This document shows, one piece after another, positions 1 to 64,000 of a stretch of DNA of 64,000 nt; the first letter of the stretch is position 1, and every line of letters begins with the position of its first letter. This DNA is from Pholiota molesta (taxonomy: Eukaryota; Basidiomycota; Agaricomycetes; Agaricales; Strophariaceae). Where the stretch lies: NCBI GenBank assembly GCA_014925825.1, contig JACGCK010000203.1, positions 1 to 64,000 of the forward strand, in the 5' to 3' direction. The notes beneath the pieces were generated by a model. That model made no database searches, had not been told where the DNA came from, and saw only the letters and a list, made by a program, of their open reading frames with translations. The translations under genes were made by a program, and so were the position numbers.

Positions 1-1105
1 CGTCCCAGCACAAAAACAAAAATACCAAAGCAAAAACAACCTCGCCAGGATAGATGTTAGTGCAATCAGCATCAACATTCGGGTTGTTGGCGAGAAGAAC
101 GGCGTGGTGATATTGGCCTGAGCTGCGATTTCCGCGCACGCGCTTCCGACTGGACAACGGCGATGGTGGTGCAGTCCTGGCCAACGAGTCCGAGGCAGAT
201 GACCTATCGCAGAGTGCGGAATCAGCGTCGTTCATTTCAGGAAAACATGCGAAGTCTTTCTAACCTCGCCGACGAACAGTTGCTGCATGTCGGGTCGATG
301 ATGGCGCTGTTGACTGTCGCCAGCTGGTACCTATACGCCACCAGTTAGCAAACAGAAGAATTGACCCCCATAGCAAGGGAGTGGAGCACGTACGTGGACA
401 CGTTCTGCGCAGCGGAGATCGCGTCACAGAAGTCGCCTGCTTGCACGGTATAGTTCCTCGCGCAAGGGGTTCCTGAGCCTCCCCCCAGCACCGGACCCAA
501 TTGTGCACTGACGAGCGCATCTACATGCAAGCGTTTCGAGAGTGAGCAAAGAACACTAGATCTGATATGAGGAAACACTGACTCAAGGATAGAGCCGCAA
601 GAAGAATGCTTTGGAGACTAGTGAACTTGGCCATTGGGAATATATCGAGTGTATTGTTGATCAGACTGTGAAGGAGTTGAACGAACTGAGGAACTAGACA
701 CGAAATTGAGGTGGGTTTTATAGACTGTTCCTGGACCATCGGTATGATATGCCCGTGTAGACTCCCAAAGGTTTCTCAAGAAACAGAAAAACTTGACTCG
801 AAATTGATAATCATCGATCTGCCAATCACTTCTTCCTTCTCGTTGAAGGGCGCGGGCTTTCCATAAAAGGCAATCGCGCCGCCTTGCGACCACTGTCGGC
901 CGCTGTATGCCGCCTCACGAACCATTTATGCGCGGTACGGCATATTGTCAATGACTTACAACATGAGTCAAAAAGTTCACTTTTCTCAAGCCCATGAGTA
1001 AAACTCGGAAACGTTTGCCAAGGAAAGGAAAGAAATAATCATCATTTCATCAACACGCTCAAGAAATTAGTCAACGCCAGTATTAGTATCATCTCGCGGT
1101 AGAGT
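1..1105. repeat. Segmental duplication, copy 1 (partner 3625-4735)
   Basis: By eye this block matches 3625-4735 almost throughout: the LysM gene, its promoter (TATAAA on the minus strand near 716-722) and the last few codons of the neighbouring TCF25 gene. The match ends near 1105, just inside the sequence that encodes the TCF25 C-terminus in copy 2. So copy 1 was probably produced from the copy 2 locus and not the reverse. Confidence 0.8.
41..634 (-). pseudogene. Two-LysM secreted protein, copy 1 (frameshifted; last exon outside the window)
   Basis: This is a near copy of the intact LysM gene at 3586-4278. It has the same four visible exons: a signal peptide starting MAKFTSLQSILLAAL, then ARNYTVQAGDFCDAISAAQN of LysM 1, then the second LysM. 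The final short exon lies beyond base 1. Compared with copy 2 it has lost one base at three places: near 279 (GG to G), near 149 (GG to G) and near 104 (GGG to GG). Each loss shifts the frame and the second leads to an early stop. It also has a longer Gly-rich linker after the signal peptide (LGPVLGGGSG). LysM domains bind chitin-type glycans. The changes are all in short homopolymers, so consensus error is possible. Confidence 0.7.
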
Positions 1106-1266
1106 TTTCAATGTCGCATTGCACACGTGAACATCGATTTATCGCGAAACTTCACGCAGGTTCATGATTTTGTTCGTCAAGGTTAGAAAGACTGCATAAT
1201 CCCTGCGATGCGCCCGCTCTTGATAACAAAGACCAGATGCGTGAGAAAGCAGAATGCCGTAGCAGG

Positions 1267-1392
1267 TTACAAGCGTCCGGAGAGCATGTGGTTGAGCTCA
1301 ATGACGGTGTTTGCGCCGCTGTGGCCATCGTAGACGCCGATGGCGAGGCCGAGGGTGGTAGAGAAGGGGTAGTAAGGAGATGCGGTCCTCCC
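1267..1392 (-). pseudogene. Possible PP2C-type phosphatase fragment
   Basis: A minus-strand open stretch ends in a stop at 1267-1269 and reads PFSTTLGLAIGVYDGHSGAN. The GVYDGHSG part resembles the metal-binding DGHxG motif of PP2C Ser/Thr phosphatases. Only about 40 codons are visible, with no start codon or other PP2C motifs, so this would be a remnant of a gene. It lies just beyond the edge of the LysM duplication. Identification rests on one short motif and is weak. Confidence 0.3.
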
Positions 1393-1399
1393 CTAACGC

Positions 1400-2060
1400 G
1401 GCGCTGACAAGAAGAAAGGTAAGCTTGATATTAATAACGCATGAGTGCACAAGAGTGCACATTGCTGGAGGAAATAGCTGTGTCTGCTAGGAACAACACA
1501 GTTATCATCAGCTGATCCCAGCCTTTTTGATCTGGAACAATTAATGACACCTATTATTTCCGGGCGTTTTCAACAGCGATGTCCCTCAGCAGTGGTAGCA
1601 GAGGAGTAGGCAACGCACGTCTGGGCACAGGCTATCCCTCACAAGCCAGACGCCAGACCAGGTAGCTGCACACAGCCTCCGGGCTGTCGCGAGAGCTCAT
1701 CGGTGTAGGCGTCAGCATAGACTTTATGTCGATCGAGAAGGTAGCCTGTAGCGGAGACGATATCAATGCATATGAAAAGTTAGCGCATTCGCAGGCTGTT
1801 CTTCCTGCTCCTTGTGGATGACGCAGCGGTAGAGGTGGCTCGAGTTGATCCAAGTTGAACAAGACTACGGGCGAATATCGATGTAGAAATGCGTGGCCGC
1901 AACATGACCGGCTAACAGGACCTGACGCGGACGAGTGGTAACAAAGTGGCGAATTACTGGAGGCCATTGCAGAGTCCAGACTCTAGAGGTATGGTGTGAA
2001 GATTCAAGAATCCCCATCACGGGTCACACAAGGTCACACATTGCTATTAGAAATGCGACA
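1400..2060. other. Intergenic, no convincing gene
   Basis: Only short open stretches without intron or motif support are seen, including a minus-strand one at 1632-1967. Confidence 0.5.
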
Positions 2061-2113
2061 TACTCCACGTGACATGGGCGCCTATTAGTATCTTGATAGT
2101 AATCATGAACGAA

Positions 2114-2996
2114 CTTCTTCCATCCGTGCCAATTCTTTACATGAGCACCTTCAATTTTGCTGATCTCTCGACCGCCTGTATCTCCTCCTCGGAGGCCAAA
2201 ACCTCTCCTAATGTCAAAACCGTTCTTATCTCCGTGATAAAGGAAGGCGGGGGCATTGAATATGCCATCGCGCCTCTGAAAACATCGTATCCGGTAACAT
2301 CAACGATGATCTTGGCTCTGCGATTCCATTTTACTAACCTATATTGTTTGGGTACTTATAGGAAGCTGTATTTACTGCTTTGAGGCATTGAAAAATCACC
2401 TAGGAAATCTTACGCCCGACGATATTTCCTTGAAGATGGGTGCGAAGGATGTCAGTGGAAAGTTGGTTTGGGCTTCCGTTGCGCCGTCTTTGTGGATGCA
2501 AATTGTGTCGGAAGGTACCGAACTACGAATCTTCCCAAATTCTACACCAGCCATACCTACGCAGGCCGCGGAACCCTCTGCGAAGATGTATGAAGATCCT
2601 CGACCCCTCATCACAATCCAGCTTCCTGCATCTGTTGCAAAGAATGGACGTCCCTTCTATCTGGCGCTCATTAATCCGAAATCGTACGATGTAAGCTTGC
2701 TGTAAGATAATGTTCGTTCTTGCGATGCTGACTATCAATGGCCAACAATTATATTATAATTATAGGAATTACGGACTCTAGCCTTTAATCTGCTGAAGGA
2801 TCACTTCATAGTAAACAAGTCATCTTGGAAGGATGTTATCTTACGAGGGCTAATAATCGAAGAGGGTACACAAGAGGACAGCTCTGCGTACTCAGTCCCT
2901 TTATCCGCCTATGGAACGGGCGAGAGTCCTGAGTGGATGCACCTTATCACTCAGCTGAAGAAAGAGCACCCTAGTTTCAAAATTTTGATATTTTGA
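2114..2996 (+). CDS. Hypothetical protein, three exons
   Basis: I do not recognise this family. Exon 1 reads from an ATG near 2106 or 2141 (MSTFNFADLSTACISSSEAK) to about 2290. Exon 2 begins near 2361 with a Cys-containing stretch (CIYCFEALKNHLGNLTPDD) and runs to 2690. A clear intron (gtaagc..attatag) spans 2691-2765. Exon 3 ends at TGA 2994-2996 after SFKILIF. The exon 1/exon 2 junction is ambiguous: the obvious donor at 2293 does not keep frame with the best acceptor, while one five bases earlier (gtatcc) joined at 2366 would. No signal peptide or membrane helix is evident. The gene sits between the two LysM copies. Confidence 0.5.
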
Positions 2997-2999
2997 TTA

Positions 3000-3585
3000 G
3001 CGAACGGCTATATGGTTGTCAGAATAGTCTTTTTCAATAATAAAGACTATACCGAATGATATGAATGAAGGACAGCGGCGGAAAAAAGTGATACCTACTT
3101 ACACTTCTTTCGAGGACTATAAGCAGAGAAGGAAATCTAGTCTTCGACGAGGGATCTTAACTATCCTAATTAATTCTCATTCCTGTAGTTCTATTTAGAC
3201 GGATAGTGGGTCGAACCAAGGCCAAAGGAGCCTAAGGCACATTCCACCACCAATCTGGCAACCCTTCTTCACCAAAAACATCGTTCAAATTAAGGATGAA
3301 CAGCAGACTATACCGTTGCACCTTTCCTATTGACCGTAGACGTATTGTATCTAAGCGTCATATATTCTCGGAAAGCAGCTCATTGCATTGCTGTGAACTA
3401 ATTGTGAATGTCAAGGATAATCATGGGATCATCCGCAGACGAACGCCATATCACGATCGTAGATACCATTGCAATTTACATGAGATTTCTGGGCAACACT
3501 TGTAACCTGCTACGACATTTTTATCTGGATATTTATTGAACAACCATTTATGCATCCGTCACCTCGCGTATCTCGTTCCTTATCA
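3000..3585. other. Intergenic, no convincing gene
   Basis: Only a 69-codon plus-strand open frame (3296-3505) without support is present. Confidence 0.5.
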
Positions 3586-4278
3586 TCAAGCGGACCCGGA
3601 AGCAGGCGCAACGCAGAGGACCTAATGACAAGCGAACAACCTCAATCAGCGTACCACCACAAAAAAACGAAAATACCAAAGCAACGACGCACCTCGCCAG
3701 GGTAGATGTTAGTGCAATCAGCATCAACATTTGGGTTGTTCGCGAGAAGAACGGGCGTGGTGATGTTTGCCTGCGCTGCGATATCCGCGCAGGCGCTTCC
3801 GGACTGGACGACGGCGACGGTGGTGCAGTCCTGGCCAACGAGTCCGAGGCAGATGACCTATCGCAGAGTACGGAATCAGTGTTGTTGCTTTCAAGGGACC
3901 ATGCACAATCTTTCTAACCTCGCCGACGAACAGGTTGCTGCACGTCGGGTCGATGATTGCGCTGTTGACTGTCGCCAGCTGGTACCTACATATCGCCAGA
4001 AGGCAGTGAGCAAATAGAAATATTGAATCTCCATAGCAGGAGAGTACACATACGTGGACACGTTCTGCGCGGCGGAGATCGCGTCGCAGAAGTCGCCTGC
4101 TTGCACGGTATAGTTCCTCGCACAAGGGGCTGCTCCTATGATACCTTGTGCACTGACGAGCGCATCTACATGCAAATGTTCAAGAGTGAGCAGATAATAC
4201 CAGATCGGAGATGAGGAAACACTGACTCAAGCATAGAGCCGCAAGAAGAAGGCTTTGGAAGCTAGTGAACTTGGCCAT
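3586..4278 (-). CDS. Secreted two-LysM-domain protein, copy 2 (intact)
   Basis: Five exons on the minus strand give about 125 residues. Start ATG is at 4278-4276 (MAKFTSFQSLLLAALC). A signal peptide probably ends near VSA-Q. LysM 1 follows (NYTVQAGDFCDAISAAQN ... TYQLATVNSAIIDP), then LysM 2 (ANITTPVLLANNPNVDADC, ending NIYPGE). A short last exon reads VLCVAPASGSA and stops at 3588-3586. Introns begin gtcagt, gtatgt, gttaga and gtgcgt. LysM proteins of this size in fungi bind chitin oligomers at the cell surface and can hide fungal wall fragments from plant or animal receptors; that role here is inferred from the family. Cys residues are paired around each repeat, as is usual. A TATAAA lies about 92 bp upstream on the minus strand (near 4374-4368). 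Confidence 0.85.
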
Positions 4279-4735
4279 TGGAAATATCGAGTGTATCGTT
4301 GATCAAACTGTGAAGGAGTTGAACGAACTGAGGAACTAGACACGAAATTGAGGCAGGCTTTATACAATTTTCCTGGGCCTATCGGTATGATATGCCCGTG
4401 TAGACTCCCAAAAGTTTCTCAAGAAACAGAAAAACTTGACTCGAAATTGATAATCATCGACCTGCCAATCAGTTCTTCCTTCTCGTTGACGGGCGCGGGC
4501 TTTCCATAAAAGGCAACCGCGCCGCCTTGCGACCACTGTCGGCCGCTGTATGCCGCCTCACGAACCTTTTATGCGCGGTACGGCATATTGACAATGACCC
4601 ATAACATGAGTCAAAAAGTTCACTTTTCTCAAGGCCATGAGTAAAACTCGGAAACGCCAAGGAAAGAAGGAAAGAAATAATCATCATTTCGTCAACACGC
4701 TTAACAAGTTAGTCAACGCCAGTATCATCTCGCGG
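3625..4735. repeat. Segmental duplication, copy 2 (partner 1-1105)
   Basis: This block holds the intact LysM gene, its promoter and the end of TCF25. The order matches copy 1. Here the DNA continues into a complete TCF25 gene, so this is the likely source copy. Confidence 0.8.
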
Positions 4736-7680
4736 TGCCTCCTCGTCAGAAGATGACTCCTCTGCAGGCGCATTTCGACCCCAGAATCTGCCAATGATAT
4801 TCCGGAGCACGCGGGGCATGGGCTAGAACGTCCGTCAGTACGTACGAACTTTGCAAGACAGAAAACGAAAAATCTTACAGAAATATCTTCATCCTCGTCT
4901 TCATCCTCCTCATCCTCGCCTCCTTCGTCATCCTCACCATCTACCTCTGGGGCATCGCGTGCTTCCGCCGGCGGCGCGGCAGCAGCCTGACGTTGGGCAG
5001 GTACAGCCGCAGCTGGGGGGTTGAAATTGACTTCCACCATCCCTTCAGGGAGCGCTTCCTCGTCTTCTTCCTCCTGCACGTCCTCGAACGCTCCAGGCAT
5101 GCCTCCATGAGCATTAATACCCGCGTTCACCGCTTCCACGAGCATCAGGTCCTCGAGCACATCCGGTGGGAGCTGGCCCGCCATCTGCGCAAACTGCAGG
5201 ATGCCGCCCGGGAAGCGCTCGGCAAAGTGTGGGTGCGCGTCGAAGAAGGCCTAGGTAGGTGAGTCAGATAAAGTTAGGCCATATCTCGTGGACGTTAGAA
5301 TATCATTGTTATGTACCTGAAGCTGTTGTCTGAACGCCGCGTCTGGTAAGAACTGCGCCAAACGCCTCTCGTCGTTCGCCCTTTGCCTGCGGCTTCTGTG
5401 TTGCGCGGAATAAAGTTCCTCCACGTTCTGGAAATATTCACGGTCGTATTGATTGATCAGCGTCGGGGGTGGCAATGGGTCGCATGCCAGGGACTTGGCC
5501 TCTAAAACCTGTCTCGGGATGAAAGAGAATAGCCGGCGGTACGATGTCTCCAGCACCATGATATGGCGGTACGCCGAGAATCGGAGGTTCTGGTTTTCGT
5601 AAGTCGAGAGGAATGCCTTTCTACGGTCGGTAATTGGAAGGGATGATGGGAGAGGGGAAAGTGTTTCTGTCACGATTGAGGCGAACCAGGCTGAGTGCTC
5701 TTTCCAGACAGGGAATGAGCGCTGGGCGTAAAGGTGGGATAAAAGGTGGAGGGTTCCATTGGAAGCGGTGAGGGAACTAACCAAAAATATATGAGCGAAG
5801 GTGCGTAAAATCGTTCGAAAGATAGATTACGCACTATGCGTCTGTTTCTATCTTGAAATCACGATGCGCTCTAATTTCACCAGGTAAAGATACATCTAGT
5901 TTGTCGGCCAGAAGTGGGACTATGGTAGGGAAGTCGCGGATGGCTTCCTTCAAGGCTTGAGTGCTTTTTGTATGGTCCTTGAATTGAGATAATTGTTAGA
6001 CTCGATATAACGCATCGCCAGCTGGTTGTACCTTTTCTTTACTAGCGTCTTCCACAAGTTTCAAGGCCAACGCCCTTGCATAAGCCCATCCAGGTAGTAT
6101 CGAAGGATTGAGGCGTTTGTCAGTGGTAGGCCTGTTCGCAAAGATGTCATAAATATCGAGAAGCCACTGCTGCATTCCAGCTTTGATCGAGAGGAAGTCC
6201 AGATGGAAGAGGGCACCATGGGGGTCGTTCCATGGCTCAATGGAGTACATCAGCCGCGCAAACTCGAAAGAGGTTCTGACACATCCTCTTCGCTGTAGAT
6301 CACTGTAAAAAGTGCATTTAGGAAAAGATGCAGATATTTTGGCGGACGGTGCACGCACGTGACCTGACGATGGAGGGCCAGGAAGAAGGGGCGATTCTCG
6401 ACGAGGTCAAAATCCAAGCGATTGAGGCCAGTAGTGAAGTTGAACGAGCCAATGAACGAGCGCTCGTAAGTGAATAAAGCTCTATCAATGAAATCGACTG
6501 CTTGCGCATGCTCTATAACAAGGTCAATGATGACATCGGTACTGATAGATCTCGATTCTCGAGTCACTCACCATCTCGATGCCGATAGACTTCCGATATC
6601 TGTAGGAGCGTATCTGCATGCCATGGAAGGGCACCAAGAAGATCCCAAAATCCCTGCGGATCTAATTCAGAGAATTTTCGATGATAAACCCCCAAGCAAA
6701 GAATATGGAAACGAACCTCCCGATAACACCGTGTCCATGAACGCCTTGGTCATACTCTTGTACTTCTTGCTGTATTCAACCGTCCACCATTTCTCCTGCA
6801 TCGGAGTCCATCCATGTGCCTTCAACTTCAATTCTGTCTCTTCATCGGTAAGCGGCCGCAGAGAAAGACCCTCGCGGCCCTTGGCTGCCCACCATGACGG
6901 TTGTGGTCGCGTTAGATGCGACTTGACGGCAGGCACTTTCTTCCGACTCGATGATTGCTCAGCCCTGTTCGCTGTGACGACACGCGAACCGAAAAACCTG
7001 CGCATTTCCGCCTCTCCGTCAAGGTTTTGAAGAGAGACGGAAAGAAGATCGGCAAGGGATTGTTTTCCAGTTTCAGCCTGTGATATCTTTTGCGACGCAG
7101 GGTACCTGAGCGATTCATACGACAATGAATATTCCGTGAGTAAGATGGAGGGAGATGTCGTACTGAATGGACAGCTCCGCCAAAACCTGATCCAGCTCAT
7201 CGTTTGCAGCCTTCTTCTCCTTGGCTCGCGCTTTCTTCAACGCTTTCTTTTCATTTCGGGGAGCCGCAGGCGTTGGCGTACTCGTGCGCGTGCTTTTAGC
7301 TGTGTCCTTCGGTGTTGGTGGAGTGCTTGTGGCCGAATCTGTGACCTTCTTTTTCTTTTTCTTTGACTACGGAAGTTGTCGATATACAGCGTCAACTGAG
7401 GTAACGGGTGCATACCTTTTTGGATTTTGAAGGTTTGTCCTCGTCTTCCTCTTCCTCTTCACTCTCCTCGGCAGCCAGAAGCTAAACAACCTTGTCAATA
7501 ACACTGATATAGTGTTCTGATTAGATGAGATCATACATTGGCGAAAGCGCCTGCGTGACGTTGCGATGGCCCCGGCAGATCTTCCTCCTCGCTAATCTCT
7601 TCAACTTCGGGTGTCGTCGCCTTGAGCGCTTCGAGCTCCTCGAGTTCACGCTGTTGCCGTTTATTGAGACGAGGTGGCAT
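4709..7680 (-). CDS. TCF25: TCF25/Rqc1-family protein, ribosome quality control
   Basis: The start ATG at 7680-7678 gives MPPRLNKRQQRELEELEAL, the usual opening of this family. An acidic stretch follows, then a Lys/Ala-rich basic region (near 7330-7200). The Tcf25 core comes next: RRFFGSRVVTANR, KVPAVKSHLTRPQPSWW, WWTVEYSKKYKSMTKAF, GFWDLLGALPWHADTLLQ, then helical repeats (SFEFARLMYSIEPWNDPHGA, SAYRHIMVLETSYRR). An acidic Glu/Asp tail ends PRDDTGVD at TAA 4711-4709. There are about nine introns and I saw no frame break. In yeast and animals Rqc1/TCF25 joins the Ltn1-Rqc2-Cdc48 complex on stalled 60S subunits and promotes ubiquitination of stuck nascent chains. The last codons are included in the LysM-locus duplication. 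Confidence 0.9.
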
Positions 7681-8474
7681 GGTTCAGATCTCTAGTAATA
7701 GAGCTTTGGAAAAGAAAACCCAAAGGGTACTTCGAAGAGAAACGTAAGTGATAAACGATATTAATGACGCGACGTATCTGGCAGATCAGAGGCTTCCATC
7801 GGAGGTTTAACTGAGACTTTTGGAAAAGTCAACATTGCTTGATTAGGAGTGTTCTCGTGACTTATCAATGGACTCATTCGAACTCCGCCCGCTGGCGCGT
7901 TTCGCACTTCGTAAACTTGAACTTGAACTTCTTCTTGAACGCCGTCTGTCTCGATGCTATTAAGTACTCCTGTGCTTTGAAGTGCTTTGCCCTTGTTCGT
8001 TCGGATAGTAACTTCACTCAAGTTTTACTGTTTACTTTACTCGCCCGTGGATTAACGAGCAAGTGGGTAATTCTATTACTTCCCTGCATATTTACTTACA
8101 ACTCTCTTAGGTCGTATGAGTGATAACCGGACCTGTACATTCTGATACGCACTTCATCCACAATATTCATCACATGTCGATTTGTACACCAGAATGGAGA
8201 CAGTTTTTCGAGCCGTTCGTAATGCACGTCGCAATATGATAATAAGGTCTACATCCACGCGTCGCCACGCGTTTTCTTCTTACAGCATAGGCCCGCACCG
8301 GCAACCCAAAACATTCTATCTGCCACTTTGACTGTGGTTGTCGATTATGGAACCTATCAATTGAGCTCTAGATTATGCAGGGCTACCGACCCACTACCGA
8401 CCCACGACGCCTCCATATAATCTAGCCATCTCGAAAACGTACCACTTGTTGGATTTACTTTCACCATCGCCACA
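7681..8474. other. Divergent promoter region, TCF25 / P450
   Basis: The DNA lies between two divergent genes. A minus-strand open stretch at 7761-8021 has no ATG start. No other coding signal is seen. Confidence 0.5.
8415..8420 (+). promoter_or_regulatory. Candidate TATA box of the P450 gene
   Basis: The sequence atataa lies 55-60 bp before the ATG at 8475, a reasonable place for a fungal TATA element. Confidence 0.4.
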
Positions 8475-10845
8475 ATGAACACGACTTCTCCCACTACGCC
8501 CCAGCTTGTAGCTGCCATCAAGCTCCTCGAATTCCTTCACGCTGGGCCGTTGTACATCACCTCGTTCTTGGCAGCGCTTTGGCTCGTAATTACCACTGTC
8601 AACAAACTGATCGCCGTGCTGAGCGACAAGACAACTCCTCTGAACGGTCCCGCTAACACCAGTCTTCTCTTCGGGCTTTATCGCCATATCAATGAATCAG
8701 AGGATCCTGGATTGGTCTATGAAGGGTGGGCGAAGGAATATGGACCCGCCTTCAAGATACCTGGAGGCTTTGGATCGAGCCGCATCTTGATCTGCGATCC
8801 AAGAGCAAATGCCCATTTTTACTCGAAAGAGACTTTCGGTTATGTGCAGACAAAACTCTCCAGAGTTTTCATTGAGAACCTGGTATTGATCGTCTGGGGT
8901 TCTTCACTATTCACTAGAGACTGACACCCTTTCAGTTTGGCCGCGGACTCCTATGGGCCGAAGGAGAGAGTCATCGAAGGTATGTTGTATCTCGTTCACG
9001 ATGTTCTCTTTCTAGCATTTACGTCGACAGGCAGCGAAAGGCCCTCTCTCCTGCATTTAGCAACGCAGCAATTCGCAAGCTTACAGCGGTTTTCTATGAT
9101 GCAGCGTATAAGGTGTTTATTCCGTATGATTCTCGGAGGTCAGTATTTAAAGCATTTCAGATGAAAGCGAACTGGGACACGACCCTGGACGCCGGTTCTG
9201 GATCAGCGATAATCGACGTCCAGACGTGGTTCGTCCTCACCTTGATTAATCTCCACCACGCCACTAAACACTTATTCTTCCCAAGGATGAACCACATCTC
9301 GTAGGCTTACCTATTGATTCATTTGAGAATGATACTTATTCTACGCAGTCTAGACGCAATCGGAATCGCCGGCTTCGGACACGACTTCCACGCCCTCGAC
9401 GGCAAAGAATCCGCCGTCGTCGACGTCTTCGACTCGTTCGCGAGCGGGGATATCAGTCTCCTCTCGCACTTCGTCTTCCTCATGGGCCCCGTCCTCCCGA
9501 TTTTGCAGAAGCTTCCCACGAAGCAGAATTTGACGTTCAAGAAACTGAGAGCGACGATGCGCGCCATTGCGGATGAGCTATTAGAGAGGAACAGGAGGGA
9601 AAAGGCGGGGAAGGGAGGCGTTGGGGAGGAAAAGAGTATCATTGGGCTATTGAGTACGTGGCAGCATTTTTGCATCATGCTCGTTGAGTGATACGATGGA
9701 TATACTACAGTTAAAGCTGAAACGAATACGTCGTCGCTTGTGATGTCACAAGAGGAGATATTGGCGCAGGTAGTATGTGTTTGCTCTCGCACTCAAAATT
9801 ATGCTGAAATTCAAACTTTAGATGGTATGTGAATCGAATGTCTGTTGGATATAGCCATTCTCAAGTCGCTTTCCGTGAAAACAGAACGTTTTATTATTGG
9901 CTGGTGAGTGCTATGCCTCTTTCAATGTGGAGCGACAGCCAGACATCTGATAAACTATTATTGACCAGGCTATGAGACAACATCTAGTGAGTGAATGACA
10001 TCTCATTGGGCAACGGAACGATGATTTGATGCTGTCTCTTCTAGTCAGTCTTACTGTAGGTTATTTGGTGCTTGAGGAACCAATGCTTTCAATCATTGAC
10101 GGATACTCAGTGGGCGCTCATTGAACTTTGTCGTAAGCCGGAAAAGCAACAGAAGCTCCGCGAAGAACTTGCGCAATTTGTCGGCTCCGATCCGACCTTC
10201 GACCAACTATCAACTGGCCTCCCCTACCTCGACGCCATTTCCCAGGAAGTCCTCAGACTCCATCCACCTGTCTATGAAACGACACGCGTGGTACGTATGC
10301 TTTCTTCACATTTCTGAACCCCTACCTCATGTCCATACACAGGCCACCGAAGACGATATTATGCCCTTCAGCGCTCCCATCTTTACCGACTCCGGGAAGC
10401 GCGTATCGAGTCTCCTCATCAGCAAGGACACCGTGATAACCTCACCCATTCGGTACATGAATCGCGCTGAGGTGTTCTGGGGCCCCAATGCAAAAGAGTT
10501 TGAGCCCGAACGCTGGCTTGACGGTGGGGACTACGAGAAGGCGAAGGAAATCCAGGGCCATCGTCATATCTTGACGTTTTCCGACGGCCCAAGGACTTGT
10601 TTGGGAAAGAGCTTCGCGTTAGCTGAATTCAAGGTTAGTTACGACATTCTTGTAGTTTGAGAAAGAATAACTGCCTAATCACCGCGATATAGGCCGTCCT
10701 TTCGGTGTTGATCCGCAACTATTCATTTGAGCTTCCGGATGGGCCCAATACCAAGATCGAGAAACACCCATCTATCCTCCCCAGACCTAAAGTTGCAGGC
10801 GAAGTTGGTGCAAGGGCTCCCATGAGGATTAGACGTCTGGAATGA
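8475..10845 (+). CDS. Cytochrome P450 monooxygenase
   Basis: The protein starts MNTTSPTTPQLVAAIKLLEF with an N-terminal membrane anchor (YITSFLAALWLVITTVNKL). The body has WAEGESHRRQRKALSPAFSN (C-helix WxxxR-type region), an I-helix with AGYETTS (oxygen-activation AGxxT motif), EVLRLHPPVYETTR (ExxR), FEPERW, and the heme loop FSDGPRTCLGKSFA with the ligand Cys codon at 10598-10600. It ends RIRRLE at TGA 10843-10845. About 15 exons join in frame by eye. The I-helix is assembled from very small exons: 9822-9824 (ATG only), 9885-9903, 9969-9986 and 10045-10055. P450s of this type are ER-bound and oxidise lipids or secondary metabolites using a reductase; the substrate is unknown. Confidence 0.92.
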
Positions 10846-11156
10846 TCGAGTGATACTCATAAACTGGATATAACTATGCTATGATGTTGTACATTTTTGT
10901 AAATTTAGTCACAATGTTCCCCTACATAAATCACCGTCCCAAATGTCATCGAATGTTATTCGAAAGGCGAAAAAGGGCGGAGATGCCGTCGAGAGTAATG
11001 AGCGACCTATCGGAGCGAGTTACAAACAGTAATGGAGCGATTGATAGCAATATTATCCATACAGAAACTATAATATATAATGCGCGAACGTTATGTTGTT
11101 GGCAGTCGTTTCTTCATAGGTCGTAGCAAAATCGTAGTAGGATCATGAGTAAGCTG
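10846..11156. other. Gap between convergent genes
   Basis: This stretch is AT-rich 3' flank shared by the P450 and DUF6534 gene 1. Nothing else is visible. Confidence 0.5.
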
Positions 11157-12736
11157 CTAATGATGAAATGTAGTTGAGCGCACTTTTTGTTCAACGGGGC
11201 TTTCCTCATCGTCGACTGGACAAGAAATTTAAGAATCAGGTACATCGTGGAAGGCGCATGCTCCATACCTTGGAAATTGAGTGATATTGGTGGTTGAAAC
11301 GGCTCAAATCGCAGTGACGTGAGAGTTCTACCTGCTGGCTTTTGCTGTGACTTGAGTGGCCGAGCATTTAAGCTAAAATAACGAGATCATATCCATCCGA
11401 TATTGCGGTGTAAATGCTTCAACGACTTACGATACAAGTAAAGAATTGGAATAAACTGCTTGATCGTAATAAGACACGAAAAAAATCCATAAGAACATGT
11501 TACGTACGTTTGGCCAGAATGACATAGAGCCCAAACCAGACCACTGATGGAAGTATTATCGTCGGACGACATTAAAAAGATGAAGATGCTAGGGATTAAC
11601 GTACTATTCTTCATCGCTTGAAACTGATGGTTGATCCAATGTATTAGAGCGTGTTTAGTTAACATTTGAAAATCAGGGATGGCACGTACACATATGATGA
11701 CGGAGACAGATGTCATGCTAAGAAACAGAACTCAGTCGCTGAAAAATCCATCGAAGAACAGAAAGCTTTTACCTTGTTAATAACCCTGTTTCTATATCGA
11801 GATGATGTTCAGCACAATGCCTACTACGTAGACCATAAGATACACTCACGCAACGACCACCGGATGAGACGATTAATGAAATTGGTAGTCCTATAAGAAA
11901 ATTTTAACGTTCAATACATACATCCTAAATCCGAATAGATGTGACTGACGAGTCCTTGTTTGCTCGGGATGCGAGTTTGAGTAGATAATACATCATGAAA
12001 AGCGCGATTAGCACATCAGCGGTCCCACCAACTGCCAAACCAGATGTAATCAGCCAGTCAAAGTGAACAACCAAGCTGATCCCATTGGGATTATTAGGGA
12101 CATCCAAGTATGTTTCTATCGTTATCACCATGCCCGCAATGAATCGGAGTAGGGAGAAGGTGAAACAGCCCAACCCGATGAAAATGTTATTTGATGAGAG
12201 CATGTAGATCCGATATGTGAAGAAACACTGAATGTAGAGTCAGCAATGAGATAGTTCGGTAAACGAAGAGATTTAAAGCGAAGACATACCTGAACAAGAA
12301 AGGTAATGAAAGTCGCAAATAGAGAATTTGTGGCTATTGGATATGAATTTGCTTCGGCTGTTTGCCATCTTGTTACTGTGTCATAGTAGACCGCCATAGC
12401 AGCTGTAAACGAGTGGCAAGTCTCCAAGAATCTAGTATGGCAATATAAAAACAAAGTAAAGTTTCAGAGAATATAGTCATACAAGAGGGTGAAGACCTGA
12501 TAATAATTGAATAAAAAGAATGAGAAGGATTGATCGGAGAGATATAAAATATTGTTCAGGCGCACCATCAGCTTCAACGTGAATCTATCATCTCTTCTCT
12601 TCCTAAAGTATGTATATCCTTGCGACAAGGATACCCCATAAAGAATCAAGCCAATGTACGTCGAAATTTCCAACGCCCCGAGAACGCCGTCGGACTGAAC
12701 CACGAACTTGCTTGGGTCGATTGTCGTCAGCACCAT
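11157..12736 (-). CDS. DUF6534-type seven-helix membrane protein 1
   Basis: The ATG at 12736-12734 gives MVLTTIDPSKFVVQSDGVLG, then GALEISTYIGLILYGVSLSQ (helix 1). Further helices are FLETCHSFTAAMAVYYDTVT, LFATFITFLVQCFFTYRIYM, LGCFTFSLLRFIAGMVITIE, the hallmark DVPNNPNG loop, and LAVGGTADVLIALFMMYYL. Then come TTNFINRLIRWSLRETGLLT and VWFGLYVILAKLYSNSLL. The cytoplasmic tail ends VEQKVRSTTFHH at TAG 11159-11157. The model needs about ten introns, several with gtcagt or gtacgt donors. The family is abundant in Agaricomycetes and its function is unknown; the topology suggests a plasma-membrane receptor-like protein. A paralogue is at 51039-52525. Confidence 0.85.
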
Positions 12737-14144
12737 CTTTCCACTAGAAATCGAGCAAGTAAAGTGAGGCCTGCCTCGGCAAAAGAAAGGAAGGTCCTCG
12801 AGACCTATGCGTCGAATCGCTCCTGAGCGCAGACTTGGAAGAAAGGAAGGAAAGGAAGCAGTGGACATAAGTAAGCTTCAGACCGAGTATATCTATCACC
12901 GTGACATCAAGCTCCCAGATCCTTCTTCTAAGAACTTCTCAGTGCATCCGATTAGAGTCTATACAAGGAGATGAGAACAGTTGCCTTGACGTGTCGTTAC
13001 CATGCTCCAGATTCTAGTTTAGAGCCTATTCGCACTACTGCTTGACAGCAGCAAATTTCCCAGAGCGCTCAGCGCTCGAGGCTCAGACCTCAGGTATCAA
13101 GCTAAACTGCTTCGTACTCGTCATTGAGAAACACAACTGTTGTACTGATAAAAAAAACGCACCGATATAGGATACTGAGTGCTGCGGTGGATTCCCAAGA
13201 CATGGCTGTGTCATCTCTGCAGAGATGACAATGTAAGGAAACACGTCAATGTCAAGACTCAAAGCTCGATAGATGATGATGAGTATATTAAGCCACATGT
13301 ACTCCACTCCTAGTAGCCATGATCAACGCCGTGTACACCATGTTGACACCATGTACTAATCGTGCGCGGAAACCGTTCTGCGGACCTCCGGTTTTTTGGT
13401 TATCAAGTTGAGCGTGTGCATTCGGTGATCAAGAAGTCGACACATTTGGCTGGTAGAGGTAGAGAGCGAAACCAGGCGAAACCAGCAACAAGATATATGG
13501 CTATACGTGGCATGAGTAGCAACGGTCAAGAAACAAGAGGCTTCGTTCAATCGTTGACATTTGATGTGGTATGTAACAGCGGCCCGCCTGCATTCCGTGG
13601 CGAAACTGGCTATGGATGCAACTGACCGGCCAGCCTTTGGAATCGTGGCTATACTGTCAGTAAATGGACTGCTTTTGAAAGCCTCAAAGCCATGAATAAA
13701 AACGTGTTACATAGACTCGAAATACAGTGATAGTGTGTACTTGGTGCGTACGAAGATATCAGACCCCCCGAAGAAAAGAAGAAAAATAATACATGACTCA
13801 GAAAAATGGCGTGCTAGGATACATAGCGAGAAGGGCTGAAAGTAGGGATAATATTAAGGAATCACGATGGATCCACGTTCTTCCCGGAGACTTTTATGAC
13901 GACAAAGACAAACCAAAAAGAAGGCACCATATCATGGATTTATCTCCAACACCGCTTGTTCGGAATGGTTTTGCTGAGAACTGCAAGAACGATCGCGAAG
14001 TCCCATATCCGTATATACCCCAACGGCCCTAGAAGTCCGCACTTGTCAATGCTGCGAAGTTGCGACAGAAGTAAAATATGTCTACCTGGTTGAAGCATTC
14101 AGTCGGCGTTGAAAAATGACGCCCGTTGATGTCTGCTGGCGTCG
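12737..14144. other. Intergenic, no convincing gene
   Basis: About 1.4 kb shows only short unsupported open frames on both strands. Confidence 0.5.
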
Positions 14145-14925
14145 TCAAACACATGAATTGCCAGTCATCCCCTGATTGAAGATGTTCGAGGCGCGATTCG
14201 ATGCGCTGATTGAAGGTGAATAAATCAGATCGCTATCAAACATTTCGATGACATGATCGCGTACCCTAGCAGGAGCCATTCCGTTTAAACACCCCTGAAT
14301 AATGTTGCAATTAATGCCAATTTTTATTCGCCGCGAATGCAGGTCGACGCGAATCAATGACATACCACGTCAGTAAATTCTCCCCATCGCGTTTCGCATT
14401 CAGATTCATTGAAATCGACAATCCAGAACCCCCAAACGCCTCGATTAAAGCCCTATTCAAAGCATAGGGTATCAGTCAGAGAGTAGACATTGCAGAGATG
14501 GTAATCGTTACCAGATCTTGACAGAAGTCGGTGTAGAGAACGTGGCCATGTATTTCTACCGGGGTTTCTTTGCATGCCCTCATCATGTTTTCTTGACCCG
14601 CCGGTACGTCGGATAACCTCGCCGTATACTGCCGCGTTGCGTACCTCAGGCAGTGTTCACCCCCTTTGAGGCCTTCCCATGACGGCTCCACAGAGATTGA
14701 CATGCTACGATCCGTCTTCCGCGTGAATGCCCGTTTAACCGATAGGATGACCGACGAAATTATAGGGAGAAAAGATTCCGTTACGAGGTCCGTCGCGAAG
14801 AGGAATAGAGCAAGACAGAGAGCCACAAGCACGAGTATTCGCCAACGGGTAAAATATTGTCGGATTGAAGACAGTTTCCATCCTGATTCCTCTTGAGAGG
14901 ATCGGGTGTAGTATCTGCGTGCACG
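14145..14925 (-). CDS. Hypothetical membrane-anchored protein
   Basis: Family not recognised. The clear exon (to 14832 and open further upstream) carries a signal-anchor helix (TRWRILVLVALCLALFLFAT) followed by an extracellular-type domain with Cys residues (GGEHCLRYATRQYTAR, then ENMMRACKETPVEIHG). After a small intron it reads GFNRGVWGFWIVDFNESECE and TRWGEFTDV. After another intron comes GCLNGMAPARVRDHVIEMFD, ending at TGA 14147-14145. The pattern (short basic N-terminus, one helix, Cys-bearing outer domain) suggests a type II membrane protein. The start codon is not resolved: the frame is open upstream of the helix but no ATG in frame was found, so a small first exon is likely. Confidence 0.6.
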
Positions 14926-15016
14926 GCGTCAACGAGGAAGGGTGATATAAGAGAGAATTTTATTACGAAGGCAGATTATCCATGACGTATTTGGAATGCC
15001 GAAGATTGTCGATCTG

Positions 15017-15594
15017 CTAATTCCCTGAGACTTCGAGGGTCGAGGAGCGAATAGCAAAAACGAGGGGCGTGCCGGGCACTACAGCCCAGGAAGTTGAGGG
15101 ATTAAGAGCAAATTGGGACCGAGGCGCTAGGGAGGATCTCCAGTGCCTAATCAAGGATTCCGAACAGAAACGACAAAGGTACTCCTTCTTCGCTTTTAAG
15201 AAGGATCCAGCAGCGGTGTATAGGGTGGTGCGGCTCCTTGGCGGCTTCACGAAGGTATCCAACTGCCTCATTAAACTTTGCGAGTTTATATGAGGAGGCT
15301 GATCGGCACATAGTTTACCCAGAGAAGATGATTGGCGTGCCCATTGGGCGAAGTTTTGAGCTCTGGGTAATGGGATCCGAGGTGCTTTCGTTATTACCCG
15401 GTAAGTATATCGCAGTGCCTACTCCTATCCTTCGACTTGTCGATCCCCACGGTGCTTAATATCTGTTTTATAACTCTTCAAGTAGTAAAGGGACGAGGAG
15501 AGGCATCTAAACTTGCGAAAGTTGAGATCGTATGCTTTGAAGAGCGTGCAAGAGTGCCAACAAACCGTGAGGTTTTAATGCTTGACACGATATA
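15017..15594 (+). CDS. Hypothetical protein, 5' end not resolved
   Basis: Family not recognised. An open stretch reads AKTRGVPGTTAQEVEGLRAN and QRYSFFAFKKDPAAVYRVVR. A change of frame near 15255-15295 (a short intron of about 43 bp or an indel) leads to EADRHIVYPEKMIGVPIGRS and FELWVMGSEVLSLLP. A perfect gtaagtat donor at 15401 and an acceptor at 15481 join to VVKGRGEASKLAKVEIVCFE, and the protein ends NREVLMLDTI at TAA near 15594. The consistent splice site and long joined frame argue for a real gene. It is divergent from the gene at 14145. The start codon is unknown. Confidence 0.45.
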
Positions 15595-15599
15595 ACGAA

Positions 15600-16471
15600 T
15601 GCATGAGTGAGTTGCATGAAGAAAGAGCTTCAAGGCAGTCTCAGCCAGCGCGCAGTGTGGTTCATGTTAACGCTAACATGTAACAAGGAGGTAACTCGAG
15701 GACGGACAATGGAAGAAGCAGGTTGAATGTTGGAAGAGTACAAGTTGGTCGTTGGAGAATGCGCGGCTACTGCGCGGCTCCGCACGGCAAACGGAGTAAA
15801 CTGTCCGCCAACCCGGAGTCGGATTTAGCCTGGAAACATCGTGTCTTTGAAAAATACCTAGGGACATGATGCTTTCTACACTACCTATATTTTTTTACAA
15901 TGAATTTATCGAAATTGATATGGATCACTGGCATTTACTGAAAATTCTGAAATACAATGCAGAAGCCCGTCGATCCAACGTATGTATATTTGGATGTTTG
16001 ATTTTTTTTTCCGGTCGTAGAGATATGTGGCTATTTAAGATAAAAAGTTTACCAGTTTTACCTTGGTTCCATCGCTATAATATCCAAGTATCCATGCCTT
16101 GGCTGAAACGGGAGACGAGAGCGGGGATAGCAGAATCTTATCTAATCTGTGACATAATCTGCCCTGATTTATTGTGCGAATATGATCGGCTGACGGCAAC
16201 ACCTTCGTCTCTCACCACCAAGAAGTCAAAGGGTGTAATGATTCTCGGTATTTCGCCTTTGTTTACAAGGGATCCATAAAAGCTAACCAATCGTATGCAG
16301 ATACCAAAACGAACCCTTCACAGAACAGAAGCTTTACCTGAGTATTCGCACTTCTCTCCCATAAATGCAGGACAGCTTTGTCAATGTAAATCTATGACAG
16401 TTACAACGCCGCTGTAGGTGGGACCGTCGAATCCACGGTGCGCCCATCTTTCTTGCTCCTTCTTCTTATGA
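15600..16471. other. Intergenic or 5' region of the next gene
   Basis: A 137-codon plus-strand open frame (15866-16279) is AT-rich and has no recognisable motif. I see nothing convincing. Confidence 0.4.
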
Positions 16472-17316
16472 TTGCTCAATCTCGACGCTCACGGCAGTGG
16501 TCCATCACAAGCGCCCGTGACATACACCTTCTCTGACTGGGCGCAGAGCACGATGCTGCTCATGCCACCACGGGAGTCTCTGGACAAGCGACCTTTGTAT
16601 AGAGTGACCGTAGAGCTGGATCTGAATCCCTTCCTACCAGTATCGTATGTCACGAAGGTGATGCGATGTGCAGGAGGTGCAAGTGATCTGATTGGAGAAT
16701 TCGCGTGAGTATTGAGTTTATCCTTCGCCGTTCTTACTTCCGTCGCTTAATCAATATGTTCCTCATTCTGACTAACTATATTTTCTTACAGTTTCTCTCT
16801 GAACCAGAAACGCGCCGTTATCCGCCTCGCCGACACAGCGACAAGACTTTCGAATGTTATTTATAGCATCAACTCGTCCCCAGTACGCTTTCCTACCCCG
16901 ATTGTATTCTTTGTTAAATATACCGTAATCCCTACAGAAACACTTCAACTGGGTCCTCGGGACCCGTTTGCATTGGGATTGCCGAAAATCCCTCGACGAC
17001 GGCTCCCCACTGTGCATCGTAAGTCCCTGAAAGTCCGCGCTCGACGAATTATCGGGGCCCTGTCACAAAACCTTGTCCATACTTCGCATAACCGGAACTG
17101 ACGTGTATTTTCATCTCGAAGTGTTCCCTCCCAGGCCAGCCTCAGCAGAACGGAACGATAGCACAAGACATCCAAATCGCTTCGTTTGTTCCGCCTCCGA
17201 TCGACGCCTCGCCCCCTCTCCCAGAAGCCACTCTGACGATCTTCCCACATGCGCAGAAATTCATGGACGAGATTGTAGTTTCAGCGCTTGTTGTGGAGAG
17301 GATGCTGACACGGTGA
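16472..17316 (+). CDS. DUF6593-like protein (5' exon not resolved)
   Basis: Exons read TYTFSDWAQSTMLLMPPRES and RPLYRVTVELDLNPFLPVSY. After a gtgagt intron they continue SLNQKRAVIRLADTATRLSN, then KHFNWVLGTRLHWDCRKSLD. The last exon carries ASFVPPPIDASPPLPEATLT and FMDEIVVSALVVERMLTR, with the stop at 17314-17316. This order (YTFSD-like strand, PLY motif, central W-rich strand, C-terminal helix with VVERM) is what I recall for DUF6593, a beta-rich family common in mushrooms with tubby-like features and no known activity. The frame has a stop just before 16472, so a small first exon or an internal ATG (near 16551) must supply the start. Confidence 0.6.
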
Positions 17317-17432
17317 AAATGCGGATGTAGCGGTGATTTATACAAGCATTTGATGGGTGATAAGATTAGTGTGTATGTAGTGTTGAAGCCAAATTGAAGC
17401 TAAAATTTTCGGTAATAAACGACACCAAGATG

Positions 17433-19451
17433 TCAGCTACGTCTAGCCTGGACCTTTAAGGCCACCTTCCGACTGATGTGACTAGTAAAACTCTCGAACA
17501 GTGCTCGATCCCGCCCGAAAATCCATTGGAATTCGACGGATACGCTTCCAATGTTCCCAGTAAGAGAAGAGTCCGGAGCGATGGTTCGGATACTGCAAGT
17601 GAGAGAGGGACTTGGCGATACCGTCGTCGTTAATCTTGGCAAGTCCTGTGAGTGTGTATCATCTGCCGCCTGCACTTGGCGTTTCCGACCTCGCCTTGCG
17701 CTCCGCGACCACGTATTCGCCTGTGCCTCAACAAGAAACGACGGCAGCACATCCGAGGAGCCTTCCTCCTTGGCGATCATAGAAGGCGTAACTTGCACCC
17801 CTTGGAGGTCGAGCGATTGGACGGTCTCTTCCACGGCTTCGCGAAGCACGGCCGCCGTGCAGGCGAAGGGCTGTACGAGTGTGTTCCGCGGAGGCAGCAC
17901 TGGGTACAGGGGGTGGGTTGAAGGCAGGAAAGAGATCCGAGCGACTGACTGCAGGAGATAGATCGACAGTATCAGTTAGAGGGGCACACTATGATCAGGT
18001 GATCAAAGAGGGTAGACGTACGTCAGGAAGGTGTGTATCCGTGAACGACCACGCAATCGCCCAGCGGCGGGTCTGGCCCTGGACGAATTCCGTTATCGCG
18101 TAGTTGGTTATCTGCAGTTGGAGGATGATATCGTCAGTAAGGGACAAAGTTAATGGCTGGAAGGTGGTCACCGAATGCTGACGAAGGAGCTCGACGATAG
18201 AGAGGATCGAAGACATCTTTCCTAGCATGGAGGTATACCATCTGATGATGAAAGAGTTGACGAATACAGCGCAGGTTAAAAAGGCAACAACGAACTTGCA
18301 CTTGGTTTGGGTTTTATGCTCTCCTCGACCATCCGACGTACAAACCCAGCTTCACCTCCGTCGGAGTAAATCATCTCGACCTCCGAGCCTGTGCACACCT
18401 AGGTACGGGTCAGTCAGACATTCACGCAGGTGTACATGACTGCACATACAGCATTTGGCGGAAGCTCTTTGTCTTCTGCGAGTTCAATGACCTCCTGAGC
18501 GCTGGCGTAAAACGGTGGGTTGCACATAGTGAATTCGAAGTTGACTTCATCCTCGAGAGGGAAAAGGATAGGGCCGTCTGCGCGAGCTCTTCGAACGTCG
18601 ATACGCGATTCCATGCCATTCACGGAGACATTCTTTTGAGCGAACGCATATGAATACTCGTCTAGTTCTGGATTATAGGTGTTAGATAATAGATATCTGG
18701 AAGAATATGGCCACGTACCTGTTCCTATCATTCGCCAATCTGGTTCTAGCTTACACGCGAGAAAAGGATATATAGCAGATGAGCCCGTTCCTCTGTAGGC
18801 GTCGTAAGTACAAAAAGTAGTGAAGAACGAGAGCATGGAGGAAAGTTATGATTATGGGAGATTATACCGGTAGATAGACCGACCGGCAACGTTCGTATGG
18901 GTGCCCGCCAAACACAATCACCAGTTGCAACGTTTGGTATACATGTGGCGTATAGGTTTGGACCAGAACCTGGAAGACTCACATATCTATGCCATGAATA
19001 GGGCGTGGATACGATCCAAGTATCGAGTTATGGGCATGGACAACGTCTTGGATCCACAGAACATAATTCAGTCTAAGAATGCCATCAGAGAGTTTTGCAG
19101 GATACTAGGACATTTCATCGTACCTATTGGGAACCTTAGAAAAGATGAGACCGCAAAATGTCAAGAGTTTTACTTGGAAACTTACAGGTGGACATAGACG
19201 ATTATGCGGGATGTGGAGAGTGATGCCAAAGTCGCGAAACATGATGGCTTCGGTCAACCGTCTATCCTGGACACCAATTTACAAACAAAATCTAATTTGC
19301 GCGGGAACGAAGATACCTCTGGGCCTCAGCATCCTTGAAGTCGATGGTTTTCCGGTGGGCGCCTGGCTCGGAAATCAAACTGACGAGGCAGGTCGTCAGA
19401 AAAAGCTGACATCAACTGGATTGAAGCCTTACTAGGGTCGTAGAGCCTCAT
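17433..19451 (-). CDS. METTL16: METTL16-type RNA N6-adenosine methyltransferase
   Basis: The likely ATG at 19451-19449 opens MRLYDPS, spliced to [12 protein letters not shown] and [40 protein letters not shown] follows, then [20 protein letters not shown] (SAM-binding motif I), [20 protein letters not shown], and the catalytic NPPF in [13 protein letters not shown] (near 18504-18527). [20 protein letters not shown] and [17 protein letters not shown] complete the methyltransferase core. A low-complexity C-terminal exon ends [10 protein letters not shown] with the stop at 17435-17433. METTL16 proteins methylate U6 snRNA and some hairpin mRNAs at A in UACAGAGAA-like sites. There are about nine introns and the frame looks intact. 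The 5' exon junction (gtaagg donor) is inferred. Confidence 0.9.
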
Positions 19452-19783
19452 AAGAGTCTGCTAGGGTGCCAAAATCTGGCGGATGTTGATAGATATTGCG
19501 TGAATGCATTGGAATTTGGTGGTTGGGTCAAATGCGAAGACGCTGACACGGCGAGCAACAAAATCGCTGACGTAATTGGTTACTTTCAAAAGGTCATGGC
19601 AAGCGTTGTCGATCATTGCGATGATTGCATCCCAGACAACATGTTCTGAGCTTGAGCAAAAACTTGGATTGCTCAATTGTTGAGCTTTGATTAGCCATTC
19701 GCCTGCCTGAGCTGTGAGCGCGCGCCCTGCATCCTACGTGAATCCCATGGCATCTGTGAGAACCTAATCCAGTTATTCTCGAA

Positions 19784-20943
19784 TTGATACTCAGGAATCC
19801 GGATAAGACAGTCTTTTCGACGATTTTGGTCTCAAAAATCACACAACAACAAGCCAACGGGGACACGTCCTCAATTACGGCTTTGCTCATAGATCTCTCT
19901 GGCACCCTTCACATTGGACCAACCCCCACACGAAATGCCGTTGACGCTTATCACAGGCTTTGCAAATCGTCCATTCCGTTCCGGTTGTGCAGCAATACGA
20001 GCCAGGAGTCCACCGCATCTCTCGTAAAACGCCTGGACAAGATGGGTTTCGGAATATCTGATTCGGATCCGAAGACGGGGACAGATACCAAAGATAAAGC
20101 CACAAGCATTATCTGGACAAGCCTCGGGGCAGTTGCGAAGGTTATCAAAGATATGGGTCTGAAAGAGTGAGTCAAAAAGTTAGAAGTAATCACAACGAGT
20201 ATTAATATCCATCTGTCTCTGATATAGGCCTCTACTCCTCCTGTCTGATTCCGCAAGGCAAGAAGTTCTGAGTGGCATTGACAGAGAACCTCAAGAAGGC
20301 GTCCGCTCTGCCATCAGCATACGATTCAGTCGTGGTTGGCCACGCGCCGTCCCACTTCGACTATCCAGTCTCAACACTGCTTTTAGAATCTTGAAAGGCG
20401 AGATGACCGCACCGATGGACATTTCCACACCTGTTGCTGCCGTAAACCATGCAGCCAAGATTGGCGCTAATCAATCGAAGCCCATCCCCCTTATCGCTAC
20501 CCACAAAGCGAAGTATGTGCAGACAGAACAGGCCTGTCTCTTGGGCCTGGACCATTCGTCACTGCGCTTGAACACGCGTCCGGTGTGACCGCACATGTCG
20601 TTGGGAAGCCTACTAAAGCGTTTTTCCAGACAGTAATCCAGGATTTCACAAAAGAAGAATTGTCCATGAGTCATGGGCCAAAGATCAACGCAAGAGGCAG
20701 GATCGCCGTGATTGGCGATGACGTAGAGGCTGATCTTGGAGAAGGCGCGCTTGAGCTAGGCTATGGCGCGTACTTGGTGAGTCGACTGGCGCCTGCTCTG
20801 TGTATTTGAGTCGACTTTCCATCTATAGTCCGGACAGGAAAATATCGACCTGGAGATGAAAATCGACCGGACTCACTCCGCCCGACGAAGTGTTTGATTC
20901 TTACGCTGACTTCATCGACAGCCTTCTCTCTGACGCTAATTAA
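19784..20943 (+). pseudogene. HDHD2-like HAD-superfamily protein with frame breaks
   Basis: The sequence ITALLIDLSGTLHIGPTPTR carries the HAD nucleophile motif (DLSGT, as in HDHD2). SSIPFRLCSNTSQESTASLV, a gtgagt intron and LLLLSDSARQEVL follow. Later segments fall in different frames: YDSVVVGHAPSHFDYP, then LNTAFRILKGE and IPLIATHKAKYVQTE, then GLSLGPGPFVTALEHASGVT to RIAVIGDDVEADLGEGALEL (motif IV), then after an intron RTGKYRPGDE, then STGLTPPDEVFDSYADFIDS and TAA at 20941-20943. Breaks near 20318, 20365, 20530 and 20860 each fit one missing base, three of them in short runs. The expected start (M before SSITALL) is ACG at 19865-19867. Either a decayed phosphatase gene or several consensus errors. 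Confidence 0.7.
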
Positions 20944-21942
20944 TTCACGTCAGCTAACGGCTACTGCGTCTGTACCGCTGAGCCTGGCTGATTGACTTAC
21001 TTCTTTAGAATGAATCCTTCAAGATGTCTAGATTTAAAGTATCGCTCATAAATAAAGTACGGGTCCGATGAAATGGTTGTCACCTTATCCTTCCATATAT
21101 GTATTATTTTCCTAGAACTGAAATATCCCTGAGTCTGGCAAATAATTCGGGGGAGAACGACAATCCTCGCCGGTGCAAATACTCCGAACTCCAATTCTCT
21201 CCTGTATATCGCGCCGAACCGACCGTACATGCCTGCGCCTTATGTCCGCTCAATTATCCTACTTTCTTTATGGAGAATATCCTATAGTTTCGGAGCTCAC
21301 ATCCTTTTTTTTATATGTTCAAGGGGTATGATTTTTGCGGTATACATCCGGAGCTCTTTCAGCTTGATCTTTACCTGGACTTTGCGAAACGAGTGCACGG
21401 CCGTCCAATCTAGATCAATCTAAATCTGTAATAATGGTATTTGGGACTTGAAAGTGGTGAATAGAACGTCATCTTTTGAGTTTGATTTGAAATCTTTCAT
21501 CAATGCATTCTATACATCACCCCTGATCAGTTTACTTACCATCAGATATCGCGGTAAAAAAATAAACAGGTTTGGAGTCTCTTTGACACGCATCTGGCGT
21601 TTCTGAACGACATGGAGCTATAGAGGATCGTAAACGTTCACGTTCTCTCATTTCCATCTAAAGTAAATATAAAGTACAAGTACCAAAGCAGATTTAGTAT
21701 CCTCCGAAAGCCTGAGAGAATCATGGGATGGATATCTCGCATATGACAATAGTGGATATATTTATTAACGATTGGAGCTTCAGATGAGCTCTAAATATAT
21801 TTTCTTCGGATGCCAGTGTTCCTGCCCTTAGAATCCATAGAAGGAATCTCAAGCGTACCTTGACATGTAGAGTTAGTACTATGATGCATGCGCATCGATG
21901 TGGAGAGAAACAAAATCTGACGAGCGACAAAATACTGTGCAT

Positions 21943-22191
21943 TTCGATCAATTCGTCAGGGTGTGACGCGTGACCGCTGACGAAATTCGTCCATCGTCAG
22001 GTCAATGCGACGGACAGGACAGAAATTCTCCAACATGGCCGAAATTTTTTGATTTCCTGGTCGGAAAAACGCCGATTTCTGGATGTGATTTTGGACCATT
22101 GTCCCAGCCGTCCAGCCCCTCTGTGACGCGTGACCCCAACCGAATTCGTCCACCACACCCCCTGTGACGCGTGACGGACGAATTGATCGAA
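21943..22191. mobile_element. MITE-like element with 15-bp terminal inverted repeats
   Basis: The ends TTCGATCAATTCGTC (21943-21957) and GACGAATTGATCGAA (22177-22191) are perfect inverted copies 249 bp apart. Inside, GTGACGCGTGAC occurs three times in the same direction (21963, 22123, 22164), each near an attcgtcc or ttcgtc motif. There is no transposase. No clear target duplication is visible. Confidence 0.55.
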
Positions 22192-25100
22192 TCAACAGTA
22201 TATCCTAATGAGGCAGATATTTATGGCGCAGTGTCGCCCGGTGATATGAATGTCAAAGGTCGCGAGGCTCATGTTGACCTTCAATCTATCGTGTGGTTGC
22301 ACCCTGACCGGTTATGTCCATGCTACTTACACGGGTTGGAGAAAGCAGCTTTCATGTGGAAAAACAAGGCAAAGGAGCTGTGATATTTCACGATTCAAGC
22401 TTAAGTATGATTTTCGATTTTGAAGCTACTTAGCTGCCGATCGTTCAGACCTGAGTGACATCCTCGGATTTCAGAAATAAATCAGATATTGTGAGGCAAA
22501 TAACTGAGAGACGTATACGCCAAGTTTTCTGTTTTCCATGCCATATACAACTACGGATGCGCCATCTAAGTAAGTACTTCGAACGTGAATACAAGCCAGC
22601 GTGATGGCCGTGATGGGTGTCCTCCGAAATGTGAGGCTACTTTCGTAAGCCGGGATTGTCGCGCACAGAAAAAATAGAAAGAATCCTGAGCCCAATCTTG
22701 TTCAGGTATTGTGAGGGAAGTGAGCTACTTCTAACTTCTTTTGTCTGTCATAAAAAGACTAGGACGGATTTACGGTGGTGTCAGATGTGTAGCTCTGCAG
22801 TGTGCTAACTATAATTATAACTATGCATTACCACCGGCTACTTCCTGCATTGCCGTCTCTTGGAATTGCTGTTATGCCACGGCCTACGACTCATCTCCAC
22901 GGATTTGCGATGTCTGGCCTCGTGAGATGGAGTACTTTAAGACTGTAAGTTTTCGCTGGGTAATAAAGATGACATTTTTTTTGACTTCCAGGTAATCCTT
23001 CCGAGTAAGGGTTGCTCATATGTGATTTTTTGAGTATTCGAGAGAGCTATATATGCACGCAAGTGTGACCTACATAGTATGGATCGATCCATATAATTGT
23101 ATTTTACCCCATGCTAAATTTAAATTCAAAGCAGGCAAGCTCCATCTAGCAGCAAGCTATTTACGGTAAGCACCGCGCATCTCAGAATACCATAATGTCA
23201 TTTTCATATAGCACAGCAGTCGTAAATCATTGGGCGCACGCTTCGCGCTCGCGCCCGCGGGCAGCTGAAGACCCGTATCAGCACGTACAAAACTTTCGCT
23301 CATGATTGATGTGGATACATCATTAAGTAGGATGTAAGCGAGTACTTTTCATTCTGGCACAAGACAGAAATAAAAATGCACGATTGAAACGGACTATAAT
23401 TATTGAGTTCCATGACATGTCAGATCTTTGCCGTCTATTTGTTTCTTCACGACCTCACAGGGGTTTGGACACATCTGTATAACTCCATCTATCCTTGATT
23501 TGTTATGCAGTAAGGTAGTACTTGGATTATATGCAGCTAGAAGGGCTTTTGCTCAATGCAATACGATCGATATCATTGTCTCTAAATAACAACCATGCTC
23601 AAGCTTCCGTTGTTCCATGTATTCTACATTTCTCATCCACTTTCTAGCCTCTGAGTAAGATTTACAAGTATGCAGTGCCTTTTGTCGGACCGGTACCCGT
23701 ACTTGGAGACCGATGAGAGCCCACGATGTCAGCTTGGCTTATAGTCGACCATAAAGTTGTCCCCACGATTATCATGTAGATGCCACTTGGAATCTCGGAT
23801 GCTGGTGTCGTTCCATAACAGGTTGGAGTGAATTGTATAAAATTTACTGCAAGTAAGGCAACAGTGCAGGGTCAATAGACTGTTGAGAAAAACCGTACAA
23901 ACAGCGCAGAAGCAAGTGGGATTTTGATTGTTTTAAAGTTTTGTTGAGGTGCGTGCAAGCTCAACTGTGCGGAATCAGTACATATTTACTAAATCTAGAT
24001 CTAACTAATGATGGGTAGAAGGGACTCATGGAATGTGGAATCTTATACCACAGAACGAAAATATTCACCAAAGATGTAAACCCTTCACCTTGGACACTGC
24101 TTGAAACGCGAAGGTGGGGTAGTAATTAATCGGTAAACTTAAACTCAAGGTTAACACGACGTACTTAGGACAGCGTAGGACGTAAGTAGTCGCCTGCGAA
24201 CCGGGTTATGGTTCGAATCGAGTCATAGGCGCCCGGCGGTGTCATAGGCTGAGTTGTATTCAATCCTGTTGGGATAAATTACGTGCTAAAAGAGCGTACC
24301 TTCTCTGGGGTCGGGATTCCTTGGAAGAGCCCGAGTAAGTCATAAAAAGATGCGAGGGATTTAAATTAAGTATTCCCTCGCTCTTTGCACTGTCAGTTAG
24401 CCTGAATAAATTCGTTTAAGGGTCTTGACTCATGCATTCATCCTGAATTATAAGTCTCATATCCTTTAGACATATAATCTCAGATGAATTTTGACTGCAG
24501 GTGCGCCGTTAATGCGCTGCGCCGCTGTTCTCCATAGATAAACAAAGAAGCGGAAGCTCTAAAGAACGTTATGCTAGCCGACGATGTACATCAGCATGCA
24601 GGCGCCGCAAGTCGCGAGGGATCGACCTCGCGTTGGGATTGCCACATCCTTCTACAGTATATTTGACGCTTTGATAGTGGGCGAGTGTCCACGAGTTATT
24701 TGAGACGACGTGGTCCGCGTTGTCCAGGGAGCTTTCACCCGGGCATCAGAGTTTGTTGTAATTAATGACTATTGGTGCTACAAGCTGTTGTTCGCGTTTT
24801 GCGGCTTTAGACGATATGCGTGTTCAGAATAACGCCGCCTTTCATTCGTAGAGTTGAATTGGAATGTAAATCAAAATTTCGCCTGCTGAGATTCCTCTTC
24901 TTTCCCTATCGAGCCAAAGGAGTCGACATCCTTGTTGATGTCGATCTTCCGCAGGTTAGAAACCCTACAGCAGCTGAGTTGCATCGAAAAAGTTCTATTA
25001 AAGCAGAACGTGGCTTCTCTGCGTAAGTCGCCGTGTGGCACCAAGTTGAAGCCCGCATAAGTAACCGACGCGATCCGCAGCGCGTATGCCTGTTAAGATT

Positions 25101-27466
25101 TAGACGCCCGTCTTCCAGCCAAGAACCCGTGATGTCAGCGCCAAGCTTTCGTTACTGGAGAGCTAGATACATATGCAGGTCGATGAAAAACGGGGTGCAA
25201 AAGGGCATAAACACGAAGAGAACGTGTGGTAAGGGCGGAAAGACATTTTTAGCCGCCTGTGCTACGTGGATGTGGACCGGATCTTACTGCTGTTCTTCCA
25301 TTGCGGCTGCTTTCATTTGACTATTTGAGATGAAGATTAGCATGTCTTTAGACGCTTGATAAGCCAGGGTATCACTATTGGATGAAAATATTGCTACAGT
25401 AATTGAACTCAGACCGAAATTATTACTACCTCTCAAGAAATTTCTTCACATGAGGCGTTGTGGGATGGCATGAAAGAAAGGTATTAACTCTTTCTTACAA
25501 GCTTTAGAGCCAGTTGGCTAACAACGGAAGCAATAGCGACGCAGAGAATATCGTGTTCTCGCCGTTTCTTCGTATATTTCTTCTCGGAGGCATGGAGGTC
25601 CGTAAGTATAGTTAGGTCGTCCGATGATAACGCCCAGCGCTCACTTACTATTAGGGCCTCTTAGGGCGCTCGCGGCTCAACGCACGCTCAGCTATTTTTT
25701 GCTAACGTGATCTCGTTATTATCCCATCGGGGCATGGGATACACCGCCCGCGTCATATTAATGAATGTGATGCGTGGGTGATGGACTGTGATGGAGGTCC
25801 TGCTGTTACGGCTCCGTTGTCGCATTGCTTTGGCATCCACTTTGTCATCTAATTTGAAGCTGAAGACAGCTCGGGTGCACGTTATCCGTGAAATTTCTAT
25901 ATTGCGCAAATATTGCGGCCAAAGATCCCCATCCCAGCTCATCCCGCATGTCTCATCTAATGATCTACAACTATGCTAAAGAATATCGTTGTCAGCCGGT
26001 TAAAATTCTGCGTGTACTGCTCTGAGCGAAGTAAGATATACATGAGAAAGGACATCTGCTCGATGTAAGTAACCTGCCATCATCTCGCATTCCCAACTCA
26101 ATCCAAAATTATGGCGTCAGTATTTCGGCACAGTATGTGTGAAGATGTGTGATTGTTGATATCTCTACCCGCCGATCTTTTCGCTTCCACTGAGTCATGA
26201 TCTTGGCTTCGTTCGGCCTTGGCGCACGCACATGATTCAGACACTGCGCACTGCGTCGCCTCGGACACTCCTCGCACGCGCCAACGACATACATTGTAAC
26301 ATAACCGCAGGATCCATGGGATTTGCGCTGATGGGAACCTGTAGCTCAATGGGTAATCAAATAATGCAAATCCCTGCTATTCATATCATGATTACTTTCT
26401 AGTAATCACACCGGAATCACACCCGTCAGGATGGGATAGGCTAGGACAGGTTCCTTTGTTCGATCACATTTATCAATAATAAAATTAGTCGGGTCCTTGC
26501 TGCTTTCAAAATTTCTGACCCAGCCTGGCGAGTAGGGAGAGAGGGTCGCGATTTGGATCCTGGGTACGTCCGGCGGTGAAGTGAACTGTGAGCGGGGCGA
26601 AAAAAGGAAATACATAGAATGTACACGCCGCATGGGTGGGTGTTTCGAGGTGTTTCGCGATCTCATATCGGATATTTATCTGATAACGGCGCAAATGTAA
26701 TGAGAATGAGTAATCATGGGAGTTGGGATCGTCCAAGGTTGAAGGCACGCGAATGGTATGGAGAGCACGCAGAAGATCTTGGCTAGGCTGGAACCAGGTG
26801 TGTGATCCGGAACGGGATGATGAGGCGATACCGCTGACTTCACATATTCCTTGAAGTAAGTACGCGCATAGGGCCTGTGCATAGTAAGTGGTAGTACTTC
26901 GTTGCCGCTTCAACCATGCATCGAAATCCTGTGTACCCAGCAGGACGAGGGAAGGGAAAATGTGGGGCATGCATGCCACCACCACGCGCTTGTCCATCGG
27001 ACCCGGCCGAATGATGATCGACATCGCGTGTCGACAGTCGCAGGCTATGTATGCCACCCTTCGCCACTCAAGTACTCACATGTACTCACACCTTAGACCG
27101 TACTAGGTGTGTACACCTATGTACACACCCCCCGGCCGCCGATGAGAGAGGGCGCTGCGCTGCAGGGTACGGCTTGGCATGGGTGCGGGGTGCGGCGCGC
27201 CGCTGTCTGCGTTCACATTCTGCGTGTCACCTGCACGACGGAATTGTATCTGTGGGGAGGGACCTGGGACGCGTCGACTTCGGAACGGTCAATCACACTC
27301 AGGTTTTTATGTATTGCCGCCGACACACGGCGAAATCTGCGCATTGGGTGAAAGTGATCACAGAAGGAGTCGACGCTCGTACGCCGCGGCCGGTGTAGGC
27401 GGTGTTAGTGGGCTCGTGTAGAACATGACGCCTTTGGTGTTCGCTATCTTTCAGTGGGTCCGGCAA

Positions 27467-27780
27467 GTAGGATAGAGCGATGTAAAAATTTCAATCGTAT
27501 TCGCCGTGGCAGCAGCGTGTTCTTGTTCCCTGAGAATCTTTCCTGAATGCAGCGCTGCCCCGGTGTGAATTAACGTCTGCAGCTTCGTGCCACATTTGGA
27601 TCTATTTTTCATTCTCGTCCGACGTAGGATAGAGCGATGAAATTCTCATTTGTATTCGCCGTGGCAGCAGCGTGCTTTGTTCCCTGAGAATCTCTCCTAA
27701 AAAAACGCAGCGCTGCCCTGGAGGTATATTAATGCCTGCAGCCTCGTGCATTTAAATCTATTTTTCGTGCTCGTCCGACG
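27467..27780 (+). repeat. Two-copy tandem repeat, unit about 155 bp
   Basis: The units at about 27467-27622 and 27623-27780 share gtaggatagagcgatg, tattcgccgtggcagcagcg, ttccctgagaatct and cgcagcgctgccc in the same order, with small indels between them. Confidence 0.7.
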
Positions 27781-28844
27781 ATCCGATGAGCAGCAGCGCT
27801 TTGGGCTTGGGCTAAATGTACAATGTGTACAAGAGGCTATAGCAATAAAAAGTGCATTAATGCGTTGGTATCGGGCTTTTACGCCTAGCTCTTTCTTCAC
27901 GTTGTGAAGTACCAAGCTCGTTCATCACCAGCATTTATGCATATGTATGGAGGCTATCTCGATAATGATAGAATTATATTAGTATCGCCTACCTAGTTTG
28001 CTCTGACGCCTATCTCTAAATCGCCTGGTTTGCTTCTATGCCAAGTTCTTCCTTATGTAGCTTTCGCTATACCCTCAGCTTTTGGTGAGGCTGTAGCAAT
28101 GATACTGAACGGATTAATGTCGCCTAATTCAGGCTTTCGACGCCTGTCCATTTCCATTGCTTGTGTAGCACCGAGCGCATTCCTCGTCAATGCCGTCCGT
28201 CCATCTCGTCTACGATTCTCATTTCGCGTAGGTGCATGCGCTGAATCGCTCACTCGATTTTATTTTTCTTTCCCCAAAGGCAGAGTGTCGTGGATCCACA
28301 GAATGAATTTCGGTTATCGATACTGCGATCGTCATTGTCCATGTCTTTCCGTAATCATATCCGCGGGGAAGGGGGGGTTCATTCAATCGCGAGTGGGGAC
28401 AAACATTCATCGCTGCATGCATGCATACACAAGTCCCGGATAGGCAGGCACCATTCCGATGGTCGAAATTCATTATCGCCTATCCATAATTCATTTAATG
28501 GCTGCTTATCGCGTACGTACGTACGTATCTCGTACTTTGACCTTTGACCCTCGAGTAAGTGCAAGGAGGCATTGAGTAGGCGAGCGATCGTGCACACGCA
28601 CGAGGTTGTTCGGTTCGCTGTTCTTGGAGTTTTAATATCCAGAGCTCAGGCGGCCGTATGTACGGTTATCATCCTGACTCCATCGTCATTCATTGATTTA
28701 GATGTGGAATTCGAGCAAACCCGGCATTTTATTTTATCAGGATTCCACCAGTCTGTCTGCAGACTCCCTACGCGGATCATGCGATCTGGATGTTGCATAT
28801 ACGAACTTGGATGCGTGCGGCAGTCCCTCGACATCATCGCACCC

Positions 28845-29027
28845 AGCCACGCACTCACTAATCCCCCGCAGACGATGATGATTGTCATGCACCGCGTTCG
28901 TTCGCCATTAGTAAGTAGCAAGGACTGGTGTGCATATGCATCCCACTCACTAATCCCCCGCAGACGATCGTTGGATGATTCTCATGCGTGGCACATACGC
29001 CATTAATAAGTTGTTAATAAGTAAAGA
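28845..29027 (+). repeat. Diverged direct repeat, unit about 85 bp
   Basis: Both units contain cactcactaatcccccgcag followed by acgat, then cgccatta..taagta. They start near 28850 and 28945. Confidence 0.6.
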
Positions 29028-30632
29028 CGGACGTGCAGCCAGCCGGCTACTTACCACCACGCGCTGCGTTCCCAAGGTGGGGGCCTGCGAGAAGGAAGGA
29101 GCGAAGCCCAGCGCCATACGTGCAGCCACGGCAATATCCACGCGCAATCCACGCGCGGGGTTTCGCCCTACCTGATCGGCGCTGCGTCGGGGAGAAATCG
29201 ACATTTACTCATTGTTCGTTCTGTGTTCATTGTTCCCAAATCTTTCACTGGTCACCAGTGGTGGTATTGGACGCCGGGGGGAAGGGCGGTTATCTGTATT
29301 CGGAATCGAATTCGTGGGCACGCGGGGCGGAAAGCTTCGATGAGTGACGCGCGGCGACTTCCTGAGTCGCCGGGGGTAGATGGGCTTGAGATGGGCCTTC
29401 CATCGTGAATAGGGTATTATAATTTAGGATTAGGCTTACGAGTAGGTACTAGGATCTGTGACGTTCCCGTCTCTGCGCGAATGCGGGGCGAGTAGGGAGG
29501 GAGGAGGTAGAGGGGTGGACGTGGACGTGGATGTAATAGATTAGCTTGGGATGCAGTGTGTTTAATTGGGGTGGTTATTGCTTGATTTATTTAATTATTG
29601 TTGTGTGTGTAAGGCATAAGGGTATTTGCGGTGTGTGGACTGCGATCGGTGCGAATCATGGTGAGTGATGTTCTGGAGGGGCGTTCTCGAATGTGGATAG
29701 TCGCCGGGAGGGGTGCGGCGTGTCGCTGGAGGACGACGGTTTGGGTTGGCGGATTAGATAATGGGTGGGGCTGGGATAGTGGCGAAGGTAATAGAATACG
29801 AGTCATCACACCGAATGTGTAAAAAGGAAAGGAAGGAAGGAAGGAAGGACGGACGGCTGCGTCAGATAAACTTACGCAGCTCGCCCACGGGCATACTTTT
29901 AGAATCGCAGCGCACGCACACACGCTGATACGCATAAGTGCGCCCAAGAATAGGCTGGGTGGGGGTGGGGGCCAGGCAGGCAGGCGTGTTCCCAGTGAGT
30001 GGGATGCGATCGGTGTCGTCGGGTGTTTGGGGCGTGCGCGCGTTGGACGGCATCGCAAACCCAATCTGCGCCGGATCCCTGCGCGATCTGTGCAGTCGCC
30101 TCAGGCGCCGCCCGGGCAGATAAGGGTGGGTGTGTGGGGGCGTGCGGGGGGCAGGGACGCGCGGGCGATCTGGAGGGCACGGAGGACGGGGGCCGGGCGA
30201 GCGGAAGAGGCAGGCGCGAGCCAGGGGGCTGCTGCTGCTGCAGATCTGCACGTGGGAGCGAGACACTCCGATTGGGCAGGGCTGTGGGTACGCTGCACGC
30301 CCCTCCCCCGCGGTGCGCAGCGGATGGGGCGAGCGTGGTGGATGGCGAGCGCGCAGTGGGCAGTGGGCGTGGTGGATACGCGCTGTGGATGCGCGTCGCT
30401 GCGCATCGGCTGTGGGCAACCGCGCAGACGCTGGTGGACGGTGTTCCTGGAACTGCGGAGATCGTCGCGCCCGATCGTGGCCGAAAGCGGACAGGGGATG
30501 AGCCGCGGCGGGGATACGTGCGCTGATGGATTTCCTCGGATTTGACGACGCCAATCCCATTTCTATATCGGGCAGGGTGCTCTAAATCCTCGGTCAAATC
30601 CCCGGTCTCTCAACGCCTTGAACGGGACGCGC

Positions 30633-30640
30633 TATATAAG
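30633..30640 (+). promoter_or_regulatory. TATA box of the C2H2 gene
   Basis: The sequence tatataag lies 33 bp before the ATG at 30673 and 68 bp before the ATG at 30708. The second spacing is more usual once a transcription start about 30 bp downstream is allowed for. Confidence 0.5.
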
Positions 30641-30672
30641 CCAAGACGCCCGTGCCCTCTCCCCACAAAGCC

Positions 30673-32542
30673 ATGCCTTCCACACCGTCCTCCCCAGCAT
30701 CCACGAGATGTTCCCCGCCCACCTCCTCCACCACCCCTACCCACCAATGCGCACGGCCCCGCAGCCCACCCCCTCGCCCGCCACCCCTCGCCACCCCCGC
30801 CAAGCACCCCTGGCGCGCGCCGAGCAGCCACCACGCGCGACTACGCGCACCCACGCCCCGCCCACCCCCACATCCGCATTGCGCCCCCGCCCCACGCCTC
30901 CGCGGCCCCTCCTCCGCATCATCGTCCTCGCCCGGCCTGTCGTCGCCCGCATCCTCATCGTCTGCCGCGGCCCACGCGCCCTCGCCGCACGCCCTGCACC
31001 CCTCCATCATCTCCTCCCCGCTCGCCGGTGGTGCCGCGCAGGGTTCTGCCCTGCACCCGTCCATCATCTCCTTCCCGCTCGCCAAAGGCGCTTCCGCCCC
31101 CGCCCCCGCTTACACCACCAGCTACGCGGCGGCGCCGCACCACGACACCAGCAACAGCAACGACGAGGACGATGTGCATCTACGGGGCGCGGCGCAGTGC
31201 GCGGACGACGGCGACGAGGCGGACGGCGCGGAGATGGGGCCCGGCACGGGGAAGAAGCACGTCTGCCCGACGTGCCACAAGCGCTTCAACCGCCCGAGCA
31301 GCCTGCGCATCCATGTGAACACCCATACGGGCGCCACCCGTGAGTCTCTTCCTGTCCCTGTCCATTCCTTGTGTTTCTCGCCTTCCAAGCGCTTTGCGCT
31401 CGATCGCGCGTGATTTGTTTTGTTTCCATTTTCGCTGTTTTTGCACCATTTTCGCTGTTTTTAGAGGAGCCGTGTTCTGACTTGGCGCCTTGTCTTCTAT
31501 CGCGCACTCTATAGCCTTCTGCTGCCCGTGGCCGAACTGCGGCCGGAAGTTCAACGTCAACTCGAACATGCGCCGGCACTACCGCAACCACACCGCGCCC
31601 GGGTACGCGGCGACGACGACGCGCGCGGGGCCTGGGCCGCACGCGCAGGGCCCTCCCGCTGCTGGGGATCATCGAACGATGGCGCCCCACGCGCCGCCGC
31701 CGATGCCTCATCCGCATGCGGAACCGATGGATGTGGATGTGAGGAAGAGAAGGCGCGCGGGCGAGCCGCAGGGCGCGTTTGGGTACGAGCAAGAGCACGA
31801 GTACGAGTATGAGCACGCGTACGCGCGCGGCGAGCGCGGGTACGCGCACCAGCATCACGCGCGGCAGCAATACCACCCCCACCACCACCAACAGCAGCAG
31901 GCGCCTCATCAGCAGCAGGCGCCTCATCATCATCACCAGCACCACTCGCCGCAGCACCAGCAGCCGCGCCACCCGCACCAGCAGGCGGCGCCGCACTACG
32001 CGGCGCCGCCGCCGCACGCGATGATGCCCTCCCCGCCCGTCTCGCACTACGCCTCGTCCTCCTCCCACTCTGCCTCTGCCTCTGAGGGCGAGCTATCCGA
32101 CGCCCCCGACGACGACGCGATGTCTGAAGACGACCACGGTCACGACGGCGAAGAAGACGACGATGGACGGCGCTACTACGCGCGCGCACGGAGCGCGTAC
32201 CGCGCCCGATACGGGTACGACGAGGGGTGCGCGCCGCGTGTGCGGTCCGCGGTGGAGTCCTGCGGGATGGAAAAGGAGCGCGAAAAGAGACCGCACGTGG
32301 TGCAGGCGCCGCTGACGCCCGGCTCGTCCGCGGCGTCCGCGTCGCCGTCGCCGTCGCCCCCGCCTGCGCAGCATGGGGTGGTGGGTGTAGGGCGGGACGG
32401 GGGAAGGGCCGGGGAAAGGGAAACGGGAAGGGAAATGGGAAGGGAGAGGGCGAAGTACGCGCCGTCGACGCCGTACGGGCGCGCGCTGCTGGCGGACGGG
32501 CGGGTGTCGACGACGCTGCGGCCTGCGGGGCGCGGGTGGTGA
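30673..32542 (+). CDS. C2H2 zinc-finger transcription factor (two fingers)
   Basis: Exon 1 is open from ATG 30673 to 31339. Its Ser/Pro/Ala-rich region leads to finger 1, CPTCHKRFNRPSSLRIHVNT ending THTGAT. A gtgagt..ctatag intron (31340-31514) joins in frame to finger 2, CPWPNCGRKFNVNSNMRRHY ending RNH. The long C-terminus is rich in His/Gln (31860-31990) and acidic (DDDAMSEDDHGHDGEEDDD), ending PAGRGW at TGA 32540-32542. The paired fingers suggest sequence-specific DNA binding in the nucleus; targets are unknown. Another frame from ATG 30708 gives MFPAHLLHHPYPPMRTAPQP, which looks like a more natural N-terminus and would need one or two indels to join the finger frame. So the start is uncertain. 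Confidence 0.8.
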
Positions 32543-35500
32543 TTTCGAGTTCGAGGGTGGGTTTGGGTGGGTTGCGGGTAATTTATTGGCGTTTGCGTTT
32601 GCGTTTGCGTTTGGCTTGGTGTGCTTGATCTTCCTCTCTCTCTCCTGCTCGTGTGTTGAATGGAGCTCCTAGTATGATAGTGATAATATAGTGATTTTTT
32701 TTGTATTTCTTGGTATCGTCCTGCGGCGTGTTTGTGTTTTCTTGTGGCAACGGTGTTGTTGTTGTAGTTTTTGTAGCGATAGTACTCTAATACGTGGCTC
32801 GTTTTTTTGATCAATCTACATGTCCTTCGAGATTTAATACAGTGTTCGTTGCTGAAGTTCAGTCAGGTCAAGTTGTCAATACTCGGTTGGTAGTGTAAGG
32901 GAAGTACACTACTGCATATTATTGCGGCTTTGGAACTCTGGCATCCAATGGTGGCCAGTACTAAGTAATATCGGGTCATGCTACTCTGCACATGCCGCGC
33001 CAACACTGGTACGTATATATCCACCTGCGCCTCCATGTACATGCCTTGCCGCACACCTGCTGTGCGCCTCTTGCCCGCGGACGCGACGGAGATGCAGCTC
33101 TCTGCGGGGCACCGCGCCCTCTCGCGTGGGTGGGCCCCCGGCGTGCTCTGAGGTGCTCCGCTAATGTTTTTTTTTTATGCTACTTTATTTTGAACACTCT
33201 GACGGCACTGCGCGTGGATCCAGACCTGCGATGGGGGGTATGGAATTAGGACATAGGACATGGTAAGCGAGGGCTCCGGCGGCATAGGTCGGGAATATGT
33301 ATAGAGGGAGGATCGACAGAGCGTGGCTTGGCGTTTGTTTTGCTCAGTGGCGAGTATGAATTTCCGGTGGGTGGGCTATTGATAGGTCTTGTCACCGTCG
33401 CGCCCGATGCGTCCCCCCCCCCCCCTGCTGTCTACCCCGCTCCCTTGCACGACGAAAGCGTTTAGAGGCAAGTCATGATCGAGCCAGTATCTATCTATCT
33501 ATATGCGTGTCAGATAGCGACGGCGAACAGGGCATTAACGCTGAGCGCTGGACGTTCAACAACCTTGAACAGGCGCTTCTGCGGACTCCACGGCACATGC
33601 ACATATATGTACGCAAGATACGTCGAACGCGTTTCTATAATTAGAAATTCTGCGAATCCGCCCGTGCTCGTGCGCTGTGGTACGTATGTCCGCGCGCCGG
33701 GTTTGGGAGTTCTACATAGAATCCAGGAAGACGCGCTTCGCGGGGGAGCGTCGATCGCTTTTGTGGAGTGTTACTTTACTTTGAGGGGGAGACGAGGGTG
33801 GATGGAAGCTGATGGAGGCGAGCGCCAGCCAGCGCGATCGACTCCGGATGTCGGATGGGGATTGGGCATATGCGCATTTGACGTGGATTGGCCATCAGAT
33901 GCTCAAACGTTCGGACGTTGGACAGTGCTGTATCATCGTGGGGTTATGAAGCTTGACTTTGATTTATTTCCGCATCGCGCGTCGTTGGATGTAATGAGAT
34001 TGTAAGAGAACACGCGCGCACGTTATCTGCGAAGGGAATACACTACGAGGTATTTAGGATTCACGGTCAGGTTGCTCTTGGGGAATATAGTCTCGACGGC
34101 GGTAGCAATCGAAGGAGGGCCAGGGGATTATCCGCGAGCGCAAATGCACGAAGGAAACTTAGACGCCGGGTGGCGCACCGCACGGCGACCTACCACCCAC
34201 CCACGCAGAAGACGGAGGAAGAGGGGGGACGAAGCACCGCGCAATATGGATATGGGAGATTAAATGCCTTTATGAGCCTATATGACTTGGAGAACCTCGT
34301 CGAAGCGCGGTTCCTAACTCGGGGCGGCGATTCATAAGCAGGCGCGTGAGTCAAGGCAGGCCAGCGGGCTGAGTCAAGCTCGCTGCTCGGCCGTTGGGGA
34401 TGGATGATAATTGACGTTGTTAAGTGTAAATACGTACGCAGGCGGACGGTAAAATACGTTGGGAGGCTTCTGGTCTCAGATGTGGGCGAGCGAGCGTTGA
34501 GTGAATTTATACGGGTACTTAATTGCCGTTTTGTAGCTGCACATTGTTGTTTTTATACTTTAAAGCCGAAGGTTCCAAGGTGTTGGACGAGAGTAATCCT
34601 ATCCTTACGCATACGTTTTAGAACCTAGCCTGTGTGAAGCGATCTGCATGCAATTGCCGTTTATGTAGCTGGCTTTGAGTTGGCTGGTGTCTGGCATGAG
34701 CTGAGGTGATGGGCGCTTTGTCGATATCAAGTTGGTAAGCTCCATATAAGTACAATATATATTGCCAATATACACCAATCCTTTCTTAGCTGCTCCGGAG
34801 TCCTCGAAATCCTTTTTACTGGTCCTCCATTTGAGACATTCTGACTGACTGACGATGATTTAATCGAACAGACCTTCAAGTTCTTGCGTTTAACCTTGCG
34901 TCTGCGCGGTGATTTGGGACGCTTGAATGCCTGGACGCCGATTTGTCCCGCAGTGTCACCTAACCGCGCACGATAGATTGGGGCTTCCTATAGCTAAGTA
35001 TATCGGTGCATTGTTCTCTCAATAGTTGTTCGCGGATCGACCGCGGTCTCTTCGCAGAAACCATCGAGAGGCGCAACTAATTCAACAGGAGGTGAGACCT
35101 TCGCAATTGCCATGTATGGGTGGAACCTGGCAGCGCTGGTCCTCGGCGTCGGAGATTAGTGGCTGATCCTTGGCGTTTCCAATATACGTTCCATGCAGAA
35201 TGCAGATACAACAAATGAATGAATTCTAATCTGAGTATATACCATGTATGTAAGAGGAAGTAGATGCGAGCTCGATGGCGGGGAGGCTGATCAAAGTCAG
35301 AGCCGCACGCACAGCATCTTTGGGGTACGTTTCGTGTATCCATGGTCATGGTGGAGGTGAGCGCTGCGTAAACTTGGCGGCTTTGATGATGAACAAAGCA
35401 GAGTCCTATAACGGACCCTGTAATCCTGACTGCGGGTCTGACTTCTGTTCGATCTTAGAAATCGTATTGTATTGCGACGACGTACAGCTTCTAATGATGA

Positions 35501-37436
35501 TTTGTAGGTCAATCCCAGGGGCTCTGGGGTAACCAGTATTATCTGATGTCCATCTTTTTTTTATCATAAAATTCTAAGCTTAGTTGGAATCTGAATCCAT
35601 GACTCGGAATCGGTTCAAGGATGAGGGTGTTGGGATTCTTTGAGAGAGTGTAACGACTTTCTGATACAGATGATAGAAAATGTTCAGCAGACTTATGCGC
35701 TCTCATCTCAGGATACACGCCATGTCGTGGGGCCATATCAGAACATACCGATAGTTGAAATCAGTGTTGAGATCGTCTTGATGTTGGTTAGTATGGATGA
35801 TTGTCATGATATCATAACTTGTAACCTTATTTCATCACCATACAGGATCAAACCCTACCGTAGATTAAAAATAATGGTTGATGGAAAATGTTGATGATAA
35901 TGCCAGTCAGTCAAACTCACGTTGAGGGTGTCTCGGACGCTTGAGACATGTCAAACGTGTGTACAAGTAGAAGATGGAAAAGAACATCCTGGTAGGTATC
36001 TATGATAGGTATTGAGGATGTCTTGACAACGCTGGCCACCGGTCCCATCTGTATCACCCATGACCGGAAAGTTAACAGAGAAGTACAAAGTGTCATACAG
36101 TCGAGTGATAAGCACGCAAATCGGGTAATTGTTACAAACTACAATACGTTTTTGAACTCGGCGTATTCTATTAATAACCTGTTACAGTCTCTATTATAGT
36201 TCAAGAGACTTCGTACATATCCAAGTCCAACTAGCCTCAGCAAACGCCTTATTTGCGAGGTACCAGCTAGTGATAGTAGGTATAGCTCGCTGGCTCGTGC
36301 CACCCTACTTCACCGAGTCCTTGTTCAACGGATGTACGGTCATGACATGCCGAGAGGAAAACATACCGCTGGGCGTAGCTTCTTCGGGTATGAAGGCGAT
36401 CCTCCTGCCTCAAGGAGAAGTTTGAAATTTTGTTCCCGCCTTCACTGCTGATCGACTGCACAAACGGGGATGCAATTTATTGATAACTGATCAGCCGCCT
36501 GTCCCTGTCAATCTTCAGCACATTCCAAGTTCCTTTTGGATGTGGGGGCTGGGCTATGTTAGCAATTGTAGTATTTTTCTAACATTAGGACGGTACGAAT
36601 GAAGGAGCGATTGAATGAATGAGATACATATGGCGAAATGTTGTTTGACAAGGCCTCATGACCGTATGAGATTGCGATAGCGGCGATCTTTGTTGAGTAA
36701 ATGTTGAGACCACATGAGACGCGAACTGAGGCCTAACAATGTGCGATTGCATCGACATCTGAAGGAGGAAATATACGGTTGGGCTGATCCGTGCCAAGTT
36801 CAGTAGAGAGAATCAGAGAGAATCCTAGGATTGTTATGATGTAAGTATCTCGATCGTCATTTGTTTTTGACTCTTGAGAACCGCATTTCGGGCGCCCTGC
36901 GCTTAAGTGCATGCGGAGTCTGGACACTAGGTCTGGATGGGAATCGTCACCAGCGATCAGGGCAAGGTTCATCACATATGATTTCACTCGTTATTCTTAC
37001 CAGACTGATTTAAGAGTGGCTTTCTTATAAAGTTTAAAGAGGGTCATAATAGGAAATAGGTCATAAGCAGTTCCAAAGCTGGAAATGGTTTAGGACAGCT
37101 AAAATATACATAAAGCCCGGCTAATTATTCTAGGCGCGGATCATAGTACGCGGATCACACGTGGTGGAGACATAGTTCCACTACGACCTGATGCGGTGAC
37201 CTGCAATGAAAACTCGTTCCGTTGCACCATGCATGGAGATGATGGAGGGGAATCACGAGCTAGAATGAGCTCGTCGCTGACGTCTTGTTGATGATACAAT
37301 CAGGATTTATCTAATCTCAACGACAGTAGTCAGGCATTCAAGATTGTACATGAATGATTGCTATTTACATGTTGATATTTATGTGTTCAATGCAAACCTC
37401 GGTTAGGAAGCTATGACGATGTACAAAAAGAACTCA
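32543..37436. other. Gene-poor region
   Basis: No gene is supported. A 176-codon plus-strand open frame at 33475-34005 has no motif. A C14 run lies at about 33414-33427 and a gcgttt repeat at 32590-32612. Confidence 0.5.
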
Positions 37437-38758
37437 TCACAACTTGCTCAACACAGGCTTAAGCTCTGGCGAGTTCGTGAGCACAGCCAAGATGGCGACT
37501 GCAAGCTGTGTTGGGGCTTGTTGCGGGACCTTGCAATAAGGTGTCAATGAGAGAATGAAACAATAGTTACGGATTCGGAACGTACCAGATGCCCAACATC
37601 TTCAAGTCGAGTAACGGATGCGAAGACCCTTCCCTCTCCTTCATTATCAACGAATCTTGAACTTCTCTATCACTGCATCACACAATAACTTTTCGTAAGG
37701 AAGAATTCCTCTGAGATGATCAAAAATGTTCGCGACGACTCACAACATATCATTATTATCACCATAAATCAAATGCACAGGACGAAAGCACAGATTTGGT
37801 TCAGCGGTCCAGCGCATCATATGAAAAACTTTTCCTGTGAAGGCAGCGTTCTCCGCGAGCCTGTGCGTAGTAGAGTCGTTCCTGACTTGTCTGGATAGAA
37901 GGCAGTTGGTAGCGCACGCAGGCCGTGTTCTGACCCAATAAACATAAGTCATTATATACAGAGACATAGAACGCATAGACGTACAACGTAAGCATCGAAG
38001 ACTCGATCATCCCAGGAGCCCCACGGTAGGCGTTCTTCAACCATTTTGTAGCATCCTCGCAGCTTTTCCATATATCCTTCCTCACTGGCGTCATCTCAGA
38101 AACATCTTGTAAACCTCAGAGTCTTGACCATCCTTCTCCTTGCTCCAGATCGGTGGGTCAACGAGAATGATCTTCGAAAATGGGACTCTAGATGGAGGGT
38201 TGAAGTACGAAGTAGAGAGCGTACTGCGCAAGACGCTTTAGACGAATAAGAGAAAACGAAGTGAACAAGCTTACACTCCAACAGCGCCTGCGGAATGTCC
38301 ACATAATACTACTTGATGCAGTTTAGGATTGAGAGTGCCGAGCAGACCCGATTTGTACAGCGTTGCAAACGCTTCGGCGTAGTCCCAGATCGCTGAAGAG
38401 GTCCAAGTCTATGAACCGGCGAATCTTCAGGAAAAAGTAAGGAAACTCACTCAGCAGGCCTTCATTACGCGAAGTACTCCTCATTTCTGTACACGCTTCG
38501 CCGTGATTTTGACAATCAAGACCCCAAATCTCACGTATAGTGGGACCAGTTGTTCTCTCCTCGTCCATCCTATATAGATCTTCGATGGTTGGTTCCCACG
38601 TTTCCTTGACTTTCAATGTTATCAGCATAGAAAGAATGTCAATGCACAGAGGGGATTCAGACACGTACAAAACCAGCACCATGACCTAGCAAGAGGATGA
38701 CACCTGGCGCGCTAGGATCCTTACTCGCATCCTGGGAAAGCCTGGTGTATTTCTTCAT
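37437..38758 (-). pseudogene. Alpha/beta hydrolase with frame breaks
   Basis: The ATG at 38758-38756 opens MKKYTRLSQDASKDPSAPGV, followed by ILLLGHGAGF (oxyanion-hole strand). After a gtacgt intron come ETWEPTIEDLYRMDEERTTG and WGLDCQNHGEA. The nucleophile elbow is VVLCGHSAGAVGV (near 38279-38318). VPFSKIILVDPPIW and RKDIWKSCEDATKWLKN follow. The frame then changes: LPWGSWDDRVFDAY, NAAFTGKVFHMMRW, RPVHLIYGDNNDM and GRVFASVTRLEDVGHL lie in different frames. The end VPQQAPTQLAVAILAVLTNS stops at 37439-37437. At least four single-base shifts are needed (near 38100, 38025, 37870 and 37650); the one near 38025 fits CC read as C. The family is serine hydrolase/esterase-like with unknown substrate. 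Confidence 0.7.
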
Positions 38759-39841
38759 TGTGCATATGAGGGGTACTCCATATGTTTGCGTAGTGAGAGC
38801 TATTTCTCCACAACAAGAGCCATCTCAAAAATCGGATGTCGACGACAAGGGCAGAAATGAAGGTGACTACAGCTGTGGGGTGATCTTGGTATATATACCG
38901 AGTAGGCTTTGCCACGAACATGATATGGTGCACCGAGTGTCGTCCGCGGGTCAGACAGCGAGAATGATAGGTGTCAGCGACAGGCTTCCGCGGATGTAAG
39001 GAGGTAGCCTGAGGTAGCGAACAGTGCGTAGGATATCGATGGACGCATGTGCGCATGTGCGCAGTGTTACATTTCTGACCTGGGGCATAATAAGTATAGT
39101 AACAGTATAGTTGCAAGAGTAGCTTGATCGTCGAAGGCTTGGCGAAGGCCGCAATGATAGGGTGTACAAAAGTATTCAACCGGCGCTTTCCGACATACAT
39201 ATAAAACGGTTCGACGATTTAAATAATATTGAACCAATGAAGTTTGAATCAAATACTTAGTTAGTAGTGGGTCCACCACCATTTCTTTCGCTCATACCTC
39301 ACATCCGACCGAATCTTCGATGTTCTTGCAGTAAATGTTTCAATTGGCCGCTGAGGAGTATTCAAGACGCCAATAGGCAACCGAATATGAATTTGTGTCG
39401 GTAATCAGATGACGAAAGATCGACTCCTAAAATTGTCCTTGATATAGACTAAAATAGATTCTTTTTGACCTTCATTCAACCTTGCCTATGTATAGCGATA
39501 AGTTATGGAAGGAAAACTGAATCCCGCACAAGAAACCACGATTCATTGGGAGCTCAAGCGCAAGTAATCATTATCAAGGACATAAATATAGTATGTAGGT
39601 CCGATAACTTTGCTCTCTGACTAAGTACCTCAAGCCCAGAATTTCAACGCCAAGAATTCCTAGTGCAAATTTGTACTGAATATGACTCCTGTTTGCAGCG
39701 CGCGCTGCAAGGCTGTGCTATATGTATGTGGGCCTATTACTTAATGATCTGCGGTCAGGGTCCAAACTACCTTCATATAAAACGCGTTGGCGTCTCGACT
39801 CCAATTCCTTTCCAGCACCTTCATCCCCTTGGCCACTCAAC
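38759..39841. other. Intergenic, no convincing gene
   Basis: Short open frames are present on both strands, without support. Confidence 0.45.
39775..39782 (+). promoter_or_regulatory. TATA box of the PLAC8 gene
   Basis: The sequence atataaaa lies about 60-67 bp before the ATG at 39842. Confidence 0.45.
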
Positions 39842-40510
39842 ATGTCTTACGAAAAAGAAAAGCCCGTCCAGGTAGCGTTTTTACCTGTTTTCTGGATCCA
39901 CTTGAACTGACACATCCACCCTCAGACTCAGCCACAGGGTACCGCCCAAATGACTGTGGGCGGTGGCAACAGGAATGCGAAAGGGTTGCCGCTGGATGCT
40001 GAGGGAAAACGTGATTGGAGTTTTCCCCTGCTTGGATGTTTTGGGGACATAGGAAAATGTACGTTTGTAATTTGACCTAAACAAACTCGCAATGCATCGT
40101 TACTGACGCCATCCTCTTTGCCATGCAAGGCTGCTGGGCGACGTGGTGCCCGTGCATTATTCACTCCCAGACCCGCCGACGCCTCGACCATCTGAACCGA
40201 AACGGAGTACCTGATCCAAGCCCGGATAAGATGTTCACAGGGGATAGTGCTGTGTACGCATGTGTCCAAACTGTTTTCGATATGGGTTGGGTCTTGCAGG
40301 TTAGTACCTACGCTCTCGCTGTCCCCGGGGCAATTCTAACTGATCATCTGGCAGATTGCCACGAGAAAGGACATTCGCCAGCGATACAATATTCAGGGAA
40401 GCGGTGCAAGTGATTGTTGTGCGCCTTTTTGTTGTACACCTTGCGACCTCGTACAAGGTGCTCGCGAGGTCGAGCTCGAAGAGCTGAGCTTTCAGCAAGT
40501 CCAAGCCTGA
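39842..40510 (+). CDS. PLAC8-family cysteine-rich membrane protein
   Basis: Four exons. MSYEKEKPVQ is spliced (gtagcg..cctcag) to GGNRNAKGLPLDAEGKRDWS and FPLLGCFGDIGK. A gtacgt intron joins to CCWATWCPCIIHSQTRRRLD, the CCxxxxCPC signature. VYACVQTVFDMGWVLQ is the hydrophobic segment. The last exon reads IATRKDIRQRYNIQGSGASD then CCAPFCCTPCDLVQGAREVE, stopping at 40508-40510. PLAC8 proteins sit in membranes and are linked to cell-size control and metal (Cd, Ca) transport in fungi and plants; the fungal role here is not known. The model is complete and in frame. Confidence 0.88.
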
Positions 40511-40934
40511 TGCATGAGCAAGCATGTTAATAATTTACTCGACTTTATGGCTGCCTCGATGCCTTTACGATTTGCTTATGATCCAGAATTTGAAATTTAT
40601 TTCGTGCATACTACCTTGCATACATATTCCGTAACTTGAAAATTTTAATATGTTATTAGGTTCTAATCGTTTCTAAAATTTAAAATTATGACGATGAAGA
40701 CGAGGATTTTCTCAAAAACGATTTGGATGGTAGTCGTCGAAGCTTTGAATTGGAAGATCCGTTTCGCCAACATTTCGCTTGAGCGCCCAGCGCGCGCCCA
40801 ATCAAACATCAATCAATCACGCGCACGTGTGACTAGGATTTGTACATATTATTTCTGGAACGCAATAGTAGGAATTAACAAAGCACGGCATGTAAACAGC
40901 GTCACCGTGGCCGGCTCAACCATCCTAGACCTAA

Positions 40935-41302
40935 ATGTCGCAGAGCCTATCCCCTGAATGCACCCCTCTCAAAAAGGAGTACGATTCGTGTTTCAATTCC
41001 TGGTTTGAAGGCTATCTCGAGCCGGCAGTGGCCAACGCAAATGTGGCGGAGGTACGCGCGGCGTACTCAAAGCAGAAAGCGGACGAATTCAACCTCAAGT
41101 GCGGCAAGATTTGGAATCAGTACAAGGCTTGTGTGCAGGTGAGTAACAGTCTTTGTATTTCGTGGAAAGAACGGCTATAAACGTACACATCCAGCAAGCT
41201 GTAAAGGACAAGGGATTGGATAAGTTGCTCCAGCAGGCACGAGAAGAAAATCCATTGGTGGACCCCATATCCTCTCCGCCGCCCCCACCGCCGCCGAAAT
41301 GA
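40935..41302 (+). CDS. MDM35: Mdm35/TRIAP1-like mitochondrial twin CX9C protein
   Basis: Two exons (40935-41138 and 41195-41302). MSQSLSPECTPLKKEYDSCF carries the first C-x9-C pair, and KCGKIWNQYKACVQ the second. Exon 2 reads QAVKDKGLDKLLQQAREENP and ends in a proline run before TGA 41300-41302. Mdm35 is imported into the intermembrane space through Mia40, folds with two disulfides, and holds Ups1/Ups2 (PRELI) proteins for phosphatidic acid and phosphatidylserine transfer. Length (about 100 residues) and both motifs fit the family well. It lies 424 bp after the PLAC8 gene on the same strand. Confidence 0.9.
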
Positions 41303-41419
41303 TGCTTTCAAGATTCTGTCGAGATATAAACCAATATATGTACTGTAGGTCTGTCATTATTCTGATCAATTCGATATGGCTATTGAAAAGCGCGGTCTTG
41401 CAGCTTTAATATATTCCTA

Positions 41420-42880
41420 ATGATAATATCCACCGCTCCCTTCGTATGCCTATGCCTATGCGTTTCTGCATTCGCGTACGATCTCATTCTACTCAATTCT
41501 TCAGAAAAGCCGACTTATATTGAAATTGAGACCTTGAACGCTTCCTCTCTTAGCCAACCATGGGTTGCCCGCGGAATCTGTAAAGTAGATCCATTATTTG
41601 CTCGTATCCGCCGGGTCATGCTGTTCCTTATTGTTCATTACTGTGCGATCTTTAACATCGTTGAAACCTTGCAGGAATGAATCCCTGGATGACTCTGTCT
41701 CGTGTACGTTCCTACGCCCTATGACTTTCTAAAGCTTAGCACAAGAGCTCACGTTCACATATAGTCCGCGATCCCAACGTTGATGCGACCGTCAGCTGAT
41801 GATACCATGCCGGATGATTACTTGGAGACTATCGGTGCTGGATTGCTCGCTCATGTGTTAATGGCTCTCGGCCAGCCGTTCAAAATGAAGCGAAATCGGG
41901 GTCCAATTCGAGTATGTCCATTCTCAATTTCAATCCGAGCAGTACCGCCAGCCTTCGGTGTTATATCTGAAAACGGTTCTGTTCATTGCGATGGCAGAAG
42001 TAGAAGAGAAGTATCCTGCGTATGGGGCTAGGAATGAATGATATGGTGTTTTCGACAACGCGGTTCGTAAGACGATTGGTATCTGTCAAATCCATTGGAA
42101 ATCCCACTCAGTTTAACAATTCTGAAGCTTGAAGTACCGCTCAAGTGTGTACGTCGTACGTTTACCAAGTTGTTTTAATGTCTCCTCTCTGCTAATCGTC
42201 TCCCGTTACTTATCCCTACAGAACATCAAATCTCACCCAAAATTCTTGGTTGCGCGTGCGCAGTTATGTCATGCAATGTATACATCCTATGCATGGTTGT
42301 TCCCTCCTGGTCGACAAAATGCTATGAACGATATAAGAATGCGTCAATTCATGTGCCAATTCTAAAGAAAGCTTCGGGTCAATGAATTCGCTGGCCGAGA
42401 AATGATATCTCCTTACCCTTATGGATAAGATAACAGTCCATTGACATTCAGTTACATTGTACGTGGAGTGGTCTCTTCTGTCGCAATGCAGCCAGATTAC
42501 TGTCGCCGTTAGCATCTAACGCGGATGTTTCTTCGCAAAATGTAAGGGATACACTTGGGAAATGCACCAAAACCTGGTATGCTTGTCATTACATCGTCTG
42601 ACTCATTTTTGACAGACGCTGATATCGAGCTCACTCTAGGAACTACATATGTAATGGTAACACCGCCGGCGCCTCCGAGCCAGCTTGCGCTCCGACTTCA
42701 TTATACGGAGGTACGGACAAGATGGCATCTACCTGGCATACATAAAGTTCAAGGAGTTTAGGGTCTAGATGTCAGCTTCATTATGCGCTACATAATTTGC
42801 CGACAAAAGAAAGTCACCGATACGACTGAAGAGGCGGCGTGCAGTTGCGATTAAGGTGAATTGTCCTCTATCCTTGTTGA
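41420..42880 (+). other. Unresolved coding-like stretch
   Basis: Several plus-strand pieces look coding-like but cannot be joined: TYIEIETLNASSLSQPWVAR (41500s), PDDYLETIGAGLLAHVLMAL (41810s), NIKSHPKFLVARAQL (42220s) and DADIELTLGTTYVMVTPPAP (42610s). No family is certain. They may be a decayed gene or repeat-derived ORF. Confidence 0.3.
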
Positions 42881-42899
42881 GATGGTATATACTTAGATT

Positions 42900-43094
42900 T
42901 ATGGGACTGCAGATGCTGTCCTCCAGGATGACCAAGTTGTCGCCCAAGTCCAGCCGCATTTTACTAATGCGCAAGTTCAAACAATTCAAGGAGGAAGCCA
43001 CGCATTATTCTATGACAATGAAGGCGAGTTTACGCGCGCACTGATTCAGTTTGCCACTAAGGTGTGGGACGGAGGGAACAAAACACATTCTTGA
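42900..43094 (+). pseudogene. Possible alpha/beta hydrolase C-terminal fragment
   Basis: One frame reads ADAVLQDDQVVAQVQPHFTN then QTIQGGSHALFYDNEGEFTR and ALIQFATKVWDGGNKTHS before a stop near 43094. The GGSHALFYDN stretch followed by a helix resembles the catalytic-His loop and last helix of alpha/beta hydrolases. No matching nucleophile elbow is found upstream, so this is at best a remnant. Confidence 0.4.
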
Positions 43095-43196
43095 GGAAGG
43101 CAAACCGAATGGAGAATTTGTTTTCATTCGAACTGATATATGACCCATGGGTATCTATAAATGTAATTTTATGCAATCTGATGTATCGCAACTCTT

Positions 43197-46100
43197 CTAC
43201 GCGTGTACCGTCAGATTAGTGCTTTGAAAGGTCTGGTCACTGGTCCCGACTTTGATATTGAAGACGCCAGGTTCGACCACCCATGAATTCTGGAGCGACC
43301 ACACAGCGAGTTGCGAGGAAAGGACTTTGATTGATACTGTGGCCGATTTGCCGGCGCTTCGAGACAAAGGTGAGCCTGATGTTATGAATGAAGCGTGTGT
43401 AAAAAATGTACTTACGGAATATCCACTTTCTGGAACCCGACTAATTCTTGGTTTGGAGTAACAACCGAGCTGACAACATCGGTCAGGTAGACCTAGAACG
43501 GAGTCACCGTTATCATATACGTCTACTAAAAGAATGTTGTTTGGCATACCTGTACAACCTCTTTGCCGTCCACGGATCCCGTATTACTAACAGTAACGGT
43601 AACTGTGAAGTCTTGTGTAGTGCTAATCGTCGAAGGGGATACAGTGAGTCCTGAACTGAACAGGAGTGAGATACAAGATGTGATGAGGTATAGAGGAAAA
43701 CATACTAAGCGAACGTAGTATAGCTCAAACCATGGCCAAAGCTCCAGAGAGGTACGGGGCTGTTAAGAACGTACTGAAGAATGATGAGTATTTGGATACA
43801 ACCAAATTTTATTAGGCGAACCTGATGTCCAAACATAAGTTGGCCATTGTCAAGGATTTGGCCAGCATCAATGGGCCGGCTGCCCTTGAGGTAATTGTAG
43901 AAGACAGGCGTGGTACCAACCGCCCGAGGGAAAGAGACAGGCAATTTACCTAGCGGTCGCGATAACATGGTCAGTAATCAAACAATTCTAGAGAACGGCT
44001 GCTAAGAATGCGCGCACCCGAAGGGTTGACGGCTCCGAAAATGATTTCCGCGATAGCAGAGCCTACGTGGAGAAACGATTTATCAGTTTTCCGCCTTGTA
44101 TATGGTTCCAGCAGATACTGACCACCAGATTCTCCGGGATAGAATTGCTGAATAACTGCATCTGCATCTATCATTTCAAGTGGTAAATGTGCGTGCAAAC
44201 GAGGATAAAGTTCGCACATACTTTCTTGAATCCATGGCTCAGCCACAGGTTTACCGCTAACGAAGACGACAATCGTGGGCTTGCCCGTTGCCTTTACAGC
44301 TTGGACGAGCTTCAACTGGGCACCGACGAGACCGAGGTCGGAGAGGTCAACATGCTCGCCAGTGGTAGCGTTTGTTCCAGGCGTCCACAACAATGTTTGA
44401 TCAAGTGACCAGGTGCCGACCTAACAAGAATTTTAAAAAAATCCATGAAAATGCGTCTTTAGGATGGGGTCGCATTTATACTGACCATGACGATAGCGAC
44501 GTCAGAGTTTTGCGCTGCTTGAACAGCAGCAGGAATGCCGGAGTCGTCGTTGGACCAGAGTTCGCAGCCTTGAGCGAAGTTAATCTTGGTCGAACTGGAT
44601 CGGTTGCCGAGGAACTGCGTGAAGCCATCAAGGGGTGATATGCCGGCCAAGAGGCGTTGAAGAAGACGTAGTCACCGAACTGAATTGAGGAGTTGGAGGT
44701 CAGCTGCATTGATCTTCAAGATTGTTTTAGAACGTACGGTGACGCGATTAACTTGCGGGCCGAGGAGGGCGATCGAACCAATATTCTCTTTCAGAGGAAG
44801 GACGTTGTTCCGGTTCTCAAGGAGGACGATGCTATCCGCATCTGCTTGAGCGAGGATAACCTTCGAAGCAGGGGTACGAATGGTCGAGAGATAATCCGAA
44901 TATGGATACGGGTCTTCAAGAGATCAACGTTAAGAGGGTATTATCGGCAGGTAGTGCGATGCCTACTTTCGAAAAGACCCATCGCGAATTTTGTTCTTAG
45001 CATTGCTGCCGCTGTCAGGTCCAGATATTTGACGTCGACTGTGCCAGCTTTAATCTGATCTGTTGCGCGTGGTGAGTTCCAATCGCAAGGTGTGGAACGG
45101 AGGAAGATTACCAGGCAAAGTCAAATACGTGTACGTTCCTGGATAGATTTTCAGTAAAGTGAGTCATCGTAGGCGTTGGACTTACTTACCGCCACCCATC
45201 TCGCCACTCAAGCCATTTTCCAGTGCAATCTTAGCGGCGCATTCTCTTGTGTCGCAAGTTCCATGTAGATTGATCAGGAGGTCGACAGAGCCAGCGTCGG
45301 TGGTCACCCAATATTTGTAGCCCCATTCATTTCGCAGCTAGACAGAAATTCAGTATCAAAATTTGAATGAACATAAAAAAGCGATGAATTACAATATCAG
45401 TCAGTAGATCTATATATGGCCAGTGAGCGAGCTTTGTTAGAAAACAAGAGACTTCAGAAACGTACGGGTATTTGCAATTGCTGGGATACCATCGTAACTC
45501 GAATAGGCTGTCATAATCGACAGACTGTTAACGCACGCGCGATTGAAGGGCTTCAAAAAATTGCTGCGGAGTTCGCGTTCGCCCCCGAGACTTGGGCAAT
45601 ATTACTAAAGAGAAACAGAAAACAGAACATTAGCAATCGAATATATGAATCGGATGAACGCGACTTACAGTCCACCCTGAGGGCTACCGAAGGCAGCAAA
45701 ATGTTTGCAGGTAGCGGCCACGCGAGCAATCGCAGTGCTACTGACATTCCTCCGCTTCCCACCTTGAAGTCCAGTGACGAAGGCATTTCCCATCTCCCCA
45801 GTTAGGAAAGGATCTTCGCCGAAGTTCTCTTCCACGCGACCCCAGCGTAACTCCCGAGAGAGATCAAGGACGGGCGCGAACATGTGGGTGATTCCGAGGC
45901 CTTCAGCTTCTGAGCCTATGACACCAGACACTTGGGAGATGAGGGCTGTGTCGAAGGATGCAGCGAGGCCGATGGGAGAGGGGAAGATTGTTCCTTTGTT
46001 TGTAAATCCATGGAGACCTGGATAGGAAGAGGAGATACTATATGAGGAGTGGTAAGTGGTGAATGCGGCATGATTATCGTACCTTCTGACTGGATTAACG

Positions 46101-46635
46101 CGGGTATTCCGAGGGTGGTGTTCTCCATCAAGTATTTCTGACCGACTGTAACTCCATAGACGAATTTATCGTAGGGCGTCAAGTATCCCGCCCAGATGCT
46201 GCCGCCTTTTTGCGCCATCATCAATTCCTGGAGGTATGATTAGAATTAAAATATAAGCAGACACGGATCACATACCAGTCCAGTCTGGTTGAAAGTCAAG
46301 GTATCGTCGAGTGGGTCATTGAGATCCATCCACCCATTCATGTCGCCTTGAATACTATGAGATTACGCGACATTAGTCAGTGCTTGGGCATCAAGTTATG
46401 AATGAACGTACATCTGAGAAACCTTTTCTTCGACAGTCATCCGAGGAAGCAAGTCATTGACGCGATCTTCAATCGAAGCTTTCGGGTTCTTGTAGATGGG
46501 CAGAGAGCCATCTATGTTCTCCGCTCTTGACTCGAGAGAGAAGTGCAAATCGTCGCGTACGCCGAAGGTGTCGTGAGCGAATACGTGGAGACAAGACAGC
46601 AGTGCGAGGAGCACTGAGAATGACTTCGTACCCAT
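43197..46635 (-). CDS. Glycoside hydrolase family 3, secreted beta-glycosidase
   Basis: The ATG at 46635 opens a signal peptide (MGTKSFSVLLALLSCLHVFA). PRMTVEEKVSQM, IQGDMNGWMDLND and PIGLAASFDTALISQVSGVI follow, with GLGITHMFAPVLDLSRELRW and EENFGEDPFLTGEMGNAFVT. CKHFAAFGSPQGG is the conserved Lys-His region. YKYWVTTDAGSVDLL carries the presumed nucleophile Asp (codon near 45298-45296). The second alpha/beta domain has VLLENRNNVLPLKENIGSIA. The FN3-like C-terminal domain includes LWSFGHGLSYTTFA and SNTGSVDGKEVVQVYLTDVV. It ends TNLTVHA at 43197. More than a dozen introns join in frame. Substrate is likely a beta-glucoside or beta-xyloside from plant cell wall. Confidence 0.9.
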
Positions 46636-46692
46636 AATGTCAGAAGTTGGGCGCCGAAAGTGAGGAAACACAACTCACGACAAAGCGCCGCG

Positions 46693-46700
46693 CTTATAAG
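46693..46700 (-). promoter_or_regulatory. Candidate TATA element of the GH3 gene
   Basis: CTTATAAG lies about 58-65 bp upstream of the start at 46635. Confidence 0.4.
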
Positions 46701-47833
46701 TGCAGTTGTATCTCCTTAAGGGGAGAAAGTGGCTTTTATTGGTGCGTCAGGCTTCGTTTCTGCAGTCGACTTGTTTCGCTGGCGCACCAAAAAGAGATTT
46801 CTGCAAACAGCTGATCCACGTTTCGCGAGGCTCGCTTCCCGACAGCCAGTGTGACGGCCCGCCACGCAAGGTCGGGTGCCGATATTTCTCCATCGCTGCT
46901 TCTTAAGAATCTTGAGAAGCTTTGCCGACGTTCACCGATTGTGAGACTGGCGGGCCCGGACATGTATATCTCACCAGTGTTTACTCGGTTATGACAGAAC
47001 TACTACTAAGTAAAATGGGCGTTAGTTCAGCAGATCATGTGGTATGAGCTTGACGTACTAAAAAAAAGCGGAGCGTGGCTGCTTGTGTGCAGATAACAGA
47101 AAGGAGTTCAAGCACTGGCATTGCTGTGGGAGTTAATCCGGGAATACGCTAAGGGCTCGACATGCGTAGGAAAAGAATGCATGAACACCGCATGTAGAAA
47201 TTGACTTGCGCACTGTCGGATGTCGTATGACGAGCAATGTTCAACCGTCCATGGGTGACTTTGAGGAGAGGTAGGAGGATATCCTCGCAGACCATCGTAT
47301 GATTCTGAGGTTTTGTTCACGGGAATACAACATCGAGAAGAGAAAACGACCGTCAATTCATGAACTTGGAAAGTCAGAACGATATTCTACATGCTCTTCC
47401 AGTTACCTTCCAGCCATCAGTCAGAGAGAGTTTAGAGAATATAGTTGCGGTTTGGAAGAGGAAGAAAATGGTGATGATATTCAGATGACAAGAGTATGTC
47501 GAGGGTTGGTACAATGGTAGAGGGTTTGTATAGTTCGAAGAGTCCAACGTTGAGCTCAACGAAAAGTATAACACGTGCGCGTGATGATTTGATCATGATC
47601 GAAAGAATCAAGATTCGAATTGCTTTTGGCCGCAGTCTAGCAGGTCTACTTACCTGGGGTCTACCCAAAGAAGTCTATCTCAAGGATGTTTTCTGCTAAC
47701 TGCGTAGATTCTCAGATTGAAAATGAGAACTAATAACGATGATTCAGATACAATTTGAAAATTAGTAGCGACTACCTATGTGATACCGTAAAATAAAGAA
47801 GCCCCTAACAGTAACAGTACATTGTAAGTACGC
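46701..47833. other. Intergenic, no convincing gene
   Basis: Only short unsupported open frames. Confidence 0.45.
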
Positions 47834-48695
47834 TCAGAAATCAGCCCTAGATAAGCACTGCAAGACGAAGATCATCCATAAAAGTTCAAACCTTTCATCG
47901 AAAGATGCCTCAGGGGTCGATGCAACAGCAGCCTTCGCAGCTTCCTCTTTTAATAGGTTGAAATGAGTGCGAATCTGCTTCGACCGAGCAACCACGTTCC
48001 TCAAGCTCTGGACGTGGTCAGGTTTCCAGCCATCAGGCAGCCGCTCCTCCGTGAGCCATCGCCTGAGCCAGTCGACGGGGATGCCAGCCTTCGCCTTCCC
48101 TTTGACCTCCCACACCCCGAGAATGATCGCCATCTCGCCCGCGCAATTTCGGCGTGGACGGAGTCGATGGCCGACATGCACTTGTCTCCGCACTCTAGCG
48201 CGTGCGACGTCCGCAAAGTCGAACACGAACTGTCGTCTGGGTCTGCAGAGTGTTCGAACTCCTTCTTTGTGGGGCGTGCGTCGTCGATCAGGCTGTCGAC
48301 CAATTTTCGATCGATCTCGATCGGGGCGTACTTGTCGCCGACAGGTGTATCGTGGTGCACGAGGCTTGCATCATGCTCGACCGCGTTGTGCAGGCCAATT
48401 TCGTAGAGGTGATGCGTCGTGCAAATTTGCGAATGATGGCGAACCGACATAGGCCAGAAATAGGCCAGTGGTGACGAAAGACCGTAACATTCTTTCAGAC
48501 CGCGAGTGACGTCTCCGGCGCTGAGATTCTTTCCATCGCGAGAGCTGGGGACTCTTGTGAGAAGGCGCATGGAGGAGATAACCGCTAACTCACATGTACC
48601 CGTGGTTCGCCATCGTGTTCAGTGCGGGACAGGGGGAACGGCTGTCACCCTCCTGTGGTGGGCAGAACCCATGCGTTTCGCCAGTGACTGGACAT
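47834..48695 (-). pseudogene. Heme-thiolate peroxidase (chloroperoxidase/peroxygenase family) with frame breaks
   Basis: The ATG at 48695 gives MSSHWRNAWV. The heme Cys motif PCPALNTMANHGYM lies at about 48634-48595 but one frame away from the start. A gtgagt intron joins to SRDGKNLSAGDVTRGLKECY and GLSSPLAYF. IGLHNAVEHDASLVHHDTPV and APIEIDRKLVDSLIDDA follow, then FVFDFADVARARVRRQ, IDSVHAEIAR and GEMAIILGVWEVKGKAKAG with WLRRWLTEERLPDGWKPDHV. These blocks alternate between two frames, with shifts near 48655, 48450, 48250, 48200 and 48145. The fold and order match the family, whose secreted members use H2O2 for halide or C-H oxidation. No in-frame stop mutations are evident within the blocks. 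The gene is decayed or carries consensus errors. Confidence 0.75.
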
Positions 48696-49226
48696 GTTTG
48701 CCCTTGTGATCGTGGATAGCTGGGTGCGAAGCGGGCAGAGACATGAATGTGATGCGTCGTGTAGACTGACGACAGGAGAGGGAGAGGGGAAAGGGTGATA
48801 GAAGGCGTCAGAGCTATTGCGCAACCTTATAAATATGAAGGGTGTAATGCTGCGTAATGTCTTGGAGCAGCTTAGCTGGGAACGAGCGTCCTTTATAGAA
48901 TGCATGGAACAAGTCGTGGAAGCCTTGGAAGATGCAAACACTCAGGGCCTTGTATGGTATCTGCTCCGGACGTGAGGCAGTGCCGTATATTGTCGCCGCA
49001 CTCTCTCCGGCGCCACTCTCCGCCTCCTGCTCCTCGGCGCTAAAAATCTTTGTGAGCCACCGACCGCCGTGTTGATCATGCCTCTTCCTATAAAGAAGTT
49101 TATGCCAGTAGAAGGCGCAATAATACCAAATGAAGGGCTTATATTGAACTTGCAGAAAGTTTGAGTCGGCTGCCATCAAAGTCCGACGCCGACTCTGGGA
49201 TAAAGTACGAGATCAACGGACATACT
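48696..49226. other. Upstream flank of the peroxidase gene
   Basis: A 121-codon minus-strand open frame (48838-49179) has no recognised motif. It could be a gene or chance. Confidence 0.35.
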
Positions 49227-49833
49227 GGGTGACATTCCACAACGATATCTTGAATTATAATTCAAGTGTCACCTCAAGCGACGTCAATCGGAGTTCGAAT
49301 CGCGAATATTTGGATTTCCCTGGATTTCCACAACGTTCACAATAGTTAATTTGAAGTCAATATCTTGAATCCAGTGAGGGAGATCCTTGCAAGGCCCTCT
49401 AGTCTCCCTCTAATGAGTTATATACTCCTTAAAATTAGGCAAAACACTATATTACATGTAGGTGAGGCTCTAGATAAGGTAATACAATATAATCTCCAAG
49501 TCTGCAGAGCTCACACTTTGTCTGCTGCCTACAATCGGAGCACCAAGTGCGAAGCTTGGCAAGGGCACTCGATAATCATGCCGGGATGCCGCTCATCCAA
49601 GGCTAACGGAAAAGGAAAGAAAGGGTCCAATATGGCAACGGTTGACAGTTTTTGACATTCAAATTTTTGGAAGGGGGGTCGAGAGGCCTCCTCCAAATTC
49701 GAGATTTAGACCTGTCAACTTGAAAGTCAGTTGACAGCTCGGAGGTTATGCCATCAGCGGCACCTCGGCGAAGGACCCTTGTTACCATGTATTTAGAGTT
49801 AGATATTCAAGTTAGCGTTGTGGAATGTCACCC
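49227..49833. mobile_element. MITE-like element with 18-bp terminal inverted repeats
   Basis: GGGTGACATTCCACAACG at 49227-49244 is repeated exactly inverted at 49816-49833, with similarity (tATcTTGAATat) continuing inward. ACT flanks both ends (49224-49226, 49834-49836), a possible 3-bp target duplication. The 607-bp body has no transposase and holds an 18-bp palindrome, CTTGAATTATAATTCAAG (near 49249). Confidence 0.7.
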
Positions 49834-50277
49834 ACTTATAGACATCTGGCCAAGGCCGGCGTTAACCGGCTACTACGACTATGACATACGGAATGTTAGG
49901 AAAATCAGGCACGCGGCCCACACCAAATTTTCGTCTAAATATTCGGATTTCTTCCTATCATCGAATGGATGACGATCCAATGCAAATCCAATGCATACGA
50001 TCTACCGTGGTCCGTGGATCAGTAAACTTGCAGTAAACGCATTTACTTAGATCTTCATCCAAAATAGTTGTTCTCATTATTGCGGTCCCGGACCGACTAG
50101 ATCATTCCAAATGCTGTGAATTAGCGCCTCGTACTTATAGCATAGCACGGTGCAGTGTCAATTTGCACTGGATTCAGCGCTTGCAGGAAGGCTGAGTGCC
50201 CGACACACCGACGCAATGTTGCTGCAATATGGTCAATCCATACGTAGATGAATATATCCGACTCAGCTTTATTCGTA

Positions 50278-50379
50278 GGCGCTATAGCCAAGTGGTTACG
50301 GCGACAGTTTCGAATCGGAATTTGATTCCGCCTAAGCTGTTCCTCTTTGAGGGCGCAAGTTCAAATCTTGCTGGCGTCG
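50278..50379 (+). tRNA. tRNA-Ser(CGA) with intron
   Basis: The acceptor stem GGCGCTA / TGGCGTC pairs over 7 bp with two G-T wobbles. The D stem is GCC/GGC with GTGG in the loop. The anticodon stem ACAGT/GCTGT closes a loop TTCGAA..A with a roughly 20-nt intron after the base next to anticodon CGA. The long variable arm CCTC-TTT-GAGG is typical of class II tRNA. The T arm is GCAAG-TTCAAAT-CTTGC. A TTTCTTTTT run follows at about 50381 as Pol III terminator. Confidence 0.88.
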
Positions 50380-51038
50380 CTTTCTTTTTGGCCCCAATCG
50401 CCACACCCATTAGCGCTTAATTTGATTGCTCTCCCTATCTTTCACCGAATCGCCCGCTCATGTCCACCACATATCAATCAGCGCCGTCTTTTTTTTTCGA
50501 ATCAAGAATGTAGCAATGGCTATAAGAGGAAAGCTACGGCGGTGTTGTCGATGATTGTTGCCAATGATCATGAAGGTTCGCTGCTGGCAGGACTTCTTGC
50601 TCCATAAGTAGGGAGGTAAATGATTTGTAGATCATCTGGCGCTCATTTGTTGGAAGGCTGCCATAATTGTTTCGGTCACCGGAGGCTCTCATAGTTATAA
50701 CAGTTTTGTGTGGCGCAGATAATATCCGCAAATTGGTGGGCAACAGGAAGTAAATACGAGTTTCAAAAATCCTGTAAAATTGTCAGTACAAAGGATATAC
50801 CTCTACAGCTGGACAGAAACGACTTCCTTGTTTCAATCTTGCATATCAGACTCAATGACAAGTCGCAACGTCTATAGCATGACATCCTGGCAACTGCCAA
50901 CGACGTACACCGCGCTATTTAAACATCAACCATAGCACATAAAGACGGAGGTTCATTCGCAAGCGCCGCCTGACAAGGCCCGCCTCACCTTACAAAGGCT
51001 GCTATACAGTGGATCGACTACTAGTACCTTCAATTCGT
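50380..51038. other. Intergenic, no convincing gene
   Basis: Only short unsupported open frames; this is the 5' flank of the DUF6534 gene. Confidence 0.45.
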
Positions 51039-52525
51039 ATGACGGGCAATACACTCTTTCGCCACGCAGACGTCAATCAATTCGTTCTGGTATCGAATGA
51101 GGATCTAGGCGCCGTGGAGGTGGCCACCTTTATCGCCCTCATACTATTTGGCATATCACTTTCACAAGGGTATAACTACTACCATAGGTGGAGTGAGGAC
51201 AGTAGGAGAATGAAATTTCTAGTGAGTCGTGTATTTCTTTCATCGCTGATCATAATAGAGCAATGTTTTGGTATTCAGGTTGGAACCATATTGTAGGATT
51301 TTTCTAAAATATAAAACAGAGCTTCCGTTGAAGAATAGCCGATATTCTAGGTTCCTAGAAGCTTCCCACTCTTTTACCGCTTCCCAAACTATTTACTACG
51401 ACACCGTCACTCGCTTTACCACAGCACAGCCAAATTCATACCCACTCTCAACCACTGTACTCCTAGAGACATTCATCACAGTTATCGTCCAGGTACTATA
51501 GAGATGGTGCCCTTCCATCTTCTTCGTTCTCCTAACTAACTTCCAAATTTCCCAGTGTTTCTTTTCCTATCGAATTTTCCGGCTATCTGAAAATGTCTTC
51601 ATAACTGCCACATGCCTTTCCCTGTCATTCCTACGCTTTGTCGGTGGCTTAGCGCTTACCATCGAAAGCTTCATAGACGTGCCTAACAATCCGAACGGGA
51701 TACTCTTTGTCCAGCGCCTCAGCTGGCTGATTACGTCGGCGCTTGCGGTGGGCGGTGCAGCAGATGTATTGATTGCAGCGGCAATGTTGGTATATCTGCG
51801 GCGGTTTGGCTCGCCTACCAATCTCAAATCGTACGCTTTCCTTCGGTCTGTGAGTTGGGTCAGTCTGATCATCATGTGCTGTATACCCAGAACAACAATG
51901 GTTATTAATCGGCTTGTGCGATGGTCTCTTCGTAAGTCAATATGTTCTCAAAGCTAGGTTTCTCTAATGTCGAGTAGAGACTAGACTGCTCACGAGGTGC
52001 GATACTTTCAACTTCTTGACCAGCGGGATCATAACTTCGGATAAGCCTGGCGTCAGTTGCGACGATCATTTGCGTACGTATGTTCAATAATTGCTTCATT
52101 TGTATTGGCTCTCAAATGCTATCATAGTTCCAAACAATGGCGAATAGTAAGCTCATTTATTATTTGTAATCTTAACACGGCTGATGTTGCAATACACTGG
52201 CAGTGATCTGGTTTGGAATATACATCGTTCTAGCAAAATGTATGTGTTCTTTGCATTAAATTATCGTTCACTTTGCTAAACCAAGTTTTTACGGAATAAA
52301 TTACAGTCTACGCAAACTCGTTGCTCGTCGCGTGAGTGTCCCTTCTAGTCTCTGTGAGACTGTGATATTGTATTGGAAGCACAGAAATTGAAAATATCGG
52401 CGCTCAGATTAACCTCGCGGCCACGGACAAGCATTTCACACCTACAGACGACGGGGCGATCAAGAGGCCACACCTCAATCATACAGTTCGAGCGTCCTCC
52501 GCCTCAAATATCCGTGCGTTTCTGA
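51039..52525 (+). CDS. DUF6534-type seven-helix membrane protein 2
   Basis: The ATG at 51039 gives MTGNTLFRHADVNQFVLVSN and LGAVEVATFIALILFGISLS. Helices then follow the same order as gene 1 at 11157-12736: FLEASHSFTASQTIYYDTVT, VLLETFITVIVQCFFSYRIF, CLSLSFLRFVGGLALTIESF, the DVPNNPNG loop, ALAVGGAADVLIAAAMLVYL, TTMVINRLVRWSLQTRLLTS, ASVATIICFQTMAN, WFGIYIVLAKFYANSLLVA. The tail ends RPPPQISVRF at TGA 52523-52525. About ten small introns are needed; one of about 53 bp (gtgcga..gataag) is inferred from the match to gene 1. Function is unknown for the family. Orientation is opposite to gene 1. Confidence 0.85.
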
Positions 52526-52734
52526 TATCGGTTTGAGGTGATAGTTTATTAATTCTCCATCTACTTAGATATCCTTCCCGACACCGTTTGGATCGATGGG
52601 CATTTCTAGGAGAATGTCTGTAGCTAGCTCGAAAGTACGTCTGATTGATCATGTTACAAACAATTCGTATCCTCTGAGAAATGGGCAATGAGAAAAGGCA
52701 GTGGCCCGTGAGTGAGGTGCGTGAGAGTGCGTGA

Positions 52735-52795
52735 GGATGCGTGCACTCACTTTCACTCATTTACGACTCGCGCTCACTCACCTCACTCACTTTTT
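52735..52795 (+). repeat. CACTCAC-rich minisatellite patch
   Basis: Irregular units of the type cactcact / ctcactcac. Confidence 0.6.
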
Positions 52796-53239
52796 CGGCC
52801 GGCACCGCTCCCGGCAACTTCGGCAACGAGTTCCCACCGTCTCAACTACACCTCCCATTGCAAAATCACTGCGCGAAAACTGCACAAGAGATATGGGTAG
52901 TATATAGCTGTTCTGTATCGATGCTATATGTATATAGCTACCGTTAAAAACTGTTTTCTTAACAAATGAGGCACCTCCATAGCTTGTATATATGTAAGGG
53001 ATAGTATTCAGAGTCCGGCAGGTGCACACTCTATACTGCTACAGCTCACGATGAATCACGTCAAAAAGTCTATGAAGGTTTGGGTCTGGAAAGTGTCGGG
53101 CAAGCGAGGCACTTGCGAGGCGCTCAGCGTAGCCTAAGTAACTGTTTGTGTAATTGGTGTGAACTACGTCAAATTACATGTAAGGTTGTAACTTGTGAGT
53201 ATACGACGTTAGACGCTCCGCAAGCGAATACGTGCCACA

Positions 53240-53560
53240 CTGCACCGCGCACTCCTCACGCACTCCTCACGCACCCTCACGCACTCTTCACGCACTTTCA
53301 CGCACTCTCACTCACTTTTTCTCACGCACTCACGCACTCTCACGCACCTTCACGCACCTTCACGCACCTTCACGCACCTTCACGCACCCTCACGCACTCT
53401 TACATATCCCCACTCATCCTCACTCGTCTATCACTCATTTAATTAGAAGTAAGTGCACTTATCACTCACTTGTATTTTCCCTTCACTTACACTCACTCAC
53501 TTATTTTTATCTGCACTTGCACTCACTCACTTGTATTACAAACTTACATTCTCAATCTCG
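53240..53560 (+). repeat. TCACGCAC minisatellite
   Basis: From 53260 to about 53410 there are many tandem 8-11 bp units of the form (c)tcacgcac(c/t)(c/t)t, including five cttcacgcac-like units in a row. Looser cactcact units continue to about 53540. Confidence 0.85.
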
Positions 53561-53595
53561 CACTTAGTCGACTGAATAATGATTATAATGGATAT

Positions 53596-53892
53596 TCAAG
53601 TTTGGAATGTGATTGTTTCGTTTTGTACTTGTCGGTGAGTGAGCCCAACCGCCGCCCTCCCGTAAGCAGCAGACGTACCGTGCTCCTCTCGAGCCGCGCG
53701 AACGACATGCGCTCGACGCGGCGCCCCGATGCGAGTGCGGCCAGCGCAGATGGGGACGCAGTTAGCGACGGAGGGCGCGGAGGACGGGGTGGTCGACGTG
53801 AGGCGCGAAGGAACCGGGAACCTGACGATGCAAGGCTTGCGTCGGACTCTCTTATGCGGAGTTCGACGACCCTTCAGTGAAACGTTCACCAT
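53596..53892 (-). other. GC-rich open stretch, doubtful gene
   Basis: A GC-rich patch in AT-rich surroundings is open on both strands. The minus frame has an ATG (MVNVSLKGRRTPHKRVRRKP) and 98 codons. The plus frame is Ser/Arg/Gly rich. No family is recognised; it may be a repeat remnant. Confidence 0.25.
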
Positions 53893-53898
53893 TCATTC

Positions 53899-54070
53899 TG
53901 TGACGCAGTCAGGACAAACAGTAATAATAATCGGACCAGCCGGGGATCGAACCCGGGACCTCTAGGGTATTGGCATACCCCATACCATGGCTGTGCTCTA
54001 CCATCTAAGCTACTAGCCCGTTATTACCTCTCTAAAGGATGTAAGGATATGACGGAACCACATCGTCACA
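53899..54070 (-). repeat. 3' LTR of the TRIM
   Basis: 172 bp starting TGTGACG and ending CGTCACA, so the tips are inverted. It differs from the other LTR only at the base after TGTGAC (G here, A there). Confidence 0.85.
53932..54019 (-). tRNA. tRNA-like sequence in the 3' LTR
   Basis: The acceptor stem GGGCTAG / CTGGTCC pairs over 7 bp with two wobbles. TAGCTTAGATGG fits the A box and GGTTCGATCCC the B box. The T arm CCGGG-TTCGATC-CCCGG is perfect, with a usual AGGTC variable loop. Between the D arm and the variable loop there are about 33 nt instead of about 18. They include a GGGTAT..ATACCC hairpin and do not fold into a standard anticodon arm with intron, so I cannot assign an anticodon. 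It may be a functional intron-bearing tRNA, a decayed one, or a tRNA-derived promoter. Confidence 0.65.
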
Positions 54071-54142
54071 GAGCCCCCCACTCCTTCAGCGAGGTAATCC
54101 CCAGGAATTGCCACCTCTGAGGACCATTAAGGTTCATCTAGA

Positions 54143-54153
54143 CTGGTCCGCCA
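54143..54153 (-). promoter_or_regulatory. Primer-binding site of the TRIM
   Basis: On the minus strand TGGCGGACCAG starts one base inside the 5' LTR boundary. It is complementary to CTGGTCCG-CCA, the 3' end of the LTR's own tRNA-like gene with added CCA. Confidence 0.8.
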
Positions 54154-54154
54154 T

Positions 54155-54326
54155 TGTGACACAGTCAGGACAAACAGTAATAATAATCGGACCAGCCGGG
54201 GATCGAACCCGGGACCTCTAGGGTATTGGCATACCCCATACCATGGCTGTGCTCTACCATCTAAGCTACTAGCCCGTTATTACCTCTCTAAAGGATGTAA
54301 GGATATGACGGAACCACATCGTCACA
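54155..54326 (-). repeat. 5' LTR of the TRIM
   Basis: Same length as the 3' LTR and identical except one base, implying recent insertion. Confidence 0.85.
54188..54275 (-). tRNA. tRNA-like sequence in the 5' LTR
   Basis: Identical to the copy at 53932-54019. Transcription from here would run through the rest of the element toward the 3' LTR. Confidence 0.65.
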
Positions 54327-54331
54327 CATTC

Positions 54332-54734
54332 CTTCCATTTATGCACCAGTCTCGCAGGCTTTGCGAGGGCGCTGAGTATTGAGTGCGCGAAATGTGTAGC
54401 TTATAATAAAACAGTATATAAAGAGTTTATATACAATCTTGTAGAAGTGTAGAATGAGGGGAAACTGTTTAGTAACTGTAACCGTTGCTACTAATGGCTA
54501 TATACCCTTTCTTCACTTCAAAAACACTTAACTGAGCAATAAGTACTGTAAAAAGAGCTGTATTGGCCTCTGAAATTATATCCAGTTTGCATTACCTACT
54601 ATTCGACAATTAACTTGAATATATCATGTATTAACGTTGTCTGACCTCCTGGGGTAGTATTAAAGGCCGTCCAAAGGTCGTAGGCTTGGTCTCGGCCCTA
54701 GCGCTCAGTGCTCCGTGCTCATTGGACGGTCTGG
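54332..54734. other. AT-rich intergenic DNA
   Basis: Nothing recognisable. Confidence 0.5.
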
Positions 54735-54865
54735 ACCACTCACTGACGCACTCACTCACCCTCACTCATCGTCCCTCGTCACCCACTCACCTTCACTCAT
54801 TATCCACTCATTCTCACTCATCTTCACGCATTCTCACGCACCCTCACGCACTTTCACGCACACAC
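54735..54865 (+). repeat. Second TCACGCAC/CACTCAC minisatellite
   Basis: Units such as cactcacc, ctcactcat, ttcacgcat and cctcacgcac, similar to the array at 53240-53560 on the other side of the TRIM. Confidence 0.75.
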
Positions 54866-55125
54866 TTCCCCTCACTGCTGGCACACTGCCTTTTACCCGT
54901 GCCCCTGAGAAATTATTCCCCCCCCCTTTCAGTCGCAGCAGCTTCAAGAGGACGCCAATTAAAAGATTGACGCGTCTGAATTGATCGCAGACAGTTCTAT
55001 CAGATAAAGAAAGATCTCCGAAAAGGTTCAAAATTCCCTTCATTCCATTGTAAACAGCCGTTCTACTAAACGGTACATGTATTTCAACAGTCGTACAGTT
55101 CAAATTTTACAATCATGTTATGTAC

Positions 55126-56177
55126 TCAATGTATCCCTTTCATTAAGATAGATTCAAGTAATCTGACTAAACTTTGGAATACCCGAATTTTCCGACTGAT
55201 TATTATTTGCCAATTGCTTGAATTGCCGGCGTTGCAATCACAACCACCGCGTGGATTTGTGCAATTCACCGCAGTATATACACCTTCTACGCCATTCGAA
55301 AGATTGGCGGTTACGCGATGTAGAAATGCACTTATCAAAGCGGCGCGTCGGTGACAAATAGAAGAATCTCGAGCTTCTTCTTGGGTCCATAGATCCCCAG
55401 CAAGTTTTGGTATTTGCAGCCAATGGCCATAATATTTCATCTGGAAAATTGTCAGTTAGATACGTTGTAATAGGAGGTGTGCATTGTCTCAATACCCATT
55501 TGAACGCAACGCCAGGGTCTTTGAGACCCCCTAAAGCTTTATCGATGGTGTTTGAGAGCGATATAGTAACAATGGCTGCCTTGTCGGCGAGGGCATCATA
55601 ACCATGGTTCGCACAGTGATTGAGCACTTCGACTGGATGGGATGAATATACTTGGCTTCCAAAAGTACAACAGCAAGTCAATCGATGCGTTACAAAGGAC
55701 AAGGAACAGCGGCGTACTGCATGTATGTCATACAAATATTCATAGCCCCGTATACAAGATACTTCTCGGCCGCTTCTGCGACCTCAAAGAACAGGGGACC
55801 TCCATATCAAACACGGATGGCTGATGGTATTGCTCTGACTCGGATCGAGGATGAACGAACTGGAAGAGGACCTCGAGAACGGCCGCTGATTCCGTCAAGA
55901 GGATAGCTTCGAGAGGATCAATGATGGTGGACGTAGGGGAGCCAATCCGGCACTGGTGGCCTCTAGATACTTGCTGTATATTCTGAAAGTGATACCATCA
56001 GCAGAGACGAAGGCCAGATCAGCGTCGCTATCAGAGACTATGAAAAAGATCGTCACAATGAGTCGACATGATGTGAGGTGGATCCGGAAGGGACGTACAT
56101 AGTGGAGACTGCCTCAGGTTGTTTGTGCTCTGGGCCGCATCTTCGAGCTCGAGTCTGGGAGCCTGAGAGATAGACAT
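55126..56177 (-). pseudogene. BTB/POZ-domain protein A with frame breaks
   Basis: The ATG at 56177 gives MSISQAPRLELEDAAQSTNN. After a splice it reads SDSDADLAFVSADGITFRIY and SKYLEATSAGLAP. The frame shifts near 55936 to TSTIIDPLEAILLTESAAVL and EVLFQFVHPRSESEQYHQPS, and again near 55797 (GGGG where five G would keep frame) to FFEVAEAAEKYLVYGAMNIC. After an intron comes YSSHPVEVLNHCANHGYDAL and DKAAIVTISLSNTIDKALGG, then KYYGHWLQIPKLAGD in the last exon, with the stop at 55126. It is an inverted paralogue of BTB B (61129-62158), and the upstream DNA also matches. BTB domains dimerise and often link to Cul3; no second domain is recognised. Confidence 0.75.
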
Positions 56178-56894
56178 GGGGAAAGGAATGGGTGATAAGA
56201 CTGCGAGTACGTCTGACTTATATCGATGAGCGACACGTGCAGACGGGCGCCTAAATTGACAATCTGTGTGAACTTTAGAATTTGACATAGGAAGCATTGT
56301 CATAAATACTCAAACGATTGACCTCGTGTATTCACCCAAGTTTTTGCTTCAATTCTAATGAGAAGTGGTGGAAAGTTAATTCCACTGGATTCTGCCTACG
56401 GGAGAATCATACACGGCGGCAACTGCCAGTCACTCAAGCGCCGAACTTCAGACGATTTGTTCTCCAAAGCTTTCGCTAACGATTATACAAAATTGACACG
56501 CAATTAGCGCCTTAATGTGTCGCAAACAGTATAATTATGAATATATAAGATGACAGGAAGACATGGGGTCAACTCGTGACGTTGTAGATACGATACACAA
56601 GTGACAAGGCGATTCTGACAGTAAGAAGCATCTGTTAAATTTTCTATCCATCGACCCAAGGCCTCAGCTTCCACTCTGCATCGCATCAGAACAGTCCTCC
56701 AATCGTTCAACACCTCTCGTCCCTCAACATTTAAATACACGGTTACGCGTTCAGCAAAAGAGTTTCTGCAGAATCATCCTCCCCGTCGATCACAGCTCAT
56801 CGCGGGAGATATCATCAGCATCAGCCCACATTCAAGTAGAGCAGGCGACGGTATGCTCACCTCGGACTGCGCACGCTCCATTGCACCCACAACA
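56178..56894. other. Intergenic, promoter side of BTB A
   Basis: The first 120 bp match the inverted upstream region of BTB B (near 61010-61110). No gene is seen in the rest. Confidence 0.55.
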
Positions 56895-59800
56895 CTATCT
56901 CCCCCTCCGTCGGCGGACGGACCCGACCTGCACGCCCAGCGCCTGGAGCACCGCCGCATCGTTCCCCCATGCCTCGACTTCCGCGCTCATCTCGAAAACG
57001 ACATCCGCGCCGTGCGCGATTTGTGAGTGCGCGATGACGGGTTTTGTTACGGGCACACCGTTGATGGTGAGCGACTTGATGTACGGTTTGGTGCGTGCCC
57101 CAAGTGCGGTGATTGTGAGCCGTTTGGACGATGATTTGGAGGCGCTTCCTGCAGACGTCGGGTTCTCGAGGTCGATGGAGATCTTCTCAAAGAACGGGCT
57201 ACATGATAGACGCAGATGAAAATTCTATCCCGGAGAGGTGAAAGGAAGACACTCACGATCCAACGATGTACTCCCCAGACACTGGATTTACGGGATAGAA
57301 GCCCATTGAGCTGAAGATGAACCATGCGCTCATCTGGCCACAGTCCTCATTCTGAAATTACCAGCGTCAGCGTTACGTTATACAATAACAGCAAAAGCAA
57401 CTCATACCCAGATAGTCCTGTGGGAGTGTTATTATAGTTCGCGACTGCAATCTCCCGAACCTTCTCCTGCGTCTTAAATGCCGCGCCTGCCATAGCATAG
57501 AGGTACGGTATATGGTGCGAAGGCTAGTCCGTCCACGGAAATAATCAGTCTGCCATCATTCTCGGGTAGAATTTGGACGAAGACGTGCCTCGTTAGAATG
57601 GTCATTATGACCCCCGTCGAAATGCGCGTCCAAGCTCTGCACGAACGCCACCTCGCCGCCGCGACGGGCGATGAGATTGTCCATATCGTGTACGACGTCG
57701 AAAGAGTATGCCCATTTATCGCCTGTGCAAAGAAAAAAAGATCCGTTCAGTACTGCATTTCTGCATTGCCATATACGCATCGGCTGAACATCGGCGCACC
57801 CTCAGTCCACCCATTATCAGGCCCGCCCAGCTTCCATTCGCGTTCCGGGCCTCCATGAACCCGGTCTCGTCATTGAAGAGGTTGAACGCTGTGGTCATGG
57901 ACCGATTGAGAAGGAACTCGGTAATCGAGTCCGGCTTCCCAAGCTCGCGCGCGAGGACATAGGCCGCATAGTCGTCGTCTAAAGGCACAATGGATTAGCT
58001 TCTAGATCAAGAGGGGGGGAAAGTGGACGAGGGTGGGGAGCGGTGTGCCGATGTGGAAGTGGTAGAAGAGAAGGGCGCCACATACACGCGTAATCCAGCG
58101 TCCGCGACGCGCTCTCGGAATGTATATCATCCGCAACCCATCCTTTCCCAGCAGTGGCGTACACCGTCGACAAGCCTGCACGCACTTCGTAGTCCACATG
58201 CTACATATCACAATATCGCATCAGATTCCATATCCAACCTCTAAGTAAACACGAGAACACACCTCCTGACGATCAGCATAGCTAATCAACAGAGCAAGAA
58301 AAAGAAAAAAAATCAACATCCAAGCGAAAGGAAGTGGAAAGAGACGAGACGCACACGACAGTCGCATCATCCTTCGGCGGAACTGTAGCGTCCTTCCACA
58401 CCGCCTCCCACGCGAGATCGCGGTCGAAGCCAGTGATGCCCTTCAGGACCGCTTCGGCGACAAGCGAGTCTGCATGGGTGCCCACCTGAGGTGCACAAAC
58501 AGAATTTCGATCAGCACATGCCACTGAGCCTGAATGGAGTAGGTATAGAAGTATACTGAGCGTACCATTATGTTCGTCTCCACGATGTTTTTCCACATAG
58601 GCAACCAGCCACCCTGTGAGATTTTGATCTCAAAAAATGCCCAGTGTGGTGTAGATCTGCGAACGCACCTCTTTATAATCTGCCAGCATGCTCGATACCA
58701 TCCCCGGTATGCGGTCGGGACGAAGAGGATCTGCCACGCCCATTCCGCGCGGAACGTGTCCTACATACCAAAATGTGAGAAAAAAAAGAGGAAAGCGACT
58801 GACAAGGCTGATGCTATGCGCACCCATATCGAGTAACCCGTATACGATTCGGCGCCCTCAGCGAGCTGATGGACCTTGTTGTCGTATCCCGAGTAATACA
58901 AATTCCCCTCGTGTTGTTCTGATGGGTACTAAGAAATCAACATCTCAATGAGCTGCATATTCGCTGCTTCGCCGACGTAAACCGGGACCCACCGTGAGCG
59001 TATGCACCATCCCCGTGTAGAACGCTTGCAGATCCACGTACTCGCGACTCGTCTCGTTCACGGCGCGCCCGTCCGCGAACGGCTGCACCTGCACGCGATC
59101 CAGCAGATCCGCCCAGGCCTTGCGCACCGTATACGCCGTGTGCTCGAACGTCCCCGTGGCCAGGTGGGGATGATCCGGCGCTGAGGCTGCAGGCGACGAC
59201 GTCGCGATCGCAGATGATTTTGCGTCTGGAATCTCCGCGTCGATGTTCTTCCGCGCTTGGGCTTCCGAAATAAACGACGTCCCCACGCGCAGGGTGATCA
59301 CCCTCTCGCCGGTTGGGGACGCAGGGAACTTGGCGTACGCGCTGAGAAGCGGGCCTTCGAACGTCTTCCCCTTGCCCACGGCTGAGGTGGTAGTCCCGTT
59401 CTGAATTACCCCAAGGTCGGCTGGGGGTGGTCTCGTCGAAACGGGCACAGAAATAGCCCTTGAACTTCTCCGCGAAGGGCGCGATGGACGTGGGCGCGAT
59501 GATCCAGTCCTGCCGCTCGTCTGACCAGCCGCAGATCTCCAGCGGTGTCGATTGGGAGGAGAACGTCACGCCGCCGAGAGGGAAGGTGATGTTGGTCGGG
59601 GTGGAGGTGAGCACGGAGGGGCGGGAGACTTCGAATAGGAGGTGTGGTGAGAGTTTGGTCTGGAATGTGAAGCGCAGATGCGCTACGTGGGATGCTATCG
59701 GACTATGTCAAAAATGAACTGCAGAAGAGAATGATGTCGCAACGTACTCGCAGTTTGCTCGATTTTGATAGTGCCGTTGTGGCCATCGTCGAGGTCCACG

Positions 59801-60240
59801 GTGTAATAGCCCACACTCACTACCTCCTGCTTCTCCCATCACTCCCCCGGACCACCGTAAGGCCCCTCTTCTCGAAATCCACCACGACGGCATCGCCCAC
59901 ACCAGGGCTCACACTGATCGGCGCGCTCTCGCCCATCCAGATGGCAGGCTGGCGCGTGCCGACGACGCCCATGACGCGGTCCAGAGTGCAGTTGTACGGC
60001 GTCGCGGAGACGTAGTGCACCTGCGTCTGCGCGACCCAGCGCGTCATGGCGAAGGGGGGCGCGGTGCTGGGATCATGCCCCCGGAGCCGTTGGGTGTGTC
60101 GCCGCCATTTCCGATGAGGAGGTTGACAAGGTCGAGGGCAGGGCTCGGTGGGATGGAGAATGCGGGTGGGGCTTGGTGGACGTCGCGTCTGCCACGCGTG
60201 CGAGCGCCGCGGTGAGTAGTATTGCTTTCTTGGGTATCAT
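56895..60240 (-). pseudogene. GH92 alpha-mannosidase, secreted, with frame breaks
   Basis: The ATG at 60240 opens MIPKKAILLTAALARVADAT, a signal peptide. Blocks follow in family order: LDLVNLLIGNGGDTPNGSGG, ATPYNCTLDRVMGVVGTRQP, VGYYTVDLDDGHNGTIKIEQ, TFPLGG, DLQAFYTGMVHTLT, YTGYSIWDTFRAEW, GGWLPMWKNIVETNIMVGTH, VDYEVRAGLSTVYATAGKGW, TEGDKWAYSFDVVHDMDNLI, NNTPTGLSG and EDCGQMSAWFIFSSMGFYPV (57350-57290). Last comes a jelly-roll tail ending at TAG 56897-56895. Frames break near 60185, 60075, 59830, 59415 and 57830; most fit one missing base in a G or C run. GH92 enzymes are Ca-dependent exo-alpha-1,2-mannosidases acting on N-glycans. The coding sense between breaks is well kept, so this may be an intact gene with sequence errors. 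Confidence 0.8.
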
Positions 60241-60599
60241 TTTCTATAGGGTAGCTAATGATCAATGAGCTCTTTGATTCGATGCCTAACAGAGTGAGAA
60301 AACGTGTACTTGCATACTTCAGTGCGCGGTGTCCATTGACAGACTTTCCGTGGGGTTCTTGAAACTGGGGAGGTGACAAAGAACTTCTGGCGCTATGTTT
60401 GTCCTATATAAACCAAAAATTACCCCAGAACCGAGCGGGAGAAGATGAGGATATTGGAATTTGGGTCAGGAGAGGTCAGGCGGTTGGGTCATTCTCCATG
60501 TTGATGTCGGCTTCCAAGGTGAATAATGTTCCCACACCTAGCCATCCACACTCTCGTCGCGGGGAATTTGGAATTTGGCGTTTGCGGCTGCTAATAATA

Positions 60600-62650
60600 C
60601 CTGCTATGCGCTGAAAAGCGGGCCGCTGTATATTTGCCCTTCCCCACAGGAGAACTTGGAGAAGTACATTTCGCTCTCGATCCTCTCGATCCCAAATGTC
60701 GGCTGAAGAGCGCCCTCGTATGGCTTCGTATGGTCAAAGCTGGCCGAAGCTCTCACACGCGCGAAGGCTCGCGAAGAACGCGGGAGCGAGAATCCAATCC
60801 TGGCGCGGCGATGCACGGCGATACGCACCGGGAAGGGGCAGGCTTCTTCCATCTACGCCGTATCGCCAATTATTATTCTATGATATGTTACTTGTCAATA
60901 ATATCAGCTCTGATTGATTATCGAATCTTGGGAAATGCCACCTTAAACTATCCGTTCTACTACGTCTGGAGCATTCAAGTCGCTTGGATCAACTGATCGA
61001 ATATTTATGACGATCTTCCTATCCCAGAATCAAGATTTCACACAGATGTCAATTTAGGCGCCCGTCTACACGTGTCGCTCATCGATATAAGCCAGACATA
61101 CACGTTATTGCCTTCCATTACTTCCCCAATGTCTACATCTTCCAGTCCACTGTCTGAAGATGCGGTCGAAAGCAAGAACAACAAACTGCAGCTATCTCCA
61201 CTATGTACGTCCTTCCGGATCCACCTTACATGATGTCGGACTCATCGTAAAGAATTTTCTCTCATAGTCTCCGATAGCGACGCCGATCTGGCCTTCGTGT
61301 CGGCTGATGGCGTCATGTTCAGAATATACAGCAAATATTTGGAGGGTGCCAGTGCCGGATTGGCTCCGCCTGCGTCCACAATCATTGATCCTCTCGAATC
61401 TATCCTCTTGACGGAGCCGGGAACGGTTCTTGAAGTCCTCTTCCAGTTTATTCATCCTCGATCAGAGTCCGAAAAATACCATCAGCCATTACTGGTGGGT
61501 ATGGAGAGCTCCTTGTTCTTTCAAATGGCAGAAGCAGCCGAGAAATATCTTGTGTATGGGGCTATGAATGTGTGTATCACATATATGTAGTACGTCATTC
61601 ATGTGGCATTTTTATGAGCCAACAATTGACCTGCTCTGAAACTGGAAGTCAGATATATTCATCCTTTCCGGTCGAAGTGCTTAATCACTGTGTAAACCAT
61701 GGCTATGATGTCCTTGCCAACAAAGCAGCATTTCTTACTATATCGCTAGCGAATCCCATCGAGGAGGCTTTGGGCGGTCTTTCAGACCTTGGTGTTGCGC
61801 GAAAATGGGTACTTTTAATTACCATACACCCTCTATATAAAATGCACCACTGACAACTTAATTTTCGCAGACAAAATATTACGGACGTTGGCTGCAGATA
61901 CCAAGATTTGCTGCGAATATATTGCGCATAGAAGAATCTGCATCTTCGAAGTGTCAACGACGCGTCGCTATGATAAGTTCATTTCTGCTCAATGTGTCTG
62001 TCAGTCTGGGAAAGGCCGATCATGTCATGGACATCTCATCTCCATTGCCATGCTTCAATCCAAAGCTGTGTGATTGTTGGGCGACCAAATCAACTCCCTG
62101 GAAATGGCAAATACAACAAAAAGTAAAGGACATTCCAGAGTTTAGTCATATAGCTTAAATGTATTTTCATCAGCCCACGGAATGCATCGAATATATATGT
62201 AGCACGAGCGTCATAAATTATCGAACATATTCGCATTTTAGGTCCTACATGAGCACCACGCACCAAACCGGCGGAATGGGGCACAAACACCTTGAGTGCC
62301 ACGCCTTCGAGTGCTTGCCCTTGCCCATAGAAATAGTCCAAGGGAAGTAGTACTCAATCCCAAATATCGGCTGAAGGAGCGCCCTCAAAGCGCCCTCGTA
62401 TGCAACTCGTAATACTTATGGTGGAACTGGAAGTTGACTGGAAGCGATAATCCAATCCTGGCGCGGCGATCACATGATTGGCTTACGTATATACTATTAC
62501 GCCCAGTGCCCACCCCGCACCGGGCTTCTTCCATCTACACCGTTATTCTACGGCTGCTCGGACTGTTAAAATTTCAATATCAGCGCTAATTGAATAACTC
62601 TGGCGCTGCTCAACAATATGCCACCTATCCGTTCTACTATATCTGGAGAC
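60600..62650 (+). repeat. Tandem duplication of the BTB 5' region
   Basis: The stretches 60660-60990 and 62345-62650 share cccaaat.tcggctgaag, gcgccctcgtatg, aatccaatcctggcgcggcg and ccgttctacta.tctggag in order. So BTB B and C arose by tandem copying of a unit of about 1.7 kb that includes the promoter. Confidence 0.75.
61129..62158 (+). CDS. BTB/POZ-domain protein B (intact)
   Basis: Four exons. MSTSSSPLSEDAVESKNNKL is spliced (gtacgt) to FSDSDADLAFVSADGVMFRI, YSKYLEGASAGLAP, IIDPLESILLTEPGTVLEVL, FQFIHPRSESEKYHQP and FFQMAEAAEKYLVYGAMNVC. This is the BTB fold, with the final Ala/Cys helix. After an intron (gtacgt..ggaag) comes IYSSFPVEVLNHCVNHGYDV and LANKAAFLTISLANPIEEAL. The last exon reads TKYYGRWLQIPRFAANILRI and ends VKDIPEFSHIA at TAA 62156-62158. 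Such short BTB proteins are strongly expanded in Agaricomycetes and may act as Cul3 adaptors or as immunity-like regulators; this is inference. It is the only unbroken member of the three here. Confidence 0.85.
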
Positions 62651-62749
62651 TCAAAATCGCTTATAGCAGACACCTCCCAAGCAAAGACTTCTCCTCTGTG
62701 TCCGTCCTTCTCACTTGGCTCCTTTGTTCTGTCTCTAACCCATGTTCGA

Positions 62750-63208
62750 GTATAGTCTGTGATCCTCACGCTAATATTACCTTTAAGTCGGTTGATCGAG
62801 TTATATTCAAGATGTATAGCAGATATTTTGGCGCTGTCAGCGCCGGATTTTCAGCGCCTGAGTCCACAGCCATCTCGGATCAACCAGTCTTGTTACCGGA
62901 ATCAGCGCAAGTTTTGGAAATTCTCTTCCAGTTCATCCATCCTCCCTTTCGATCCGAACATTTCTATCAGCCGTCGGTGATAAAGATGGACGTGGAAGTT
63001 CTATTCGATGTTGCCACTGCAGCAGAGAAGTACGTGGTCTACGCGGCAATGAACGTATGCGTTACACGAATGCATTAGTACGTCTCATCATCATCTACTC
63101 GACATTCTTGGAAACCAATGTAAATTGACAGTGAATTGTATGAATCTCATCCATTCGAAGTTCTGAACCACGCCGCGAATCATGGTTACAATGAGCTTGC
63201 TGATTAAG
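62750..63208 (+). pseudogene. BTB/POZ-domain protein C, cut by a transposon
   Basis: An exon beginning near 62756 reads CDPHANITFKSVDRVIFKMY, SRYFGAVSAGFSAPESTAIS, VLLPESAQVLEILFQFIHPP and VLFDVATAAEKYVVYAAMNV. A gtacgt intron (63078 on) joins to ELYESHPFEVLNHAANHGYN and ELAD, then a stop (63206-63208) where paralogues read DKAA. One extra T precedes the usual aaggca, after which the sequence is no longer BTB. A first exon upstream, as in BTB B, is expected near 62600-62740 but its ATG is not clear. The gene is truncated. Confidence 0.7.
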
Positions 63209-63212
63209 GCAG

Positions 63213-64000
63213 GACACGAGTATACTCGCGAGTCTCGCGGATCCTTACTCGCGAGTATTGAAGTACTAAAATCTCATACTTGGATCCGTACAAGTAGTTT
63301 CCCACGGATGACTCGGATCCGCGAGTATTTACTCACAAGTATTGGCAAGTATGCAAGTACTTGTTGCCTTACAAGTAGAGATGAGTACTTACAGGTAAAC
63401 TTGCAAGTACTTGCAAAGAGTCATGTATTAAATAAATTGTATAGACTTATAGAACTCTAAAAGTCCTTTCGAACGATGCCAAGATTGTATTTTTAGCATA
63501 AGAATTGACAAAGTTATTAATAATTTGATTTAAGTAAGTACTTTGGGCATCTAAAAACGCTTTTACCTGCAGTTCAAACATTAACCGCCCGTACCTTTTG
63601 CAAACTTGCACATAAATAAAAGACATTTAGATCCACAGGATACAACTTAGAACTTAATATTTGAGCAACATTCGGCTGAGCTATAGTAGTATCTATGTTT
63701 TCTACTCTTTTTGACTACTTTAAAGACGCTTTTGCCTATGCTTCGTTTAATATAGCCATCGCCCTTTCGCAAATTGGCGTACAGTTAGATATTTAAACTA
63801 CCTTTTTAACAAGCATACGACCATAATATTTGGCTGAGAATTGATTGAGATATTACAAAATGCGCTCAACCACTGCATTGGCTAGTATTTTAGTTGTCTC
63901 TCACTCATTTCTCCACCGATTTTTGTCTTCTCTGAATTATACTACCCAGATATTACCATGTCAAATACTTCTTAGAGTCACAATTAGATAAAATTTAGCA
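63213..64000. mobile_element. Transposon end with palindromic subterminal repeats (runs off the window)
   Basis: From 63213 to about 63425 the DNA is full of short palindromes and their variants: actcgcgagt (three times, one inside gcggatcc context), ggatccgcgagtattt and cttgcaagtacttgcaa. Such arrays are common near the ends of hAT-type DNA transposons in mushrooms; that class is inferred. AT-rich DNA follows to the window end without a gene. Its start coincides with the end of BTB C homology. Confidence 0.55.

Follow-up and report, generated by a model that had tools for sequence, protein, structure and literature searches.

LTR retroelements start DNA synthesis from a borrowed cellular tRNA or, in the Tf1 type, from the end of their own mRNA. 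The question raised by the locus described here is whether such an element could carry a tRNA primer of its own. The locus lies at positions 53899–54326, on the minus strand, of the window, that is, the whole analysed stretch of 64,000 nucleotides from Pholiota molesta, and is 428 bp long. Repeat comparison delimited two LTRs of 172 bp, each starting with TG and ending with CA: in element sense, the 5′ LTR at 54155–54326 and the 3′ LTR at 53899–54070 (both minus strand); the two differ only at sense position 166, with T in the former and C in the latter. Between them lies an 84-bp core (54071–54154, minus strand), which has one match in the assembly, the element's own. The primer-binding site (PBS) of 11 nt (54143–54153, minus strand) is placed one base inside the 5′ LTR boundary, and a polypurine-like tract with 13 purines among its 14 bases (54087–54074, minus strand) ends 3 nt before the 3′ LTR. 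The target duplication CATTC is found on the left (53894–53898) and on the right (54327–54331) of the element, and no stop-to-stop ORF of at least 100 aa overlaps the 428 bp. The minus-strand LTR mini-element of the initial annotation, with its 172-bp LTRs, 84-bp core, CATTC duplication, PBS, and purine tract, was thereby confirmed in the sequence. Taken alone, its assignment to a Helenus-type TRIM insertion, made by structural features, is one in which we have high confidence.

Each LTR contains an 88-nt tRNA-like sequence in sense orientation (54188–54275 in the 5′ LTR and 53932–54019 in the 3′ LTR, both on the minus strand), as had been annotated; in both LTRs it scored 40.7 bits for the Rfam family RF00005 (gathering score 29, E 5.1e-07). 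The Rfam alignment omits the anticodon arm, and the anticodon region is aberrant. The unit can form seven pairs in the acceptor stem, two of which are G-U, as well as four in the D stem and five in the T stem. Furthermore, the A-box-like TAGCTTAGATGG (54257–54268 in the 5′ LTR, minus strand) and the B-box-like GGTTCGATCCC (54199–54209 in the 5′ LTR, minus strand, also located by pattern search) satisfy the Helenus motifs, which are TRGCY plus YGG for box A and GGTTC for box B in the available part of the published description (Kojima 2024, PMC10886601). ARAGORN called no tRNA anywhere in the window, and the unit did not fold better than its shuffles (z -0.92), so it is not an ordinary tRNA. 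Of the A box, B box, and acceptor stem claimed for it, the box motifs and the seven acceptor pairs were borne out, whereas the aberrant anticodon region and the missing ARAGORN call speak against a normal tRNA. Judged from its letters, a plausible description is a Pol III promoter combined with an acceptor/T-arm unit. The Pol III terminator TTTT was found on the sense strand neither in the 428 nt of the element nor in the 600 nt of the downstream sense-strand flank. Its absence from the element was dropped as a signal, since 38% of 3000 shuffles were also without TTTT.

The PBS (54153–54143, minus strand) reads TGGCGGACCAG and pairs with the 3′ end of the tRNA-like sequence, CTGGTCCG, plus CCA at 11 of 11 positions; that the PBS corresponds to this end plus CCA, as had been proposed, is therefore real. 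The LTR itself reads on as ATT after the tRNA-like tail and does not encode CCA; the TGG in the PBS therefore suggests that CCA is added to the RNA. The complementarity to the LTR-encoded RNA thus amounts to 8 encoded bases, or 11 with the added CCA. The computed duplex of the PBS with the tail and CCA has -27.7 kcal/mol, and that with the CCA-less encoded tail -20.4 kcal/mol. The self-primer match is probably meaningful, with a single copy as its basis. A longer complementarity between the core and the T arm, suggested by the fold, was dropped as a candidate: 4.4% of shuffles were as good, and 8 of 25 host tails were equal or higher.

We hypothesize that this is a non-autonomous element of the Helenus kind, with a Pol III promoter in the LTR, help in trans, and self-priming by its own tRNA-like RNA; as a whole statement this is tentative, at somewhat below an even chance. 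Given its two boxes and what has been published on the family, the tRNA-like unit would supply an internal Pol III promoter. The matured tRNA-like RNA would end in GGCTGGTCCG, followed by the unencoded CCA. For end processing and the addition of CCA, a minihelix of acceptor and T arm can be enough. Once end-processed and CCA-tailed, the element's own transcript would prime the first strand at the PBS. If the tRNA-like RNA were excised from the 5′ LTR transcript, this would give both a primer and a template whose first 33 nt are the end of the LTR. The reverse transcriptase and integrase would be provided in trans by an autonomous LTR element, which in fungi is probably a Copia element, according to the part of Kojima (2024) that is available. 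It would be, with the same reserve, an LTR retroelement with a self-encoded tRNA primer, one unit acting as Pol III promoter, as part of the template, and as matured CCA-tailed primer, and it would be independent of host tRNAs.

Priming by a host tRNA, as inferred for Helenus by Kojima (2024; PMC10886601, available part), is a somewhat less likely reading here, though it has points in its favor. The LTR sequence may then derive from the same tRNA by shared ancestry, and this host tRNA would be absent from the assembly, diverged, or that of a former host. Three pattern searches of the assembly (18, 9, and 16 matches) found no credible host tRNA gene with a T arm and a matching tail. In the 18- and 16-match searches, the only mismatch-free matches were the element's own two. 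The 9-match search required of the tail only the terminal TCCG; two of the nine were the element, and the other seven have TCCG without the whole tail. Two of these seven (C195 and C57) were scanned and gave no ARAGORN call. The mismatched matches were judged by their letters, and those of the 18-match search were also scanned for tRNAs, with no ordinary tRNA in the results listed, only two long, implausible calls. In a comparison with 25 distinct tails of host tRNAs, the longest match counted from CCA was 5 bases, in a tRNA-Ser, versus 11 for the LTR tail. The tail of host tRNA-Ser(AGA) has TGGCG and CCAG in common with the PBS, with a differing middle between them; at -17.0 kcal/mol it gave the strongest duplex among 103 tail-like strings, some of them not real tails, that were taken from 48 host tRNA loci. 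The survey scored 63 of 2110 tRNA candidates, so the host sample (50 loci, a tRNA being called at 48 of them, and 25 distinct tails) is partial, and the assembly is in 625 contigs; both leave room for a host primer. Within these searches and tails, no unrelated host tRNA matched the PBS better, in agreement with the initial annotation.

Cis self-priming as in Tf1 and Tj1, for which there are precedents in the available part of PMC4600332, is improbable. Here the LTR RNA would fold onto the PBS and be cut in place, and the tRNA-like sequence would be a promoter only. Even without CCA, the tail as encoded in the LTR forms a duplex with the PBS region (the -20.4 kcal/mol given above). Moreover, in a longer transcript the 3′ end of the tRNA prefers cis pairing with the PBS, and the minimum-energy fold contains it (z -2.07, with 8 of 200 shuffles doing equally well), so cis self-priming stays a rival to priming by a matured tRNA-like RNA. 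Such pairing could set up priming, or it could block maturation. Cis self-priming leaves the initial TGG of the PBS unexplained, however, and the pairing is perfect only with the added CCA.

A chance match between the PBS and the tail, with another primer in use, is quite improbable. That primer could be a fragment from inside a tRNA, as is the case for most Helenus elements of fungi, where the PBS corresponds to an anticodon loop and is similar to that of Copia (PMC10886601, available part). In favor of chance are the single copy, the mere 8 bases beyond a generic TGG, and an internal 8-base match to the PBS in host tRNA-Leu(CAG), itself judged to be chance. Against it, the duplex of -27.7 kcal/mol was equalled in 2 of 5000 shuffles of core bases 5–24, and the chance of 8 bases given TGG is about 2e-5 (39 occurrences, assuming one TGG per 64 positions). 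The 39 occurrences are those of the PBS 11-mer in the assembly, the element's own included; a reversed-pattern control gave 20. For one of 39 such 11-mers to lie at most 5 positions from an LTR end on one strand, the chance is about 1.5e-6. From these computations on the sequence, the self-primer match is unlikely to be due to chance.

That there is no LTR element at all, the structure being a tandem duplication or an assembly artefact, would agree with the one copy in the assembly and is highly improbable given the TG..CA ends, the 5-bp duplication, the correctly placed PBS and purine tract, and an empty paralogous site with one CATTC. The element sits inside a dispersed repeat of about 52683–54916, which has diverged copies elsewhere (DNA search with 52400–55900 as query), and most of the repeat before 53640 is matched with 75–84% identity at 14 further places of the assembly. 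In the aligned copy on contig C157 the element is absent and CATTC is present once: the left match stops at window base 53898, the right one starts at 54327, and on C157 itself these two matches share 5 bases. The single CATTC there shows that the 428-bp element is a genuine insertion, and the target duplication of the initial annotation, with two CATTC at the element and one at the empty site, holds. Copies of the repeat on C121, C21, and C591 are also without the 428 bases, by match spacing only. All four empty-site copies are paralogues of at most 93% identity, not alleles. As separate observations, some stretches are near-identical across contigs (L059/L067/L075, L056/L072, and L066/L071), as if there were two haplotypes in places, or repeats. 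Within the window, 55322–55900 and 61406–61986 form an inverted duplication of about 75% identity. Pieces of a glycosyl hydrolase family 92 gene lie at 56895–59707 on the minus strand, with PF07971 above cut-off in two ORFs and PF17678 below cut-off in a third.

The multiple genomic copies that had been expected were not found, which counts against the initial annotation, although the empty site shows that the element did insert: DNA searches and patterns with up to 3 mismatches detected this copy only in the 65.6-Mb assembly, the DNA-search counts being lower bounds. A large family of similar elements would be difficult to square with the pattern searches, one of which, with a 23-nt pattern, matched the element alone in the assembly at up to 3 mismatches. 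Two exact patterns revealed no relatives in viral contigs. Because there is a single copy, there is no conservation or covariation signal. A donor copy must once have existed; it may reside in sequence missing from the assembly, in a different nucleus or strain, or in a different genome altogether. Nor was the proposed autonomous partner with the same primer site found. Of the 38 PBS 11-mer sites outside the element, five were examined over 6.3–10.5 kb each, from 0.7–0.8 kb before the site, and had no LTR-like direct repeats; C444 among them had a short-period repeat only. For the remaining 33 the context viewed was 65 or 91 nt, and a partner could still lie there. The 30 best-scoring tRNA loci were rejected as a source of Helenus copies, the tRNA-overlapping repeats at 6 of the 30 being tandem tRNA genes only. 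These are tandem tRNA-Gly and tRNA-Arg/Ser genes 160–520 bp apart (L007, L009, L010, L011, L016, and L018), in which the repeat is approximately the tRNA itself, so they are not LTR elements.

Among known systems, Helenus (proposed name TRIMp3) comprises published TRIMs of 311–1263 bp with tRNA-derived LTR sequence (Kojima 2024, PMC10886601, as far as available). The present element resembles them in being short and non-coding, in the tRNA-like sequence with box A and box B that each LTR bears, in its PBS and purine tract, and in the 5-bp duplication, which is the length given for fungi. Hence, the initial annotation was right about a TRIM with tRNA-like LTRs, but this kind has already been published. 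Kojima (2024) considered the LTR tRNA-like sequence as a primer and, in the available part, reported no complementarity to the PBS. The present element, in which the PBS corresponds to the tail of its own LTR tRNA plus CCA, therefore carries a feature reported absent in Helenus. It also differs in that only one copy was found in this assembly, where counts are lower bounds. Tf1 and Tj1 are primed by a 5′ segment of their own mRNA (PMC4600332, available part), which makes self-priming as such a known mode; the present element has in common with them a PBS complementary to RNA from its own LTR. In contrast, their primer is this mRNA segment and not a tRNA, and Tj1 encodes Gag, PR, RT, and IN. 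Cassandra, as presented in the available part of PMC10886601, is similarly a TRIM carrying LTR sequence derived from a Pol III gene, but that sequence comes from 5S rRNA and the present one is tRNA-like; an Rfam scan of the element at E up to 1 matched tRNA only and no 5S rRNA. An LTR element with a PBS matching a tRNA of its own LTR was described neither in the titles and abstracts covered, mostly of open literature, nor in the available parts of PMC10886601 and PMC4600332.

If the element is primed otherwise, it simply adds to the known Helenus-type elements; its PBS is unusual and its insertion is demonstrated. If priming by its own tRNA-like RNA is true, an own-tRNA primer would be a third way of priming LTR retroelements, and it would give a reason for keeping a tRNA, and not another promoter, in the LTR.
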